Shown in pieces: positions 1-64,000 of a stretch of 64,000 nt of DNA; within the stretch, counting starts at the first letter, position 1, and every line of letters starts with the position of its first letter. A program made the position numbers and the translations under genes. Origin of the DNA: Candidatus Didemnitutus sp. (GTDB lineage Bacteria > Verrucomicrobiota > Verrucomicrobiia > Opitutales > Opitutaceae); the NCBI GenBank assembly GCA_017991595.1, contig JAGOQJ010000001.1, forward strand, positions 854,410 through 918,409, read 5' to 3'. The notes under the pieces were generated by a model, which saw nothing but the letters and a program-made list of their open reading frames with translations, made no database searches and had not been told where the DNA came from.

Positions 1-1191
1 GATCGCGGCGGGGCTGCAGTCGAGGATGGCTTGGAGACGTTCCTCGCTGGCTTGCAGGGCGAGCTCGGCCTCCCGGCGCCGGCGGTTGTCCTCCTGGAGT
101 TCGCGTTGGGCGTTCTCCAATTCGGCGGTGCGCAACGCGACTTGGTTCTCGATCTCCTGCGTGCGCCGGAGCATGCCGTTCAAGGCGAGGACGGCGATGG
201 CCGTGGTGAGCAGGCCGCCGAGGAAGAACAGCGAAGGCGTGAGCGTGCGCTGGCGCTCGCGCCAGGCGGGGTTCATCTGCACGAACATCTCCCAGCGGCG
301 GCCGCCGAGATGGAACACCTCGATGTAGGAAGGCAGGCTGGTATCGCGGGTCAGCGAGTGGCTCTCGGTGCGCCGGATCTCCCGGCCGCCGAGGTTGACG
401 TAGAGCAGGGCGGTGGCTGGGGCGGCATCGAGATCGGAGTAGCGGATGAGCAGCGCCTCGTCGGGGTGGGCGCGGTGCGGTTGCCCGAGCATCGTCTCGA
501 CGCGGAAGACGCCCTGCACGTAGCCACGCAGCGCGCCGTTGTCCTCGGGTGGCTCGGCGGCGAAAACCGGCAGGGCGAACACGACGCCGTGCTCGTCGTC
601 GGGCGAGGTGGCCTGAATGAGCTGGAATGGGTGCGTCACGACCAGCCGGCGCTCGCGGCGCGCGAGGGCGAGTTCGCTGCCGACCGGGGAGGAGGAATTG
701 TCGTAGCCGAGGGCGCGCTCGTTGCCGGCGAGCGGCGAAACGAGGCGGATCACGGTGTAGAACGGGCGCTCGGCGACGTGGGTCAGCGTGCCGTCGGGTG
801 CAAGTTCGGTGACCGTGAAGCCCTCGTATTCGGTGCGGGCCTGCGCCTCGAACTCCGCGCGCATCTCCGGCGTGACGTAGGCGACCCATTGCAGGGCCTG
901 CACGCCCGGGTGACGCTGGCGCAGGCTGGAAACCGCGCGCTCGAACTCCTGGCGCGTGACGTTGTTTGAGCTGACGAAAAGATTCTGCAGGCTGTGCACC
1001 ATCTCCTCGTAGAGGCGCACGCGCTCGCGCACGAAGCTGGCTTGGGATTCCGCCCGGCGCCGGAAGGTGGCGAGCAGACGCTCCTCCTCCGCATCCCAAA
1101 TCAGGAACCACGAAAAGGCCGTGAGCGCGAATCCGAGAAACGCGACCGCCGCGAGCAGGAGACGGCGATGAGCGAGGAAAGAGGCGGTCAT
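1..1191 (-). CDS. CHASE-domain membrane sensor protein, C-terminus cut by window edge
   Basis: The reading frame is open from the ATG at 1191 to the window edge (397 codons, no stop). The N-terminus is a hydrophobic anchor (about residues 10-31), followed by an extracytoplasmic region of about 280 residues with CHASE-like sequence (LRQRHPGVQALQWVAYVTP, then a VGSELALARR stretch and FALPVF). A second membrane segment lies at about 320-341. A charged coiled coil follows, and the visible sequence ends in a typical PAS start (ASEERLQAILDCSPAAI). CHASE domains sense small extracellular ligands. The missing output domain could be a histidine kinase, hybrid kinase or diguanylate cyclase, which cannot be told here. 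The gene lies 133 nt downstream of glyA on the same strand, with two hairpins in between. The frame stays open a little upstream of 1191, so a slightly longer N-terminus is possible. Confidence 0.85.
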   Translation of the reverse strand, partial: MTASFLAHRRLLLAAVAFLGFALTAFSWFLIWDAEEERLLATFRRRAESQASFVRERVRLYEEMVHSLQNLFVSSNNVTRQEFERAVSSLRQRHPGVQALQWVAYVTPEMRAEFEAQARTEYEGFTVTELAPDGTLTHVAERPFYTVIRLVSPLAGNERALGYDNSSSPVGSELALARRERRLVVTHPFQLIQATSPDDEHGVVFALPVFAAEPPEDNGALRGYVQGVFRVETMLGQPHRAHPDEALLIRYSDLDAAPATALLYVNLGGREIRRTESHSLTRDTSLPSYIEVFHLGGRRWEMFVQMNPAWRERQRTLTPSLFFLGGLLTTAIAVLALNGMLRRTQEIENQVALRTAELENAQRELQEDNRRRREAELALQASEERLQAILDCSPAAI

Positions 1192-1250
1192 TTCTTCGGC
1201 TTGAACGAAGCCACGATGACCGCTTGCCCGAGCGGTGGCCAGCCGGGAAA

Positions 1251-1284
1251 CGCCGAAATGAGCGCGGCGCGGCGCATTTCGGCG
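1251..1284 (-). terminator. hairpin between glyA and the CHASE sensor gene
   Basis: A perfect 10-bp inverted repeat (CGCCGAAATG / CATTTCGGCG) encloses a 14-nt GC-rich loop. On the minus strand it is followed by only three T residues, so a classical rho-independent terminator is uncertain. A second hairpin, ACCGCT / AGCGGT at 1219-1236, lies closer to the sensor start. Either could end glyA transcription or act in the sensor leader. Confidence 0.4.
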
Positions 1285-1324
1285 AGGGAAAGTCGGAATC
1301 CGTCCGGGCGCGCCCGGGGCGGAC

Positions 1325-2593
1325 TCAGGCCCGATAGGGCAGCGGGAAGCGGCCGGTGAGCGCCACGACCCGGGCCTTCACGTCGGCGATCGCAGCGGCC
1401 TCGCCCTCGGTGCCGATGGCGGTGAGCACGGTGTCGATCAACGTGGCGATCTCCTGCATCTCAGCCTCCTTGAATCCGCGCGTCGTCATGGCCGGCGAGC
1501 CGAGGCGGATGCCCGAGGCTTGGAACGGCGAGCGCGTCTCGAAGGGCACGGTGTTCTTGTTGCAGGTGATGTTGGCCTTATCGAGCGTCTCCTGCGCGAC
1601 CTTGCCGGTGAGATTCGGCAACTTGGCGCGGAGGTCGACGAGCATGAGGTGATTGTCGGTGCCGCCGGAGACGATCTTATACCCGCGGGCGACCATCGCG
1701 TCGGCGAGAGCGGCGGCGTTTTTCACGACCTGCTGCGAATAGGTTTTGAACTCAGGCTTCAGCGCCTCGCCGAAGCACACGGCCTTGGCGGCGATGACGT
1801 GCATGAGCGGGCCGCCCTGCGTGCCGGGGAACACGGCGGAGTCGATCGCCTTCGCGTGCGCCGCCTTGCAGAGAATGAGGCCGCCGCGCGGGCCGCGGAG
1901 GGTCTTGTGCGTCGTGGTGGTGACGAAATCGGCGTGCGGCACGGGCGAAGGATGCACGCCTGAGGCGACGAGGCCGGCGATGTGCGCGATGTCGGCGAAA
2001 AGATATGCGCCGACGCTGCGGGCGATCTCGCCCATCTTGGCGAAGTCGATGACACGCGAGTAGGCGGAGGCGCCGACGGTGATCATCTTGGGCTTCTCGC
2101 GCAGGGCAACGGCTGCGAGCTCGTCGTAGTCGATCAGGCCGTTGTCCTCGCGGACGCCGTATTGGCAGAAATTGTAGAGTTTGCCGGAGAAGTTGGCGGG
2201 GTTGCCGTGCGTGAGGTGGCCGCCGTGGCTGAGGTTCATGCCAAGGAGCTTGTCGCCCGGCTGGAGGACGGCGGCATAGACGGCGGTGTTGGCCTGTGCG
2301 CCGGAGTGCGGCTGGACGTTGGCGTGCTCGGCGCCGAAGAGCTGCTTCGCGCGCTCGATGGCAAGCGTCTCGACTTGGTCGACATACTCGCAGCCACCAT
2401 ACCAGCGCTTGGCCGGGTAGCCTTCCGCGTATTTGTTCGTCAGCACGCTGCCCTGCGCCTCGAGGACGGCCGGGTAGGTGAAATTTTCCGACGCGATCAG
2501 CTCGATGTGATGCTGCTGGCGGGCGAGCTCGCCGGCGATGGCGGCGTGCAGGGCGGGATCGGAGGAGGCGAGGGGAGCGGAGTTGAGCGACAT
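1325..2593 (-). CDS. glyA: serine hydroxymethyltransferase
   Basis: This PLP enzyme interconverts serine and glycine with tetrahydrofolate and supplies one-carbon units in the cytoplasm. Family motifs are clear: [13 protein letters not shown] near the N-terminus, [24 protein letters not shown], the PLP-lysine motif [14 protein letters not shown], and [17 protein letters not shown]. From the ATG at 2593 it is 422 residues, normal for the family. An in-frame ATG at 2656 would add 21 unconserved residues, but it overlaps the stop of the upstream phosphatase gene as ATGA, so coupled initiation there is possible. The leader before 2593 is C/A-rich with no Shine-Dalgarno sequence. Confidence 0.96.
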
Positions 2594-2652
2594 TGCGGAG
2601 ACGAGCTTGGGTGTTGGGAAAGGGATTTCCAGCGCCGTGCGCGGAATAAGCG

Positions 2653-3159
2653 TCATGCGGGCCGGGCCACGATGTCCTTCAGGTAGGCGAGCAGGCTGGG
2701 AATCGCCTCCACCATCTCGTCGCGGCTTTGTTCGTAGTGCTTGAGCGACCCGCCGAAGGGATCGGCGATCTCACGGTGGGCGCTGGCGGGCATGAAGTCG
2801 CGCACGAGATGGAGCCGGGGCGGCACGGGCGCGGCCTGCATCTCGATCAGGCGGATGTGCGAATGCGTCATGCAGAACACCGCGAGGGCGTCGTCGAGCA
2901 GCTTTTGCGTGAGCGGCTGGGCGCGGTGGCCGGAGATGTCGATGCCGACTTTCTTGAGCGCGGCGACGGAGTTCTCCGACACGCGCTCGCCCGGGCGGGC
3001 GGCCAGGCCGGCGGAGAGCACTTTCAGGCCCTGCAACGGCCCATTTTGCCCGGCCAGGGCGTGGGCGAGCAGGCCTTCGGCCATCGGGCTGCGGCAGATG
3101 TTCGCCGTGCAAACGAGAAGGATGTGGCCGGGCGCAGGCATCCAGAGAGCGGTAAGCAC
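2653..3159 (-). CDS. low-molecular-weight protein phosphatase (tyrosine/arginine phosphatase family)
   Basis: The 168-residue protein has the LMW-PTP P-loop near the N-terminus ([10 protein letters not shown]-x5-R-S) and the general-acid loop DPFGG about 110 residues later, followed by a typical C-terminal helix (HYEQSRDEM). Cys attacks the phosphoryl group and Asp is the acid. The overall look ([20 protein letters not shown]) recalls YwlE-type protein-arginine phosphatases. The residue after the P-loop Asn is Ile rather than the Thr associated with phosphoarginine specificity, which argues for phosphotyrosine. The stop overlaps a possible glyA ATG. Met7 (3141) is an alternative start. Confidence 0.9.
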
Positions 3160-3217
3160 TCGGCGGCGCGCTGCAAGCCAAAGGGCGGCGCGGTGCGGCC
3201 GGCCGGGGCGCGCCGGC

Positions 3218-3859
3218 TCAGCGCCGCTTCAGGGCGAGCAGGGCGCGGTGCAGGTGCACGGCCCGTTGCAGCACGCGGTCCGTGAGCACGGGTGCGGCTT
3301 CAGTCGCCTTGGGCGCGGCGGGATCGGGCGCGGGCGGCGGGGCGGCGTTGGGGTTGCCGTTGCGGAATTCCTTCACCAGCGCGGCTTCGTCGAAACGCTC
3401 CTTCTCGAACTTTCCCGACAGCAGCGTGGCGAGTGGAATCTCCGGCGAAAGCGCATCGTAGGCGCGGCGGTCCGTCTCTGCTGTCTGCGCCACCACCACG
3501 CCGGGCGCGGGCATGGAGCCCGCGACACCGAGTGTCACGGCGCCTTCGGGCAGCCGTTCCAGGATCTCGGCGAACGCGGCGGGCGTCTGCGGGCTGAGCA
3601 GGACAAAAAAGGGCACCCTGGCGGCGCGGGCGCTCAGCAACGCGCGCAGTCCCTCGGCCGCGGCGGGATCGGCGGCGGTGGTGTAGCGCAGGTCGAGCAC
3701 GAGCGGCTGGCTCGCGCGTGCCGCGAGCGCGGCATCGCCGAGGTCGGACGCCTGCGCGATGCGGGCGTAAGCGAGGTTCGAGCCGAGCTCAGCGAGTTCG
3801 AACCCGAGCGCGGAAACCGCCAGGCAGCAGAAAACGATGATGGCGCGGAGGGCGTTCAT
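3218..3859 (-). CDS. exported protein of unknown function downstream of purD
   Basis: The 213-residue protein starts with an apparent signal peptide or anchor (MNALRAIIVFCCLAVSALGF), so it is probably periplasmic. The middle is an alpha/beta-like region (PLVLDLRYTT, VPFFVLLSP). A Pro/Ala-rich linker (NPNAAPPPAPDPAAPKA) precedes a short basic C-terminal helix (LHRALLALKRR). I do not recognise a family. The ATG at 3859 overlaps the purD stop by 4 nt (ATGA), so it is very likely translated with purD. The start is chosen on that overlap and the signal peptide; upstream sequence in this frame is only the out-of-frame reading of purD. Confidence 0.7.
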   Translation of the reverse strand: MNALRAIIVFCCLAVSALGFELAELGSNLAYARIAQASDLGDAALAARASQPLVLDLRYTTAADPAAAEGLRALLSARAARVPFFVLLSPQTPAAFAEILERLPEGAVTLGVAGSMPAPGVVVAQTAETDRRAYDALSPEIPLATLLSGKFEKERFDEAALVKEFRNGNPNAAPPPAPDPAAPKATEAAPVLTDRVLQRAVHLHRALLALKRR

Positions 3860-5142
3860 GCGCGGCGGAGTTGGCGCGCCCCGATGTCGCGGCGGAAGTA
3901 TTTCGAGGTGCACTGGAGCGCGTCGCACGCGGCGTAGGCGCGGTCGGCGGCTTCGCGCAGCGTGGGCGCGAGGGCCGTCACGCCGAGCACGCGGCCGCCA
4001 TTCGTCACGATCTGGCCGGCAGCGTTGCGCGCCGTGCCGGCGTGGTAGATGAACGTTTGCGGCGGCAGCGCGGCAGGGAAGGTGATGACGTCGCCCTTCG
4101 GGAATTTCTCCGGGTAGCCGCGCGCGGCGACCACGACGCACATCGCGGCCTCCGGCCGCACGTCGAGGCGGAAGCCCGCGAGGGTGCCTTGGGCGGCGCG
4201 CCAGAGCAGCTCGAGCACGTCGCTGCGCAGGCGCGGCAGCACGACTTGCGTCTCGGGGTCGCCGAAGCGCGTGTTGTATTCGAGCACGCTCGGACCGGAA
4301 GGCGTGAGCATGATGCCGATGAAAAGCGTGCCGCGGAAATCGATGCCTTCGCTTGCGATGGCGTCGACGGAGGGTTTGACGATCTCGCGGTCGATGCGCG
4401 CGAGCAGTTCCGGCGTCACGACCTCAGCGGGCGAGTAGGTGCCCATGCCGCCGGTGTTGGGGCCGGTGTCGCCGTCGCCGATGCGCTTGTGATCCTGCGA
4501 GACGGGCAGGATGACGTAGTCGCGGCCGGAGACGACGACGAGCAGCGAGGTCTCGTCGCCGAACATGCAATCCTCGACGAGGATCTGGCTACCGGCCGAA
4601 CCAAATTTGTTGCCCGCGAGCATGTCGTGCACGGCGGCTTCGGCTTCGGCGAGCGTTTGGGCGACGACGACGCCTTTGCCGGCGGCGAGGCCGTCGGCCT
4701 TGATGACGATCGGCGCTCCGCGGTGGTGGATGTAGTCGAGGGCAGGCGCGACCTCGGTGAAGATGCCCGCGGCGGCGGTCGGGATGTTATACTTCAGCAG
4801 GATCTGCTTGGTGAAAACCTTGGAGGCTTCGAGGCGGGCGCCGTCGGCCTTCGGGCCGTAGGTGGGGATGCCGACCTTTTGCAGCGCGTCGACGAGGCCG
4901 AGCGAAAGCGGCACCTCGGGACCCACGACGACGAACTGCACCTGCTCGCGCTGCGCGAGCGCCACGAGACCGGCGATGTCATCGGCGGCGACCGGGAAGC
5001 ACGGCACGTCGAGGGCGATCCCCGCGTTGCCCGGCGCGCAAACCACGCGCGGTTGCGCGGGCGAGGCGAGCAGCGAGCGGACGAGCGTATGCTCGCGCCC
5101 GCCGGAACCGACGACGAGGACGGAGGACGGCAAGGAAGACAT
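3856..5142 (-). CDS. purD: phosphoribosylamine--glycine ligase
   Basis: This ATP-grasp enzyme makes glycinamide ribonucleotide in step 2 of purine synthesis. The protein has the N-terminal nucleotide-binding start VLVVGSGGREHTL, the motif FVVVGPEVPLSLG, the ATP-grasp lysine region IVIKADGLAAGKGVVVA, GDTGPNTGGMGTYSP, and EYNTRFGDPETQV at the metal site. It is 428 residues from the ATG at 5142, which is normal. The frame continues 21 codons further upstream through a GG-heptad repeat array that is unlikely to be coding. The leader directly before the ATG is C-rich (CCCATCACCCCTGACC) and lacks a Shine-Dalgarno. It is followed by an overlapping exported-protein gene. Confidence 0.96.
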   Translation of the reverse strand: MSSLPSSVLVVGSGGREHTLVRSLLASPAQPRVVCAPGNAGIALDVPCFPVAADDIAGLVALAQREQVQFVVVGPEVPLSLGLVDALQKVGIPTYGPKADGARLEASKVFTKQILLKYNIPTAAAGIFTEVAPALDYIHHRGAPIVIKADGLAAGKGVVVAQTLAEAEAAVHDMLAGNKFGSAGSQILVEDCMFGDETSLLVVVSGRDYVILPVSQDHKRIGDGDTGPNTGGMGTYSPAEVVTPELLARIDREIVKPSVDAIASEGIDFRGTLFIGIMLTPSGPSVLEYNTRFGDPETQVVLPRLRSDVLELLWRAAQGTLAGFRLDVRPEAAMCVVVAARGYPEKFPKGDVITFPAALPPQTFIYHAGTARNAAGQIVTNGGRVLGVTALAPTLREAADRAYAACDALQCTSKYFRRDIGARQLRRA

Positions 5143-5236
5143 GGTCAGGGGTGATGGGTTAGGGGTGATCGGTCGGCGGAGGAAGGGTTTTTTGTCCAAA
5201 CCCACACCTATGACCTATTGCCGATGACCCATCGCC
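5143..5236. repeat. inward-facing heptad repeat pair without an ORF (possible miniature element)
   Basis: On the plus strand successive 7-mers starting with GG run from 5143 to 5177 (for example GGTCAGG at 5143, GGTGATC at 5164), with weaker units to 5191. On the minus strand five 7-mers starting with GG run from 5236 back to 5202 (for example GGCGATG at 5230-5236, GGTCATA at 5209-5215). The two arrays face each other around a short centre. The topology and GGC/GGT heptads match those bounding the four-helix-bundle gene at 23 kb; GGCGATG is shared exactly. The array forms the purD leader. Confidence 0.65.
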
Positions 5237-5244
5237 CGGTGGCT

Positions 5245-7155
5245 TCAGAGCACTTGCAGCGTCTTGCGGTAGAATTTGACGACGTCGTCGGGGTTCTCGG
5301 TGAAGAGCACGTAATCCTTCATCCAGGCGGGGGCGCGTTTCTCGGCGATCATGAGGTCGAGCTGGCGCTTGAGGTCGTGCCAGAAGCCGGAGCCGTAGAA
5401 GACGTAGGGCGTGCGCGGGCGGATGCCGAGTTTGAGGTTGCAGAGCTCGATGCCGATCTCCTCGAGCGTGCCGACGCCGCCGACGTTGAAGATGCAGAAA
5501 TCGGCGACTTCGAACCATTTTTGCCGGAAGTGGCGCGAGGTTTCCTGGAAGGTGTTGAAGAAATCGACGCCGAGCTCGGGCGGCTGCGCCTCGAGTTCGA
5601 GGAAGCAGGCGCCGGTGAGCGCGCCCTTGGAGCGGGCGGTCTCGGTGGCGAGGCGCATGACGCCGCCGCCGCCGCCGGTGAGGACGCCGATGTTGGGGCC
5701 GACGAAGGCGCTGAGCTGCTCGACGAGCGAGGAGATGCGGCTGGTATCGTCGGTGTTGAGGCTCACGGCGGAGCCGTAGAAGGCGAGGATGGGGCTCTCC
5801 TGGAATTTCTTCGCCATCTCCTCGCGCACGAAGAAGCCGTGACCCTTCTTGTAAGTGTGGAGGTAGAGGTCCTTGGTCTGGTCGTCGTGCCAATAGACGG
5901 GGATGCCAAGGGAGTTGAAGGTGTCGAGGCGCGCGTGGGCGTTGGAGGAGAGGAAGTAGCCGTGCGTGCGCGAAGCCTTGCGAAAGATGATGCGACGGAG
6001 CTTCAGGTCGCCGAGGCGGGTGATGAGCTCCATGTGCTCGAGCAGGTCGGGGAAGTAGTCGGCGACGAGCGTGTCGGCGTCGGCGGGGGCGCTGTCGAGG
6101 GCTTCGACGAGGGTCTGCGCGCCGAGTGGGCAGGCGCCGCCCTCGGCGAGTTTTTTCAACTCTTCCTCGTTGGCGCGGATGAGGACGGAGCGGTTTTCGA
6201 TCGTGGCGCTCTGGCCGCGGACGGTGATCTTGGTCTTGGGGCGGGCACCGCTGGAGGCGACGGCGGGATACTCGTCGAGGCACTTGTAGAGGCTCTGCGA
6301 GGTGGCGAGCAGGCGGGCGCGGCGCTTGGAGAGGGATTTGAAATCCGGGTCCTCGAGCGGCGGGCTGCGGAAGACCTCGACGGAGACCATCGGGTTCATG
6401 ACCGGTTGGTCGCCCTTGTTGTAGATCTCCAGCATGACGTTCGTGCCGAAGGTCTTCACCGGATCGAGGAGCACGGCGCTGGTATGGAGGCCGAAGTTGC
6501 CCTCGCCAGGGCTGAGCACGACGAAGTGCTCCTTCAGATACATGGAGCAGCTGGTGAGGATGCCGGCGTGGGGCGGGATGGTGAGCGGGGACGCGTCGTG
6601 CCGGATCTGGACCTTGTCGAGGAGACCGCGTCCGGCGTAACCGCTGACGATGTGCTCGAAGTTGAGGCGCTGGAGGCGGGGGTTGAGCGTGTAGTTGACG
6701 GCGTGGGGCGTGAAGAAGACGCGGCCCTGCGAGTCGATGGAGGTGGTGTTGGGGAGCTTGAGGACGTTCTGTTGGACGGCCTGCCAGATCTCGGTGGAGG
6801 AGAGCTTCGCGCTGGCGGGGGCGTAGAAAAGCCGGCCGGCGGGCACGCCGGGACGGAGCAGTTTTTTCCAGTAAGGGGCGTTGGGGAAGCTGGGATCGTA
6901 GAGGGAGCTCTCGACTTCGAGCAGCAGGCGATTGCCGTCGAGCGTCACCGGGCCGCGGGCGATCATCTCGATGCCGATGCGGGCGAGCGAGCTGCGCTCG
7001 GTGAACTTCAGGTGGGGCAGGTGGGCCTTGAGAAAGTCCATCTCGGCCGGATGGCGGGGCCAGAACACGAGCGTGAGGGCCACGGCTTCGCCGGTCTTGG
7101 CCTTGACCGTGAGGATCTGGCCGTCGGTGCTGTGCCAGAATTGGTTTTCGTTCAT
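5245..7155 (-). CDS. LOG-family (lysine decarboxylase-like) protein with a long N-terminal domain
   Basis: The C-terminal about 180 residues are a LOG Rossmann domain: ILAFYGSAVS, VLTGGGGGVMRLATE (about 491-505) and VGGVGTLEEIG (about 559-568, the PGGxGTxxE motif with Val for Pro). LOG proteins release the base from nucleoside 5'-monophosphates, either for cytokinin activation or nucleotide recycling as in PpnN. At 636 residues it is longer than LOG (about 200) and PpnN (about 450). The first about 450 residues are soluble, with no family I recognise. Start at 7155 (MNENQFWH) gives a leader of C-rich sequence; the 13 codons upstream look non-coding. The activity of the N-terminal part is unknown. 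Confidence 0.8.
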   Translation of the reverse strand: MNENQFWHSTDGQILTVKAKTGEAVALTLVFWPRHPAEMDFLKAHLPHLKFTERSSLARIGIEMIARGPVTLDGNRLLLEVESSLYDPSFPNAPYWKKLLRPGVPAGRLFYAPASAKLSSTEIWQAVQQNVLKLPNTTSIDSQGRVFFTPHAVNYTLNPRLQRLNFEHIVSGYAGRGLLDKVQIRHDASPLTIPPHAGILTSCSMYLKEHFVVLSPGEGNFGLHTSAVLLDPVKTFGTNVMLEIYNKGDQPVMNPMVSVEVFRSPPLEDPDFKSLSKRRARLLATSQSLYKCLDEYPAVASSGARPKTKITVRGQSATIENRSVLIRANEEELKKLAEGGACPLGAQTLVEALDSAPADADTLVADYFPDLLEHMELITRLGDLKLRRIIFRKASRTHGYFLSSNAHARLDTFNSLGIPVYWHDDQTKDLYLHTYKKGHGFFVREEMAKKFQESPILAFYGSAVSLNTDDTSRISSLVEQLSAFVGPNIGVLTGGGGGVMRLATETARSKGALTGACFLELEAQPPELGVDFFNTFQETSRHFRQKWFEVADFCIFNVGGVGTLEEIGIELCNLKLGIRPRTPYVFYGSGFWHDLKRQLDLMIAEKRAPAWMKDYVLFTENPDDVVKFYRKTLQVL

Positions 7156-7341
7156 GGGATTGGGGAGCGTGAGGTGGGGGTGGGGGCCTGACAAGCCGGA
7201 TGCGCCGCGGTTCCGGCCCGGTGGAGCAGGCGCGACGGGCCGCCTAAGGGATTGATTTTTGCCCGGCCGGTCCGCAACTTCCCGCTTTTAACGGTCCAAA
7301 CATGCCCGGCCCGTTATCCCCTCAGGGCACGTATCAACCTC

Positions 7342-8202
7342 ATGAAATTCACTCCCTCGCTTAGCGCAACCGCCCTCGGCCTTGCGTTGCTCGTGTCGGT
7401 TTCCGCCCAGTCGTCGGACCCGATCAAATTCGAACTTCCGCAAATCGGCAGTTCCCCCGCGACCGCTCCGGCCACGACGGCGCCGGCCGCCGGCCAGCCC
7501 GCCGCCACTCCGGCCGCTCCGGCCATCAAGTATACGGAAGCGCAGATGATGGAGGTTTACGGCTTCATGCTGGGCGACCGTCTCAACCTGCGCCCGCTCG
7601 AGTTCACCCAGGCTCAGGTCGAGTCCATCGGGCGCGGTCTGATCATGGCCGTCAACGGCCAGCAGCCCAACTACGATGCGCAGCAGATCATGCCGCAGCT
7701 GCAGGAGCTCATCCAAAAGAAGCAGCAGGCGTTCCTCTTGAAGGTCCGCAACCACAACCTCTCCGAGACCGCCAAGTTCTTCACCGCGCTCAAGGAGAAC
7801 ACCGCCGTCAAGGAACTCGAGGGCAGCAACGGTCTGCGCTATGAAGTTCTCAAGGCTGGCACCGGCGCCGTGCCGAAGGCCGGCCAAGTCGTGACCATGC
7901 ACTTCACCGGCGGCTTCATCAACGGTCAGGTGTTCGAGTCGACGCTCCGCGCTCCCGAAGGCAAGACGCCCGAGCCGGTCGACGTGCTCATCCAGCAGGG
8001 TGCGCTGATCGACGGCATGGCCACCGCGCTCCTCAAGATGCCGGTCGGCTCGAAGTGGCGCATCTACATCCCGCCGCACCTCGCCTACGGCGACGACGGC
8101 ATGGCCCAGATCGGCATCCCGCCCGCTGCGACCCTCATCTTCGAGATCGAGACCTTCGGCGTGAAGGACGCCCCGAAGGAAGCCACCGAGGCCAAGAAGT
8201 AA
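7342..8202 (+). CDS. exported FKBP-type peptidyl-prolyl isomerase
   Basis: The 286-residue protein has a signal peptide (MKFTPSLSATALGLALLVSVSAQS), an Ala/Pro/Thr linker, a helical FKBP N-terminal dimerisation-type domain (about 85-160, YGFMLGDRLNLRPLEF) and a C-terminal FKBP fold (about 165-275: GLRYEVLKAGTG, VTMHFTGGFING, YIPPHLAYGDDG, ATLIFEIETF). It resembles the Mip/FkpA class that catalyses proline isomerisation and assists folding in the periplasm. The ATG at 7342 is chosen because the signal peptide begins there; 30 in-frame codons upstream are unconserved. A strong terminator follows. It is divergent from the LOG gene. Confidence 0.93.
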   Translation: MKFTPSLSATALGLALLVSVSAQSSDPIKFELPQIGSSPATAPATTAPAAGQPAATPAAPAIKYTEAQMMEVYGFMLGDRLNLRPLEFTQAQVESIGRGLIMAVNGQQPNYDAQQIMPQLQELIQKKQQAFLLKVRNHNLSETAKFFTALKENTAVKELEGSNGLRYEVLKAGTGAVPKAGQVVTMHFTGGFINGQVFESTLRAPEGKTPEPVDVLIQQGALIDGMATALLKMPVGSKWRIYIPPHLAYGDDGMAQIGIPPAATLIFEIETFGVKDAPKEATEAKK

Positions 8203-8230
8203 GCGGCCCCGCGATCCTCTTTCAAAAACG

Positions 8231-8260
8231 AACGCCCTCCCGCACGGGAGGGCGTTTTTT
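8231..8260 (+). terminator. rho-independent terminator after the FKBP gene
   Basis: A 9-bp GC-rich stem (CGCCCTCCC / GGGAGGGCG) with a GCAC tetraloop is followed by six T residues at 8255-8260. An A-rich flank on the left (CAAAAACG) means it may also work for the convergent minus-strand gene ending at 8298. Confidence 0.92.
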
Positions 8261-8297
8261 CATGCGCAGGCGTCCGCCGCCGGCCCCACGGCTCAAC

Positions 8298-8663
8298 TCA
8301 ACGGAGCGCCGGCACGAGGTGTCGCAACGCGCCCGCCACATCGCCTTGGCCGGTGCGGGCCAGGTCGTCGGCGGTGATGACCGTGACCGGATGCATGCCG
8401 TCCGTGACGAGGCCGACGCGTGTCACCTTCTGCGGGATGCGCGAGCCCGTCAGCACCACGCGTTCGTCCTTCTTCGGCTTTTCCGCCTTGGGCTTTTTCT
8501 CGCACTTGCACTGGCCGGCTTCGCATTTGCAGCCGTCCTTGCATGCTTCACAGGTCGGGGCGGCGTCCTTTTTTTCAGGCGCCTGCGGCTTGGAGTCCGC
8601 GAAAACCGCCGGAGCCAGCACGAGCGCGGCCGCGGCGAACAAGGCAGTGAGTTTCGCTTTCAT
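8298..8663 (-). CDS. exported Cys-rich mini-protein with a TonB-plug-like C-terminus
   Basis: This 121-residue protein has three parts. Residues 1-22 are a signal peptide (ALVLAPAVFA). Residues 38-54 hold six cysteines (C-x2-C-x3-C-x-C-x4-C-x-C) in a lysine-rich setting, which looks like a metal-binding or disulphide cluster. The last about 55 residues (VVLTGSRIPQ, then HPVTVITADDLARTGQGD) closely resemble the first part of a TonB-receptor plug domain, but no barrel follows. The ATG overlaps the threonine aldolase stop as ATGA, so it is probably co-translated. Function is unknown. It could be a degenerate receptor remnant or a stand-alone periplasmic factor. Confidence 0.75.
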   Translation of the reverse strand: MKAKLTALFAAAALVLAPAVFADSKPQAPEKKDAAPTCEACKDGCKCEAGQCKCEKKPKAEKPKKDERVVLTGSRIPQKVTRVGLVTDGMHPVTVITADDLARTGQGDVAGALRHLVPALR

Positions 8664-9760
8664 GGGGTGCGTGGAACGCTGGGAAAGCTAGCCGGGTTTG
8701 CGTGCGCCGCAAGCGCGCGACGGAGATCCGCGACGAACCGCTCCACGGTGTCGGCGGACGTCGCCCACGATGCCATGAGCCGGTAGCCGTGCGCGCCGAT
8801 GAAACGGTAGAAATGCCAGCCGCGCGCCGCGAGGGCTTCGGCGACGCCGGGCGGCAACTCGACGAACACGCCGTTCACCTCCGGCTCGGCGAGGAGGCGC
8901 GTGTGCGGCAGCTCGCGCACGGCGTCCGCCAGCCGGCGCGCCATCGCGTTGGCGTGCGCGGCGTGGCGCAGCCAGGCGCCGCCTTCGAGCATGCCGCACC
9001 ATTGCGCGGCGGCGAAGCGCTGCTTCGAGGCGAGTTGCGCTCCCTGCTTCACGCGATAGTCGAATTCCAACGCGGCTGGGCGGCGGAAGAACACGACGGC
9101 CTCCGTCGTGTGCATGCCATTCTTGGTGCCGCCGAGGCTGAGCACATCGACACCCGCGCGCCAAGTGATGTCGGCCGGACGCAGACCGCGCGAGGCGACG
9201 GCTGCGGCGGCGTTGGCGAAGCGCGCGCCGTCCATGTGCACCGCGAGGCCGTGCGAGCGCGCGAGCGCGGCGAGGGCGCGGATATCGTCGGGCGTGTAAA
9301 CGGTGCCGAGTTCCGTCGACTGCGTGAGGGAGAGCGCGCCGGGCTTCGGGTAGTGCACGCCGTGCCCGCGGTGCAGCGCAGCCTCGACGGCGCGCGGGTC
9401 GAGCTTGGCGTGCGCGCCGCCGATCGGGATGACCTTGGACCCGCCGGAGAAAAATTCCGGGGCGCCGCACTCGTCGGTGTCGACGTGCGCGGCTTCGTGG
9501 CAGAGGACGCTGTGGTAAGGACGGCAGAAATGCGCCAGCGCGAGCGCGTTGGCGGCCGTGCCGTTGAAGACGAAGAAGACCTCGCACTCGGTCTCGAAGA
9601 CCTCGGCGATGAGGCGTTTTGCCCGGGCGGTCCACGCATCGTCGCCGTAGGACGGCGCGGTGCCGGTGTTGGCGGCTTGCAGGGCGGCGAAGGCTTCGGG
9701 CGCGATGCCGGCCGTGTTGTCGCTGGCGAACGAATAATCGGGCGGAGCGGACTCGGACAT
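8660..9760 (-). CDS. low-specificity threonine aldolase / beta-eliminating lyase family
   Basis: A 366-residue PLP fold-type I enzyme of the kind that cleaves L-threonine or allo-threonine to glycine and acetaldehyde. Motifs are FASDNTAGIAPEAFAAL at the N-terminus, FVFNGTAANALAL, HVDTDECGAPE, HMDGARFANA and the PLP-lysine region LSLGGTKNGMHTTEAVVFF. The ATG at 9760 fits the family N-terminus; the 36 codons further upstream are unconserved. Its stop overlaps the Cys-rich mini-protein start. It is divergent from aroK, with 95 nt between the two starts. Confidence 0.92.
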   Translation of the reverse strand: MSESAPPDYSFASDNTAGIAPEAFAALQAANTGTAPSYGDDAWTARAKRLIAEVFETECEVFFVFNGTAANALALAHFCRPYHSVLCHEAAHVDTDECGAPEFFSGGSKVIPIGGAHAKLDPRAVEAALHRGHGVHYPKPGALSLTQSTELGTVYTPDDIRALAALARSHGLAVHMDGARFANAAAAVASRGLRPADITWRAGVDVLSLGGTKNGMHTTEAVVFFRRPAALEFDYRVKQGAQLASKQRFAAAQWCGMLEGGAWLRHAAHANAMARRLADAVRELPHTRLLAEPEVNGVFVELPPGVAEALAARGWHFYRFIGAHGYRLMASWATSADTVERFVADLRRALAAHANPASFPSVPRTP

Positions 9761-9855
9761 GCCGCCAACGTGCCCGCTCGGAGCGGGGTTGCCGAGAGCG
9801 AAGTGACCGGAACGACGCTTGCGCCGGCCGGCGGCGCCGTGTTCGTTGGCGCCGG

Positions 9856-10401
9856 ATGGAAGCGTCACGTCCCAACCTTTATCTCGTGGGTTTCGCGGGC
9901 ACCGGCAAAAGCACGGTCGGCCGGTTCGTCGCGCGCGAGCTGGGCTACGCCCTCCTCGACAGCGACCACGAGATTGAGCAGGCGCAGGGGCGGACGATCA
10001 CGCAGATCTTCGCCGAGGCCGGCGAGCCGGCGTTCCGGGAAATGGAGCGCGCCTTCATCGACGGCGGGCATCCGGCCGAAGGTTGCGTCGTGGCGTGCGG
10101 TGGCGGGCTCATCATCCCGCCGGGCATGCTCGAGCGGGTGCAGGCGCGTGGCGTGGTCATCTGCCTGCACGCTTCGATCGAGGCGGTGTTGGAACGCACG
10201 GGGCGCGCCACGCACCGGCCGTTGCTGCAGGTCGAGGATCGCGAGCAGCGGCTGCGGACACTCTACGCGGCGCGCGAGCCGATCTACCGGCGCACAGGCA
10301 CGATGATCCTCACCGATGCGCGGCCGATGCGAGAAATCGTCGCGCACGTGCTGCGCGTCTATCGCGAGGAACAGCGCGAATGGGCGCGGCGTCACCGATG
10401 A
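9856..10401 (+). CDS. aroK: shikimate kinase
   Basis: The 181-residue P-loop kinase phosphorylates shikimate with ATP in aromatic amino acid synthesis. The Walker A GFAGTGKST is at the N-terminus, the substrate Asp lies in LLDSDHEIE, then FREMER and ACGGGLI, with the lid region RATHRPLL. The ATG at 9856 fits the usual family length. It overlaps queG by ATGA, so the two are translated together. Confidence 0.94.
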   Translation: MEASRPNLYLVGFAGTGKSTVGRFVARELGYALLDSDHEIEQAQGRTITQIFAEAGEPAFREMERAFIDGGHPAEGCVVACGGGLIIPPGMLERVQARGVVICLHASIEAVLERTGRATHRPLLQVEDREQRLRTLYAAREPIYRRTGTMILTDARPMREIVAHVLRVYREEQREWARRHR

Positions 10402-11579
10402 ACGGCGCGGCAGGCACGAGTCTCGCCGGCGGGCCCCGCGAGGCATTGCGGCGCGGGCTGCAGGAACTCGGATTCGACGTCGTGCGGTTCACATCGGCCG
10501 CGCCCGGGGGCGGGGACGCTTTGCGCACTTGGTTGGACGCCGGTCGGCAGGCCGACATGGCTTGGATGGAGCGCACGGTGGAGAAGCGCGGCGATCCCGC
10601 CCTCGTGCTCGGCGGCGCGCGCAGCGTCATCGTGCTCGGCGTGAATTACTGGCCCGGAAAGCTGGCTGCGGACTCGCGCAGCGGCGGACCGCGCTGGGCG
10701 CGCTATGCTCTGCATGAGGATTATCACGACACGATCAAGCCAGGGCTCGTTGCCGCGGGGAAATTGCTCGAGCGCACGGTGGCGTGCACGAGCGAGGATT
10801 ACCGCTACTACACCGACACCGGCCCGGTAATGGAGCGTGGGCTCGCGGCGCGTGCCGGGCTCGGTTTCCGCGGCAAGAACGCGATGCTGATTTCGCGCGA
10901 GCACGGTAACTGGCTGCTGTTGTCCGTGATCCTCACGCGCTGCGAGATCGAGCCCGACGAGCCGTTGCGCGGGGACTCGCCGCTGCGCCACGCAGACCAA
11001 GAACCGGCGGGCCTGCTCTGCGGCAAGTGCACGCGTTGTCTCACGGCGTGTCCGACCGCGGCCTTGCCGGAGCCGGGCATCGTCGACGCGCGACGCTGCA
11101 TTTCCTACCAGACGATCGAGAACAAGGGCGTCATCCCGCGCGAGCTGCGCGCCGGCATCGGCGAGCGCCTGTTCGGGTGCGATGCCTGCCTCGAGGTTTG
11201 TCCGTGGAACCGCTTCGCGCAGGAAGGCCGGCGGTTGCTGCTCGCGACGCGGCACGACTTGGCCGATTTGGAACTGGCGGAAATTCTCGTGCTCACGCCG
11301 GAGCGTTTCGCGGAGGTCTTCCGTCGCACGCCGGTGAAGCGCCTCAAGCTCACGGGGCTGCTGCGCAACGCCTGCATCGTGGCGGCGAACTCCGGCGACA
11401 CGGCGCATGTGCCGGCGCTCGTGCGTCTCGCGGGTCACGCGTCTCCGCTCGTGCGCGCGCATGCCGTGTGGGCCGTGCGGCGGTTGGCCGGCGCGCAGGC
11501 GGCGGTGTTGCTTGAAACCGCGCGCGCGGCGGAGACCGATCTGCAGGTCCTCGCCGAATACGAAGCGGCTCAGGCCTGA
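10398..11579 (+). CDS. queG: epoxyqueuosine reductase
   Basis: This 393-residue cobalamin/Fe-S enzyme makes the last step of queuosine tRNA modification. Visible features are the N-terminal ALRRGLQELGFDVVRF, VMERGLAARAGLGFRGKN, the first cluster CGKCTRCLTACPTAA, the partner motif RRCISYQTIENKG, the second cluster FGCDACLEVCPWNRFA, and a C-terminal HEAT-like region (LRNACIVAANSGD). The start at 10398 overlaps the aroK stop by 4 nt. The 3' end overlaps the convergent thioesterase gene by 10 bp. Confidence 0.95.
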   Translation: MNGAAGTSLAGGPREALRRGLQELGFDVVRFTSAAPGGGDALRTWLDAGRQADMAWMERTVEKRGDPALVLGGARSVIVLGVNYWPGKLAADSRSGGPRWARYALHEDYHDTIKPGLVAAGKLLERTVACTSEDYRYYTDTGPVMERGLAARAGLGFRGKNAMLISREHGNWLLLSVILTRCEIEPDEPLRGDSPLRHADQEPAGLLCGKCTRCLTACPTAALPEPGIVDARRCISYQTIENKGVIPRELRAGIGERLFGCDACLEVCPWNRFAQEGRRLLLATRHDLADLELAEILVLTPERFAEVFRRTPVKRLKLTGLLRNACIVAANSGDTAHVPALVRLAGHASPLVRAHAVWAVRRLAGAQAAVLLETARAAETDLQVLAEYEAAQA

Positions 11580-11989
11580 TCCGGTTGCCCGGCGAAGAGC
11601 TCGCGCATCCGTTGCGTGAAGCGCGCGGGCGGGCGCACGGGTTCGCCTTGGTGGTTGATGAAGCCGTGCACGGTGAAGCCCGTCGCGAGCAGTTCCTCGC
11701 CGCGACGCACCTCGTATTCCAAACGGATGCGAATCAGCGGACGCTCGGGCAGCTTCGTGACGATGGTGATCGTGTCGTCGTAAACCGCCGGGCGCAGGTA
11801 GCGGCAGCCGACCTCGATGACGGGCAGGCGGTAGCCTTCCTTTTCGAGTTCGCTGTAAACCACGCCGCATTCGCGCAGGAGTTGGGTGCGGCCGACCTCG
11901 AACCACGGCAGGTAATTGCCGTGGTAGACGACGCCCATCATGTCGGTCTCGGCGTAGCGGACGGTGATTTGGGATTGCGAGGTGATCAT
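11570..11989 (-). CDS. acyl-CoA/acyl-ACP thioesterase, 4HBT (YbgC-like) family
   Basis: A 139-residue hotdog-fold thioesterase. It carries the family signature VRYAETDMMGVVYHGNYLPWFE, in which the catalytic Asp is followed by the GxVYHxNY loop. It hydrolyses acyl thioesters in the cytoplasm. The ATG at 11989 overlaps the stop of the upstream glycosyltransferase (ATGA). Its position beside the ketosynthase/ACP cluster suggests it may release chains made there, although YbgC relatives are also found in ordinary lipid turnover. Confidence 0.9.
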   Translation of the reverse strand: MITSQSQITVRYAETDMMGVVYHGNYLPWFEVGRTQLLRECGVVYSELEKEGYRLPVIEVGCRYLRPAVYDDTITIVTKLPERPLIRIRLEYEVRRGEELLATGFTVHGFINHQGEPVRPPARFTQRMRELFAGQPDQA

Positions 11990-13158
11990 GCGGAAGGAGC
12001 GTGGGCCGGTTCGTCGGGTCCGGGGGCGGCGTCGAAAAGCGTGGCGGCGGAATCGTCCCACGTGTGCGCGAGGGCGCGGGTCTGCCCGGCGCGCCCGAGG
12101 CGGCGCCGCAACTCCGGATCGGTGATCAGGCGCGCGAAAGCGGCGGTGAGCGCGGCCGGGTCCTCCGGCGGCACGAGCAGGCCGGTCTCGCCGTCGATCA
12201 CGGCCTCGGGCACGCCGCCGATGGCGTGCGCCACGATTGGCAGACCGTGGGCGCCGGCTTCGAGATAGACCAAGCCGAAGCCTTCGACGCTCAGTTTATG
12301 CGGCATGCTCGTCATCGCGAAGATGTCCGCCTGCGCATATATAGGAGAGAGTTCCGCGTCGGGTATATCGCCCAAGAATTTCACAGGGAAGCCCGCGTCC
12401 TCCGCGGCGGCGCGCAATGTAGGTTCGTAGTTTTCTTTCCCGTGTCCTCCGACCATCCAATATTCCAGATTCGCGCGCAGCGGCGAGGGCAGCGCCTTCA
12501 GGGCCTCCAGCACGCGAAGCTGGCCCTTGCGCGGGTGCACGCGGGCCACGGTCAATACGACGAGTCGCGCGCCGGCCGGACGTGGAGCGGGTGGGCGGAC
12601 CTGCGCAAAATCGGCGCGCAGGGCGCCGGGCGTGAGCACGATCTTGCCGGCCGTGTTAGGGAACAGATCCACCAGCAGCCGTCCGGCGTAGCGGCTGACG
12701 ACGCTGATGCGGTCGGCCCGGGCGAACAGCCGGCGGGCACTGGCGCGGGTCAACGGCCGCAGCGCGAGACGGAGGATCTCCGACCCATGCAGCGTGATGA
12801 CCATGCGACCGGGCGGCAGGGTGTCGAAGAACTGCAGGAGCAGCATCGAAAGCAGCGGGCCGGGTTCGGGCACGTAGAGGATGGCATCGCGCCATTGCTC
12901 GCGGTGCCGGAAAATATGACACGCCATCCGCCACTGATCCATCCAGCTGTGCGTGCCTCCGATGGCGAGACGGCGAACCCGGAAAGGCCAGTCCGGCTCC
13001 GCGACGCCCGGCTTCAACGCCGGCGCCCACACTTCGATGTCCCGACCCTGGCGGGCGGCGGCCGCGGCGATTTCCGCGGTGAACACGGCAATCCCGCCCC
13101 GGTGAGGGTAAAACTCGTGGGTCAGTGCGACGATGCGCGGGCGCGGCGATTCGGCCAT
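11986..13158 (-). CDS. family 4 glycosyltransferase
   Basis: The 390-residue protein has a GT-B fold. The N-terminal domain starts VALTHEFYPHRGGIAVFT and contains an HGSE motif. The C-terminal domain has VLTVARVHPRKGQ and an E-x7-E-like motif (EGFGLVYLEAGAHGLPIV), followed by GGVPEAVIDGETGLLVP. It transfers a sugar from a nucleotide donor; donor and acceptor are unknown. It is translationally coupled to the thioesterase and divergent from the ACP-dehydratase operon, sharing a short AT-rich intergenic region with an inverted repeat. Confidence 0.9.
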   Translation of the reverse strand: MAESPRPRIVALTHEFYPHRGGIAVFTAEIAAAAARQGRDIEVWAPALKPGVAEPDWPFRVRRLAIGGTHSWMDQWRMACHIFRHREQWRDAILYVPEPGPLLSMLLLQFFDTLPPGRMVITLHGSEILRLALRPLTRASARRLFARADRISVVSRYAGRLLVDLFPNTAGKIVLTPGALRADFAQVRPPAPRPAGARLVVLTVARVHPRKGQLRVLEALKALPSPLRANLEYWMVGGHGKENYEPTLRAAAEDAGFPVKFLGDIPDAELSPIYAQADIFAMTSMPHKLSVEGFGLVYLEAGAHGLPIVAHAIGGVPEAVIDGETGLLVPPEDPAALTAAFARLITDPELRRRLGRAGQTRALAHTWDDSAATLFDAAPGPDEPAHAPSA

Positions 13159-13194
13159 GGACCTCCTCCTTTGACGGCTGTGCGCAGCCGGAGC

Positions 13195-13224
13195 CAGTGA
13201 AAATATTTCATACGCTATTCACTG
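13195..13224. promoter_or_regulatory. inverted repeat in the divergent promoter region
   Basis: CAGTGAA at 13195-13201 and TTCACTG at 13218-13224 form a perfect 7-bp inverted repeat with a 16-bp AT-rich spacer. It sits between the divergent GT4 gene and the ACP-dehydratase gene, in the most AT-rich stretch nearby. It is a plausible operator for one or both operons; no regulator gene is adjacent. Confidence 0.45.
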
Positions 13225-13315
13225 AACTATTTTCCGCTGTTCGGGTCGGCATTGGGCGGGTGGCCCATGGTTTTTACGTTTACACTCCCAACCCGCAAAC
13301 CTACTCCTCACGACA

Positions 13316-14263
13316 ATGGCCTCGTTACCGCACAATTCCTCCGGATTTGAACTCAAGCCGTTCACTTCCGAGGATGACGCAAACCTCAAGGAATCGCTCA
13401 AACGCTGCTCCGCGGCGACCTACGAGGCTGCGGCCCAGTTTCGCAAGACGGGCAACACCGAACACCTGCCCGCGGTGGTCCTCGGCATCATTGAACGCTT
13501 CGTCGAGCCCGACCTCCGCGCCAAGTTGAAGGATGCGGACGACGACCTGCGCATCATCGAGGACCTCGGCGTCGACTCCCTCACCATGATGGAGATCGTG
13601 CTGCTCGTCGAAGAGGCGTTGCAGATGTCGATCCACAACGACGAGCTGCGCCACCTCCGCACCGTCGGCGACGTGAAGACCTTCATCTCGTGCAAGGTCA
13701 AGGGCGTGCCGCCGCCGAAGCCCACGCGGTTCCTCCCGATCGAGCAGATCGTCGCGGTCATGCCGATCCAGCCGCCGTTCCTCTTCCTCAACGAGGCCTC
13801 GGTCAGCGCGCACGGCGCGAGCGGCAAATACCGCATCAGCGGCCAGGAGTTTTTCCTCCAGGGTCACTTCAAGGACAACCCCGTGCTGCCCGCCTCCATC
13901 ATGCTTGAGGCGCTCGGCCAGCTGGGCGTGCTCTTCCTGCTCGAAGGCCAGATCGCCGAGCCGGGCAAGACCGTCGACCCGAAGATGATCTTCTTCACCT
14001 CGTGCGAAGGCGTGCGCTGCCACCGCGTCTGCCGTCCCGGCGACGTCCTCACGCTCACGATGAAGCCGAAGCGCCTGAAGCTCCCGCTCGCCACCTTCGA
14101 GGGTCAGATCCGCGTCGGCCAAGAGAAGGCCGCCATCGCCGAGGAGATCACGCTGACCTTCGCCTTCGCGGAGTCGGTGGCGCCGACGGAGCAGCCCGCC
14201 CCTGCGGCGGCCCCCGCGACCGTCGCCGAGAGCGAGCAGCCTGCCACAGCGGCTTCGGCCTGA
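13316..14263 (+). CDS. acyl carrier protein fused to a FabZ-like 3-hydroxyacyl-ACP dehydratase
   Basis: The 315-residue protein joins two fatty-acid-synthesis parts. Residues about 45-130 are an ACP with the phosphopantetheine site DLGVDSLTMMEIV (Ser88). Residues about 138-285 are a hotdog dehydratase with FLQGHFKDNPVLPASIMLEALGQ; His184 and Glu198 keep the 14-residue spacing of the FabZ catalytic pair. The first about 40 residues and the Ala/Pro/Glu-rich last 25 look disordered. Carrying its own ACP means the dehydratase can work on a tethered chain. It begins a plus-strand operon with a ketosynthase, reductase and glycosyltransferases. There is no clear Shine-Dalgarno before 13316. Confidence 0.9.
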   Translation: MASLPHNSSGFELKPFTSEDDANLKESLKRCSAATYEAAAQFRKTGNTEHLPAVVLGIIERFVEPDLRAKLKDADDDLRIIEDLGVDSLTMMEIVLLVEEALQMSIHNDELRHLRTVGDVKTFISCKVKGVPPPKPTRFLPIEQIVAVMPIQPPFLFLNEASVSAHGASGKYRISGQEFFLQGHFKDNPVLPASIMLEALGQLGVLFLLEGQIAEPGKTVDPKMIFFTSCEGVRCHRVCRPGDVLTLTMKPKRLKLPLATFEGQIRVGQEKAAIAEEITLTFAFAESVAPTEQPAPAAAPATVAESEQPATAASA

Positions 14264-14360
14264 GCCCCGCCCGAGACGGCCTTTGACCACCCGGCGCAAA
14301 TCGATTTGAGTGCGCACGATGCCGACCTGTGTCGACGAACGGCGCGGAAGGCCCAGCATC

Positions 14361-15620
14361 ATGGCAAAAGTTTACATCACCGGCGTCGGATTCATCACCA
14401 GCATCGGCAACGACCGTGCCGCGGTCACGACCAGCTTGCGCGAGTTGCGGCACGGTATCGTGGTTTATCCGCCGTTCCAGAAACCCGAGGTGCCGGTCAA
14501 GGTGGCCGCGCCCGTGCCGGATTTCCAGATGGAGTCCACGGACGCGGAGGACTGGGTTTTTCCCGCGCGCTACACCATCCGGCGCGAACTGCTCCGCGGC
14601 ATGGCGCCCCATGGCGTTTACGCCTACTGCGCGATGCTGCAGGCGGTCGAGGATGCGAAACTCTCCGAGGCGGACTATTCCAACGCTCACACCGGGCTCT
14701 ACGCTGCGTCGGGCGGTTCGCCGTTCCTGCTCGGTCACTACCTCGACCGGATGCGCAAGGTCGGCGTCATGCGCTGCCAGCCGCTCGGCGTGGTCGCGTC
14801 GATTGCCGGCACGGTGAACTTCAACCTCGTCGCGCACTTCAAGATCAAGGGCGCCTCGACCGGTTTCTCCTCCGCCTGTGCGTCGTCCGCGCACGCGCTG
14901 GGCTTTGCGTTCGATGAGATCGCGCTCGGCCGCCAGCAACGCATGTTCGTGGTCGGCGCCGAGGACGGGAACGTCGAGAGCATCATGCCCTTTGCCGGCA
15001 TGCGCGCGCTGTCCGTGCAGACGGATCCAGCGTTGGCGTCGCGTCCGTTCGACGCCGCGCGCGACGGTTTTGTCGGCACCGGCGGAGCCACCGTGCTCGT
15101 GCTCGAGAGCGAGGCCGAGGTGCAGCGCCGCGGCGTGCAGCCGTATTGCGAGGTCGCCGGTTGGGGTCAGGCCTCCGACGGGCACAATGTCGCCATCTCG
15201 CATCCGGAAGGCGAGGGCCTGCGCGCCGCGATGGAAAACGCGCTGCGTGCGGCGGACCTCGCGCCGGAGCAGGTCGATTACGTCAATGCCCACGCCACCT
15301 CCACGCCCATCGGCGATATCTCGGAGGTGAAGGCGCTGAAGCGCATCTTCGCCGCTTCGCCCACGCGGCCGGCGGTCAGCAGCACCAAGGCGCTGACCGG
15401 ACACGGCCTGTCGCTCGCGGGCGCGATGGAGGCGGGTTTCTGCGCCGTGGCGATGCGCGACGGCTTCATGCCCGGCTCGGCCCACATCACGCGGCTCGAT
15501 CCCGCCTGCGAGGGCCTCAACATCATCCGGGCCACGCTGCCGAACCAGCCGCAGGTGGTGTTGAGCAACAGCAGCGGTTTCGGCGGCGCCAACGTGGCGT
15601 TGCTCTTCCGGCGCGCGTGA
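14361..15620 (+). CDS. beta-ketoacyl-ACP synthase (FabF/FabB-like)
   Basis: A 419-residue thiolase-fold condensing enzyme. The catalytic triad is intact: Cys173 in TGFSSACASSAHAL, His311 in NAHATSTPIGD and His348 in ALTGHGLSLAGA. The C-terminal SNSSGFGGANVALLF is also typical. It extends an acyl chain by decarboxylative condensation on an ACP. The start MAKVYITGVGF at 14361 fits the family; an upstream in-frame GTG at 14310 is less likely. It directly follows the ACP-dehydratase gene and is therefore probably a dedicated rather than primary-metabolism enzyme. Confidence 0.94.
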   Translation: MAKVYITGVGFITSIGNDRAAVTTSLRELRHGIVVYPPFQKPEVPVKVAAPVPDFQMESTDAEDWVFPARYTIRRELLRGMAPHGVYAYCAMLQAVEDAKLSEADYSNAHTGLYAASGGSPFLLGHYLDRMRKVGVMRCQPLGVVASIAGTVNFNLVAHFKIKGASTGFSSACASSAHALGFAFDEIALGRQQRMFVVGAEDGNVESIMPFAGMRALSVQTDPALASRPFDAARDGFVGTGGATVLVLESEAEVQRRGVQPYCEVAGWGQASDGHNVAISHPEGEGLRAAMENALRAADLAPEQVDYVNAHATSTPIGDISEVKALKRIFAASPTRPAVSSTKALTGHGLSLAGAMEAGFCAVAMRDGFMPGSAHITRLDPACEGLNIIRATLPNQPQVVLSNSSGFGGANVALLFRRA

Positions 15621-15627
15621 GGCCCGC

Positions 15628-16443
15628 ATGAGCGAAACTTTGGCGCGACGTTTTCCGCGGGCCTTCGTCACCGGTGCCAGCACCGGTCTCGGTGCCGCCT
15701 TCACGCGCCTGCTGCTCGCCGAGGGCGTGCAGGTGTGGGGCACCTCGCGCAGCGCGGCGCGCCTGCCCGCGCATCCTCTGTTCCGGCCGGTCGAGCTCGA
15801 ACTGGCCGATGCCGCGGCGGCGGAGCGCACGCTGACCGCGCTGGAACGCGAGACGGGCGGTTTCGACCTCGTGATCAATAACGCCGGCTTCGGCGCGTTC
15901 GGGGATTTCGTCGCGACGGATTTTGCGGTGTGGCAGCGGCAGATGGAGATCATGCTCGTGCACACGGCGCGGCTGAGTCACGTGGCGTTGCGCGGCATGC
16001 GCGCGCGCGGTCGCGGCACGCTGGTGAACATCTCGTCGCTCGCGGCCGAGTTTCCGCTGCCTTACCAGAGCGCCTACAACGTCGTGAAGGCCGGCCTCTC
16101 CGCGCTGAACGAAAGCCTGATGCTCGAGACGGCGGGCACGGGCGTGGTGGTGATCGATTTCCGGCCCGGCGATTACCGCACGGATTTCGAGGGCGCGATG
16201 GTGCGCCCGGCTGCATTCGCCGACGCGCGCCAGGCGCGCGTTTGGGAAGCCTTCGGCCGGTTGATGCGTGACGGCCCGCCGCCCGAGCACGCCGCCGCCG
16301 CGCTCCGCCGCGCGCTCCGCCGCAACCGCAGCGGCACGGTGCGCACCGGCCGTGTGTTCCAGGCCGTGGTGGCCCCGTTTCTCGCGCGGTTCAGCCCGCT
16401 CGCGCTGCGGCGTCGCATCATCGCGCGCTACTTCGATTTCTGA
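15628..16443 (+). CDS. short-chain dehydrogenase/reductase
   Basis: A classical SDR of 271 residues: the cofactor motif TGASTGLGAA, NNAG (in VINNAGFGAF), the active-site Ser in LVNISSLAAE and Y-x3-K in SAYNVVKAGL. The C-terminus has a hydrophobic, arginine-rich end (FLARFSPLALRRRIIARYF) that might associate with the membrane. In this operon it could reduce a 3-ketoacyl-ACP, or a 3-keto long-chain base if the nearby alpha-oxoamine synthase makes one. The stop and the next start overlap as TGATG. Confidence 0.9.
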   Translation: MSETLARRFPRAFVTGASTGLGAAFTRLLLAEGVQVWGTSRSAARLPAHPLFRPVELELADAAAAERTLTALERETGGFDLVINNAGFGAFGDFVATDFAVWQRQMEIMLVHTARLSHVALRGMRARGRGTLVNISSLAAEFPLPYQSAYNVVKAGLSALNESLMLETAGTGVVVIDFRPGDYRTDFEGAMVRPAAFADARQARVWEAFGRLMRDGPPPEHAAAALRRALRRNRSGTVRTGRVFQAVVAPFLARFSPLALRRRIIARYFDF

Positions 16444-17681
16444 TGGCCCGCGTCCGCATCCTCGTCCTCAGCTCCTCGACCGGCGCCGGCCACGATGCCC
16501 GGGCGCAGGCCTTCGCGGAGTGGTGTCACGAACTCTACCGCCACGACGTGGACGTGCGCATCGAGCAGATGCTTGAGCGCTCCTCGCGGCTCTACCGCTG
16601 GGGTGTCGATTTCTACAATTGGATCCAGCAGCGCTCGCCGTGGCTGCACAAGGTCTACTTCACGGGCGTGGAACTGCTCAGCCTGATCAACCGCAGCTCG
16701 GTGCACCTCGGGCGCGAGTATTACGAGAAGGTGCTGCGCAGCTACCGTCCGCACCTCGTGTTCAGCGTGCACGACTGCCTTAACCGCGGTTATTTCCAGG
16801 TCGCGCGCGAGGTGCTGGGGGACGACCATGTGCGCTGCGCCACGTATTGCGGCGAGTTCTCCGGCGGCTTCGGCTACAGCATCAACTGGATCGAGCCCAC
16901 GGCCGATCTCCACATTTCGCGCACGGCGGTCGCGCGCGATTACGCCGTGGAGCAGGGCATGCCGCGCGCGCAGACACGGGTGCGCGGTCACTTCATGCGC
17001 CCGCGCGCGCATCGCGAGGAGCTCACGCGCGAGGCCGCCCGCGATTATCTGGAAAACGAGCTCGGGCTGGTGCCGGGGCGATTCACCTTCTTCCTCGCGA
17101 CCGGCGGCAACGGCGCGAACAACCACCTCGAGCTGCTGCCGCGGCTGCTGCCCCACGCCGACCGGGTGCAGGCCATCGTCATCTGCGGTCGCAATCGCGA
17201 GGCCTACAACGAAGTCGTGCACTGGCGCAACCAGCACCCCGAGCTGGCCTGCTTCGTCGACGGCTACTCGGAGGAAATGCACCTGCTGCTCCAGGTCAGC
17301 CAGGCCATCGTCACGCGCGGCGGCACCACCACCTGCGCCAAGGCGTTGCATTTCCGCTGCCCGATCATCTTCAACACCTGTGGCGGCATCATGCCCCAGG
17401 AAAGTCTGACCGTGAAATTTTTCCGCGACAGCGGCGGGGTGGAGCAGATCGCCAACGCGGACGACTTCGGCGCGATCGTGGAGCGCTGGCTCGCAGACCG
17501 GAGCGACTATGAGCGCCTGCGCGCGAACTTCCTCTCGCTGCGCTACGAGGAGGACCCGACGCTCGTGATCCGCGAACTCGTCGATCTCGCGCAGGCGGCC
17601 GCGGGCACGCAGCTGCAGCCGCGGCCGTTCCAAGCGCTGCCGCCGCGGGTCTCCGCGGCTCCGTTCCCGCGCTCGTCGTGA
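16443..17681 (+). CDS. MGDG-synthase/MurG-like (GT28) glycosyltransferase
   Basis: The 412-residue protein starts RILVLSSSTGAGHDARAQA, the hallmark of MGDG synthases and processive diacylglycerol glycosyltransferases. The C-terminal donor-binding domain has LATGGNGANNH, VICGRN, and a GT28 glycine-rich region IVTRGGTTTCAKALHFRCP. Such enzymes glycosylate a lipid at the cytoplasmic face of the membrane. Acceptor and donor are unknown here. Overlap with the reductase gene (1 nt) and position after the ketosynthase suggest that it decorates the lipid made by this operon. Confidence 0.85.
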   Translation: MARVRILVLSSSTGAGHDARAQAFAEWCHELYRHDVDVRIEQMLERSSRLYRWGVDFYNWIQQRSPWLHKVYFTGVELLSLINRSSVHLGREYYEKVLRSYRPHLVFSVHDCLNRGYFQVAREVLGDDHVRCATYCGEFSGGFGYSINWIEPTADLHISRTAVARDYAVEQGMPRAQTRVRGHFMRPRAHREELTREAARDYLENELGLVPGRFTFFLATGGNGANNHLELLPRLLPHADRVQAIVICGRNREAYNEVVHWRNQHPELACFVDGYSEEMHLLLQVSQAIVTRGGTTTCAKALHFRCPIIFNTCGGIMPQESLTVKFFRDSGGVEQIANADDFGAIVERWLADRSDYERLRANFLSLRYEEDPTLVIRELVDLAQAAAGTQLQPRPFQALPPRVSAAPFPRSS

Positions 17682-17726
17682 ATTTGCAGTCGTTTCGCGC
17701 CGTCCGGCGCTTTTGATGGTGCGCGC

Positions 17727-18938
17727 GTGGACCGCCGGCCCTTCACCCTCGCTCTCCTGTTCACGACGTTCCCTAAGACGTCGGAGGCCTTCCTGCAACG
17801 CGACGTCGCGGCGCTGCGGGCGCAGGGCGTGCGGCTGCAGCTTTACTCGCTGTGGGGCGGCGGCGGCGAGTTCGAGGGCCTGCCGGTGCAGCGTTTCAAT
17901 CTCTGGCGGCTCGTGCCGCTGTTTCTCGTCACCATCCCGTGGAATTGCCTGCGCCGGCCGCGCGTCGTGCGCGACTTGTTCGAGGGCGTCTGTCAGCGCC
18001 GTCCGCCTTCGTGGCTGAATTTTTGGGAGAACATGCTCGGGGCGGGCTTCGCGGGTTGCTTTTACCGCGAGTTCCGGCGCGATCCGCCCGATCTCGTGCA
18101 CGCGGCGTGGGGCGGCGCACCGGCGACCGCCGGCTGGCTTCTTTGGCGCATCCTCGGGTTGCGCTACAGCATGGGCGCGCACGCCTACGATCTCTTCGAA
18201 CACGGTGGCGATTGGTGGCTGATGGAGAAGGTGCGGCACGCGCGCTTCGTGCACGCCTCGACCGACATGGCGCGCACGACGCTGATCGAACGCGGTGCCG
18301 AGCCGGAAAAAATTCACGTCATCCGGCGCGGCCTGTCCGCGTTTCCGCCGCTCAAGCCGCTGCGGCCGGCGCGCCGGCTGTTGCGCCTCGTGTGCGTGGC
18401 GCGGCTCGTCGCGAAGAAAGGCCTGCCGCAGCAACTGCGCATCCTCGCGGCGGCGCGCGCGGCGGGCCTCGAGTTCGAGGTGCGTTTTGTTGGCGACGGT
18501 CCGTTGCGCGACGAACTCAGCCGCACGGCGCAGGCGCTGGGACTCGCCGAACGCGTGCGCTTTCTCGGCTATGTGACGCCGGCGGAAGTCTGGCGCGAAC
18601 TCGCCTGGGCCGATGTGCTGCTGCACACCGGCGTCGTGGCGCCGAGCGGTGACCGCGATGGGTTGCCCAACGCGATTCCGGAGGCGATGGCGGCGGGCGT
18701 GCTCGTGATCAGCTCGCCCGTAGCAGGCACGGTTGAGGCGGTGCGGCCGGAAGAGACGGGCTTGCTCGCCGACGTGGATTCGCCCGCGCAGTGGGTGGCC
18801 GCGCTGCGGCGGCTGGCGGACGACGATGCGCTCGCGGAGCGGTTGCGCACTGGGGCGCGGCGTTGGGTGGAGGCGAACTACGACGCCACGCGCAACACGG
18901 CGGAGCTGGCGCGGCGCTTCGCGGAGGCGGCGCGATGA
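17727..18938 (+). CDS. family 4 glycosyltransferase (colanic-acid WcaL-like)
   Basis: A 403-residue GT-B enzyme with N-terminal LLFTTFPKTSEAFLQRDVAAL, then VHAAWGG, MGAHAYDLF and, in the C-terminal domain, CVARLVAKKGLPQQL, VGDGPLRDEL and GLPNAIPEAMAAGVLVISS (EX7E-like site). The overall look is that of glycosyltransferases acting on exopolysaccharide or glycolipid intermediates. The most likely start is GTG at 17727; the ATG at 17716 is out of frame. The stop overlaps the next gene as ATGA. Confidence 0.88.
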   Translation: MDRRPFTLALLFTTFPKTSEAFLQRDVAALRAQGVRLQLYSLWGGGGEFEGLPVQRFNLWRLVPLFLVTIPWNCLRRPRVVRDLFEGVCQRRPPSWLNFWENMLGAGFAGCFYREFRRDPPDLVHAAWGGAPATAGWLLWRILGLRYSMGAHAYDLFEHGGDWWLMEKVRHARFVHASTDMARTTLIERGAEPEKIHVIRRGLSAFPPLKPLRPARRLLRLVCVARLVAKKGLPQQLRILAAARAAGLEFEVRFVGDGPLRDELSRTAQALGLAERVRFLGYVTPAEVWRELAWADVLLHTGVVAPSGDRDGLPNAIPEAMAAGVLVISSPVAGTVEAVRPEETGLLADVDSPAQWVAALRRLADDDALAERLRTGARRWVEANYDATRNTAELARRFAEAAR

Positions 18939-19981
18939 TCTATTTCGACGTGACCAAGACGGGCGACGCGACGCATCGCTCAGGGCTCACGCGGGTGAGC
19001 GCGCGCCTGCTGGCGGAGCTGGGCGACGCTGCGGTGCCCGTGACGTGGAGCGGCTGGCGCCGCCGCTTCGTTGCGGTCGACGGACGTCGGCTCGCGGTGC
19101 AGCCGGACGACTGGTGGTTCACGGTGGAGCTCTTCAGCGCGGCGGAACGCCGCGGCTTCGCCGATTTCGTGGCGCGGCCGCCGTGCCGGTTGGCGGCGAT
19201 GTTTCACGATGCGATCCCACTGCGTTTCCCGGTCATCACCTGGCCGCAGAGCGTGAAGCGTCACCCGGATTACATGACGCTGCTGGCCGCCTTCGACCGC
19301 GTGGAGGCGATCTCGGAAGCGAGCCGGGGCGAACTGGCCGCGTTTTGGCGGGAGCGCGCGCTGCCGGTGCGCGCGCAGCTCGGCACGATCGCGCTCGGCG
19401 CGGATTTCGACCGCGCCCCGCGGGCGGTGGCGGTCGAGCAAGCGCCCGCGCGGCCGGCGTTGCTCTGCGTGGGAATCGTCGAGCCGCGCAAGAATCAAGG
19501 GCTGCTGCTGGACGCGGCGGAGGCGCTGTGGCGCGCGGGCGTGGATTTCGACTTGCACGTGGTTGGGCGCGTGAATCCGCATTTTGGCGCGCCGATCGAG
19601 CGACGCCTGCGCGAGACAGCGCGAACCGAGCCGCGGTTGCACTGGCACGGCGCGGCGGACGATGCGGTGTTGCAGCGCCTTTATCGCGAGGTCACCGCCG
19701 TGGCGTTTCCCACGCTCGCCGAAGGCTGCGGACTGCCGCTGCTCGAAGCGCTGTGGCGCGGCACGCCCTGCGTGTGCAGCGACTTGCCGGTGCTGCGGGA
19801 GAACGCGGACGGCGGCGGCTGCGTGACGGCGCGAGTGAACGATGTCGGCGAGTGGTGCGCGCAGTTGCGACGCGTGTTGACGGACCCGGCTGAGGTGCGT
19901 CGTTTACGCGCGGAGGCGGCGGCGCGGACGCTGCCGACTTGGGCGGAGACGGCGCGGGTGTTGCGCGCTAGGTTGGCCTGA
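18935..19981 (+). CDS. GT4-like glycosyltransferase
   Basis: The 348-residue protein has a short N-terminal domain (YFDVTKTGDATHRSGLTRV, then MFHDAIPLRFP) and a standard C-terminal GT-B domain: LCVGIVEPRKNQGLLLDA, LHVVGRVNP, and AEGCGLPLLEALWRGTPCV, the last containing the E-x7-E motif. It is the last gene of the plus-strand operon and overlaps the previous gene by 4 nt. Its stop lies in a hairpin shared with the convergent alpha-oxoamine synthase gene. Confidence 0.88.
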   Translation: MIYFDVTKTGDATHRSGLTRVSARLLAELGDAAVPVTWSGWRRRFVAVDGRRLAVQPDDWWFTVELFSAAERRGFADFVARPPCRLAAMFHDAIPLRFPVITWPQSVKRHPDYMTLLAAFDRVEAISEASRGELAAFWRERALPVRAQLGTIALGADFDRAPRAVAVEQAPARPALLCVGIVEPRKNQGLLLDAAEALWRAGVDFDLHVVGRVNPHFGAPIERRLRETARTEPRLHWHGAADDAVLQRLYREVTAVAFPTLAEGCGLPLLEALWRGTPCVCSDLPVLRENADGGGCVTARVNDVGEWCAQLRRVLTDPAEVRRLRAEAAARTLPTWAETARVLRARLA

Positions 19982-19995
19982 GCGCGGCCGCTCAG
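19978..19995. terminator. convergent hairpin holding both stop codons
   Basis: CTGAGCG and CGCTCAG pair perfectly around a CGGC tetraloop. The stop codons of the glycosyltransferase (19979-19981) and of the convergent alpha-oxoamine synthase (19992-19994) are both inside it. No T-tract follows on either strand, so termination is only suggested. Confidence 0.4.
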
Positions 19996-21185
19996 AGCTG
20001 CTTCACGGCGTAGGCCATGGCCTCCGCGATGCGCTCGAAATCCTCGTCGCTGTGGCGCGCGGAGATGGCGGTGCGGATGAGGTCCTTGCCCGGCGGCACG
20101 GCGGGTGCGATCGACATGACGGTGAACACGCCCTTCTTGAGGAGCGCTTGCCAGAAGCGGTAGACGGCTTCCTTCGAGCCGAGCACGATCGGCACGGCCG
20201 GCGTTTCGCTGCCCCATGTGTCGAGGCCGAGCCCGTGGAGCAGGTCGCGATAACGGCGGGTGTTGCGCCAGAGGCGTTCGAGGTGTTCCGGCTCGCTTTG
20301 CAGGAGGTCGAGGGATGTGGAGGCGACGGCGGCCATGGCCGGGCTGAGCGCGGCGCTGAAGATGGTCTGCTTGGAATTCGTGCGCAGATACTCGATGAGG
20401 TCGCGCGAACCGGCGACGAAGCCGCCGGTGGCGGCGAGCGCTTTCGACATCGAGCCGCAGACAAGGTCGACTTGCGCGTTCACGCCGAAGTGGTCCGCGG
20501 TGCCGCGGCCTTGGCGGCCGAGCACGCCGAGGCCGTGCGCGTCGTCGAGCACGAGGAAACTGCCGCTCTCCTCCGCGAGCTTGGAAATCTCGGGCAGTTG
20601 GCAGATGTGGCCTTCCATCGAGTAAACGCCCTCGACGACCATGAGTTTGGGCGTCTTGGCGGGGATGGTTTGCAGCACCTCGCGCAGGTCGGCGGGGTTG
20701 TTGTGGCTGAAGCGCTCGACGGTGGCCATCGAGAGCCGCACGCCGTCCCAGAGGCAGGAGTGGATGTTCTTGTCGGCGACGATGACGTCGCCCTTCTGCG
20801 CAAAGCTGGCCACGGCCGAGCAGCAGGAAATGTAGCCAGCGACGCTGACGTGGCAGGCCTCGCGGTCGAGGAAGGCGGCGAGCTTTTCCTCCAACTCGGT
20901 GTGGTAGCCGCGCGAGCCGTTCGAGATGCGCGCGCCGGTGGTGCTCGTGCCCCAGCGGCGGGTGGCGGTGGCGACGGACTCGATGACCTTGGGGTGGAAG
21001 GAAAGGCCGAGGTAGTCGTTGCTCGAGAGCATGACCATCTCGCGGCCGTCGAGGGTGATCCGCGTGCCCTGCTGGGCCTCCATCGCGTGGTAGTAGGGCT
21101 TGTATTTCAGGCGCAGCTTCGTCGCGTAATCATCCTGCGCACGGGCGACGATGGCTTTCGGTTGCTTCGAGAAAAGGGAAAGCAT
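19992..21185 (-). CDS. alpha-oxoamine synthase, serine palmitoyltransferase-like
   Basis: A 397-residue PLP enzyme that condenses an amino acid with an acyl thioester, with loss of CO2. Key residues are His142 (cofactor stacking), Asp214 and His217 in LVLDDAHGLGVLG, and Lys248 in VCGSMSKALAATGGF. Sequence features such as QQGTRITLDG, SSNDYLGL, DGVRLSMATVERFSHNNP and GRQGRGTADHFG look closer to bacterial serine palmitoyltransferases than to BioF or Kbl as I remember them, but family members are hard to separate by eye. No biotin genes are near. Next to an ACP, reductase and lipid glycosyltransferases, a role in a sphingoid-type lipid is plausible. Confidence 0.85.
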   Translation of the reverse strand: MLSLFSKQPKAIVARAQDDYATKLRLKYKPYYHAMEAQQGTRITLDGREMVMLSSNDYLGLSFHPKVIESVATATRRWGTSTTGARISNGSRGYHTELEEKLAAFLDREACHVSVAGYISCCSAVASFAQKGDVIVADKNIHSCLWDGVRLSMATVERFSHNNPADLREVLQTIPAKTPKLMVVEGVYSMEGHICQLPEISKLAEESGSFLVLDDAHGLGVLGRQGRGTADHFGVNAQVDLVCGSMSKALAATGGFVAGSRDLIEYLRTNSKQTIFSAALSPAMAAVASTSLDLLQSEPEHLERLWRNTRRYRDLLHGLGLDTWGSETPAVPIVLGSKEAVYRFWQALLKKGVFTVMSIAPAVPPGKDLIRTAISARHSDEDFERIAEAMAYAVKQL

Positions 21186-21251
21186 TCAGGCGGTGGATTG
21201 AGGGGAGGCGGAGAGGCTTAGCAACCGCAAAGCCCGGCGCGGCGCGGGCGC

Positions 21252-22145
21252 TCAGAATTTGATGTGGGTGCGGAGGCGGGCGCGCAGCGGTTCGCAGGGG
21301 CGGTTGGTCGCGACCCACGCGAGGGCGAGCAGGAGCTTGGAGCCGTTGTAGCGCCACGGGCGGCGCCAGTAGGTCGCGAGGTAGGCGCGGCCGCGCAGGC
21401 GGAGCGGGAGCCGGTCCTGGGGCCAGCCCCAGCGGGCGTGATAGAGGCGGCGGTTCGCCTCCTCGTGCGCGAAGCGTCCGGCGGAGCCGCTGACGTGATG
21501 GAGCACGACGCTGCGGTTGGCCACGCAGTGCCGGTGGCCGGCGCGGCCGAGGCGTAGGCAGAGGTCGATGTCCTCATAACCGTTGCGGAAGGCCTCGTCG
21601 AAACCGCCGTGGGCGAGGAAGAGTTCGCGGCGGATCGCACAGCAGGCGGCGGTGACGGCGCGATAAAAGGAGGCGGGCCGGCGCGCGTGCCAGGGGCGCG
21701 GCGCACGGTCGTGGAAGGGGCGGCGCAGCGTGTCGAACTTCACGCCGCGGTGATCGAGCGTGCGGTCGCGGACAGTGAGTTGCAGGTTGCCGACGAAGCC
21801 GAGCTGCGGATCGGGCGCGCTGACGAGCGCGAACATCGGCTCGAACCAACCGGGCAGGAGGACGAGGTCGTTGTTGAGGAAGAAGAGAATGTCCGCGTCG
21901 GTGGCGCGGGCGGCGGTGTTGTTACCGGCGGCGAAACCGACGTTGCGCTCCGCAAGGATGACGCGGACGCGCGGATCGGACGCGGCGAGCTGGCGCAGCC
22001 AGTCGCGCGTGCCGTCGGTGCTGCCGTCGTCGTGGAAGACGATCTCCCACGCGAGGTCGCGGGGCAGCGTGGCGGTGAGTGAGGTCCACATCGCCTGCGT
22101 GAGCGGCAGGTGATTGTGGAGCGACGTGATGAACCCGACGCGCAT
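21252..22145 (-). CDS. family 2 glycosyltransferase
   Basis: A 297-residue GT-A enzyme: VGFITSLHNHLPL at the start, the nucleotide-binding FHDDGSTDGT, NVGFAAGNN, the metal site FFLNNDLVLLPGWFEPM, and the acceptor region AHGGFDEAFRNGYEDIDLC. It resembles rhamnosyltransferases of the RfbF/WbbL kind, in keeping with the deoxysugar genes directly downstream. It is a close paralogue of the GT2 at 36390-37280, sharing the C-terminal RPWRYNGSKLL pattern. Confidence 0.9.
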   Translation of the reverse strand: MRVGFITSLHNHLPLTQAMWTSLTATLPRDLAWEIVFHDDGSTDGTRDWLRQLAASDPRVRVILAERNVGFAAGNNTAARATDADILFFLNNDLVLLPGWFEPMFALVSAPDPQLGFVGNLQLTVRDRTLDHRGVKFDTLRRPFHDRAPRPWHARRPASFYRAVTAACCAIRRELFLAHGGFDEAFRNGYEDIDLCLRLGRAGHRHCVANRSVVLHHVSGSAGRFAHEEANRRLYHARWGWPQDRLPLRLRGRAYLATYWRRPWRYNGSKLLLALAWVATNRPCEPLRARLRTHIKF

Positions 22146-22151
22146 CCGGGC

Positions 22152-23072
22152 TCAGCGCAGGAGCGTGGCGAGGTATTCGCCGTAGGAGGACTTGCCGTGG
22201 CGGGCGACGTTGGCCTCGAGGCGGGCGCGGTCGATCCAGCCGCGCTTGTAGGCGATCTCCTCGAGGCAGGCGAGTTTCAGGCCGGTGCGTTTCTCGAGCA
22301 CATGGACGAAAGTGCCGGCGTCGAGCAGCGAGTCGTGCGTGCCGGTGTCGAGCCAGGCGGTGCCGCGGCCGAAGAGCTCCACGTGCAGGCGGCCGCGCTC
22401 AAGGTAGAGGCGGTTGAGGTCGGTGATCTCCAGCTCGCCGCGGGCGGAGGGGCGCAGGCTGCGCGCAAGCGCGACGACGTCGCGGTCGTAGAAATAGAGC
22501 CCGGGCACGGCGTAGTTGGATTTCGGCTGACGGGGCTTCTCCTCGATGGAGAGCACGCGGCCGTCGGGGGAGAATTCGACGACGCCGTAGGCAGTGGGGT
22601 TGGCGACGTGATAGCCGAAGATGGTGGCGCCTGCGGTGCGCGCGCCGGCGGTGGCGAGCGTCTCGATGAATTCGTTGCCGTAGAAAAGATTGTCCCCGAG
22701 CACGAGCGCGGAGGGCTCGTTGCCGGTGAGGAAGCCGGTGTCGGCGGCGATGTGGAACGCTTGGGCGAGGCCCTCGGGCCGGGGTTGGGCGGCGTAGCTG
22801 AAGCGCACGCCGAAATGCGAACCGTCCTCGAGCAGGCGCTGGAAGAGCGGCAGGTCCTGCGGCGTGGAGATGACGAGGATCTCCCGGATGCCGGCCAGCA
22901 TGAGCACGGACAGCGGGTAATAGATCATCGGCTTGTCGTAGACTGGCATCAGCTGCTTGCTGGCGGCGATGGTCAGCGGGTAGAGGCGCGTGCCGGAGCC
23001 GCCGGCGAGCACAATACCCTTGCGGGTGTTGCCGGTCGAAGGGTGAATGGCGATGGGCGATGGGCTAGACAC
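22152..23072 (-). CDS. rmlA: glucose-1-phosphate thymidylyltransferase
   Basis: The enzyme makes dTDP-glucose from dTTP and glucose 1-phosphate. It has [57 protein letters not shown] and [13 protein letters not shown], all RmlA signatures. The start is unusual: no ATG lies at the expected family N-terminus. The nearest usable codon in frame is GTG at 23072, giving 306 residues and about 15 extra amino acids, part of them encoded by the heptad array of the neighbouring element. This GTG overlaps the stop of the four-helix-bundle gene by 8 nt. Confidence 0.92.
23034..23069 (+). repeat. left heptad array of the four-helix-bundle unit
   Basis: Four contiguous 7-mers beginning with GG cover 23042-23069, including GGCGATG twice in tandem at 23049 and 23056. 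A fifth, GGTCGAA, lies at 23034-23040, separated by one G. The last unit (GGCTAGA) contains, on the minus strand, the TAG stop of the small ORF, and the array also encodes the unusual N-terminus of rmlA. Confidence 0.75.
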
Positions 23073-23418
23073 GGGGAGAACGGGCTTTGATGAGAGCGCC
23101 AAGTTGCCGGGCGACTGAGACGGAGGACTCGAGAAGCGGTTTGACGGTGGCATCAGGCAGGGCGCCGACTGCTGAGGCAATTTCCAATTGAGTGCGCAAC
23201 TCCGCGAGCGAGCCCTTCGCGATGTAGAGATGTCGCACGCAGTCCTTGTCGGTATCGCGCTCGTCGCCTTCGGCAATGTTCGATGGAACGCTGACTGCCG
23301 CGCGTCGCATCTGATCGCGCAGACCGTAGTCACGCAGCGGTTCCGTGGCGCGATACACCGACACAGCCAAAGCCTTGGCTTCATGCCACACCCGCAAGTC
23401 GTGAAATCCGGTGCCCAT
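23065..23418 (-). CDS. four-helix-bundle protein (23S rRNA intervening-sequence protein family)
   Basis: The 117-residue helical protein has [18 protein letters not shown] at the N-terminus, [14 protein letters not shown] in the middle and [16 protein letters not shown] towards the end, the hallmarks of this family. Related proteins form pentameric four-helix bundles and are similar in fold to Avd of diversity-generating retroelements; the cellular role is not known. The ATG at 23418 lies in a heptad unit and gives the family N-terminus; a GTG at 23445 would add 9 residues read from the repeats. The gene is foreign to the nucleotide-sugar operon around it. Confidence 0.9.
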
Positions 23419-23443
23419 CGCCTGATGCCTTTCGCCTTTGGCC
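23409..23443 (-). repeat. right heptad array of the four-helix-bundle unit
   Basis: Five contiguous 7-mers beginning GGC read on the minus strand from 23443 to 23409, for example GGCCAAA at 23437-23443 and GGCGATG at 23416-23422. A partial unit extends to 23448, directly abutting the rmlB stop at 23449. Confidence 0.75.
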
Positions 23444-23448
23444 ACGCC

Positions 23449-24504
23449 TCAGCGGGCGGTGCCCAGTCGTTCTAGCTTGTAGGAACCGTCGAGGATCGAC
23501 TGCCACCAGGGTTGGTTTTCGAGATACCATTGGACGGTCTTGCGGAAGCCGGAGGTGTGGTCCTGCTGCGGGGTCCAGCCGAGCTCGCGTTTGATCTTCG
23601 TGGCGTCGATGGCGTAGCGGAGGTCGTGGCCGGGGCGGTCGGCGACGAAGGTGATGAGCGACTCGTAACGCGTGCCGTCGGCGCAGGGGCGGAGTTCGTC
23701 GAGGATCGAGCAGAGCAGGCGCACGAGGTCGAGGTTCCGGCGCTCGTTGTTGCCGCCGATGTTGTAGGTCTCGCCCGTGCGACCGCGGGTGAGGACGGCG
23801 TGCAGCGCCTCGGCGTGATCGCCGACGTAGAGCCAGTCGCGGATATTCTCGCCCTTACCGTAAACGGGGATCGGGTCGCCGCGCAGGGCCTTCAGGATGA
23901 CGACGGGGATGAGTTTCTCGGGAAACTGGTAGGGGCCGTAGTTGTTGGAGCAGTTCGTCACGAGGACGGGCAGACCGTAGGTATCGGCCCAGGCGCGGGC
24001 GAGGTGATCGGACGCGGCCTTGCTGGCGGAGTAGGGCGAGTGCGGATCGTAGGCGGTGGTCTCGGTGAACAGTCCGGCGGGTCCGAGCGAACCGTAAACC
24101 TCATCGGTGGAGACGTGGAGGAAACGGAAGCGCTCGCGCGCAGGGCCGGTGAGTTTATCGAAGTGACCGCGCGCGGCCTGGAGGAGCGTGAAGGTGCCGA
24201 CGACGTTCGTCTGGATGAACGCGCCGGGGCCGTCGATCGAGCGGTCGACGTGGCTCTCGGCGGCGAGGTGCATGACCGCGTTGGGCTGAAATTCCGCAAA
24301 GAGTTTCGCCATTGCCGCGGCGTCGCAGATGTCCGCCTGCGCGAAGCGGTAGCGCGGATGTGCGGCGACGTCGTCGAGCGAGTGGCGGTTGCCCGCGTAA
24401 GTGAGCTTGTCGACGTTGAGGACGGTGTGCTCCGTGGTGGTGAGGAGCAGCCGGACGAGATTGCTGCCGATGAAGCCGCAGCCGCCCGTCACTAAGATAT
24501 TCAT
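23449..24504 (-). CDS. rmlB: dTDP-glucose 4,6-dehydratase
   Basis: A 351-residue extended SDR that turns dTDP-glucose into dTDP-4-keto-6-deoxyglucose. NAD-binding [10 protein letters not shown] is at the start, [14 protein letters not shown] follows, the catalytic Thr133-Asp134-Glu135 lies in VSTDEVYG, Tyr158/Lys162 in YSASK, and then [14 protein letters not shown]. The ATG at 24504 is the family start. The leader is C-rich (CCAACCCCAACCC) with no Shine-Dalgarno. It is followed by rmlA, with the four-helix-bundle unit between. Confidence 0.96.
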
Positions 24505-24548
24505 GCGGAGAAGACCCGGGTTGGGGTTGGAGGTTGCCAAGGGAAGCG

Positions 24549-25421
24549 TCAGGCGGCGCGGCGCCAGCGGCGCAAGGCCTGCTCGATGGCGGCGTGCACT
24601 TCGGTGAGCGCGATGCCGGTGGCGAGAAGTTTGGAACAATCCATCACGCAGTTGGAGCGCGGAGTCTTGGCGGCCTGGGTCATGAACTCGGCCTCGTCGC
24701 GGAAGAAGCGGAAGGGTTTGTCGAGCACGCCGGTGCGGCGCACGAGTTCGACGATCTCGCGCGTGGTGATGTGGCCCGGGTTGGTGACGTTGTAGGTGCC
24801 GAAGGGCACGCGCCGCTCCCAGCAGGCGAAGCTGGCGGCGGCAAACTCGTCGAGCTGGCAGATGGAGTTGGTCGCCTCAAGCAGCGTGTCGTAGCGCATG
24901 ATCTTCGTGAGGTAATTGCGCGGGTGGTCGACCTCGTTGAAGGGGATGCGCAGACGCCAGATGTAGACGTCGGGCTGGCCGGCGAGCACTTCCTCGCCGA
25001 GGGCCTTGGTGCCGGAGTAGAAGCTGCAGTTGTCGGTGCGGAAGGAGAAATTCGGCACGTCGGTCTCGCGGAAGCCGGTGCCTTCGGGGCGGGCGCCGGT
25101 GTAGATGCAGCCGGAGGACACGTGGCCCCACGGCACGCCGGCGGCGGCGCAGGCGCGCGCGATGCGCCCGGGGAGGACGGCGTTGCCGAAGAGGCAATCG
25201 TCCTTGTGCAACTCGCAGGCGTCGACGTTGGGTTTGCCGGTGTAGCCGGCGGCGTTGATCAGAAAGTCCGGCTTCTCGGCGCGGAGCAGGGCGGTGAGCG
25301 CGGCCTCGTTGGTGTAGTCGAACTCCGCGCGCCGGAGGTTGCGGAACGGCACTCCCTTGCGCTGCAGCAGCGCCTGATAGGCGTTGCCCACGTAACCCGA
25401 GCCTCCGAGCAGAAAAATCAT
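24549..25421 (-). CDS. NDP-4-keto-6-deoxyglucose epimerase/reductase (NRS/ER-like)
   Basis: A 290-residue SDR with the cofactor motif GGSGYVG. Most features match the eukaryotic and giant-virus bifunctional 3,5-epimerase/4-reductase that completes L-rhamnose, rather than ordinary Rml[17 protein letters not shown], the Cys105 region [16 protein letters not shown], Tyr135/Lys139 in [18 protein letters not shown] with Lys173, and TPRSNCVMD. Cys and Lys at these places have been proposed for the epimerase step in the plant enzyme. No rmlC is present in the window, so this protein may supply both activities after rmlB. An alternative is an RmlD-like reductase with rmlC elsewhere. Confidence 0.8.
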
Positions 25422-25549
25422 GCCGCACCTTGGCCTCGGCGCGCGAGGGAGGTCAACCCAGGTTTGGAGGCTGAGGGGATGACCTTTGGCCCAAACGGGG
25501 GGAATGGGGGAGATCAGGTGTCGGCTCGCATTATTTTCAGGCGCAAAAA

Positions 25550-25777
25550 CTACATGGAATAACCGGGTTGCTTGTAGAGCATGTCGGATTTAGCCGCGAT
25601 GTCCGGGCGATAGACTTTTCCCGCCCAGTCGCCGGGCGGGATTTCCTCGAGGGCGACGGATACGGATTCCTCGCCGTAGCCAAGCACGTGCATCACGTCG
25701 GCGGTGATGCGATCGGCGAGGTCACGTTTCTGTGCCTCGGATTTTCCGGGCCAGAGTTTGACGATGATGTGTGGCAT
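25550..25777 (-). CDS. 4-oxalocrotonate tautomerase family protein (PptA-like)
   Basis: The 75-residue protein begins Met-Pro; after Met removal Pro1 is the catalytic base of this superfamily. [34 protein letters not shown] and the C-terminal KQPGYSM resemble E. coli PptA. The native substrate is unknown. It lies just downstream of an SDR gene on the same strand, in a group of oxidoreductases facing an AraC regulator. Between its stop and the sugar reductase gene at 25421 there is a 128-bp spacer with a TTTGG-C-CCAAA palindrome. Confidence 0.9.
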
Positions 25778-25811
25778 GATGCAGCTCCTTCGAGAGAGAG
25801 GTCTTTCAGAT

Positions 25812-26555
25812 TTACCACGGCTGATTGGCGGGGCCGACGGTGAACTCGTTGATCGTGGTGTCGGCGGGCTGTTCGAGGGCGAAGGCTACGACGCTGGCGA
25901 TCCGGTCGGGGGAGATGCCGTAGCGTTGGTAGAGTTGCTGCATCGCGGCGGCGCTGGCCTGGTGGTGAATGCCGCCCAGCAACTCGGTATTGATGGCTGC
26001 GGGGTAGATGGTCGCGGTGCGGATGTTCGTGCCCTCCATGGCGGACTCGATGCGGAGAACCTCCATGAAGTCGCGCACGAACCACTTGGTGCCGCCGTAG
26101 ACGGCGCTGCCGGGGTAGGCCTTGAGCCCGGCGACCGACGAGGTGGCGATCACATGCCCCGATTTCTGGCGAAGAAACGTCGGCAGCACGGCCGCGACGC
26201 CGTTGAGCACGCCCTTGATGTTCACGTCGACCGTTTGGTGCCAGTCGTCGACATTCAGGGCCGACAGAGGCGCGGTCGGCATGATGCCGGCGTTAAGGAA
26301 GATGGCGTCAACGCGGCCGAATGTCTTGAGTGCGAGGGCGGCGATGGCGTCGTTGTCGGACCGCTTGGTGACGTCCAATTCCTGACTGACGGCTTCGCCC
26401 CCGGCGTTGCGGATTTCCGTGACGATTTGCTTGAGCTTGGATTCGCGCCGCGCGCCGAGGACGACTTTGGCGCCTTTGGCGGCGAGTAGTTTGGCGGTCG
26501 ACTCGCCGATGCCGGACGAGGCTCCCGTGAGGATGACGACTTTGTCTTTGATCAT
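25812..26555 (-). CDS. short-chain dehydrogenase/reductase (YdfG-like)
   Basis: A classical SDR of 247 residues: [12 protein letters not shown] in [12 protein letters not shown], Ser in IATSSVAG, Y-x3-K in YGGTK, and the C-terminal [17 protein letters not shown] typical of serine/3-hydroxy acid dehydrogenase-like SDRs. It probably uses NADP (Arg pair in LGARRESKL). Cytoplasmic; substrate unknown. It is part of the 25.5-29.6 kb minus-strand group. Confidence 0.93.
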
Positions 26556-26615
26556 GGTGCGGTGGATTTGAGAGTGGGCTGTTGAGCGGAAACGGAACGT
26601 GGGTGCACGGCGCGC

Positions 26616-27146
26616 TTAGCGGGTGGCTTGATATTGCTCGTCGCTGACATGTTCGAGCCAGTCGACCACCTTGCCGTTCAGCTGCTCCTGGATCGCGATG
26701 TGGGTCATGGCGGAAGTCGGGCCGGCGCCGTGCCAATGCTTGAGGCCGGGCGGGAACCACACGACGTCGCCGGGCCGGATTTCCTCGATGGGGCCGCCGT
26801 CACGTTGCACCCGGCCCACGCCGGAAGTAACGATCAGCGTCTGGCCCAGCGGGTGGGTGTGCCACGCAGTGCGGGCGCCGGGCTCGAAAGTGACACTCGA
26901 GGCGGCGGCCCGCGTCAGCGGCGTGGCGCCGAAAAGCGGGTCGATGCGGACGGTGCCGGTGAACCATGCGCCGGGACCTTTGACGGAGGGCTGGGAGCCA
27001 TTGCGGGTAATTACGATATCCATGGTGGAGCCTTTGTTTGAGTGGATGGAGCGGAGTTGCTGAGCCTGCGCATTCGCCGACAGCGCCATGGCAGCAAGTG
27101 CTGCGGTCTTGATGAAGGTGCGTCGATGAATGGGTGAGGAAGTCAT
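26616..27146 (-). CDS. cupin-domain protein with Tat signal
   Basis: The 176-residue protein has a twin-arginine signal ([16 protein letters not shown], then AQAQ) and so should be folded before export. The cupin core has [17 protein letters not shown] with two His ligands, and a second motif [17 protein letters not shown]. This type occurs beside carboxymuconolactone decarboxylases and dehydrogenases in many bacteria; related cupins include metal-dependent hydroxynitrile lyases. The activity here is not known. The second Met (MDIVITRNG) is a conceivable internal start that would yield a cytoplasmic form. Confidence 0.88.
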
Positions 27147-27267
27147 GGCGGAAATGATGTGAGGAATTCAGCTTAGCGGGTTTCGCCGGAGTCGTCGCCC
27201 GAGGGCTTGCTTGGGTTGTAGGATCCTTGCGGCTAAACGGCGGCGACAATGCGCGTGGGTTCGCAAC

Positions 27268-28377
27268 TCAGGCCTGCTGAATCGATGCGGCTGCGGCCGA
27301 CTTCTCCAGCGCGTCGATGATTTCGTGGAGCGCGACGGCGTTGCGGAAGGAGGGCGCCGTGCGAGTGCCGTGTTGGATGTCGTCCGCCAGCTTGGAGTAG
27401 ATGCGGGCGACGTTGCGGGCCGTGACATTTGCCGGCCAGCCGATGTAGACCGAGGGGGGAGGAACCAAGGGCTGCAGTTCCGTCGCCTCGCCGCGCGCCC
27501 CGCGGAGGCTGAGTTGAACCATCTGAGCGTGACCCAAACCTGCGGTGACTTGGATGTCGCCTTCGGTGCCGTTGATTTCCCACAACAGATTTGTCCCGCG
27601 GGATACGCCGCCGCGATAGTGGATTGAGACTGCGGCGCCGCTCGCGAGAGTTCCATGTGCCATGACCTGGTCGGGGGCGGACTTTGGGCGGGTTTCGCCG
27701 GTGTCGGTCAGCCTCACTGAGGAGAAGCGGTGGCCGAAGCGTGCCGACAGATCGCCGAAGGGGCCGAGCACGTCCATCATCGCCGCAAGAGTGTGGGCGA
27801 GCGGGATCGACTGCATCGTCGCGCCGTTGGCGGCGTCGAACAGGTAGGCGTAGTCTGCGATCGTTTCGCCGGCCCAGTTGCCGCCGGAGCCGATCAAAGT
27901 CGTGGACAGCACCCGGCCGACGTAGCCATCGGAAATCAGCTTGGCGAGATGCTCGATTTCGATGGCCGCGCGAGCTTGCGTGCCGACGGCAGCGACGACG
28001 CCTTTTGCCTCGGCCAGAGCAGCGAGTTGCCTGGCTTCGGCGAGGCCGTTGCCGAGCGGCCATTCGCAGTAGACATGCTTGCCCGCATCGAGCGCGGCCG
28101 TGACGAGGGCCAGATGATACGGAACCTTGACCGTGACTACGACGAGGTCGACCTCCGGCGAGGCAGACAACTCTGCGACCGAAGCAAAGGCGTGGGGGAG
28201 TCCGAGCGCCGCCGCGGTGCGGCGACTGCTTTCGAGTGACGAGTTCGCGACTCCGACGATCCTGAAACGCGGAGCGAGGGCGTTGATGGCGGGGATGTGG
28301 GCGGTCGCGGCCCAATGACTGTCGGGGTTCAGGCCGATGAAGCCCACGTTTATCGACGAGCGAAGGGATTGGCTCAT
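27268..28377 (-). CDS. Gfo/Idh/MocA-family oxidoreductase
   Basis: The 369-residue protein has an N-terminal Rossmann fold (INVGFIGLNPDSHWAATAHIPA, FRIVGVANSS, VDLVVVTVKVPYH) and the family motif HVYCEWPLGNGLAEA, where other members carry EKP. The C-terminal beta-sheet domain has GGNWAGE, TLIGSGG and PLAHTLAAMMDVLG. It most resembles the Gal80-like branch, so it could be an NAD(P) sugar dehydrogenase or a ligand-binding relative. It sits 25 nt downstream of the alcohol dehydrogenase stop. Confidence 0.88.
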   Translation of the reverse strand: MSQSLRSSINVGFIGLNPDSHWAATAHIPAINALAPRFRIVGVANSSLESSRRTAAALGLPHAFASVAELSASPEVDLVVVTVKVPYHLALVTAALDAGKHVYCEWPLGNGLAEARQLAALAEAKGVVAAVGTQARAAIEIEHLAKLISDGYVGRVLSTTLIGSGGNWAGETIADYAYLFDAANGATMQSIPLAHTLAAMMDVLGPFGDLSARFGHRFSSVRLTDTGETRPKSAPDQVMAHGTLASGAAVSIHYRGGVSRGTNLLWEINGTEGDIQVTAGLGHAQMVQLSLRGARGEATELQPLVPPPSVYIGWPANVTARNVARIYSKLADDIQHGTRTAPSFRNAVALHEIIDALEKSAAAASIQQA

Positions 28378-28402
28378 GGTTGGTGCGGGGCGGGCGGTTC
28401 GG

Positions 28403-29566
28403 TCAGCGGAGCGAGGCCATGTCGATGACGTAGCGGAACTTCACCTCGCCGGCGACGACCTTGGTGTAGGCCTCGTCGATCTGCTGGACCGGGATGAGTT
28501 CGACGTCCGGGTAGATGTTGTGCGCCACCGAGTAGTCGACGACCGCCTGGGTCTCGGGCATGCCGCCGATCAGCGAACCGGAGATCTTGCGGCGGGCATT
28601 GAAGATGAGTCCGTTGGTCATGAGCTTCGGGGACTCGGCCATTGCCGGGAGGCCGACGATCACCAACTCGCCGTCGAGCTTGAGCATGCTGACATACATC
28701 ATCGGGTCGTAGGGCTTCGGAATGGTGCTCAGCACAAAATTGAAGCGGCTGCTCAGGCTCTTCAGTTCGTCGGGGTTATTGACGTTCACAAAGGCCTTCG
28801 CGCCCATGGCGAGGGCGTCGGCCCGCTTTTCCTCGGTGATGTCGAAGACGGTGACCTTGGCGCCGAAGGAAACGGCATACTTCACGGCGAGGTGGCCGAG
28901 GCCGCCGAAGCCCGCCACCGCGACTTCATCGCCGGCTTTGATGTGCGCACGGCGCAAGGGCGAGTAAGTCGTGATGCCCGCGCAGAGCAACGGGGCGACC
29001 CGCTTGAGGTCGGCGCCATCCGGGATCTTCACCACGAAGCTGTCCTTCACGACGATGTTGTTCGAGTAGCCGCCCTGGGTGATTTCGCCGCCGTGAAAGC
29101 GGTCCGGGTAGCCGTAGGTGAAGACCGTGCCGCGTTGGCAAAACTGTTCCTCACCGGCGAGACACATTTCGCATTCGCCACAGGAGTTGACCATGCAGCC
29201 CACGCCGGCGGCGTCGCCGACCTTGAACTTGGTCACGTCCTTACCGACCTGGGTCACCCGGCCGACGATCTCGTGTCCCGGAACCACGGGATAGGGCGAG
29301 GGCCCCCATTCGCTGCGCACCGAGTGGATGTCGCTGTGGCAGATGCCGGAGTAGAGGATCTCGATCAAAATATCGTGGTCACCGACGGCGTGGCGCGTGA
29401 AGGTATACGGCTGGAAATTGCCGTGGGCCGATTGCATGGCGTAGCCCTTGGCAGGCACGCGGCCGCCGTGGCCGGCATGGCTTTGTTCCATGGAGTCAGC
29501 GGCGGGTAAGGAGGCGACCGGCAGGGCCAGTAGCAGCGTCAACAGGCGAAGAAGTGTTCGGTTCAT
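28403..29566 (-). CDS. zinc-dependent alcohol dehydrogenase (YahK/CAD-like) with signal peptide
   Basis: A 387-residue medium-chain dehydrogenase. Catalytic zinc ligands are Cys76 (GICHSDIH), His98-Glu99 (PGHEIVG) and Cys195 (LLCAGITTYSP). The structural zinc site has Cys129, 132, 135 and 143. The cofactor fold is GFGGLGHLAV, and the end is KFRYVIDM. Such enzymes reduce aldehydes with NADPH. The oddity is the N-terminus: about 23 residues form a convincing signal peptide (LLRLLTLLLALPVASLPAADS), unexpected for an NADPH enzyme. An internal Met (26 or 44) would give a cytoplasmic form. It is the first gene of the operon, divergent from an AraC regulator. Confidence 0.92.
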   Translation of the reverse strand: MNRTLLRLLTLLLALPVASLPAADSMEQSHAGHGGRVPAKGYAMQSAHGNFQPYTFTRHAVGDHDILIEILYSGICHSDIHSVRSEWGPSPYPVVPGHEIVGRVTQVGKDVTKFKVGDAAGVGCMVNSCGECEMCLAGEEQFCQRGTVFTYGYPDRFHGGEITQGGYSNNIVVKDSFVVKIPDGADLKRVAPLLCAGITTYSPLRRAHIKAGDEVAVAGFGGLGHLAVKYAVSFGAKVTVFDITEEKRADALAMGAKAFVNVNNPDELKSLSSRFNFVLSTIPKPYDPMMYVSMLKLDGELVIVGLPAMAESPKLMTNGLIFNARRKISGSLIGGMPETQAVVDYSVAHNIYPDVELIPVQQIDEAYTKVVAGEVKFRYVIDMASLR

Positions 29567-29611
29567 CGTGCCACCAGCTTATCAAGTGCGCGCGTTTTCT
29601 TCGCCCAGACC

Positions 29612-29640
29612 CTTGCGCAGAATGTTGTATTCTTGCGCAA
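29612..29640. promoter_or_regulatory. paired CTTGCGCA half-sites between the ADH and AraC genes
   Basis: CTTGCGCA occurs at 29612-29619 and again at 29632-29639, an exact direct repeat with a 20-bp period (about two helical turns), as AraC-type regulators usually prefer. Between them AGAAT and ATTCT form an inverted repeat (29619-29633), and the second site contains the palindrome TTGCGCAA. It lies in the 179-bp divergent intergenic region and is the obvious operator candidate. Confidence 0.6.
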
Positions 29641-29745
29641 AACGAGCGCCACTCTGGCAAGCCCCTTGTTCCCCGCACTCGGGTGTGCGCTTGCGGATGG
29701 CTGCGGACAGAATAGTTAAGGTGGAGAAGAAATTCAGGTGCCGCT

Positions 29746-30651
29746 ATGCCGATCCCCGAGACCACTTCCGCCGAAGCCTACCTGCCTTACACGCACTCAA
29801 GGTTGTTGCGGCCGAGTCGCGGCAAAGCCTGGCGTGATCTCAAGGCGTGGATTCACGAGCCGCTGCGCGAAACCGATTCCGTGGCTCTGCCCGGAGTCAG
29901 AGAGGCCTATCTCGCGTGGACGTTTTCCGGCGAGGCGGAGTTTCAGGAACGCGAGGGTGATTCGCCGTGGATCACGCATCGGATCAAGAAGGGGTCGTTT
30001 TTTCTGACCACCGGCGGCGGCCCGTATGAATGCCGGTGGAAGGCGCTGACGCCCGAGCCGTTCCTGTCGATGATGGTGTTCGTCGAACTGCCGTTGCTGC
30101 AGCGCGCCATGGAGGAGGTATTCGGCGCGAAGGCCTCTCGCGTCCGCCTGCGCGATCTATCGGCCTTTACCGATCCAGATCTCAGTTGGCTGATGGAGCG
30201 GGTGAAGGAGGAGTTGATGGCCCGGCGAGCCAGCATCCTACGCGTCCAAGGGCTGGCCGAACTCATCGCCACGCACCTCGCCCGTCATTACGCCGAGGCG
30301 GCCGACGATGCATCGAGCGGTAGTTCGGCGCTGCCGGGGTTCAAACTGAAGCAAATCACGGACTGGATCGGCCGGCACCTCGACAAGGAGTTCAACCTAG
30401 ACGAGCTCGCGGCGAGGGCGGGATTGAGCAAGTTCCACTTTCATCGCCTCTTCAAGGAGGCTACGGGCGTATCGCCGGCGAAATACCAGTTGAATGCCCG
30501 GGTCGATGAGGCGCGACGGCTTTTGCGCGAAACCAAGCGGCCGGTGATCGAGATCGCGTTGGAGCTTGGCTTCTCAAGTCCGAGTCACTTCGCGCAGGTG
30601 TTCCGGCGAGAGACGCACATGACGCCTGTCGAGTTCCGCCGCCAGTCGTGA
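29746..30651 (+). CDS. AraC-family transcriptional regulator
   Basis: The 301-residue protein has an N-terminal sensing part with AraC-N/cupin-like sequence (ITHRIKKGSFFLTTGGGPYE) and a C-terminal double helix-turn-helix (about 200-299): FNLDELAARAGLSKFHFHRLFKEATGVSPAKY and the second helix IEIALELGFSSPSHFAQVFRRETHMTPVEFR, the standard AraC signature. It probably activates the divergent dehydrogenase group through the half-sites at 29612-29640 in response to an electrophile or aldehyde. That role is inferred from gene order only. Confidence 0.95.
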   Translation: MPIPETTSAEAYLPYTHSRLLRPSRGKAWRDLKAWIHEPLRETDSVALPGVREAYLAWTFSGEAEFQEREGDSPWITHRIKKGSFFLTTGGGPYECRWKALTPEPFLSMMVFVELPLLQRAMEEVFGAKASRVRLRDLSAFTDPDLSWLMERVKEELMARRASILRVQGLAELIATHLARHYAEAADDASSGSSALPGFKLKQITDWIGRHLDKEFNLDELAARAGLSKFHFHRLFKEATGVSPAKYQLNARVDEARRLLRETKRPVIEIALELGFSSPSHFAQVFRRETHMTPVEFRRQS

Positions 30652-30747
30652 GGCGCGACAGACGCCGGTGACGGCGGCTGCGGCTATTACACGCCTGCCT
30701 GCGTCACGAACGCTGGCATTGCCAATCCGGCTCCGGCGGCTTGCCGC

Positions 30748-33700
30748 TCAGGGATTCAACTCAACACGCACACGCAGGAAACGGCGGACGGCCTCGGTCA
30801 ACGGCACCGGATCGCGGAACGTCACGGTCTCGTAACCGTCCGTGGCGGAGGGCTGCGGCGCGCCGTGCAACACGGCGGCATCGGGCCAGTTGCCGGCGGC
30901 GAGGTCGCCGCTCGCTTCGGGCAGGTAGAGCAGGTCGGGATCGTCGGTGCGGCGCTCGAAGGTCAGGCCGAGGTGTTCCACGCCGGCGTGGAGCACGGTC
31001 GCGGCGGTCGTGAGTTCGCGGGCCTCGGCGAGCATCGCGCGGCGGTTGAAGGCGTATTCCTGCAGGTTGGTCAGCCCGTCGCCGTCGGGATCGGCGTCCC
31101 ACGCGGTGGCGACGCCGTTGGCGAGCGCAGCGGGATCGAAGTTGCGGAACCGCCAGTCGTCGCGCGGATCGTCCTTGAGCGTGACCTCGACGCTGCCCGG
31201 GCCGGTGATGAGGTAGGCCGGCTGGGTCGGGTCGGACTCGGTGAGCGCGATGCGGGCGACGTCGAATTTCTCGGAGGTGGAGGTGGCAAAGCTGTTGGTG
31301 AAACCGAGGCGCAGTGCTGCGAGCGCGCGGTCGGGCGCGATGGTGCCGGAGCCGATCGACGTGAATCCGCCGCTCGTGCCGCGACGGTAGCTGATCGCGT
31401 AGGTCTTCGCCACCGGATCGACGGCGAGCACGAAGGTGTAGAACTCCGTGGTGGTGACGCTGGTGGTGATCTCCACCGCCGGGATGGCGGTGCCGCCGGT
31501 GCCGAGCGCGTCGCCGGCGAGCGTCATGCCGGTGGCGGTGCGGGTGAGCACGGCCTGCGCCGTGACGGTGGTGTTGGCGCCGGTGGTGAAACCGAAGCGG
31601 ATGACCTCGAACGAAGTGCCGGTGAGCGACCAGCCGGCCGACTCGAGGATGTAATACTGCGTGGCTGTGGGATTGGGGTTAGGCAGGAGTGCCCAGGAAC
31701 TCGTGGCGCCCGTTGAGCCGCGTTTCACGCGCAGCACGCCGCCGGTGGTGGAGGTGGCGTCGAAGGTCTCGGTCCACATCGCGCCGCCCTCGACGGAATT
31801 CGCGGCGGCGGTGAGCAGCGTGCCGGAGGCGTCGCTGAACTCCCATTCCTGCGACGGACCCGGAGGCGGGCGGAGCGAGAGCGCGACGCCTTCGTCGCCT
31901 TCGGGCAGCGTGTCCGTGAGCGGGGTGAGCGCGAGGTCGTAGTGGTCGGCATCGGCGGGGATCGTGACGCTCGCGGGCAACGGGACGAAGTCGACGCCGG
32001 AGACCGCGGAGGCTTCGCCGACGGGCTCGGTGCCGAGGTGGACGACGAGCGGGAAATCGAGCGGGCCTTCGCGCTCGATGCGCAGGAGTGCGGGAACGAG
32101 GCCGCGCTCGTGCGCGGTGTCCTGCAGAGCGACGAGGCGCACGGTCGGGTCCTGCGTGGTGGTGGCCTCGAACTTGAACGAGTCCACCGCGACGTGACCG
32201 GTGGTCCCGGCGTTGCGCACGCGCGCGTAGCCCTCGCTGCCGGCCTTGAAGGAAAAGGTGCCGAGGTAATTCCAGAGCCCGCCGTTCTGCGTCTGGTCGA
32301 GCGTGAAGGTGTTCACGCCGGCCTCGTGTCCGATGTCGACCGGCACGGCGGTGGAACGGTTGGAAGACTGCGTGTAGCGCGCATAGACGCGGTAGAGACC
32401 GGCGGCGGGCAGGTTGGGGCGGAAGGTGGCGGTCTTGTCGCCCTTGCCGGTGTTGTTGTCGGTGAGGTAGTCGCCGGCGAAAAAGCCGTTGGCGGAGTTG
32501 AGCGAAACCCACGAGCCGGTGAGTTCGACGCCGCTGGGGTCGGTGTTGTCGACGATGACGTAGGGCGCGGGCGCGACAGTGGCGTTGAAGTCGAGACCGG
32601 TGGCGGTCGCGGTGATGTCGGCGGGGTTGGTGAAGGCGGGGGCGAAGACGTAGCCTTCCTTGCGGGCGGCGAGCGTGTAGCTGCCGAGGGCGAGGTTGGG
32701 GAGCGTGTAATAGCCGGCGCTGTCGGTGCGCGTGCCGCGATAGGAGCTGCCGGTGAGGCCGTTGAAGACGCGCACGCCCTCGACGGGCACGCCGTTCGCG
32801 AGGACGCGGCCGGAGGCGGTGAAGGTGCTGGGCGAGCCGACGCGCACGACGCAGCGTGCGCTGGCGGTGCCGCCCTTGTTGTCGGTGGCGACGACGCGGA
32901 CGATGTAGTGGCCGGTGACGCTCCAAGATTTTTCGATGCTGGGTTGGTTGCCGCCGACGGTGCCGTCGCCGAATTCCCAGGCGTAGCGGACCGTGTCGCC
33001 GTCGGGATCGCTGGCGGTGGCGTTGAGCGTGAGCGGCGCGTTGAGGGCGAGCGTGGCGGTGGCGGCGTCGAGCGCGACCGTGGGCGGGCGGTTGCCGGTG
33101 AAGTTGCCGATGTCGACGGCGACATCGAGATACTCCGCGGGCGCGGTGCCGCCGAGACCGGTGATGGTGAACCATGCGCCGGAGTCGGGGCTGCCGAACA
33201 TGCGGCCCTCGGTGAGCGCGGCGTCGACCTTGTCGCTGTTGTCCGCGGAGGAGCTGTCGGAATGCGGGCCGTCGTTCGAGAACGGCGTCATGTCGACGAG
33301 CAGCGTGCCGCCGGAGACGTTGGTGGGGCGGCCCCAGAGGACCTCGGCGCCGGCGCCGAAATTGTTGGTCGTGGAGGCGAACAGCTTGCGGTGCGAGAGC
33401 CAGAAGTGCGCGCGGGTGGCCTCGCCGGCGGGGATGCGGAGCGAGCGCGTGCCGCTGGTGGCGTCGCGGTGATCGTGCCGGTAGAGGCGGTAGGTGCCGC
33501 TTTGGAGGATGATCGGCGAATCGGTGGCGGGCATCCAGTCGAGCAGCTGTTTTTCGCGCGCGGAGAAGTGGTAGGCGGTGGTCGAGCCGGAGGCGCCCAT
33601 CATGTGGTAACGGTGGCCGTATTCCTGCGTCGGGCTGTTCTCAGGTGCGGAGGCGTAGGTGTCGCGGCTGAGCGGGCTCTCGCCGGAGGTGTAGTTGTAG

Positions 33701-34983
33701 TTGGCGTGGTAGAGGCCGAAGTTGTGGCCGAACTCGTGGGCGGTGACGCGGAGGGCGAAGTCGCCGTTGAGGTGCGAGTAGGCTCCGCCGATGGCGGCAC
33801 GGCCGGCCCATGTCATGGAGGAGAGCTTCTTCGTCGCGACGGTGTGGAAGGTGAAATTGGTGCTGTCGTAACCGGCGGCGAGCGCGGCGGCACGGGCGTC
33901 GGCGAGCAACACGGTCCACGACTGGCCGTTGTAGTAGGCTTCGTCGTTGGGCAGCACGATCAGTGGCGTGAACGTCGTGGCGAGGCTCGTCTTGCCGTAG
34001 GAATTATCGCGGTAAAACGTGTCGACGAAGACTTGGTTCGCTTCGGCCGTGCTGAGGGCGAGCGGCTCGGCCGCAGGGTTGTCGGAGAAGGCGACGCGGA
34101 TGTAGAGCATGGTCTTGGCGCCCTCGCTCCACGCCGATTCGGCGCTGTCGCCGTCGGGACCGGGCGTGAGTTCCCAGGATTCCTGCGCGGCGATGAGATC
34201 GGCGTATGCCTCCTCGTCGGCGGCAACGGCCACGCGACCGCCGATCTGATACGTGATGGCGCCGCCCGTATCGGTGGCGAGGCGGCGGATGCCGCTGTCG
34301 GCGAGGGCGGCCTGGTCGTCGATCGCGATGCCGAGCACGGGCAGGTTGCGCTTGGTGGAGACGGCGAGGCGCTGGCCGTAGGTGTAGGCGGTGTAGCGGG
34401 CGTCGCCGACGGTGAGCGTGCGGGTGATCGTGTCCTGATGCGGCTGCGCGTGGTCGGCGCCGTCGGGCAGGCCGCAGGAAATGTCGACCGCGAGATCGCC
34501 GGTCGCGGCGAGCGGTTGCTCGAGCTGTGCGGCGATGCTGGCGGGGAGCACGGCGCGCAACTCCGGCTCAAGGGCGAGGCGCAGCGCGAGCTCGGGGTCG
34601 AGTGCGAGCAACGTCTTCAAGGCGCTGCGGCGCTCGCGGGCGATCTCCTCGCCGCGCGCCAGCAGGTCGGTGCGGGTGGCGGCGTCCGCGCCGGCGTAGG
34701 CGCGGAGCCAGTCGGCGAAATCGACGAACGGCTGCGCCAGCGCCGCGGCGTCGACGTGCGCGAGGCGGGCGGCGATCGCGGGATCCTCGGCGGCGCGGTT
34801 GCGCGCGTCCGCGGAAGCGAGGCGCGCCTGCAACTCGCTCGGGAGCACGAGTGGCGGGCGGGCGACCGCGGGCGTCGGGGCGCGGGCGGACAGGGCGGTG
34901 GTATCGGGCTGACGCGAGCACGCGGCGGCCAGGAGCAGCAGCGCACAAGCGAGGCTGCGTTGCGTGAGAGAGACGAAGCGCAT
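30748..34983 (-). CDS. large metzincin metalloprotease lipoprotein with PKD and C-terminal binding domains
   Basis: The 1411-residue secreted protein begins with a lipoprotein-like signal (CALLLLAAAC, Cys22). The catalytic domain has the zinc site HEFGHNFGLYH (His416, Glu417, His420, His426) and a Met-turn HMMGAS about 35 residues later, so it is a metzincin. Then come a PKD domain (about 630-716, YAWEFGDGTVGG), a carboxypeptidase-regulatory-like domain (about 720-802), a golvesin/CBM-like domain (about 808-935, YVIVDNTDPSGVELTG), a Calx-beta-like part, a concanavalin-like region and a C-terminus with DADPDGDGLTNLQEYAFN. It likely degrades extracellular protein while tethered to the outer membrane. 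Met start at 34983 gives the signal peptide. Confidence 0.9.
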   Translation of the reverse strand: MRFVSLTQRSLACALLLLAAACSRQPDTTALSARAPTPAVARPPLVLPSELQARLASADARNRAAEDPAIAARLAHVDAAALAQPFVDFADWLRAYAGADAATRTDLLARGEEIARERRSALKTLLALDPELALRLALEPELRAVLPASIAAQLEQPLAATGDLAVDISCGLPDGADHAQPHQDTITRTLTVGDARYTAYTYGQRLAVSTKRNLPVLGIAIDDQAALADSGIRRLATDTGGAITYQIGGRVAVAADEEAYADLIAAQESWELTPGPDGDSAESAWSEGAKTMLYIRVAFSDNPAAEPLALSTAEANQVFVDTFYRDNSYGKTSLATTFTPLIVLPNDEAYYNGQSWTVLLADARAAALAAGYDSTNFTFHTVATKKLSSMTWAGRAAIGGAYSHLNGDFALRVTAHEFGHNFGLYHANYNYTSGESPLSRDTYASAPENSPTQEYGHRYHMMGASGSTTAYHFSAREKQLLDWMPATDSPIILQSGTYRLYRHDHRDATSGTRSLRIPAGEATRAHFWLSHRKLFASTTNNFGAGAEVLWGRPTNVSGGTLLVDMTPFSNDGPHSDSSSADNSDKVDAALTEGRMFGSPDSGAWFTITGLGGTAPAEYLDVAVDIGNFTGNRPPTVALDAATATLALNAPLTLNATASDPDGDTVRYAWEFGDGTVGGNQPSIEKSWSVTGHYIVRVVATDNKGGTASARCVVRVGSPSTFTASGRVLANGVPVEGVRVFNGLTGSSYRGTRTDSAGYYTLPNLALGSYTLAARKEGYVFAPAFTNPADITATATGLDFNATVAPAPYVIVDNTDPSGVELTGSWVSLNSANGFFAGDYLTDNNTGKGDKTATFRPNLPAAGLYRVYARYTQSSNRSTAVPVDIGHEAGVNTFTLDQTQNGGLWNYLGTFSFKAGSEGYARVRNAGTTGHVAVDSFKFEATTTQDPTVRLVALQDTAHERGLVPALLRIEREGPLDFPLVVHLGTEPVGEASAVSGVDFVPLPASVTIPADADHYDLALTPLTDTLPEGDEGVALSLRPPPGPSQEWEFSDASGTLLTAAANSVEGGAMWTETFDATSTTGGVLRVKRGSTGATSSWALLPNPNPTATQYYILESAGWSLTGTSFEVIRFGFTTGANTTVTAQAVLTRTATGMTLAGDALGTGGTAIPAVEITTSVTTTEFYTFVLAVDPVAKTYAISYRRGTSGGFTSIGSGTIAPDRALAALRLGFTNSFATSTSEKFDVARIALTESDPTQPAYLITGPGSVEVTLKDDPRDDWRFRNFDPAALANGVATAWDADPDGDGLTNLQEYAFNRRAMLAEARELTTAATVLHAGVEHLGLTFERRTDDPDLLYLPEASGDLAAGNWPDAAVLHGAPQPSATDGYETVTFRDPVPLTEAVRRFLRVRVELNP

Positions 34984-35246
34984 GGAGTGTCGGCGGGGCG
35001 GCAAGGGCACTAAAGCTTCAGTCTAGCAGGGCCGTTCGGACCGGCCTAGGGCGGAGACTACGCCACGCGCACGTCGGCAATCCCGTGGGCCGACTGGTCA
35101 GGTGCGGCGGGAGGCGCGACGTCGAGATCGAGGCGTCGCGTGGAAGCGCGTGCGGACACGGGGGCGCGCGATGCGACAAGTTTCTCGGAGTGGCGCCGGG
35201 CGGTTTTGAAGCTGACTTTGCGCGCCGGGAAGAATGCTCTGCGGGG

Positions 35247-36389
35247 ATGGGCGCGGTGTTGCACCTTTCCAAATACCCGGCGGGCGCGGGCGGCATGGAC
35301 AATGTCCTGCGGCTGCACGCAGCGGCGGGAGAGCAGACGCGGGCGCTGCTCACGCGGCCCGACGCGGCGGCGGTCGCGGCGCAGGGCTGCGGCTTGCTCG
35401 GGCCGGTCGCATCGGTGCACGCGCCGCGGGCGTGGTTGCGGCAGCGGTGGGCGCGGCAACGGCCGACGCCGGGCGCGGAGGCCGTGCTCTACTACAACTG
35501 CTGGGGCGTGGAAGGTCTCGCGGCGGTAGACGGCGCAGCGCGGCGGGTGGCTTACCTGCACAATCTTTTCCCGGAGATGCCACGCTTCGTGCAGCACTAC
35601 GCGCCGTGGTTCGACGGATTTCTCTGCGTGAGCCCGGCGATGCGGGCGGCGGTGCAAGCCGCGTTGCCGGTCGAACTGCGTCCGCGTTGCCATGCGGTGA
35701 CCTTGCCGGTCGACACGCGCTTCTTTGTCTGGGCTGGCGCAGAGGCGCCGCGGGCGCCGATCCTCGGTTGGTGCGGGCGCATCGCGCGTGCGCAGAAGCG
35801 CATCGATCGTTTCCCGGCGTTGCTCGCGGCGCTGGATCGCACCGGGCGTGACTATCGGATCGAGATCGTGGGCGAGGGGCCCGACCGCACTTGGCTCGCG
35901 GAGGCACTGCGCGGTCATCCGCGCGTGACGTTGCACGGTTGGGAGAGCCCGGAGCAACTAGCCGTGCGAATGCAGCGCTGGCGCTACGCGGTGACGCTCA
36001 GCGATTATGAGGGGCAATCGCTCGCGTTGCTCGAGGCGATGGCGGCGGGCTGTCTGCCGCTTTACCCGGATTTTCACGACGGCGCGGATCTGCCGCCGGC
36101 GCTCGCGGCCGCGTGTCTCTACCGGCGCGGCGACATGGATGACTTGACCGCGCACTGGCTGCGGCTCGAACAGACCGGAGCCGAGACGCAGGCGGAGATG
36201 CAGCGCGCGGTGCGCGCGCACGCAGAGCAGCACCGGCCCGAACGTTATCTGGCGAGCGTGCGCGCCGCGCTCGCGGATCTGGCGGCGCAGCCGGCCCGCG
36301 TCGTCGCGCCGCCGGCGGCCGGTGCGGCGGAGTGGTTGCCGGTGTGGTGTTACAACCGGTTCTACCGGCGCCTGACGGGCACGCGGTAG
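35247..36389 (+). CDS. family 4 glycosyltransferase
   Basis: The 380-residue GT-B protein has LHLSKYPAGAGGMDN at the start, a middle with AYLHNLFPEMP, and a C-terminal domain with LGWCGRIARAQKRIDRFPAL, IVGEGPDR and the catalytic-type region SDYEGQSLALLEAMAAGCLPL. It transfers a sugar in surface-glycan synthesis, presumably. The ATG at 35247 is chosen on the family N-terminus; the frame stays open for 54 codons upstream without family sequence. It is divergent from the protease gene (263 bp between, with a GGCCG/CGGCC hairpin near 35030-35046) and abuts the convergent GT2 gene with no gap. Confidence 0.87.
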   Translation: MGAVLHLSKYPAGAGGMDNVLRLHAAAGEQTRALLTRPDAAAVAAQGCGLLGPVASVHAPRAWLRQRWARQRPTPGAEAVLYYNCWGVEGLAAVDGAARRVAYLHNLFPEMPRFVQHYAPWFDGFLCVSPAMRAAVQAALPVELRPRCHAVTLPVDTRFFVWAGAEAPRAPILGWCGRIARAQKRIDRFPALLAALDRTGRDYRIEIVGEGPDRTWLAEALRGHPRVTLHGWESPEQLAVRMQRWRYAVTLSDYEGQSLALLEAMAAGCLPLYPDFHDGADLPPALAAACLYRRGDMDDLTAHWLRLEQTGAETQAEMQRAVRAHAEQHRPERYLASVRAALADLAAQPARVVAPPAAGAAEWLPVWCYNRFYRRLTGTR

Positions 36390-37280
36390 TCAGCGCGCTT
36401 CGCCGAGGATCGCGGCGCGGCGCGCGGCGGCCCACGCGGAGTCGCCGTGGCGCAATCGCGCGAGACGCAGCAACGCGTCGGCGAGCTTGGGGCCGTTGAA
36501 ACGCCAGGGTTGGTGCAGGTGGCGGCGGAGATAATTGCGCGGCCAGTCCTCGCGGCCCCACGCCACGGTGTCGTGGCCCCAGCGGGTGAGGAAGAGCCGG
36601 AGGTTCTCGCGGTCGCGGTCCTTGCGGCCGGGGCTCGAGCTGACGTAATGCCACACGCGGCTGCGGTAATCGACCCAGTGGCGCAGGCCGCGCCGGCCCA
36701 GCGCGAGGCAGAAGTCGACGTCCTCGCCGCCGTTCCGGTAGGCCTCGTCGAAACCGCCGTGCGCGAGGAACGCCTCGCGTTGCAGCAGCCAGCAGGCGGC
36801 CGACACGGCGGGCACAAAGCGGCCGTCGCCAGACAGGCGCGGCGGACGGTGCTTGCCGAAATGATCCGGCAGGCCGGCGAGGTCGAAGACGATGCCCGCG
36901 TGGTCGATGCGTCCGGTGGCCGGCTGGAGGTGGACGTTGCCCACGACGCCGATGCGCGGCGTGGCGGCGAGCCGCTCCGCCAGCGGCGCGAACCAGCCGG
37001 GCGTGAGCACGAGGTCGTTGTTCAGCAGCGCCAGCACGGTGCCTTGCGCGGCTCGCGCGCCACGGTTGTTGCTCGCGGCGAAGCCGAGGTTGCGCTCGTT
37101 GAGCAGCACGCGGTGCCGCGGCGCCGGCAGCGTGCGCAACCACTCGCGCGTGCCATCGGTGCTGCCGTCGTCGACCCAGACGATCTCCCACGGCTCCGGC
37201 GGCGCGTGGCGCTCGAGGCTCGCGATGAACGGCTGCGTGCGGTCGAGGCGATTGTAGAGGGCGACGACGATGGAGATCAT
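36390..37280 (-). CDS. family 2 glycosyltransferase
   Basis: A 296-residue GT-A enzyme: MISIVVALYNRLD, WVDDGSTDGT, NLGFAASNN, the metal site LLNNDLVLTPGWFAPL and AHGGFDEAYRNGGEDVDFC. It is paralogous to the GT2 at 21252-22145. The ATG at 37280 overlaps the stop of the upstream membrane-protein gene as ATGA. It is the last gene of the minus-strand polysaccharide operon running from 46.3 kb. Donor is unknown; rhamnose is a reasonable guess from the rml genes. Confidence 0.9.
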   Translation of the reverse strand: MISIVVALYNRLDRTQPFIASLERHAPPEPWEIVWVDDGSTDGTREWLRTLPAPRHRVLLNERNLGFAASNNRGARAAQGTVLALLNNDLVLTPGWFAPLAERLAATPRIGVVGNVHLQPATGRIDHAGIVFDLAGLPDHFGKHRPPRLSGDGRFVPAVSAACWLLQREAFLAHGGFDEAYRNGGEDVDFCLALGRRGLRHWVDYRSRVWHYVSSSPGRKDRDRENLRLFLTRWGHDTVAWGREDWPRNYLRRHLHQPWRFNGPKLADALLRLARLRHGDSAWAAARRAAILGEAR

Positions 37281-38878
37281 GGTGCGCGGGCAGGGAGCAA
37301 CCGCACCTCGATCAGCGGGCGGCCGTGCACGCTGGGCAGCACGAGGACCGGGCGGGTTTCGAGCTGCAATTGCGTGAGTGCGGCGAGGAGGTTGCGGTTG
37401 GCGGTGGCAGAATTCTCGCCGCCCGGCAGGCGACGCACGAGGTAATGGTCGCGCCGAGGGTCGAGACTTGCGAGTGCCTCGACTGCCGAATCGAGCGAGG
37501 CAAAGCGCGGCCAACGGTCGTCCACGCGCAAGCGCCCTTCCGTGAGCGCGAGCAACTGGTTGCCCATGCCCCAGTCGGCCAACACGAAGTCACCCTCGGG
37601 CCGGGATGCGGCGAACGCGGCCAGCGCTGAGTTGGCGGGGTCCCAGTTCGCGTTGGTAGGAAAACGCAGCAGCGTGATACAGCGCCAGGTCGTGGCCGTC
37701 ATCGCGAAGGCGGCGAGGCCGACGCTGCCGAAGATCGTGGCCCGCGCGGCAACTTGCTCAAGACGCGAGCGGCCCGTCGAGGCCAGACGGGCGAGGCCCG
37801 GGGCGAGCAGCAAGGCCGGCAGACCGCAGAGCACGGCGGCGTGGTGCGGACCGGTGGCTGTGCGCGTGGCGACGAAGGCTGCGCCGGTGAGCAGCGTGAA
37901 CACCACGAGAAAAGCCCACGAGCGAGTGTGCGTTCGCGGCTGCGGGCTCAACGCACCGAGGATCGCCGCTAGCAGCAGCACGCACGCGGCGGGGATCATG
38001 AGCGCGGCGAGTCGCCAACCGTCGCCGACGATGAAGTCCAGTGGCCCGCCGCCGATCAGCGTGAGATGAAGCAGTTGCCAGGCTTGGTGCAGGCGCGCCG
38101 GCCAGGCGGTCGCGGGATCGGCTGCGCCGGTGAGGGCGACGGCGCGGGCAAGCGCGACGAGCAAAAACCCGCCGGTTGCCAGTGCCCACAGGCAGGCGTG
38201 CGCGGTCCGTTCGCGGAAGAAACGGCGCAGCGGTCCGGGCGCCGTGAGCGCGAGTGCGCCCCACGCCGCGCAGGCGAGCCAGAGGAAGTTGAGCTTGTCG
38301 AACGTGCCGACGAGGCAGGGGGCGAGGGCGAGCCACAGCCAGCGTGGTCGTTCCGTCCGCCACCATTGCGCCACGGCGAAGACCAGCGCGCCACGGCAGA
38401 GGAACATGATCGCGTTCGGCCCCCAATCCAGCCGGCTGTGCAGGAGCAGCCCCGGATCGAGGCAGACGAGCACGGCGGCAATCCAGCCGGTGGTGCGTCC
38501 GAACCACGTGCGCATGGCCAGCGCGAGCAGCAGCGCGCCGCCGAGGCCGAGCAAAATCGCAGGCAGCCGCACGCTCCACTCGTTCACGCCGCACAGGGCG
38601 AAGATCGGCGCGTAAAGCCAGGCCTTCAGCGCGCCGATGTAGTCCATCAGCAGCACGGGGACGCCGGCGATCTTCAGGTGCACGAAGCCTTCCTGCTTTG
38701 CGCCGAGCGCGGCGTTGGCGAAGAGCAACTCGTCGTAGTAAAGCCCGGGCGCGCGCAGATCCCGCGCGGCGAGCAGCAGGGCCGCGAGAAGGGTCGATGC
38801 CAGCAGCACCAGGCCCCAGCGGTCCGACGAAGGACGCGACGACGGGGAGCCGGCGGGTGCGGGGAAGGGAGCGTTCAT
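37277..38878 (-). CDS. PMT/ArnT-like integral membrane glycosyltransferase
   Basis: The 533-residue protein has about ten hydrophobic segments and the start of a GT-C enzyme: a first periplasmic loop with GLYYDELLFANAALG carrying the acidic pair after helix 1, then SVRLPAILLGLGGALLLALA, LVCLDPGLLLHSRLDWGPNA. GT-C enzymes use polyprenyl-phosphate sugars at the outer face of the inner membrane. The C-terminal about 120 residues form a soluble periplasmic domain. Both ends overlap the neighbouring genes by ATGA, so it is tightly coupled to the polysaccharide operon. Confidence 0.82.
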   Translation of the reverse strand: MNAPFPAPAGSPSSRPSSDRWGLVLLASTLLAALLLAARDLRAPGLYYDELLFANAALGAKQEGFVHLKIAGVPVLLMDYIGALKAWLYAPIFALCGVNEWSVRLPAILLGLGGALLLALAMRTWFGRTTGWIAAVLVCLDPGLLLHSRLDWGPNAIMFLCRGALVFAVAQWWRTERPRWLWLALAPCLVGTFDKLNFLWLACAAWGALALTAPGPLRRFFRERTAHACLWALATGGFLLVALARAVALTGAADPATAWPARLHQAWQLLHLTLIGGGPLDFIVGDGWRLAALMIPAACVLLLAAILGALSPQPRTHTRSWAFLVVFTLLTGAAFVATRTATGPHHAAVLCGLPALLLAPGLARLASTGRSRLEQVAARATIFGSVGLAAFAMTATTWRCITLLRFPTNANWDPANSALAAFAASRPEGDFVLADWGMGNQLLALTEGRLRVDDRWPRFASLDSAVEALASLDPRRDHYLVRRLPGGENSATANRNLLAALTQLQLETRPVLVLPSVHGRPLIEVRLLPARAP

Positions 38879-40854
38879 GCCAGCGGATCCTCGCGCGGAG
38901 TCGCACGCCAAGTAAGTGCGACCGTGATCAGGGCGGCGGCCCAAGCGGCGAGCAGGGCGGGCCAGAACCAAGCAGGACGATAGAGAAACTCCACGCGTTG
39001 CGCGCCCGCGGGCAGGTCGAGGGCGAGGAACACATCTTCCGACGAGAGTGGCACCGGACGGCCATCGATGCGCGCCTCCCAGCCGGGATATTTCACCTGG
39101 GCGAACACGAGGCGCCCGGATTCGCCGGGCTCGGGTGCGAGCCGCACGGCGTTGTCGTCCCATGCGACGTGCCGCAGCCGGGCGGAGCGCACCGAATCCC
39201 CTGCCTTGATCTGGAAAATGGACAGCGCATCCGCGCGTTCGTAGAGGCGCAGCCCGTTGTGCGTGGAAATTTCCCGCAGCCCGTCGATCGGGTCGCGGCT
39301 GAAGATGTAGCGCAGACCGAGCCGCCGGAAATTCTCCCCGGTCGGCGACCAGTCGCGTCCCAGATATTTGAAGTAACGCATCTGCATTGTGGCGCGGTGA
39401 CCGCGCATCGACAGGCTGCCGTCGACGTTGCCAAGGTTGGGCGGGACCGCCTCGTTTGGCAGGGCGATGAACCGCACGGGTGCGCCGGCCTCGGCCCGGG
39501 TGAGCGCGGCGTGAGTCCGCATCCACGCGTCGCCGTAGTAACGAGCCGGATAAAACTCCGCCGAGCGCGGCTTCAGGTAATGGATGCCATGCACCGCCAC
39601 TTCGGCAGCCACGCCGGCGGCGATCGCCCAAGCCAGCACGGGCCCGACGCGCGCGGCCCAACGCGTGCTCCACGCGCGCAGCAGATCGATGCCGCCGGCC
39701 GCGAGGAGCCCGAGCGCGAGGTGATAGAGACACAGCGCGCGCACCGGCGTGCGCACCGAGTTCAAGCCCGGCACATAGTAGCTGAGTCGTCCCAGCCATG
39801 ATCCGTCGCCCATCGAAATCAACACGGCAACGGTGCCCAGCGTGAGCGCGAAGAATCCCCAGCGCCCCGGTCGCAGCAGCCCGATTGCCGCCAGCGCGAG
39901 ACCGCTGAAGCTCGCGAACAGCGTGCAGCCCTCCGCCCCGGTCGCCGTGGGCGAGAACAGCAGCCGCCAGTCGCCGAGTTGGAGCACGTATTTGAACGCA
40001 TAGATCTCGTAGGGCACATGGTGCGGCGGAGCGGTGGGCTCCGCTGCACCGATCCAGCGATACGAGTGCGCGAGGTATTCGATGGTCGCGGCGAGTTGCG
40101 GCAGCGCGACGAGCACCGCCACGGCCCCGATGAAGCCGAGAGTCAGCGCGCGTGCGCCGAGCGCGCGCCAGCCCCAAGGTCCGACGAACAGCGCCAGGAT
40201 GGCCACGGCCAGCCCGGTGTGAACCGGCGGCTGCAGGTGGCCGGCGAGGAACATCACGCCGCACGCGCAACCCGCTTGCCACGCGGCTGGCGAGCGCCAC
40301 GGACGCTCCTTCGCCGTCAGCGCGCGTTGGCACAGCCAGACCACGAGCGGCAACCACGAGAGGCTCTCGAAAATGTTGGGTTGCGCCGGCGCGCGCAGCG
40401 CGAACGAGCCGACGAAACTCACCAGCAGCGCGCCGACCGCGGCCGCGGTCCGGCTGCGGCCCAGATGTCGCAGGAGCGCCCATGCGCCGGCGAACGCCAG
40501 CGCGAAATGCGCCAGCAGCCGCCACTCCTGCAGCTCGACCGATGCCGGATCGCCCAGCCAGGCAAAGAGCCAGTTCACCGGGTAGAACGGCGCGGTCTGC
40601 ATCTCGCCCGCGAAGCTCGTGCCGGAGGACGTGGTGAAATCCCAGAGCTTGAAATGCAGCTCGCGCACGGCGCGCGCGTTGGCGGTGTTCCACGCGTAGG
40701 ACTGGATGCTCGCATCCCAGTCGCCGTAGAAAGTGTGCGTGCGCTGCAGGACGTTCTGGCGAAAGACCACGACCGCCAGCACGAGACCCAGCAGCCACAG
40801 ACCGGCGAAGCGCAGCAGGCGAGACAGGACGGGGTGGCCGGAGAACAGGGTCAT
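38875..40854 (-). CDS. YfhO-like membrane protein
   Basis: A 659-residue protein with about eleven membrane segments followed by a periplasmic C-terminal region. Typical YfhO traits are the first loop (TFYGDWDASIQSYAWNTA), the PNIFESLSWLPLVVW region, GNVDGSLSMRGH, YIFSRDPIDG and a C-terminal PGWEARIDGRPVPL. Family members, found in Gram-positive bacteria too, are linked to glycosylation of cell-envelope polymers such as lipoteichoic acid. In this operon it may modify the exported polysaccharide. It overlaps both neighbours by 4 nt. Confidence 0.85.
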   Translation of the reverse strand: MTLFSGHPVLSRLLRFAGLWLLGLVLAVVVFRQNVLQRTHTFYGDWDASIQSYAWNTANARAVRELHFKLWDFTTSSGTSFAGEMQTAPFYPVNWLFAWLGDPASVELQEWRLLAHFALAFAGAWALLRHLGRSRTAAAVGALLVSFVGSFALRAPAQPNIFESLSWLPLVVWLCQRALTAKERPWRSPAAWQAGCACGVMFLAGHLQPPVHTGLAVAILALFVGPWGWRALGARALTLGFIGAVAVLVALPQLAATIEYLAHSYRWIGAAEPTAPPHHVPYEIYAFKYVLQLGDWRLLFSPTATGAEGCTLFASFSGLALAAIGLLRPGRWGFFALTLGTVAVLISMGDGSWLGRLSYYVPGLNSVRTPVRALCLYHLALGLLAAGGIDLLRAWSTRWAARVGPVLAWAIAAGVAAEVAVHGIHYLKPRSAEFYPARYYGDAWMRTHAALTRAEAGAPVRFIALPNEAVPPNLGNVDGSLSMRGHRATMQMRYFKYLGRDWSPTGENFRRLGLRYIFSRDPIDGLREISTHNGLRLYERADALSIFQIKAGDSVRSARLRHVAWDDNAVRLAPEPGESGRLVFAQVKYPGWEARIDGRPVPLSSEDVFLALDLPAGAQRVEFLYRPAWFWPALLAAWAAALITVALTWRATPREDPLA

Positions 40855-43800
40855 GGGCGGCGCAGCTCCGGCATGTCCTCGGCCAGCGCGGCGCGGTAGG
40901 CAGCGATGGAGAAATGGCGCGCCAGCGCGGCGCGTCCGGCCAGCGCCTGCGCGGCCAGGCGCGACGGGTTGCCGTAGAGCCGCAGCAGCGTTGCGGCAAA
41001 ATCGGCTGTCTCCGCCACCGCGAAAGCCTCTCCGGCCTCGGGAATGCCTTCCGCACCGATGGGCGTCGTGATCACGGGCACGCCGTGCCAGAGGGCCTCA
41101 AGCACCTTGCCCTTCACGCCGCCGCCGTTGCGTAGCGGCGCGATGACCATTCGCGCTTCACGGTAGAGCTCGGCCAGCTGCGTGTCGCTCACGTAGCCGT
41201 GCACGCGGACGCGTTCACCCGCGCAGGCGTGGAGCTCGGGCGGCGTCTGGCTGCCGGCAATGTGCAGCACGAGCTCAGGTTGCGCGGCCGCGATCTCCGG
41301 CCAGCTGTCGCGCAGGAAACCGAGGATGCCCTCGAGGTTCGGCCGGTGACGAAAACCGCCGACGAAGAGCAAGGCGTGGCGTCCGGCCAGAGCGGCCGCA
41401 TCGGGCGGCGGCTCGGTGGGGGTCGGGTAGGTGAGCAGTGGCAGCACCCGTGCGCGCAACTGCGGGTGCACGCGGTGCAGTTCCTCCACCTCGAGCGGAG
41501 ATGGATAATAGACCGCGTGCACGTGCGGGAAAACGCCTTCCTCCCAGCGGCGCCACTCGGCGGCGAGCCGCGCGGATTCGGATTCGCCGGTGAGCTGGTA
41601 GGCGCGCGTGAAGGAGCGCGAGAGCAGATCGTGACCGAGGAAGAGCACGCGCGCCGACGTGGCACCCGCCGGCAGCGGCAGGTGTGGCGCGCTGATGTGC
41701 GCGCGGGAGAAAAACACATACGCCAGTTCGCGCCCGTGCGCGGCCAGCCAATCGGCGAGGTGGAACCCGCCGGGCAGACGCTCGTCGATCACCTCGACGC
41801 CCTTGGCCTCGAGGCGCGGTGTGTAGTGCGGATCGTAGGCGTGGTTGTCGGGAAAGAACTTCACGCTGAAGCTCGCGCCGAGGAGGAAATCGATCAGGTG
41901 CTCGATGCAGCGCGAGCCGGCGTCGTGGTCGGGCTGCGGCACATAGTGGTCGACCACCAGCACGACCGGGCGGCCGCCGCTGCGGTCGCGGGCGCGGAAG
42001 AGCGCGGCGGGGCCCTCCTGCTGCTCGCTCTGCAACACGGCGCGCCAGCGCTCCTCGAACTTGGCGCGGTTGAGCGTTTGGTAACGCTTCACGCCCGTGC
42101 CGGCGGTGTCGGTGCCGTTGGACTGGCCCTCGAAATGCACGATCTCGCAGCGCGGCTGGTAGTAAACTTGCCGGCCGGCGCGGCGCACGCGGAAGGCGAG
42201 GTCGGTGTCCTCATAATAGGCCGGGACGTAGAGCTCGTCGAAGCCGCCGAGCGCGGCGAAGAAGTCGCGCGCGATCATCACGCACGCGCCGGAGCAGTAA
42301 TCGACGGGCTTGAAGTAGTTGAATTCCGGGCGCCGCGGATCGTCGCCGCGGCCGTAGTTCCAGCCCGAGGCGTCGCGCCAGACGATGCCACCGGCCTCCT
42401 GCAGCGTGCCGTCGGGATAGACGAGCTTGGCGCCAACGAGACCGGCGTCGGGTCGCTCGGCGAAGGAGGAGTGGAGCGCCGCGAGCCAGCCCGGCGTGAC
42501 CAGCGTGTCGTTGTTGAGGAAGACGAGGTGGGTGCCGCGCGCGAGGCGCGCACCGGCGTTGCAACTGCGCACGAAGCCGAGGTTGGTGGCATTGCGCTGC
42601 AAACGCAGGTGCGGCACGGCGGCGAGTTGGCTCACCGCGGGATCGGGCGAGCAATCGTCAATGACGATCACCTCGTAGGCGAGGCCGGTGGTTTCGCACG
42701 CGATGGAGTCGAGGCAACGCAGCGTGAGCGGGACTTGGTTGTAGATTGGGATGACGATCGAGACCAGCGGCTCGGCCCCGGGCGGAGGCAGGGCGATGGC
42801 TTGCGGTTCGGGCGTTGGGGTCGAGTGGGCCGCGGTCCGGCGCAGCGGCCCGGCGGGATGCGTGCCGAGGCGCTGGCGGGCGAGCCGGTAGCCGAGCGTG
42901 AGGGTGTCGCCGTGGGCGATGCGGGCGTGGACGCCGATGAATTTCCATCCGGGGCGCCGGCTGGTGAAGGAAAATTCGAAGGGATGGAAACCATCGGCAT
43001 CGGGCGGCGAGAGCCGGGCGTGCAGCGTGCGGCGGCCGAGGCGCGCGAAGACGCAGCGCGGGGCGCGGCCATCGATGTCGCGAATGCGACCGGTGAGGCG
43101 CAGGAACGCGCCGGTCTGCGTCGCGGACGAGAGTTCCCATTTCACGCCGTGTCGGTGGAAGCGCAGGCCGCGTTGGGTCAACCCATCCTGCAGCAGGCGC
43201 GCGGCGTGATGCAGCGGCAGCAGGAGATCGCGGTTCTGCCGGATGCGCTCGCGGGCGTGCGCTAGGGCGTAGTCGGTCTCGCGCTGGCGGTCGCGCGCCT
43301 CGCCGAGGGCGCGTTCCCAGTCGAGCCGTTGGTGCGCCAGCACGGGGTTGTGCCGGGCGAGCCAGGCCGCGAGTTCCGCGGGAGCGGGCAGTTCCGGCAT
43401 CGGCGCGCCGCGCTCCCATGCGAAGGCGTGCACCATCAGCCGGTATTGCATGAGCTGCAGCGCGAGCACGAGGCTGAGCGCGCCATCCTGCCCCGGCGTG
43501 TAACGGCGGGCGAATTCGCCGTGGAGTTCCGTCATCAGTTCGCGCCAGTCGGCCGGTGGCGGCGCAGGCTCCTTTGCGGCGTAGCTCGTGAGCTTGGTGG
43601 CGAAGTGCGCGAGGTCCGCGAAGTTGAAGTGCTCGAGCCAGACCGGGCCGTCGGCGGGTGTGGAGAGCAACCGGCCCGCGAGGCGCGGTTTGGCGTGGAT
43701 GACGTCGCTCCACTCCGCGGCGCCGCGGCGCAACAGGCGCACCTGCGGATCGTCGCCCCAGCCCGAGTCGCGGATGGTCCAGCGGCCGAGATGGTTCACG

Positions 43801-44138
43801 CGCTTGAGCTGGTAGGCGGCGACGTCGGGCCCGGCGGAGCGCAGCAACGCGGCGACTTCCTCCTCGCTGCCGTGCAGGCGCTCGTCAGCGTCGAGCAGGA
43901 GGATCCAGTCGCAGCGCGCCTGGGAGAGGGCGAGATTGCGGGCCGGCTCGACGTAGCCGCGCGGCTCCGTGAGCAGCACGCGCGCACCGGCGGCGGCCGC
44001 GATCTCGCGCGTGCGGTCCGTGCTGTGCATGTCCACCACGACGATTTCGTCCGCCCACGGGCACGACGCGAGGCAGTCGGGCAGGTCGGCCGCGGCGTTG
44101 AGGGTGTTGATGACGAGACTGACGCTGGGGCGGCTCAT
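40851..44138 (-). CDS. three-domain glycosyltransferase (GT2-GT2-GT4)
   Basis: This 1095-residue protein joins three enzymes. Residues about 1-230 are a GT2 of the LpsA/KdtX type (VSLVINTLNAAADL, LLLDADERLHG). A linker follows with a possible sugar-binding beta domain. Residues about 475-740 are a second GT2 (VSIVIPIYNQVPLTLRCLDS, IDDCSPDPA, VFLNNDTLVTPGW, YYEDTDLAFRVR). Residues about 760-1090 are a GT4-type domain (LLFVGGFRHRPNLEGI, GGGVKGKVLEALWHGVPVI). Such multi-domain enzymes polymerise or cap O-antigen chains exported by ABC transporters. The Met at 44138 overlaps the Wzt stop; it overlaps the YfhO gene at its end. Confidence 0.9.
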   Translation of the reverse strand: MSRPSVSLVINTLNAAADLPDCLASCPWADEIVVVDMHSTDRTREIAAAAGARVLLTEPRGYVEPARNLALSQARCDWILLLDADERLHGSEEEVAALLRSAGPDVAAYQLKRVNHLGRWTIRDSGWGDDPQVRLLRRGAAEWSDVIHAKPRLAGRLLSTPADGPVWLEHFNFADLAHFATKLTSYAAKEPAPPPADWRELMTELHGEFARRYTPGQDGALSLVLALQLMQYRLMVHAFAWERGAPMPELPAPAELAAWLARHNPVLAHQRLDWERALGEARDRQRETDYALAHARERIRQNRDLLLPLHHAARLLQDGLTQRGLRFHRHGVKWELSSATQTGAFLRLTGRIRDIDGRAPRCVFARLGRRTLHARLSPPDADGFHPFEFSFTSRRPGWKFIGVHARIAHGDTLTLGYRLARQRLGTHPAGPLRRTAAHSTPTPEPQAIALPPPGAEPLVSIVIPIYNQVPLTLRCLDSIACETTGLAYEVIVIDDCSPDPAVSQLAAVPHLRLQRNATNLGFVRSCNAGARLARGTHLVFLNNDTLVTPGWLAALHSSFAERPDAGLVGAKLVYPDGTLQEAGGIVWRDASGWNYGRGDDPRRPEFNYFKPVDYCSGACVMIARDFFAALGGFDELYVPAYYEDTDLAFRVRRAGRQVYYQPRCEIVHFEGQSNGTDTAGTGVKRYQTLNRAKFEERWRAVLQSEQQEGPAALFRARDRSGGRPVVLVVDHYVPQPDHDAGSRCIEHLIDFLLGASFSVKFFPDNHAYDPHYTPRLEAKGVEVIDERLPGGFHLADWLAAHGRELAYVFFSRAHISAPHLPLPAGATSARVLFLGHDLLSRSFTRAYQLTGESESARLAAEWRRWEEGVFPHVHAVYYPSPLEVEELHRVHPQLRARVLPLLTYPTPTEPPPDAAALAGRHALLFVGGFRHRPNLEGILGFLRDSWPEIAAAQPELVLHIAGSQTPPELHACAGERVRVHGYVSDTQLAELYREARMVIAPLRNGGGVKGKVLEALWHGVPVITTPIGAEGIPEAGEAFAVAETADFAATLLRLYGNPSRLAAQALAGRAALARHFSIAAYRAALAEDMPELRRP

Positions 44139-45523
44139 GACGGCGGGAGGTGCACGCGGTGGCGCAGTTTTGCGGGGATGCGCACGCGGCCGTGGAAGGT
44201 GCCGGCGCAACCGAGTTCGAGCACGGCGGCGTTGACGATCCAGTCGCAGAGGCGGTGCTGGAGCTGGGTGCCGTCGTTGACGGCGACGTCGAGCGAGTAG
44301 ATGCCCGGAGCGAGGCCCGGCGGGTGGAAGCGGAAGCTGACGGTCAGCGCTTCGCCCGCGGCGAGGGGCGGGAGCGGGTGGGCTTCGTATTCGCTGTTCG
44401 TGGCGGTGATCTCGTTGCGCAGCTTGTCGTAGAGATTGAGCCCGACGAGCGGCTGCCGGATCGGGGCGTGGGCTTGGAGCGTGACGCGCACCTCGAACGG
44501 CGCGCCCGATTCGAGCACCGCCACGGGTTGACCGTCGGCGTCGTGCAAGGCGAGTCCGGTGATGCGCGCCGTGCCGTCGCCGAGGCGGCGGTCGATGTTG
44601 GCGATGCCGGTGACCGGAACGAGGTCCGGGGCGGCCGGCGGGGCGTCGTCGACGGGTGAGGTCTCCGCGGCGTCCGGTGCGTTCGCGGCGGCGCCCGGCA
44701 GGCTCGTGTAGGCGCTGAGCACGCGGTTGGTCTCGCCGTCTTCGCGCATCGTGCCGCGATCGAGCAGCAGGCAGCGGCGGCAGACCTTGCGCAGCGTGGC
44801 GGAGTCGTGCGACACGAAGAGCAGCGTCAGGCCGCGATCAAGCATCTCCTGCATGCGACGGAGGCAGCGGTGCTGGAAGAAGGCGTCGCCCACCGAGAGC
44901 GCCTCGTCGACGATGAGGATGTCGGGCTCGACTTGCACCTGCACGGCAAAGGCCAGGCGCACGATCATGCCGCTGGAATACATCTTCACCGGCTGGTCGA
45001 TGAATTCGCCGATGTCGGCGAAGGCGAGGATGTCGTCCATACGCGCGTCGATCTCCGCCGGCGTGAGGCCGAGGAGCAGGCCGTTGAGGCGCACGTTTTC
45101 TCGGCCGGTGAATTCGGGACTGAAGCCGCTGCCGAGCTCGAGCAGCGCGGCGATTTTGCCCGTCGTGGCGACCGTGCCCTGCGAGGGTTGCAGGGTGCCG
45201 GCGATGATCTGCAGCAGCGTGCTCTTGCCCGAGCCGTTGCGGCCGACGATGCCGAGCGTCTCGCCGCGCGGCAACTCGAAGGACACGTCGCGCAGCGCGT
45301 AGAAATCGTGGAAGTAACCGTGGCCTTCGCCGGGCGCGACGCGGCGGCGCAAGGCGGAGGGTTGCAGCCAGCGCGGCAGGGTCTGCGCCGTGGCTTGGAG
45401 CAGCGGATACTTGAGCCGCGCCGCCGGATCGCGCCAGATGCGATAGGCCTTCGAGACGCGATCCACGCGGATGGCGCAGCCGGGGGGAAGCGGGACGACA
45501 GTGGAGGAGGTCGGCTGGCTCAT
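44135..45523 (-). CDS. wzt: O-antigen/polysaccharide ABC exporter ATPase
   Basis: A 462-residue ATPase with Walker A GRNGSGKST (about 94-102), the signature-type region MYSSGMIVRLAFAVQV and Walker B ILIVDEALSVGD. The C-terminal about 160 residues form a beta-sandwich domain like the carbohydrate-binding end of Wzt, which recognises the capped chain end (DRRLGDGTARITGLAL, LDVAVNDGTQLQHRL). It pairs with the permease directly upstream, 2 nt apart, to export undecaprenyl-linked polysaccharide. The presence of this domain suggests the chain is finished before export. Confidence 0.94.
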   Translation of the reverse strand: MSQPTSSTVVPLPPGCAIRVDRVSKAYRIWRDPAARLKYPLLQATAQTLPRWLQPSALRRRVAPGEGHGYFHDFYALRDVSFELPRGETLGIVGRNGSGKSTLLQIIAGTLQPSQGTVATTGKIAALLELGSGFSPEFTGRENVRLNGLLLGLTPAEIDARMDDILAFADIGEFIDQPVKMYSSGMIVRLAFAVQVQVEPDILIVDEALSVGDAFFQHRCLRRMQEMLDRGLTLLFVSHDSATLRKVCRRCLLLDRGTMREDGETNRVLSAYTSLPGAAANAPDAAETSPVDDAPPAAPDLVPVTGIANIDRRLGDGTARITGLALHDADGQPVAVLESGAPFEVRVTLQAHAPIRQPLVGLNLYDKLRNEITATNSEYEAHPLPPLAAGEALTVSFRFHPPGLAPGIYSLDVAVNDGTQLQHRLCDWIVNAAVLELGCAGTFHGRVRIPAKLRHRVHLPPS

Positions 45524-45525
45524 GG

Positions 45526-46329
45526 TCACACGACGTCGGCGAAGGCCGGGCGCAATTTCCGGAAGGTCCAGTAACCGAGCGCGCAGCAGGCGAGCCCGGC
45601 GGCCCACGCGTAGAGCAGCGCGCCGGCCGGGGGCGGCGTGTGCCAGAGCATCACGGCGCGCACCGATTCGACGAGGTGCAGCAACGGGTTGAGGCGCAGG
45701 ATGGACCAGGCGAGGGCGCTTTTTTCCACCACGGCGGCGGCCGGGTAGAAGACCGCGCTGCTGTAGAGCAGGATCAGGCTGACGAGGCCGGTGACTTGCG
45801 CGATGTCGCGCAGGAAGACGCCCAGTGCGGCCAGCAGCCACGCGCACCCCAACGCGAGCAGCAGCAACGGCGCCAACACCACCGGCAGCAGGAGCTGCAC
45901 GACGCTGAGGCCGGGACCGACGCACACGTAGGCGAGCAGGAAGAGCGCGAGGCTGACGAGGAAGCGATACGTCACCGACGCGACGTGCGCCAACGGCAGC
46001 AGGTGCAGCGGGAAGACGACTTTCTTCACGTAGTTCGGCTGACTCACGATCAGCGTCGGCGCCGTGCCGAGCACGTCGGCCAGCAGACGGTAACAGGTGA
46101 GACTGAGAAAAACGCCGAGCGCGTAGGTGAGCCGGCTTTCCGCTCCGCCTTGGTAACTCCCGCGGAAGATGAATCCGAACACCGTCAGGTAGACCGAAAA
46201 TTCCAGCAGCGGCCCGAGCAGGATCCACAGCGGTCCGAGGTAACTGCCCTTGTGGCGCGTGGCGATGTCGCGCCGGGCGAGTTGCCACCAGAGCTCGGCC
46301 TGCTGGCGGAAATGCGGAGACGGCGACAT
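45526..46329 (-). CDS. wzm: O-antigen/polysaccharide ABC exporter permease
   Basis: A 267-residue ABC-2 permease with six hydrophobic segments. The start ELWWQLARRDIATRHKGSYLGPLW is the classic N-terminus of the family, and VSQPNYVKKVVFPLHLLPL, LRDIAQVTGLV and LNPLLHLVESVRAVML follow. It forms the membrane channel of the Wzm-Wzt exporter. It is the first gene of the minus-strand polysaccharide operon; 34 nt separate it from the regulator gene upstream on the same strand, so the two may share a transcript. Confidence 0.94.
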   Translation of the reverse strand: MSPSPHFRQQAELWWQLARRDIATRHKGSYLGPLWILLGPLLEFSVYLTVFGFIFRGSYQGGAESRLTYALGVFLSLTCYRLLADVLGTAPTLIVSQPNYVKKVVFPLHLLPLAHVASVTYRFLVSLALFLLAYVCVGPGLSVVQLLLPVVLAPLLLLALGCAWLLAALGVFLRDIAQVTGLVSLILLYSSAVFYPAAAVVEKSALAWSILRLNPLLHLVESVRAVMLWHTPPPAGALLYAWAAGLACCALGYWTFRKLRPAFADVV

Positions 46330-46363
46330 GGACGCGGATGGGGCGGGCGGGCGGGCGGCCCGT

Positions 46364-46861
46364 TCAGGCGAGGGATTTGAGCACGGCCAGCACCGGGGCG
46401 GCTTTGTCCTGCCAGCGCTGCAGCTTGTCGAAGCGCTGCATCAGGTGCGGCGATCCCTGCGTCTTGGCGTGCTGCGCGAGCGCGGCTTTTTGCGCGGCCA
46501 GTTCCTCCAAGGTGGGGAACACCCGGGCGTTCAGGATCTGTTTGGCCAGCACGCCGAGGTCGGTCTGCATGCGGAAATATTCCTTCCGGCTCGCCGGCTG
46601 ATGCGCGGGCCGGATCGCGCCGATCTCCTGCAACGTCTTCAAGCCTTGGCCGACGCCGCTGCGGCTCATGTTCAGGCGCTCGGCGATGTCGTCCGCGCAT
46701 AGCGGCGCCTCCGAGAGAAAGATCAGCCCGAAGATCTCGCCGATCGACCGCGAATACCCGAACAGCGCCGCCACGCGGATCCAGAAGGCGATGATGTCGC
46801 GCTCCAACTCGGCCGGGTCGACCGCGGCCGATTCCCCCGCAGATTTGGGCTCGGATGCCAT
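46364..46861 (-). CDS. GbsR/MarR-type transcriptional regulator
   Basis: A 165-residue winged-helix protein with AFWIRVAALFGYSRSIGEIFGLIF and the recognition region LCADDIAERLNMSRSGVGQGLKTLQEIGAI, as in the GbsR branch of MarR. Members usually repress and are often divergent from an exporter gene. The ATG at 46861 is preferred over a TTG at 46879, because a strong palindrome covers the latter. It stands between the Wzm-Wzt operon (same strand) and the TolC-HlyD-MacB operon (divergent), and so could tie both export systems together. Confidence 0.9.
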   Translation of the reverse strand: MASEPKSAGESAAVDPAELERDIIAFWIRVAALFGYSRSIGEIFGLIFLSEAPLCADDIAERLNMSRSGVGQGLKTLQEIGAIRPAHQPASRKEYFRMQTDLGVLAKQILNARVFPTLEELAAQKAALAQHAKTQGSPHLMQRFDKLQRWQDKAAPVLAVLKSLA

Positions 46862-46872
46862 GATGGACGGAA

Positions 46873-46905
46873 TTTCCAAGAAATTTTGGAAATATTGTCA
46901 ATATT
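46873..46905. promoter_or_regulatory. palindromic operator candidate for the GbsR-type regulator
   Basis: TTTCCAA (46873-46879) and TTGGAAA (46886-46892) form a perfect inverted repeat with a 6-bp AT spacer. Next to it AATATT-GTC-AATATT (46891-46905) is a second symmetric site. Both lie in the 94-bp region between the divergent regulator and TolC genes, immediately upstream of the regulator start, and stand out as AT-rich in GC-rich DNA. Autorepression and control of the efflux operon are plausible. Confidence 0.6.
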
Positions 46906-46955
46906 GCGCTCCCTGAGTTGACCCGGCAGCGTCGCTCGGCAAACGCTTTGCCGGA

Positions 46956-48422
46956 ATGAATTTAGCCAACGCCCCGCAGCCTTCACCCGTTGTCCCGGGG
47001 CCAACCGCGGAGCCGGGGCCGGTCCGACTGGGCGCGACGGCGCTGTCGCAACGAGGCTTGAGGCGACGCGGTGCGCGGCGGCTCGCGCTCGTGAGTCTGG
47101 TCTGCGGCTGGGCGGTCCTCGCGACGGCGCAAGAGCAGCAGCCGGATCTGCTGCGCCTGCCGGAGCAGACCTTGCCCGGGTTGCGTGAAATCGTGGCCGA
47201 CGCGCTCACGCGCGCGCCGGCGGCGGTGGACGCGGAGTTGAAATTGCTCGAAGCCGACGCGACGCGCTTGAGCGCGGCGGCGGCGGTGTTGCCGCGGGTC
47301 AGCGCGAATCTCGACGGTTACCTGCGCTACGAAGAGCGCCGCGACCGGGCGGGCTCGGAGGTGGGGTTCAAGTATTTCTACAACGTCGTGTTGGAGCAGC
47401 CGCTCTATCATTGGGGCGCGCTGGCCAACCAGAAGCGCATCGGCGAGATCCGGCGCGCGCTTGCTCAAGGCGAGGTGAGGGAGGCGCGCAACGCGCTCGT
47501 GCTCGAGATCCGCGCCCAATACGCGGAGCTCACGGTGCGGCGGCTCGAGCTCGCGGTGCTACGCGACGAGTTGGAGGCGGCGCGACGCGGCCTGCGCACG
47601 GCGGAGAGGAGCGCGACGGCGGGCGAGCTCGGCACGGAGCAACTCGAATGGCAGCGGCTCGACGTGGCCCAGCGCGAGATCGAGCAGGAGCGCGCCGAGC
47701 GGCAGTTCGCCGCGGCGACCGAGGATTTTCTGCGGCTGACCGGTGGCGAGGCTGCCACGGTGGAAACCCTGCCGAGCGACGTCGCGCTCGGCACCTTGCC
47801 GCCTTTGCCGGCTCCTCCCGGCGCGACTGGAGACGGTGCGTCCGCCCCGGCCGCCCTGCAGGCGGCGCAGCAGGAGACGGAGGCGGCGCGGCTGGCTTAC
47901 GAGGTCGAGCGCGTGCGCTTGCGGCCCAAGCTCAACCTCGCGGCGGGCACGTCGCTGGAGGAAGTGAATTACTCGGTCGACGTGGGCGAGCGCTACGGCG
48001 TGACGAACCATTACGTGGGCCTGCGGCTGCACTGGCCGATCTTCGACGGCTACCTCAGCCGCGCGGCCGTGCAGCAGGCGCGTGTGAAGCTGCGCCGGGC
48101 CGAGCGGGCCTACGACGAGGCGCGCGGGGTGCTCGTCCAGCGCCTGCGCCGGCAGCAGGAGGAATGCGACCGCGGCCGCCGCGAGCTGGCGGTCGTCGAG
48201 GCGCGGTTGAACCTGTCCGCTGCCGCGCTGACCCGCGCGCGCGAACAACACCAGCTCGGTCAACTCGCCGCCGAGGAACTCGCCCGCATGGAGCGGGCGC
48301 ACGAGCGCCAGCGCATCGGCGCGGTGCGCGCCCGGCTGGGCGTGCTGTTGCAGTCGGCCGAGTATGGTTTGCGGCACGCCGCGGCGACGGGCGTCGCGGC
48401 ACCGGTCATCGCTTTCCCATGA
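46956..48422 (+). CDS. TolC-family outer-membrane efflux protein
   Basis: The 488-residue protein has an Arg-rich signal region (ARRLALVSLVCGWAVLATAQ) and two repeated helical hairpins of TolC type, with LEQPLYHWGALANQKRIGE in the first half and HYVGLRLHWPIFDGYLSRAAV in the second. Long coiled-coil stretches carry many Glu, Arg and Gln. TolC trimers form the outer-membrane and periplasmic duct of export systems. The C-terminal end overlaps the HlyD-like gene (ATGA). The N-terminus is about 40 residues longer than usual before the signal core. Confidence 0.9.
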   Translation: MNLANAPQPSPVVPGPTAEPGPVRLGATALSQRGLRRRGARRLALVSLVCGWAVLATAQEQQPDLLRLPEQTLPGLREIVADALTRAPAAVDAELKLLEADATRLSAAAAVLPRVSANLDGYLRYEERRDRAGSEVGFKYFYNVVLEQPLYHWGALANQKRIGEIRRALAQGEVREARNALVLEIRAQYAELTVRRLELAVLRDELEAARRGLRTAERSATAGELGTEQLEWQRLDVAQREIEQERAERQFAAATEDFLRLTGGEAATVETLPSDVALGTLPPLPAPPGATGDGASAPAALQAAQQETEAARLAYEVERVRLRPKLNLAAGTSLEEVNYSVDVGERYGVTNHYVGLRLHWPIFDGYLSRAAVQQARVKLRRAERAYDEARGVLVQRLRRQQEECDRGRRELAVVEARLNLSAAALTRAREQHQLGQLAAEELARMERAHERQRIGAVRARLGVLLQSAEYGLRHAAATGVAAPVIAFP

Positions 48423-49528
48423 GCAACTCAGCGTGGCGTTTTCTCGCGTTCGCAGCGATCGCCCTGGCGGGCGTCGCCGGCGGTGCGTGGTGGTGGAGCA
48501 AGCCGACAGCCGTTGTGGTGCCCGTGCAGCGCGGCCGCATCGTCGAGGTCGTGCCGGCCACGCTCAACGTGCGCGCGGAATACCTGATGGAGCTGCGCAG
48601 CGAGGTGGGTGGGCGCGTGCGCAGCAGTGCGCTGCGCGTCGGCGCGAGCCTGCGGGCAGGCGACGAGGCATTGCAGGTCGACGACGCGGACCTGCGTCTG
48701 CAAAGTGACGCGCTGGAACGCGATCTCGCGGCGGCGCGCCGGAAACTTGAAGTGGGTTTCGCCGGCGAACTCGATCTGGCCACGGCGCGCGAACAGTTGG
48801 CAAAGAGCGAGCGGTTGCTCGCGGATGGCGCAGTGGCGCCGGCCGATGTCGAGCAGCAGCGGCGCACGGTGCGCCAGCTGGAGCAGCAATTGCAGCTGAG
48901 CCGCTTGGAGCTGGACGGACAGATCGCCGCGCTGGAGACGGCCTTGGAGGCGAAGCGGCGCGCGATCGCGCAGACGCGCCTGCTGGCGCCGAGCGACGGG
49001 CAGGTGCTGGAGGTGCTGGCGCATCCCGGCGACCTGATCGAACCGGGCGCCGTGGTGGCGCGCGTGTTGTCGGCTGCGCGCGTGGTGGAAGCGCGGGTGG
49101 CGGAGGAGAATTTCGCGGGCGTGCGCGCTGGCCAGGCGGCCACTGTTCGCTTCCTCGGTTATGGCGCGGAGCAATTCGCGGCGCGCGTGCAGGCGGTGTT
49201 GCCGGCGGCCGATCCGGAGACGCGGCGCTACACCGTGCATCTCGCGGTCGACATCGCACCCGAGCGGCTGGTGCCGGGGTTGAGCGGCGAGGCGGTGATC
49301 GTGGTGGGCACGCGGGAAAACGTGCTGACCGTGCCGCGACGTGCGCTTGCCGGCGGGCAGGTGTTCGTGGTCGAGGCGGGCCGCGTGCAGGTGCGTGCGG
49401 TCGTGCCGGGCTACGCCAGCGTGAACGAGGTGCAACTCATCGAGGGCGTGCAGGAGGGTGAACTCGTGATTGTGGAAACGCCGGAAACGTTCCGTGTCGG
49501 CGAGCGGGTGCGGACGCAGCAGCGCTGA
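48419..49528 (+). CDS. HlyD/MacA-like membrane fusion protein
   Basis: The 369-residue protein has an N-terminal anchor (FLAFAAIALAGVAGGAWWW), a split lipoyl domain (SEVGGRVRSSALRVGASLRAGD, then LLAPSDGQVLEVLAHPGDLIE), a helical hairpin (about 100-180) and a beta-barrel/proximal part (TVRFLGYGAEQF, TRENVLTVPRRAL). It links the inner-membrane ABC permease with the TolC duct. Overlaps of 4 nt with TolC and 1 nt spacing to the permease show tight coupling. Confidence 0.92.
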   Translation: MSNSAWRFLAFAAIALAGVAGGAWWWSKPTAVVVPVQRGRIVEVVPATLNVRAEYLMELRSEVGGRVRSSALRVGASLRAGDEALQVDDADLRLQSDALERDLAAARRKLEVGFAGELDLATAREQLAKSERLLADGAVAPADVEQQRRTVRQLEQQLQLSRLELDGQIAALETALEAKRRAIAQTRLLAPSDGQVLEVLAHPGDLIEPGAVVARVLSAARVVEARVAEENFAGVRAGQAATVRFLGYGAEQFAARVQAVLPAADPETRRYTVHLAVDIAPERLVPGLSGEAVIVVGTRENVLTVPRRALAGGQVFVVEAGRVQVRAVVPGYASVNEVQLIEGVQEGELVIVETPETFRVGERVRTQQR

Positions 49529-49529
49529 C

Positions 49530-50777
49530 ATGCCGGCGACGCTCAGAATTGCGCTGCGTTTCCTCACCGCCCGTGGGCGGGCGATGGCGATGAGCCTGAC
49601 GGGCGTCGCGTGCGGCGTGGCGTTCTTCGTGCTCACGCAGGCGCAGACGGCGGGGTTCGAACGGTTTTTCATCGAGACGATTCTGGGCACGGACGGTGCG
49701 TTGCGGGTGGAGGACCGCGTGCAGGACACGTCGGTGAAAATCGCCGTGACGGCGGAGGGCGGTGGGCCGGCGGGCGAATACGAGGCGGAGAGCCGGCGCT
49801 ACGTGTCGGGCATCGAGCATCCGGCGCGCGTCGTGCAGGCGTTGCGTGAATTCCCGGAGGTCACGGGCGTGTCGGTGGTGTTGCAGGGCGGCGCGACGGC
49901 GCGCAGCCGCACGAGCACGGACAACGCGCGGGTGTTCGGTATCGCGCTGGACGATCATCTCGCGGTGTCGGCGCTGGGGCGGCAGATCGTGGCGGGCGAT
50001 CTGGCGACGTTCCGGCAGAGCCCGACGGGCGTGCTGGTGGGCAGCGTGCTCGCCGGGCGGCTGGGCGTGGCCGTGGGCGATACCTTGCTGCTCGAGAGCG
50101 CGGGGCAGGTGCGGCGGTATCAGGTAAGTGCCGTTTTTGAAACCGGTGTGGGCGAGATCGACCGGGCGCGGTTGTTGTTGCATCTGCCTGAGGCGCGGTC
50201 GCTGCTCAAGCGTCCGACCGGCGCCTCGTTTGTGCAGGTGAGCCTGCGCGATCCGGCGCAGGCGCCGGCGCAGGCGGCGCAGATGATGCGCGCGTTGGTG
50301 CATACGGTGTCGCCGTGGCAGGTGCGCGAGCGGACGTGGTTGGAGGTGTTCCGCGCGCTGCGTTACTCGTCGGCCGTGACGGTCTCGACGATCATCATCA
50401 TTTCCGGAGTGGGGATGTTCAACACGCTCGCGATGCTCGTGATCGAGAAAACGCGCGAGATCGCGATCCTGCGCTCGATGGGTTACACGCGGGCGGACAT
50501 CCTCGCGGTGTTTCTCTGGCTCGGCGGGCTGGTGCTGGTCGCGGGGGCGATCCTCGGTTGCCTCGGCGGGGCGCTGGCGACGTGGGGCGTGTCGAATCTG
50601 CCGCTGCGCATCCGCGGGATCTTCTCGACCAATTCCTTCGTCGTGGCGTGGTCGGTCTGGCACTATGTGGCGGCGGTCGGCACGGCGGCGGTGGTGGTGA
50701 CGGCGGCGAGCCTGATCCCGGCGCGGCGCGCGGCGCGCCTGGAGCCGGGCGACGTGATCCGGGGGAACGCGCCATGA
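49530..50777 (+). CDS. MacB/FtsX-type ABC permease
   Basis: The 415-residue protein has four membrane segments: one near the N-terminus (RAMAMSLTGVACGVAFFVLT), followed by a large periplasmic domain, and three near the C-terminus (VSTIIIISGVGMFNTLAMLV, VFLWLGGLVLVAGAIL, VWHYVAAVGTAAVVVTA). The motif EKTREIAILRSMG is the coupling helix for the ATPase. This class works as a mechanotransmitter for export of peptides, lipoproteins or small molecules through TolC. Start at 49530 follows the HlyD stop closely. Confidence 0.93.
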   Translation: MPATLRIALRFLTARGRAMAMSLTGVACGVAFFVLTQAQTAGFERFFIETILGTDGALRVEDRVQDTSVKIAVTAEGGGPAGEYEAESRRYVSGIEHPARVVQALREFPEVTGVSVVLQGGATARSRTSTDNARVFGIALDDHLAVSALGRQIVAGDLATFRQSPTGVLVGSVLAGRLGVAVGDTLLLESAGQVRRYQVSAVFETGVGEIDRARLLLHLPEARSLLKRPTGASFVQVSLRDPAQAPAQAAQMMRALVHTVSPWQVRERTWLEVFRALRYSSAVTVSTIIIISGVGMFNTLAMLVIEKTREIAILRSMGYTRADILAVFLWLGGLVLVAGAILGCLGGALATWGVSNLPLRIRGIFSTNSFVVAWSVWHYVAAVGTAAVVVTAASLIPARRAARLEPGDVIRGNAP

Positions 50778-51472
50778 ACGCTTCTGCGCCAGCCGATCCT
50801 TTTGTCCTGCGGTGCGAGAATCTGCATCGCCACCTCGGTCGTGCCGAGGGACGGGTGCACGTGTTGCGCGGCGTGTCGTTCGCGGCGCAGGCGGGGCGTG
50901 TCACGGCGATCGTGGGCCCGTCGGGTTGCGGCAAATCGACGTTGCTCTACCTGCTCGGTTTGTTGGACCAACCCGATGATGGCGCGATCTGGATTCGCGG
51001 CGAGCGGATGTCGGGCGGCGACGATGCCGCGCGCACGGCGGCGCGGGCCGCGCACATCGGGTTCGTGTTCCAGTTTCACTTCCTGATGCCGGAGTTCACG
51101 GCGCTGGAGAACGTCATGATGCCGATGCGCAAGCTCGCGCGGCTGAGTGAGGCGCAGATGGAGGTGCGCGCGCGTGGCTTGTTGGCGGACGTCGGGCTGG
51201 GGGAGAAGGCGCACCGGCTGGCGACGCAGCTTTCCGGCGGCGAGCAACAGCGTGTGGCGGTGGCGCGTGCGCTGGCCAACCAACCGGCCATCCTGCTCGC
51301 CGACGAGCCGACGGGGAACCTCGACCAGCATAACTCCGCGCTCGTCTTCGATCTGTTGACGCGCCTGGCCCGCGAAAACGGGCAGGCGGTCGTGCTCGTC
51401 ACGCACAACCCCGATCTGGCGGCGCGCTGCGACGAGATCCGCCACATGTGTGACGGTGTTTTCGTCGACTGA
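50774..51472 (+). CDS. LolD/MacB-type ABC transporter ATPase
   Basis: A 232-residue ATPase with Walker A GPSGCGKST, Q-loop FVFQFHFLMPEFTALENV, signature LSGGEQQRVAVARAL and Walker B ILLADEPTGNLD. The sequence is of the LolD/MacB group (MPMRKLARLS, LVTHNPDLAARCD). It drives the permease encoded just upstream, with a 4-nt overlap. Substrate is unknown. It ends the efflux operon. Confidence 0.95.
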   Translation: MNASAPADPFVLRCENLHRHLGRAEGRVHVLRGVSFAAQAGRVTAIVGPSGCGKSTLLYLLGLLDQPDDGAIWIRGERMSGGDDAARTAARAAHIGFVFQFHFLMPEFTALENVMMPMRKLARLSEAQMEVRARGLLADVGLGEKAHRLATQLSGGEQQRVAVARALANQPAILLADEPTGNLDQHNSALVFDLLTRLARENGQAVVLVTHNPDLAARCDEIRHMCDGVFVD

Positions 51473-51537
51473 GCGAGCGAGATGGGTAAGGCGAGGGCGG
51501 CAGGGCAGGGAGGGCGTTTTTTCGCTGCAAGTGTCTG

Positions 51538-51576
51538 CCGGCTCATTGTTGCGCGCATTGGTCAACAATGAGCTGG
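51538..51576. terminator. long hairpin downstream of the efflux operon
   Basis: GCTCATTGTTG (51541-51551) and CAACAATGAGC (51563-51573) pair perfectly around an 11-nt loop, extended by about three more pairs with a G:T. No T-tract follows on either strand, so it may be a factor-dependent or regulatory structure rather than an intrinsic terminator. Confidence 0.5.
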
Positions 51577-51583
51577 CACGGGG

Positions 51584-51637
51584 GGTTGTCGGGGTTGGGG
51601 ACAGGTGAAATTCTCCGACATCCCTGACTCCTTGCCC
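51584..51637. repeat. degenerate inward-facing heptad array (possible third copy)
   Basis: Plus-strand 7-mers GGTTGTC (51584), GGGGTTG (51591) and GGGACAG (51598) face minus-strand 7-mers ending the other side (GGAGAAT at 51610-51616, GGATGTC at 51617-51623, GGGCAAG at 51631-51637). One minus unit begins GA. The layout matches the arrays at 5.1 and 23 kb, but the units are less regular. Confidence 0.35.
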
Positions 51638-51851
51638 TCCCGAGGCGTCTCTATTCTTAGCTGTTATAACCCTCGTTGCCAGTATGTTAGTGATTCGTGC
51701 GTGGCATGCTTCAATTCCCCTCTCCGTGCGCTCGCACGTGGCTGAAGGACTTGGAATGACCGAACGCGCGACGCTGACCTGACCGGCTTCCTTGGCTGCC
51801 CCGTTCTCCCCTCGCTTGCTTTAGTCACTCCGCCCCCAAGGCCTGCGCCTA

Positions 51852-51867
51852 AAGTTGGGCTCAACTT
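51852..51867 (+). promoter_or_regulatory. hairpin in the TonB receptor leader
   Basis: AAGTTG-GGCT-CAACTT is a perfect 6-bp stem with a 4-nt loop, ending 10 nt before the ATG at 51878. There is no Shine-Dalgarno. The position suggests an effect on translation start or mRNA stability. Confidence 0.35.
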
Positions 51868-51877
51868 GTTTCCCTAC

Positions 51878-54800
51878 ATGCACCCCCCGTCCGTCTCCTC
51901 CTCCCCGTTCCTGCGTGCTCTCGGTTTGGCTGCTTTGGCGTCCGCGCTCGTCGCGCAGGCGCAGGTCGCGCCCGAGGCCCCCGGCGCCGATGCTTCGTCC
52001 TCCTCCGAAGAGAAACAAGGCGGCAACCAAGTCGTGGTGCTATCGGCCTTCGAGGTGAGCACCAAGGCCAGCAACGAATATGTCGCCTCCGAGTCGGTCA
52101 CGGGCACGCGCATCGCCAGCCAGCTGCGCGACCTGCCGTTCCAAGTGAACGTGATCACGGCGGAGTTCATGAACGATTTCGCGGCCTACGAGATGCCCGA
52201 CCAACTCGGCTTCGTCTCGAACATCTCCCCGTCCGAATCGCAGGGCGAGTTTCAGCTCCGCGGCTTCCCGAGCACGCCGTTCGTCGACGGCTTCCGCCGC
52301 CTCGGCAACGTCAACATCGTGAACACCCAGCGCGTCGAGGTCATCAAGGGCCTCGCCGCCTCCATCTACGGGCAGGTGCTGCCGGGCGGCGTGGTCAACT
52401 ACATCACGCGCAAGCCCGGCTCGAAAACGGAGCACAAGATCGATGTCTCCATCGGCTCCGATGATTTCCGCCGCTTCAACGCCAGCACGACCGGGCCGGC
52501 GGGCAGTTCGGGGAAGTTTTTCCATCGCATCGACCTCTCGAAGCAGACGCGCGGCTTCTACCAGGACTTCGCCGATCGCGACACCGTTTTCGGCTCGGGG
52601 CAGTTGCTGTGGAAGCCGGCGGAGGCGACCAGCGTCACCCTGAAGCTCGATTACAGCGAGACGTTCAACCACGACCCGCGTCCGCTGCCGTGGGTGCGCA
52701 CCGCCAACGGCGGCCAGAGCAACACCACCGCGCGCGGCGCCACCGACGCGAATGGCAATCAGCTCACGTATAACTTCATCGCGAACACCGGCGGCACCGC
52801 CGGCTCGCAGCAGACGGGCAACGCCCCGCTGCCGCAGGTGATCAACCGCTTCACGAATCACCCGGACGACATTGCCGGTTACCTCGCCTACCTCGCCAAC
52901 CCGACGGGCACGCCGTTCGTCGCGCAATACGGCCGGCTGCGCACGGTCAGCAATTCATATGATGCGCTCGATTACAGCCTCGCGCGCGCCCGCTTCGATG
53001 CTTGGGGCGGGTTCAGCCGCTCCGAGCTCGCCAGCGGCACGCTCACCGCCGACCACCGTTTCAACTCCATCTTCAGCTCCCGCGCGACGATCGATTACTA
53101 CAACCGCGAATACAACCGCCAGAGCAACCACAACAACAACGTCACCTACAACGAGAGCATCCCCGTTCCGGCCCCGCCGTCGCCGAACGAAGGTCGCCAG
53201 ACTTCCGCCTACGCCGACGGCAAATTCGGCGGCACTGCGCCGACGTGGCAGACCGCGAACTCCCGTGCGCTGACCATGCAGGTCGACACGCTGGCGCAGT
53301 TCCACACGGGCCCGCTCAAGCACAAGCTCCTCTTCACGGTCGATTTCGCCGACCAGAGAAAATACGACCAAAGCATCCGCATCCCGATCCCGGACGGTGA
53401 CGGCATCTCCGGCCCGAACGGCCAGCCCGTTTCCCAACGCCTCAGCGATCACGTGGTGGACACCCGCTTGGGTTATCCGGTCGTCTGGCCGCTCGTGATC
53501 CCCGGCGGCCCCGGGTCCACCGGCAACGGGCGCCTGACCTTCCCGTGGACGGCCGAGACCTACGCGTTCCCGCTGTTCGAGGAATTCCCCGGCCTCTACA
53601 CCGAGCGCCGCGAAGACCGCGTCGTCACCAACACCGACCTCGGCCTCTTCATGAGCGAGCGCGTGTCCTTCTGGCAGGATCGCATCACGCTCCTCGCCGG
53701 CGCGCGCGTCGACATCATGCGCAACACCGCGCTCAACTACATGGACCCGTCGCCGACGCCCACCCGCGTCGTCTGGAACACCGACGCCTTCACGCATCAG
53801 GTCGGCTTCTCCGCCAACATCACGAAGAACCTCACCATCTTCGCCAACGACTCGAGCACCTATAATCCGAACCCGCAGGTCATGACGAACCGCCAGACGG
53901 GCGAGCTCCTGCTGTTCCCCAACGAGGAAGGCTCCGGCTACGAATACGGCTTCCGCATCGCGATGTTCGACAAGCGCGTGAACATCGGCGTCAGCCAGTT
54001 CAACATCACCCGCGAGAACGTGCTCGACAGCCTCGTCAACGAATTCGGCGAGACCGAATACGTCGCCGACGGCACGCAGCGTTCCAAGGGCTACGAGATC
54101 GATTTCAACATCTCGCTGACCGAAAACCTGCAGATGATCGGCGGCTACGGGTATAACGACGCCCGCTATTCCTACAGCTCGCTGCCGTATCTGATCGACC
54201 AGACCACACCGCGCTCGCCGAAGGACAATCTCGGCGTCGCGTTCAAATACCAGATCCGCACCGGCAAGCTCCGCGGCCTGTCCTTCACCGCCGGCGCGCG
54301 CTACCTCAGCGAATCGCTCATCTCGCTCGGCAACGGCGGCACGCTGCACACGAATCCCTACGGCCCGAGCGAGGTTTCCAGCAACAATTTCGTCCCGATC
54401 ATCTTCAACAACCCGCTCTTCAACGGCGCGCTGCCGTTCCGCGATCTGCCGCAGGGCATCGCCATCCTCAGCCGCAACAATCCGAATCCCATCGGCACGC
54501 TCGACCCCTCCGGCACCGGCCGCCGCTTGCAGGATCCCGGCGCGAATCGCGGCTGGGTCACCAGCAATCGCACCGGCAACCAGCTCCTCGTGCCGTCCAA
54601 CTGGGTCGAATACCAGCCCGGCATGACGCTCGTCGAAGGCACGCAGTATTACATCATGGACGGCGACGGTCAGAGCAGCGCCAGCTACAAATACTCCACC
54701 ACGGTGGACGACGGCCGCTCCCAGATCTTCAACAAGAGCTACGTGATTTGGGAATTCGGCGCCCAATACTCCTTCCGCACGCACAACCGGAAGCTGCGCC

Positions 54801-54910
54801 ACACGGTGCGCCTGAACGTGAAGAACGCGTTCGACAATTTCTACACCTACGGCGCCGGCGCAGTCGGCGACCCCCGCCAGTTCATCGGCAGCTACAGCCT
54901 CACGTTCTAA
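51878..54910 (+). CDS. TonB-dependent outer-membrane receptor
   Basis: A 1010-residue receptor: signal peptide (FLRALGLAALASALVAQAQ), an acidic Ser-rich linker, a TonB-box-like segment VVVLSAFEVST, then the plug (VTGTRIASQLRDLPFQVNVI, FQLRGFPSTPFVDGF, VEVIKGLAASIYGQVLPGG) and a 22-strand barrel, ending in the aromatic C-terminus QFIGSYSLTF. It takes up a large ligand across the outer membrane using TonB energy. The adjacent Ig/NHL surface protein and polygalacturonase suggest a pectin-derived oligosaccharide, though siderophore-type receptors share the same layout. ATG at 51878 is preferred to a TTG at 51866. Confidence 0.92.
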   Translation: MHPPSVSSSPFLRALGLAALASALVAQAQVAPEAPGADASSSSEEKQGGNQVVVLSAFEVSTKASNEYVASESVTGTRIASQLRDLPFQVNVITAEFMNDFAAYEMPDQLGFVSNISPSESQGEFQLRGFPSTPFVDGFRRLGNVNIVNTQRVEVIKGLAASIYGQVLPGGVVNYITRKPGSKTEHKIDVSIGSDDFRRFNASTTGPAGSSGKFFHRIDLSKQTRGFYQDFADRDTVFGSGQLLWKPAEATSVTLKLDYSETFNHDPRPLPWVRTANGGQSNTTARGATDANGNQLTYNFIANTGGTAGSQQTGNAPLPQVINRFTNHPDDIAGYLAYLANPTGTPFVAQYGRLRTVSNSYDALDYSLARARFDAWGGFSRSELASGTLTADHRFNSIFSSRATIDYYNREYNRQSNHNNNVTYNESIPVPAPPSPNEGRQTSAYADGKFGGTAPTWQTANSRALTMQVDTLAQFHTGPLKHKLLFTVDFADQRKYDQSIRIPIPDGDGISGPNGQPVSQRLSDHVVDTRLGYPVVWPLVIPGGPGSTGNGRLTFPWTAETYAFPLFEEFPGLYTERREDRVVTNTDLGLFMSERVSFWQDRITLLAGARVDIMRNTALNYMDPSPTPTRVVWNTDAFTHQVGFSANITKNLTIFANDSSTYNPNPQVMTNRQTGELLLFPNEEGSGYEYGFRIAMFDKRVNIGVSQFNITRENVLDSLVNEFGETEYVADGTQRSKGYEIDFNISLTENLQMIGGYGYNDARYSYSSLPYLIDQTTPRSPKDNLGVAFKYQIRTGKLRGLSFTAGARYLSESLISLGNGGTLHTNPYGPSEVSSNNFVPIIFNNPLFNGALPFRDLPQGIAILSRNNPNPIGTLDPSGTGRRLQDPGANRGWVTSNRTGNQLLVPSNWVEYQPGMTLVEGTQYYIMDGDGQSSASYKYSTTVDDGRSQIFNKSYVIWEFGAQYSFRTHNRKLRHTVRLNVKNAFDNFYTYGAGAVGDPRQFIGSYSLTF

Positions 54911-54950
54911 GCCCACCGCGGCGATTCATTCACCTTTTCCCCTTTTCGAC

Positions 54951-57900
54951 ATGAAACTCTCGCGCATTTCCGGCTTCGCCCGAGTGGCCACCTTGTTTGC
55001 TGTGCTGACGTCGCTCGTCCAGGCACAAAGCGGCGTGCCCATCGTCCACGATCAGTTCGCTGCGGCGACGGTGAACGGAGGCCTGGTGAACGATGCCAAC
55101 GGCTTCCTCACGCCCACCGCCACGCAGGCCAACTGGGCTTCGTTCGGCACGGGCAACATGGTTTACGTGCAAAACACGTCGCTCAACATTTCCGCCGGCC
55201 CCTCCCGCGGTCTCATGGCGTATTTCGCCCCGTCCACTACTCCGGTTTCGCTCGGGGAAGGCGAGGGCATCTCCGTCCGGCTGAAGTTCAACTTCACCGC
55301 CGGCACGCCGACCTCGATCCTGAACAATCTGCGTTTGGGGCTGTTCTACAGCGGCGGCGGCGCGACCAACCTCAGCGGTGCCAGCTCCCGCTACATCGGC
55401 GGCACGAGCAACAGCCTCACGGGTTCGGCAACGGCGCGTCACTACGCGGGCTATTTCGTCAGCAGCCAAGCCACCGCCGCGCCGGCGCCGAACACGCTCT
55501 CCTTCTGGCGGCGCATTCCGGCCGCACTCGCCGGAGGCGGCACCCAACAGCTGATCGGACCGACCACGGCCGATCTGATCGAGACGTCCACCTTTGTCCC
55601 GGTCGGCTCCGCCGGCGGTGGAGCCGTCGGCCCCGTCGTGAACGATGGCACCGCCTACACCGCCACCTTCACCGCGCAGCTCCTCGCGCCCACGCAGCTC
55701 GAGCTCACTTACACCCTCAAGGCCGGCGAGACGACGATCGCCACGCACACGACCACCACGACGCCGGAAGTCGTGAATTTCGACGGCTTCATGTTCTTCT
55801 CGCTGGTGAACGCCGTCCCGACCATCACGGAGCTGCTCGTTGAAAAGCTCGGTGTGCCGCCTCCGCCGGTGCCGCCCGCGATCACGACGCAGCCGGACAG
55901 CGTCAGCGCGACCGCCGGCGACAATGTCTCCTTCACCGTCGTCGCCACCGGCGACGAGCCGCTCACCTATCAATGGAAGCGCGGCGACGTTGATCTCGTT
56001 GACGCGGGCAACATCTCCGGTGCCACGACGGCCACGCTTGCCATCACCAGTGTGCAGATGGGCCAGGCCGGAAACTACTCCGTCACGATCACCAACAACT
56101 CCGGCACCATCACCAGCGACGTGGTCACCCTCACCGTCGCCGCCGCGCCCGAGCCGCCCGTCGTCACCGCGCAACCGCAGCCCCAGACGATCGAAGAAGG
56201 GGAGAACGCCACCTTCACCGTGACCGCGACCGGCACCGCGCCGCTCACTTATCAGTGGCGGAAGGACAACGTCGATCTCGTCGACGCCGCCGGCCACATC
56301 GCCGGCGCAACGACCGCCACGCTCACGATTACCGACGCGCTCCTCACCGACGCTGGCAGCTACACCGTCGTGGTCACCAATCCTGTCACGAGTGTCACGA
56401 GCGACCCCGCGACGCTCACCGTCAACGCGCTCGTCGCCCCGACCATCACCGTCGACCCCGTCGGACAAACCGTCACCATCGGTGATCCGGTCAGCTTCAG
56501 CGTCACGGCGACCGGCTCTGCGCCGCTCGCCTATCAGTGGCGCAAGAACGACGAAGACATCAGCGGTGCCACCGCGGATACCTACACGATTCCCGTCGCG
56601 CAAATGGCGGATGCCGGCACCTACACCGTGCGCGTTTCGAACAGCGTCAATGCCGTCGTCAGCGCCGCCGCCACGCTCGTCGTGAATCTCCCGACCACCG
56701 GGCCGGCCGCCCCCGCGGCTCAGCCGGCGACGCAGATGGCCGTCAGCGGATTCGTGCTGGCGAGCGGCGTCCCGCAAACCGGCTTCATGGCGAATTGGAC
56801 CGCTTCGGCTGGCGCCATCGGTTACCACCTCGATGTTTCGACGTCGCCGGATTTCACCGTGTTCGCTCCGGGTTACGAGAACCGCTCGGTCGGCAACGTG
56901 ACCTCTTTCTTCGTCAGCGGTCTCAATCCCAGCACGACGTATTACTACCGCGTGCGCGCCGACAACGGCTTGATCGGTCCGAATTCCGCTGCGATCAGCG
57001 TCACGACTCCGGCCGCTGAGAGCCTCGTCATTCTCAACGACGAATTCGCCTCCGGCGGCGCCAACCTCGGTCTCGTGGCCGACGCCAACGGCTTCCTCGC
57101 TCCCACCCGCACGCAGGCGGCTTACGCGGCGTTCGGCACGGCCAACTTCGCCTATAACGCCGGTCCGCCGCCCAATGTGAGCGTCTCTTCCGGCGCCACG
57201 CGCGGCATCATGACCTACTTCACGCCGTCCTCGTCGACGGTCTCGATCGGCGTCGGCGAAACGCTGCGCGCGTCGGTGCGCCTCCGTTGGGTCGGCGGCA
57301 CGCCGACCGACATCGCCGGCAACCTGCGCTGGGGTCTGCTCAACAGCGGCGGCAACGGCACGGCGAACAGCCTCCCGGGCGTCAGCGCCCGCTATCTGCA
57401 GGGCGTGTCGAACAGCCTCAATTCGATGCCGACCGGCAATACCGCCCGCGGCTACTCCGGCTATCTCGTCAGCACCCGCGCCAGCGTGAATGGCTCCACC
57501 GACGCGATCGGCTTCTGGCGCCGCATCGCCGCCACGACGAACAGCACGGTCAACGACACGACCACGCAAATTCTCGGCGCGACCGGATCGGATGTCGTCT
57601 CGACCTCCGCGTTCAGCGCGATCGGCTCTTACGGCGGCGGCGGCGCTGGCCCGCTCCTCAACGACGCCAGTTTCGCCACCGCGCCCGAATACGTGGTGAC
57701 TTTCCAAGTGGCGCGCACCGCGGCCGCCGAAGTCGTCCTCACCTACGTCGTCTCACGTGACGGCAACGTCGTCATGTCGCACACCGCGACTCAAACCGGC
57801 GACATCGTGACGAGCTTCGATTCGCTGATGTTGTTCTCGCAATACAGCGCGTCGCCGCGCTTCACCGAAGTGCTGATCGAAAAGGTCGCGACCGCGCCGC

Positions 57901-60900
57901 AAATTCTCGCGCAGCCGGCCGGCGATGTCGCGCTCGTCGGAGAAACCTCCGTGTTGAGCGCCGTCGCGATCGGCACTTCGCCGCTGACTTACCAATGGAA
58001 GAAGGACGGTGTCGACGTCGTCGACGGCCCCGGCATCGCGGGTGCGCAGACCGCCACGCTGACGCTCGGCAACCTGCAACTCGCCCAGTCTGGCAACTAC
58101 ACCGTCACGGTGACGAACGGCGCCGGCAGCGTCACCAGTTCCGCCGCCGATCTCCTCGTGATCACTGAGCCGGTGGCTCCGGTCATCACGACGCAGCCCG
58201 TGGCCTCCGTGACCGTCGATCAAGGGGAAGAGGTCCGCTTGTCGGTCACCGCGACCGGCATCCCGGCGCCGACTTACCAATGGCGCCGCGACGGCGTCGA
58301 CGTCGCGAACATCCCCGATCGCATCTCCGGCGCGACCTCGGCGACACTCGTCATCAATCCCTCGCTCGCGGCCGACAGCGGCAACTACACCGTCGTCGTC
58401 ACCAACATGGCCGCGAGCGTCGAGAGCTCGGCCGCGGCGGTCACCGTCGTTCCGCCGGTTCCTCCCACCATCTCCGCGCAGCCGCAGAGCCAGAGTATCA
58501 TCACCGGCGGCAGCGTGACATTCTCCGTCACGGCCACCGGCACGGAGCCGATCACGTATCAATGGCAGTTCAACGGCGTCGACATCCCCGGCGCCACCTC
58601 GCCCACCTACACGATCCGCCAAGTGCGCAATGATCACGCCGGCAACTACACCGTCGTGCTGACCAACATCGCGGCCACCGTCACGAGCAACACCGCCGTC
58701 CTCACGGCGGTTGCGCCGACGGCGATCCCCGCCACGCCGGTCGCCACGGCTGCGACGACTTATTGGGAAGGTGACTTCACCGCCAACTGGAATCCCGCCA
58801 GCGGCGCGGCCGGTTATCGCCTCGATGTCGCGACCAACAACACGTTCACGACGTTCGTGCCGGGTTACCAGGACCGTGACGTCGGCACCTCGCTCTCGCG
58901 CCTCGTGCCGGATCTCGCGCCGGCGACCACCTACTATTATCGTGTCCGCGCCTACAACAGCTTCGGCACGACCGTGAGCTCGAACGTCATCAGCGTGACG
59001 ACCGCGCCGCTCATGGAAGAGATCGCGCGCGATATCAACCTCGCGGGCATGACCTGGCTCAGCACGCGGCCCAACGACAACATCGTCACCACCGAGCCGG
59101 CCGACGGCACCGTCAGCTTCCGCATGCAGGGCACGTCTGCGCCGACGTTCGTCGGCTTCCTGCCGCAGGCGGTCAACCTGCAGATCGGCCAGCGCCTGAC
59201 GATGACGCTCACCTTCGAGACCGGCGCCACGGTGAATTCCACCACGTCGAATTCGTTCCGCATCGGCTTGTTCAACTCGAACAACACCCGCATGGCCGTG
59301 AGCACCAACGTCGGCGATTCCGATCCGACGTTCCGCGACGATCGCGGCTACATGATCAGCATGAACTTCAACGGCACCGAGGCGACCCTGAACGGCCGCC
59401 GCGCCTCCGTGGCCCTCGCCGACAACAACCTCCTCGGCACCACGACCGATCTGTGGTCCGCGAGCCTGGTGAACCCCGATCTCACCTCCGGTGCGCCGGG
59501 CGCTTTTGCCCCGTGGACGACCTACACGCTCTCGATCAGCATCGCGCGCCAGTCCGACCGCACGGTCGTCTCGGCGTTGCTCCAGGGCGGCGCGAACAAC
59601 AACTACTTCATCACCGGCGAAGACCTGGCCAGCGGCTCACTCGTCAATTCAGTTTACGACCAATTCGGCATGCGCATCAACGGCTCCTCGAACGCCGTCT
59701 CGCAACTGCTGTTCACCGACCTGCAGTTCAGCGTCGAAACCTTCGAGCAGCCCTCGGCCCCGCGCGTCGCCACGCACCCGGCCAGCCGCACCATCTCCGA
59801 AGGGCAGACGACGACCTTCGCCGTCGCCGTCTCCGGTGCCACGCCGATGACGTTCCAGTGGCTCAAGGACGGCCAGCCGATCGCCGAAGGCGGCCGTTTC
59901 AGCGGCACTGCCACCGCGGCGCTCACGCTCACCGGCGCCACGCTCGCCGATGCTGGCACCTATACGGTGGAAATCACCAACTCGCTCGGCTCCGACGTGA
60001 GCGATCCGGCCGCGCTCACCGTCAACGCCGCCGTTGCCCCGGTCATCACCACGGCTCCGGTCAACCGCACCGTGGCGGAAGGCGAGGCGGTCTCCTTCAC
60101 CGTCGTGCACACCGGCACATCGCCGTTCACCTATCAATGGACTCGCGACGGCACGCCGCTCACCGATGGCACGCGCTACACCGGCACAGCCGAGGCGACC
60201 CTCAACGTCCTCGCCGCCGCCAGCGCCGAAGCGGGCACGTATGCCGTCACCGTCACCAACGTGAAAGGCAGTGCCACCGCGAGCGCGACACTGACGGTGA
60301 ACGCCGCCGCCGCCGCGCCGGCCGCGCCCGTCGCCACCGCCGCCACCGGCGTGCAGGCGGGGCGCATGACGGCCAACTGGAACCGCTCCGCCAGCGCGAC
60401 CGGTTACCTGCTCTACGTTTCGACCAGCGCCGATTTCTCGACGCTCGTTTCCGGCGCGCAACCGATCGACGCGCAGGCCGCGAACTTCTGGACGCTCACC
60501 AGCCTGCAGGCCGACACGCTCTACTATTACCGCGTCCGGGCCTACAACGGCGTCGGCACGAGCGATTACTCCGCCACGATCACGACCCTCGTGCAACGCA
60601 ACGAGGCGCCGGCGATCCTGAGCCCGGCCGCGACCACCTTCACCGCCGGCGTGCCGAGCAGCTTCCGCGTGCGCGTCGAAGGCGCCCCGGCGCCGACGAT
60701 CACGGCGGCGGGTCTGCCCGCGTGGGCGCAACTGCACGCCTCGACCGGCTTGCTGACGGGCACGGCGCCCGCCGGCACGTCGGGCACGTTCAACTTCCAA
60801 GTCACCGCGGCCAACGGCAATCCGCCCAACGCCACCCAAGCGTTCACGCTCACGGTTGCACCGATCCCCGACATCACCGCGGCGCTGACCATCGGCACGC

Positions 60901-62252
60901 TCGCCGGCACCGCGGGCCAAGCGGGCACGACCAACGCCACCGGTGCCGCCGCGCGCTTCCGCGGCCCGCTCGCTGTCGTCTCCGACGCCGCGGGCAACGC
61001 CTACGTCGCCGACACCGATAATCACGTCATCCGCAAGATTGCGCCCGACGGCGTCACGACGACCTTCGCCGGCGACATGGGCGTCGCCGGGGCCGACGAC
61101 GGCACCGGTGCGGTGGCCCGATTCAACGCCCCCACCAGCCTCGCGATCGACGCCCAGGGAAATCTCTACGTCGCCGACACGCTGAATCACACGATCCGCA
61201 AGGTAACCTCCGCGGGCGTGGTGACGACCATCGCCGGCACCGCCGGTCAGGCGAGCTACGCCAACGGCCTCGGTGCCGCTGCGCGCTTCAATGGACCGCA
61301 AGGCGTCGCGCTGTCCGGCACGTCGCTCTTCGTGGCCGATACGAACAACCACGTCGTCCGCCAGATCGCGCTCAGCAACAACGCGGTTTCGACTGTCGCC
61401 GGCGCCGCCGGGCAATCCGGCATGGCCGACGGTTCCCCGAGCACGGCCCGCTTCAGCGGCCCGACCGGCATCGCCGTCGCCGGCACCGTGATCTACGTCA
61501 CCGACATCGACAGCCACACCGTCCGCAGCATCAGCGCGAGCGGCACGGTGAGCACGGTCGCCGGTTATCCCGAAGCGACCGCGGCGGCCGACGGCATCGG
61601 TCAGAACGCGCGCTTCCGCCAGCCCTCGGGTCTCGTCGCCACGGCCGACGGCACCACGCTCTACCTCACCGACACGGAGAATCACACCATCCGTCGCATC
61701 GTGATTGGCAGTCGCGCGGTGACAACCGCGGCCGGTCTCGCCGGCACCAGCGGTTCCGCCAACGGCGTCGCTTCCGCAGCCCGCTTCAACGGCCCCGCCG
61801 GCCTCGGCCTCGCACCGAATGGCAACCTGCTCATCACCGACACCGAGAACCACACCGTGCGCACTGGCACGATGCCCGTCGCTCCGCAGATCCTGCAGGA
61901 GCCGCAGACCGTCACCGTCGCGGCGGGCGGCTCCGCGACCTTCACCGTGGTCGCCACTGGCACGCCTGCGCCGACTTACCAATGGTTCCTCAATGGCAAC
62001 CCGATCTCCGGGGCGACCAGCGCCACGTATGCGATTTCGAACGTGAATTCGCAGACGCATGGCGGTGCCTACACCGTCGTGGTGAGCAACACGCTCCGCA
62101 GCGCCACGAGCCAGCAGGCTTACCTGATCATCCCGATCGCGCCCACGACGAATCCGTCGACCGGCGGTGGCGGCGGCGCGCCGAGCCTCTGGTTCATCTC
62201 CGCGCTCGCCTTGCTCGCCGCCGCGCGCCGCTTCGGCATGCGCCGCGGCTGA
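54951..62252 (+). CDS. giant modular surface protein (Ig-like, FN3-like, NHL repeats) with C-terminal sorting tail
   Basis: A 2433-residue secreted protein with signal peptide (FARVATLFAVLTSLVQAQS). It is built from a repeated block: an unnamed LamG-size domain (about 25-300, again about 690-980, and a third divergent one about 1358-1600), two or three Ig-like domains (marked by PLTYQWK and AGNYTVVVTN), and an FN3-like domain with TTYYYRVRA. After the third block comes a putative Ig-like domain (about 1884-1970), NHL repeats (about 1980-2305), one last Ig domain and the tail GGGGGAPSLWFISALALLAAARRFGMRRG-like end (Gly-rich, hydrophobic, Arg). The tail resembles GlyGly-CTERM anchors. It is likely a cell-surface adhesin or glycan-binding scaffold. 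Confidence 0.9.
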   Translation: MKLSRISGFARVATLFAVLTSLVQAQSGVPIVHDQFAAATVNGGLVNDANGFLTPTATQANWASFGTGNMVYVQNTSLNISAGPSRGLMAYFAPSTTPVSLGEGEGISVRLKFNFTAGTPTSILNNLRLGLFYSGGGATNLSGASSRYIGGTSNSLTGSATARHYAGYFVSSQATAAPAPNTLSFWRRIPAALAGGGTQQLIGPTTADLIETSTFVPVGSAGGGAVGPVVNDGTAYTATFTAQLLAPTQLELTYTLKAGETTIATHTTTTTPEVVNFDGFMFFSLVNAVPTITELLVEKLGVPPPPVPPAITTQPDSVSATAGDNVSFTVVATGDEPLTYQWKRGDVDLVDAGNISGATTATLAITSVQMGQAGNYSVTITNNSGTITSDVVTLTVAAAPEPPVVTAQPQPQTIEEGENATFTVTATGTAPLTYQWRKDNVDLVDAAGHIAGATTATLTITDALLTDAGSYTVVVTNPVTSVTSDPATLTVNALVAPTITVDPVGQTVTIGDPVSFSVTATGSAPLAYQWRKNDEDISGATADTYTIPVAQMADAGTYTVRVSNSVNAVVSAAATLVVNLPTTGPAAPAAQPATQMAVSGFVLASGVPQTGFMANWTASAGAIGYHLDVSTSPDFTVFAPGYENRSVGNVTSFFVSGLNPSTTYYYRVRADNGLIGPNSAAISVTTPAAESLVILNDEFASGGANLGLVADANGFLAPTRTQAAYAAFGTANFAYNAGPPPNVSVSSGATRGIMTYFTPSSSTVSIGVGETLRASVRLRWVGGTPTDIAGNLRWGLLNSGGNGTANSLPGVSARYLQGVSNSLNSMPTGNTARGYSGYLVSTRASVNGSTDAIGFWRRIAATTNSTVNDTTTQILGATGSDVVSTSAFSAIGSYGGGGAGPLLNDASFATAPEYVVTFQVARTAAAEVVLTYVVSRDGNVVMSHTATQTGDIVTSFDSLMLFSQYSASPRFTEVLIEKVATAPQILAQPAGDVALVGETSVLSAVAIGTSPLTYQWKKDGVDVVDGPGIAGAQTATLTLGNLQLAQSGNYTVTVTNGAGSVTSSAADLLVITEPVAPVITTQPVASVTVDQGEEVRLSVTATGIPAPTYQWRRDGVDVANIPDRISGATSATLVINPSLAADSGNYTVVVTNMAASVESSAAAVTVVPPVPPTISAQPQSQSIITGGSVTFSVTATGTEPITYQWQFNGVDIPGATSPTYTIRQVRNDHAGNYTVVLTNIAATVTSNTAVLTAVAPTAIPATPVATAATTYWEGDFTANWNPASGAAGYRLDVATNNTFTTFVPGYQDRDVGTSLSRLVPDLAPATTYYYRVRAYNSFGTTVSSNVISVTTAPLMEEIARDINLAGMTWLSTRPNDNIVTTEPADGTVSFRMQGTSAPTFVGFLPQAVNLQIGQRLTMTLTFETGATVNSTTSNSFRIGLFNSNNTRMAVSTNVGDSDPTFRDDRGYMISMNFNGTEATLNGRRASVALADNNLLGTTTDLWSASLVNPDLTSGAPGAFAPWTTYTLSISIARQSDRTVVSALLQGGANNNYFITGEDLASGSLVNSVYDQFGMRINGSSNAVSQLLFTDLQFSVETFEQPSAPRVATHPASRTISEGQTTTFAVAVSGATPMTFQWLKDGQPIAEGGRFSGTATAALTLTGATLADAGTYTVEITNSLGSDVSDPAALTVNAAVAPVITTAPVNRTVAEGEAVSFTVVHTGTSPFTYQWTRDGTPLTDGTRYTGTAEATLNVLAAASAEAGTYAVTVTNVKGSATASATLTVNAAAAAPAAPVATAATGVQAGRMTANWNRSASATGYLLYVSTSADFSTLVSGAQPIDAQAANFWTLTSLQADTLYYYRVRAYNGVGTSDYSATITTLVQRNEAPAILSPAATTFTAGVPSSFRVRVEGAPAPTITAAGLPAWAQLHASTGLLTGTAPAGTSGTFNFQVTAANGNPPNATQAFTLTVAPIPDITAALTIGTLAGTAGQAGTTNATGAAARFRGPLAVVSDAAGNAYVADTDNHVIRKIAPDGVTTTFAGDMGVAGADDGTGAVARFNAPTSLAIDAQGNLYVADTLNHTIRKVTSAGVVTTIAGTAGQASYANGLGAAARFNGPQGVALSGTSLFVADTNNHVVRQIALSNNAVSTVAGAAGQSGMADGSPSTARFSGPTGIAVAGTVIYVTDIDSHTVRSISASGTVSTVAGYPEATAAADGIGQNARFRQPSGLVATADGTTLYLTDTENHTIRRIVIGSRAVTTAAGLAGTSGSANGVASAARFNGPAGLGLAPNGNLLITDTENHTVRTGTMPVAPQILQEPQTVTVAAGGSATFTVVATGTPAPTYQWFLNGNPISGATSATYAISNVNSQTHGGAYTVVVSNTLRSATSQQAYLIIPIAPTTNPSTGGGGGAPSLWFISALALLAAARRFGMRRG
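60889..61869 (+). repeat. NHL beta-propeller repeats inside the surface protein
   Basis: Five to six units share the pattern of a Gly/Ala turn with ARF-GP, then VADT-NH-IRKI and a TTxAGxxG link, for example YVADTDNHVIRKIAPDG and YVADTLNHTIRKVTSAG. Such repeats form a beta-propeller used for binding. The units have diverged at the protein level, so this is an old duplication. Confidence 0.8.
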
Positions 62253-62277
62253 GGCACTCATCGACTCCCGCATTCCC

Positions 62278-63912
62278 ATGCTCAGGCGAATCCTGCTCCT
62301 CGGCGTCGCGCTGGCGGCGACGCTTTGCCTCTCTGCCGTCCCGACGCTGCCCGCAATCCCGGAGACGACCGTCGATGCCACCGCGCACGGCGTCGTCGGC
62401 GACGGTCGCACCGACAACACCGCGGCGTTGCAGAAACTGTTCGACGACACCTCCGCCGCCGGCGGCGGCCGCATCGTGCTCCCGGCGAGCGAGCAGGCTT
62501 ACCTCGCCGGTCCGCTCAACCTGCGCAGCAAGGTCGAACTCCACCTCGCGAAAGGCGCCACGCTCTCGCCACTGCCTTACGGCGGCGGCAGCAACGCGCC
62601 CGGCACCTATCCGCTCAGCGGCGAGCGTTACACGAACTTCCTCACCGCGAGCAAGGTCACCGATTTCGCTATCACGGGGCAGGGGACGATCGAGGGCAAC
62701 GGCCAGGCGTGGTGGGATGCCTTTCGCGCCAACAAGAAGATGCCGCCGCGCCCGTATCTGCTGCGCGTCATTGGCTGCGAGCGCGTGCTGCTTAGCGGCG
62801 TCACGTTCTCCAACTCGCCGATGTTCCACGTCGGCTTCCACACCACGAATCACGTCACTGTCGAGGGCGTGACCGTGCGCGCGCCGGACGATTCGCCCAA
62901 CACCGACGGCATCGACCCCGCCGGTTCGCATTATCTCATCCGCAACTGCGACATCTCCACCGGCGACGACAACATCGCCGTGAAGGCCGGTAACACTTAC
63001 TGCAGCGACATCGTGATCGTCGACTGCGTGTTCGGCAACGGCCACGGCGTCTCCATCGGTGGCCAGACCAACAGCGGCCTCGATGGCATGCTCGTGGCGA
63101 ACTGCACCTTCAACGGCACCAACAGCGGCATCCGCATGAAGGCCGACCCCACGCAGGGCGGTCCGGTGCGCAACGTCACCTTCACGAACCTCACGATGAA
63201 CGGCGTGAAGTATCCCATCGCCTTCTACAGCTACTACAACAAGGTCGGCAACCCCGGCGCCGGCAAGCATCTGCCGCCCGTCGCCGCCGAGTGGAACGCC
63301 AATCCGCCCAATCCGCTCGATACGCCCACGCTGCCCTCGTGGCGCAACATCACGGTGAAGGACGTCGTCATCAACAACGGCAACAACTACTCCGTCATCT
63401 GGGGTCTGCCGCACGCCGAGGGGTTCATTGGCGAACTCCGCTTCATCAACGTCCGCTACACCGGCCGCCGCGGCCTGCTTTTCTACAACGTCGACGATGC
63501 CGTCTTCGCCAACGTCGGCATCCAGATCGAGAAGGACGGCCCGCCCGTCACGACCTACAATTCCCTCGTTCTCACGCGCCAGCCTCCCAGCCAGCGCGCG
63601 CCCAAAGGCGGCAGCGTCACGTTCGAGACTGCCGCCGTCGGTGGCCCCGGCGCCAAATCCGTCACGCCTTCCTACCAGTGGTATTTCGACGGTCAGCCGC
63701 TCACCGACGGCCGCCGCCCCGACGGCACCGTCGTCGCCGGCGCCACCACCGCCAAGCTTGTCCTGAACAACATTCAGGAGACTGCCGCCGGCCGCTACAC
63801 CGTGTCGGCCAGCGCGCCGCTCGATCTCTACGACCCGGCGGCGAAAAAACTCATCCCCGGCGGCAAGACCGCCAAGGCGAACAGCATCACGGCCATGCTC
63901 GCCGTGCAATGA
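62278..63912 (+). CDS. GH28 polygalacturonase with C-terminal Ig-like domain
   Basis: A 544-residue exported glycoside hydrolase with signal peptide (RRILLLGVALAATLCLSAVP). The beta-helix begins HGVVGDGRTDNTAALQK. The catalytic set of GH28 is complete: Asp210 in SPNTDGIDP, Asp230-Asp231 in STGDDNIAVKAG, His256 in GNGHGVSIGG, and Arg286/Lys288 in SGIRMKADP. It should cleave galacturonan or a related glycan. The last about 110 residues form an Ig-like domain like those of the preceding surface protein. The gene starts 25 nt after that gene, so the two are likely co-expressed. Confidence 0.94.
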   Translation: MLRRILLLGVALAATLCLSAVPTLPAIPETTVDATAHGVVGDGRTDNTAALQKLFDDTSAAGGGRIVLPASEQAYLAGPLNLRSKVELHLAKGATLSPLPYGGGSNAPGTYPLSGERYTNFLTASKVTDFAITGQGTIEGNGQAWWDAFRANKKMPPRPYLLRVIGCERVLLSGVTFSNSPMFHVGFHTTNHVTVEGVTVRAPDDSPNTDGIDPAGSHYLIRNCDISTGDDNIAVKAGNTYCSDIVIVDCVFGNGHGVSIGGQTNSGLDGMLVANCTFNGTNSGIRMKADPTQGGPVRNVTFTNLTMNGVKYPIAFYSYYNKVGNPGAGKHLPPVAAEWNANPPNPLDTPTLPSWRNITVKDVVINNGNNYSVIWGLPHAEGFIGELRFINVRYTGRRGLLFYNVDDAVFANVGIQIEKDGPPVTTYNSLVLTRQPPSQRAPKGGSVTFETAAVGGPGAKSVTPSYQWYFDGQPLTDGRRPDGTVVAGATTAKLVLNNIQETAAGRYTVSASAPLDLYDPAAKKLIPGGKTAKANSITAMLAVQ

Positions 63913-63937
63913 GCCGCGCCGCCGCGCGCCTTTCGCG

Positions 63938-64000
63938 ATGAACCGCGACGATCCGCTCCCGTTGCCCGCGCTCAGAGGCTCCCGCGCGCCCTTCGCCTCC
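63938..64000 (+). CDS. possible start of another gene, cut by the window end
   Basis: An ATG at 63938 opens a frame without stop to the edge (21 codons, MNRDDPLPLPALRGSR). Nothing in it is diagnostic. A 10-codon ORF overlapping the polygalacturonase stop (ATG at 63909) ends at this ATG with TGA, a possible coupling arrangement. It may equally be intergenic. Confidence 0.3.
   Translation, partial: MNRDDPLPLPALRGSRAPFAS

Follow-up and report, generated by a model that had tools for sequence, protein, structure and literature searches.

Matched, inward-facing heptad arrays as the ends of S23 gene units: a candidate selfish element without a transposase

The window analyzed here, a DNA stretch of 64,000 nt, contains a gene of the S23/IVP four-helix-bundle family (23065–23418, minus strand; 354 nt, 117 aa) that lies between rmlB (23449–24504, minus strand), its upstream neighbor with the same direction, and rmlA (22152–23072, minus strand). 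The two neighbors were assigned with 490.5 bits for TIGR01181 (cut-off 365.1) and 461.8 bits for TIGR01207 (cut-off 360.65), respectively. The upstream array, starting 5 nt past the rmlB stop codon, consists of five contiguous 7-mers on the coding strand (23409–23443, minus strand; GGCCAAA GGCGAAA GGCATCA GGCGATG GGCACCG), and the downstream array of four 7-mers is inverted, that is, it reads on the plus strand, opposite to S23 (23042–23069; GGTGAAT GGCGATG GGCGATG GGCTAGA). Direct reading thus confirmed the contiguous heptads on both strands that the original prediction had described, as well as its statement that the small ORF starts and stops inside the arrays. The likely ATG (23418–23416, minus strand) is located within the fourth upstream heptad and the TAG stop codon (23067–23065, minus strand) within the downstream heptad GGCTAGA; an alternative, longer ORF of 126 aa starts at GTG 23445. 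S23 is the only gene between the arrays and, in agreement with the prediction, the unit has no transposase.

The nearest start codon of rmlA is GTG 23072, which overlaps the 3′ end of S23, and the frame from this GTG to the conserved RmlA start is devoid of ATG, GTG, and TTG. The downstream array therefore falls into an N-terminal extension of RmlA and, as judged from the reading frame, is probably coding. In relatives without the unit, the rmlA ATG immediately precedes the conserved part. Repeat detection in the window recovered a period-7 array at 23049–23065 and the inverted arms 23049–23058/23413–23422 (10/10) and 23039–23065/23413–23439 (74% over 27 nt), and the downstream array at S23 was one of four lag-7 stretches with scores of at least 10 in the 64 kb. 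The joint heptad score defined below was less than 6 for this copy (L001) and not below 6 for a sister at the same junction (L011). Taken alone, the repeats of the window are weak to modest, and it is the relatives that show more than chance. No Rfam match was found from 22500 to 24000.

For decades, the S23/IVP family has been familiar both from genes carried within 23S rRNA and from dispersed genes whose role is unknown. The predicted identity with the protein of the 23S insertions holds for the window gene, which scores 106 bits with PF05635 (cut-off 33.8) and 104.6 bits with TIGR02436 (cut-off 24). Its AlphaFold model (62-row alignment, pLDDT 96.2) agrees closely with XCC0516 (2gsc, five chains; TM 0.93) and also matches BT_0352 (2rld). 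The similarity to Avd (4dwl), which had likewise been proposed, was recovered at a weaker level (TM 0.77), and DGR ribonucleoproteins (8ube) were also matched. Matches to S23 were present in 12 of the 13 genomes of the genus, in 163 of the 200 genomes of the family, in 28 of 60 Flavobacteriales-type genomes (the order of G204), and in 25 of 59 genomes of the phylum of G206, and none was found in the 14 control genomes searched. Several matches, in the Flavobacteriales-type set and at locus L228, carry internal stop codons, as expected of decaying elements.

The flanks of S23 genes have a pronounced period of seven. For 57 Opitutaceae-type loci, a lag-7 score of at least 12 was reached by 47 of the 114 flanks, compared with 1 of 221 windows located 500–1,000 bases off; lag 14 was also raised, and the other lags were flat. 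The original prediction had called for a comparison within Verrucomicrobiota, and the arrays turned out to track the gene far beyond this phylum. In the phylum-wide set, which comprised the best 80 of at least 567 relatives from a motif scan and therefore favors canonical members, 102 of 156 flanks from many phyla had the lag-7 signal vs. 26 of 1,010 control windows, and lag 8 was also raised (18/156 vs. 3/1,010). In addition, the two flanks of a gene match each other in inverted orientation. With the right flank reverse-complemented, the left flank matched it at 52 of the 57 loci when both belonged to the same gene, and at 17 of 57 when the right flank came from another locus; for the best 80 of at least 567 relatives, the corresponding values were 69/80 and 6/80.

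Periodicity and inverted matching were then combined in a joint heptad score, defined as the score of the weaker side. A first version, the sum of both arrays, separated poorly (44 of 147 elements exceeded the 95th percentile of the swapped pairs), since a single long array was enough to raise it. With the final score, the cut-off of 7 was reached by 80 of 147 elements (153 minus 6 with short flanks), by 17 of the 588 pairs with swapped arrays, and, when direct orientation was scored, by 13 of the 147. The result was similar for 110 new elements, from which 13 copies of one planctomycete genome (G379), duplicates, and short flanks had been excluded: 44 reached the cut-off vs. 2 of 110 swapped, and at period 8 the cut-off was reached by 14 vs. 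0 of 110 swapped, at period 9 by 2. About half of the elements (67/147 and 66/110) remain under the score-7 cut-off at period 7, and part of these have a period of 8 or 9 or degenerate words. By eye, seven loci from Bacteroidota and Patescibacteria (L116, L151, L165, L171, L173, L159, and L163) seem to have periods of 8 or 9. The typical array consists of 4–5 heptads (63/80 left and 56/80 right arrays), and some arrays are very long. We conclude that the heptad arrays are the matched, inward-facing ends of S23 units. The copies of G379 (L389–L398 and L364 among them) are 72–90% alike at the DNA level, share a conserved upstream hairpin, and lack heptads; they are another amplified kind of S23. 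This genome and a second planctomycete genome, G367, have 21 and 25 S23 matches, respectively.

Cyclic alignment of 74 different words revealed a common pattern (AG)NNNNN, in which two adjacent places are occupied by G in 97% and A in 77% of the words. The polarity of the AG core is fixed, that is, it is found on the coding strand upstream of S23 and on the other strand downstream. The information content of the core was 3.04 bits, compared with 2.41 bits for permuted positions (mean of 20; maximum 2.58) and 2.10 bits for randomized strands, and in the new set the coding strand fitted the AG core better in 51 of 59 elements. In this register, the upstream array of the window reads AGGCGAA, AGGCATC, AGGCGAT. 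The earlier description of heptads starting with GGC or GGT is thus accurate for the window, whereas the general repeat is (AG)NNNNN with a word that differs from element to element. The word is private to each element. Within one genome, the words of different elements had a similarity of 0.298 (51 pairs from 17 genomes, none above 0.6), compared with 0.274 between genomes; the similarity of the left and right words of one element was 0.717, a value that is inflated because the called elements had been chosen for this match. Four S23 copies in one Mesorhizobium genome (that of L138) have four different words, and, by eye, related S23 genes at the rmlB–rmlA junction have different words that are each matched on both sides. 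Array length and word also vary between orthologues at one site.

The words covary weakly with the S23 protein. After removal of same-site pairs, protein identity correlated with word similarity (Mantel r 0.168, p 0.001). Among 112 proteins with less than 60% identity, all of the top 10 associations between residues and nucleotides were located at one end of the bundle, which was delimited after the association list had been seen and makes up 53 of 116 columns. This end comprises the start of helix 1, the end of helix 2, the start of helix 3, and the end of helix 4, which would lie side by side in an up-down bundle, and it houses the invariant NIAEG region. With control labels, the fractions of associations at this end were 7/15 for GC, 1/15 for GATC, and 8/15 for purine. 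In the two data sets taken separately, 7/10 and 9/10 of the top associations mapped to the bundle end, and heptad position 2 scored high with residues 64 and 65 in both; the association scores of the two sets had no overall correlation (rho 0.05, p 0.20). Permutation in this test leaves ancestry in place, and the covariation, mostly at one bundle end, has to be read with this in mind.

At the RNA level, the computed duplex of the two arrays of one element had a median of −39.9 kcal/mol, compared with −16.5 kcal/mol when arrays were swapped (n = 113). The pairing of left and right arrays heptad by heptad did not exceed chance (mean mid-p 0.444, 86 loci), so that the support for a stem is limited to the word that both arrays have in common.

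The original prediction had proposed a comparison of syntenic rmlB–rmlA loci, and empty sites are indeed frequent. Among 76 rmlA loci, from the part of the rmlA places that was retrieved, S23 is located between rmlB and rmlA at 23, the two genes adjoin without S23 at 50, and they are not adjacent at 3. Within the genus, the junction is empty in G001, G004, G006, G009, and G011 and occupied in G000, G005, G007, and G008. At least two S23 lineages, 36–38% identical, are found at this junction with flanks that align. At five loci without S23 at the junction (L077, L080, L081, L177, and L197), the rmlA start looks heptad-derived and scar-like by eye. A second junction, between Mesorhizobium genes that we take to be an acyl-CoA dehydrogenase gene and an mmsB-like gene (ACD-mmsB), was analyzed at the best 30 of 99 genomes with a match: 10 loci contain S23, 19 are empty, with 24–29 nt from stop to start, and 1 (L260) contains two inverted arrays with a word of a different kind and lacks S23. 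For two flank-gene trees with 29 tips each (short, single-gene trees without support values; L246 was left out of the 30), the presence of S23 switches about 10 times per tree. Part of this patchy presence at one site could be due to the exchange of whole alleles by recombination. Inspection of the Mesorhizobium and rmlB–rmlA junctions by eye revealed no target-site duplication.

One pair of copies in a single planctomycete genome (L350 and L374) is 87.8% identical over 452 bp at unrelated flanking sites. Both copies are located directly past a TGA stop codon and have arrays with period 8, and their similarity spans from 69 or 77 bases before the ORF to 41 bases after it and stops at the arrays. 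This observation, the existence of empty sites, the tracking of the S23 family by the arrays, and the covariation of word and protein described above bear out the notion that a unit is bounded by the heptads, and thereby part of the original prediction, which saw in them the ends of a transposable or retro-type unit, perhaps recognized by the bundle protein. Few such pairs of copies were found among 291 elements. In a crude test for a location inside a 23S gene, with six rRNA motifs, none of the fetched S23 loci contained two or more of these motifs. The S23 loci from viral contigs number 31. Units L095 and L114 precede a gene with a start similar to that of a BREX Lon-like protease.

Arrays were also found without S23. 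Across 798 kb surrounding the best 80 of at least 567 loci, 77 arrays were near S23 and 96 were farther off; the far arrays formed 17 inverted pairs, 14 of which were inward-facing. The similarity of far arrays to the local S23 word was 0.645, compared with 0.481 to other words, and it exceeded 0.7 in 42 of 97 cases. The window itself contains an inverted heptad pair without S23 at 5143–5237, with one array at 5143–5173 (GGTCAGG GGTGATG GGTTAGG GGTGATC) and an inverted one at about 5204–5237. It fills the gap between two genes of the same direction, and its GGTGATG-like words are near the GGCGATG of the S23 unit. The adjacent gene is presumably purD-like, and part of the array pair may encode an N-terminal extension of this gene. 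Solo arrays were considered as a marker of S23-carrying genomes, which the one genome pair compared did not support: 200 kb of G016, a genome without an S23 match, contained 6 arrays, and 200 kb of G015, with 8 S23 copies, contained 1. Several of the G016 arrays are one-sided and directly precede start codons, as scars would. The original prediction had listed as counterevidence that the same arrays are common at unrelated genes and that empty-site polymorphism is missing; arrays at unrelated genes without S23 were found, whereas empty-site polymorphism exists.

Among known systems, the closest is the intervening sequence (IVS) in the 23S rRNA of Coxiella burnetii, which, in the accessible part of its description, contains an S23 ORF and a 28-bp terminal stem, is located in helix 45, and is excised by RNase III (PMC4990558). 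Tandem GACAGAT heptads, variable in number between strains, precede its ORF, and it is termed a selfish element (PMC4990558); the literature cited in the same part gives the XCC0516 ring as a pentamer. As far as that part of the description goes, the window unit and the IVS share an S23 ORF between complementary ends and heptads upstream of the ORF, and GACAGAT includes the AG core at period 7, as in the S23 units. The window unit differs by its location between rmlB and rmlA, not in rRNA, so that it is no IVS in the strict sense; by analogy, it appears as a variant of the IVS kind living outside rRNA. The GGGNATC heptamer arrays of Xanthomonas and Nostoc, as described in the accessible text, also have a period of 7, prefer four units, and lie between aligned ORFs; in Xcc they form 70 convergent pairs, and they were read as G-quadruplexes (PMC4692102). 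The Xcc strain described there also encodes XCC0516, the solved S23 relative, and the terms four-helix, four helix, and S23 do not occur in the accessible text (PMC4692102). In Beggiatoaceae, intergenic tandem TAACTGA heptamers were described, for which a repeat-binding protein was considered as the mobile part (PMC4679880). According to the accessible text of that paper, which does not contain the terms four helix and S23, these arrays are direct and precede ORFs, with one inverted case, unlike the inverted arrays of the S23 units (PMC4679880).

The S23 units also differ from several well-characterized mobile elements. In contrast to insertion sequences, they have no transposase, and no target-site duplication was seen by eye. 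In REP/RAYT systems, as in the S23 units, a gene lies between inverted short repeats, and copies of the REP repeats are also dispersed alone. RAYT is a Y1 transposase that recognizes REP hairpins; the S23 units have no Y1 transposase, and each copy ends in tandem heptads with a word of its own. Avd of the diversity-generating retroelements has the same fold as the window S23 and has been solved within a ribonucleoprotein that includes a reverse transcriptase, whereas neither a reverse transcriptase nor a template nor a variable repeat was found inside the S23 unit of the window, which has one ORF.

We interpret the unit as a compact, slow, transposase-free selfish element of the 23S-IVS kind with a predicted reading of its own arrays by S23, an interpretation to which we assign an even chance of being correct. 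It would consist of an array of about 4–5 AG-heptads and one S23 gene, followed by the array in inverted form. The fixed polarity and the matching of words need a reader, S23 is the sole gene, and the words track S23; therefore, S23 most likely binds its own arrays, as far as can be judged from sequence comparison. The S23 ring would read the heptad of its own element, perhaps with one heptad per subunit, and such reading would require one and the same private word on both sides. In the transcript, the two arrays would pair to form a long stem, and RNase III could cut out or trim the unit; protection of the transcript as in the Coxiella IVS may thus, by analogy, also apply to units outside rRNA. 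Cutting of the stem, together with an insertion point past a stop codon and an orientation that follows the operon, would make insertion nearly harmless. The element would be inherited at a site, often lost or exchanged, and rarely moved to a new site, with movement perhaps through RNA or single-stranded DNA.

Several of these features would also fit an RNA module of the operon that is not mobile. Here, S23 would act as a regulator by binding to the AG array of its own 5′ region, similar to TRAP, whose targets are AG triplets at even spacing; the downstream array would be an antisense switch, and the balance between the messages upstream and downstream would depend on RNase III. Such a module would account for the constant position of the AG array 5′ of the CT array and for the strong duplex of own arrays. 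It would also be compatible with the direction of the units, since the upstream gene has the same direction as S23 at 57 of 61 loci, compared with 277 of 415 neighbor pairs elsewhere in those loci (19 of the 80 loci, without 1,500 bases on both sides, were left out). The long vertical persistence of S23 at sites such as rmlB–rmlA and its rarity on replicons of other kinds, with 27 of 72,556 plasmid records (mainly cyanobacterial in the tally listed) and 0 of 50,697 phage records, point in the same direction. However, a resident regulator is difficult to reconcile with the frequent changes of presence at one junction, with neighbors that are unrelated housekeeping operons, and with two copies at unrelated sites of one genome, and a duplex switch is not helped by the lack of heptad-by-heptad pairing; we regard this explanation as unlikely.

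If, instead, the arrays were ends recognized by a trans-acting enzyme of the host or of another element, with S23 as cargo or accessory, the lack of a transposase in the unit would be explained, as would the array pairs without S23, most of which face inward, and the arrays of G016 without an S23 match. Yet each element of a genome has its own word, which one trans-acting enzyme would not explain, and the words track the S23 protein, so that we consider this reading quite improbable. Finally, the arrays could be by-products, in that slippage makes minisatellites, inverted-repeat correction keeps both sides alike, and S23 tolerates them. The differences in array length and word between orthologues at one site and the very long arrays would follow readily from such processes, but the fixed AG core with its fixed polarity, the covariation of the words with the protein, and the excess of period 7 at S23 genes over nearby DNA argue against it, and its probability appears to be very small.

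The interpretation as a selfish element that reads its own ends can be extended, tentatively and with clearly more doubt than confidence, to a bacteria-wide class of transposase-free mobile elements. The product of their sole gene would form a ring, and this ring would recognize, at both ends, a heptad code that is private to the element and anchored by the common AG core. The 23S IVS would be one landing site among others, and movement would proceed via RNA or a single strand that exposes the AG array, with host enzymes doing the chemistry. The parts were known separately, namely, the IVS with heptads, the GGGNATC arrays, and the TAACTGA arrays; their combination appears to be new, as no paper with such a link between S23 genes and inverted heptad arrays was found in the open-licence literature. 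The orphan S23 family thereby gains a concrete candidate ligand, a hint of the reading residues, and a natural series of proteins and words, and the old puzzle of the S23 genes becomes testable. If true, the interpretation would add a type of mobile element that dispenses with a transposase, as well as a nucleic-acid code that can be read.
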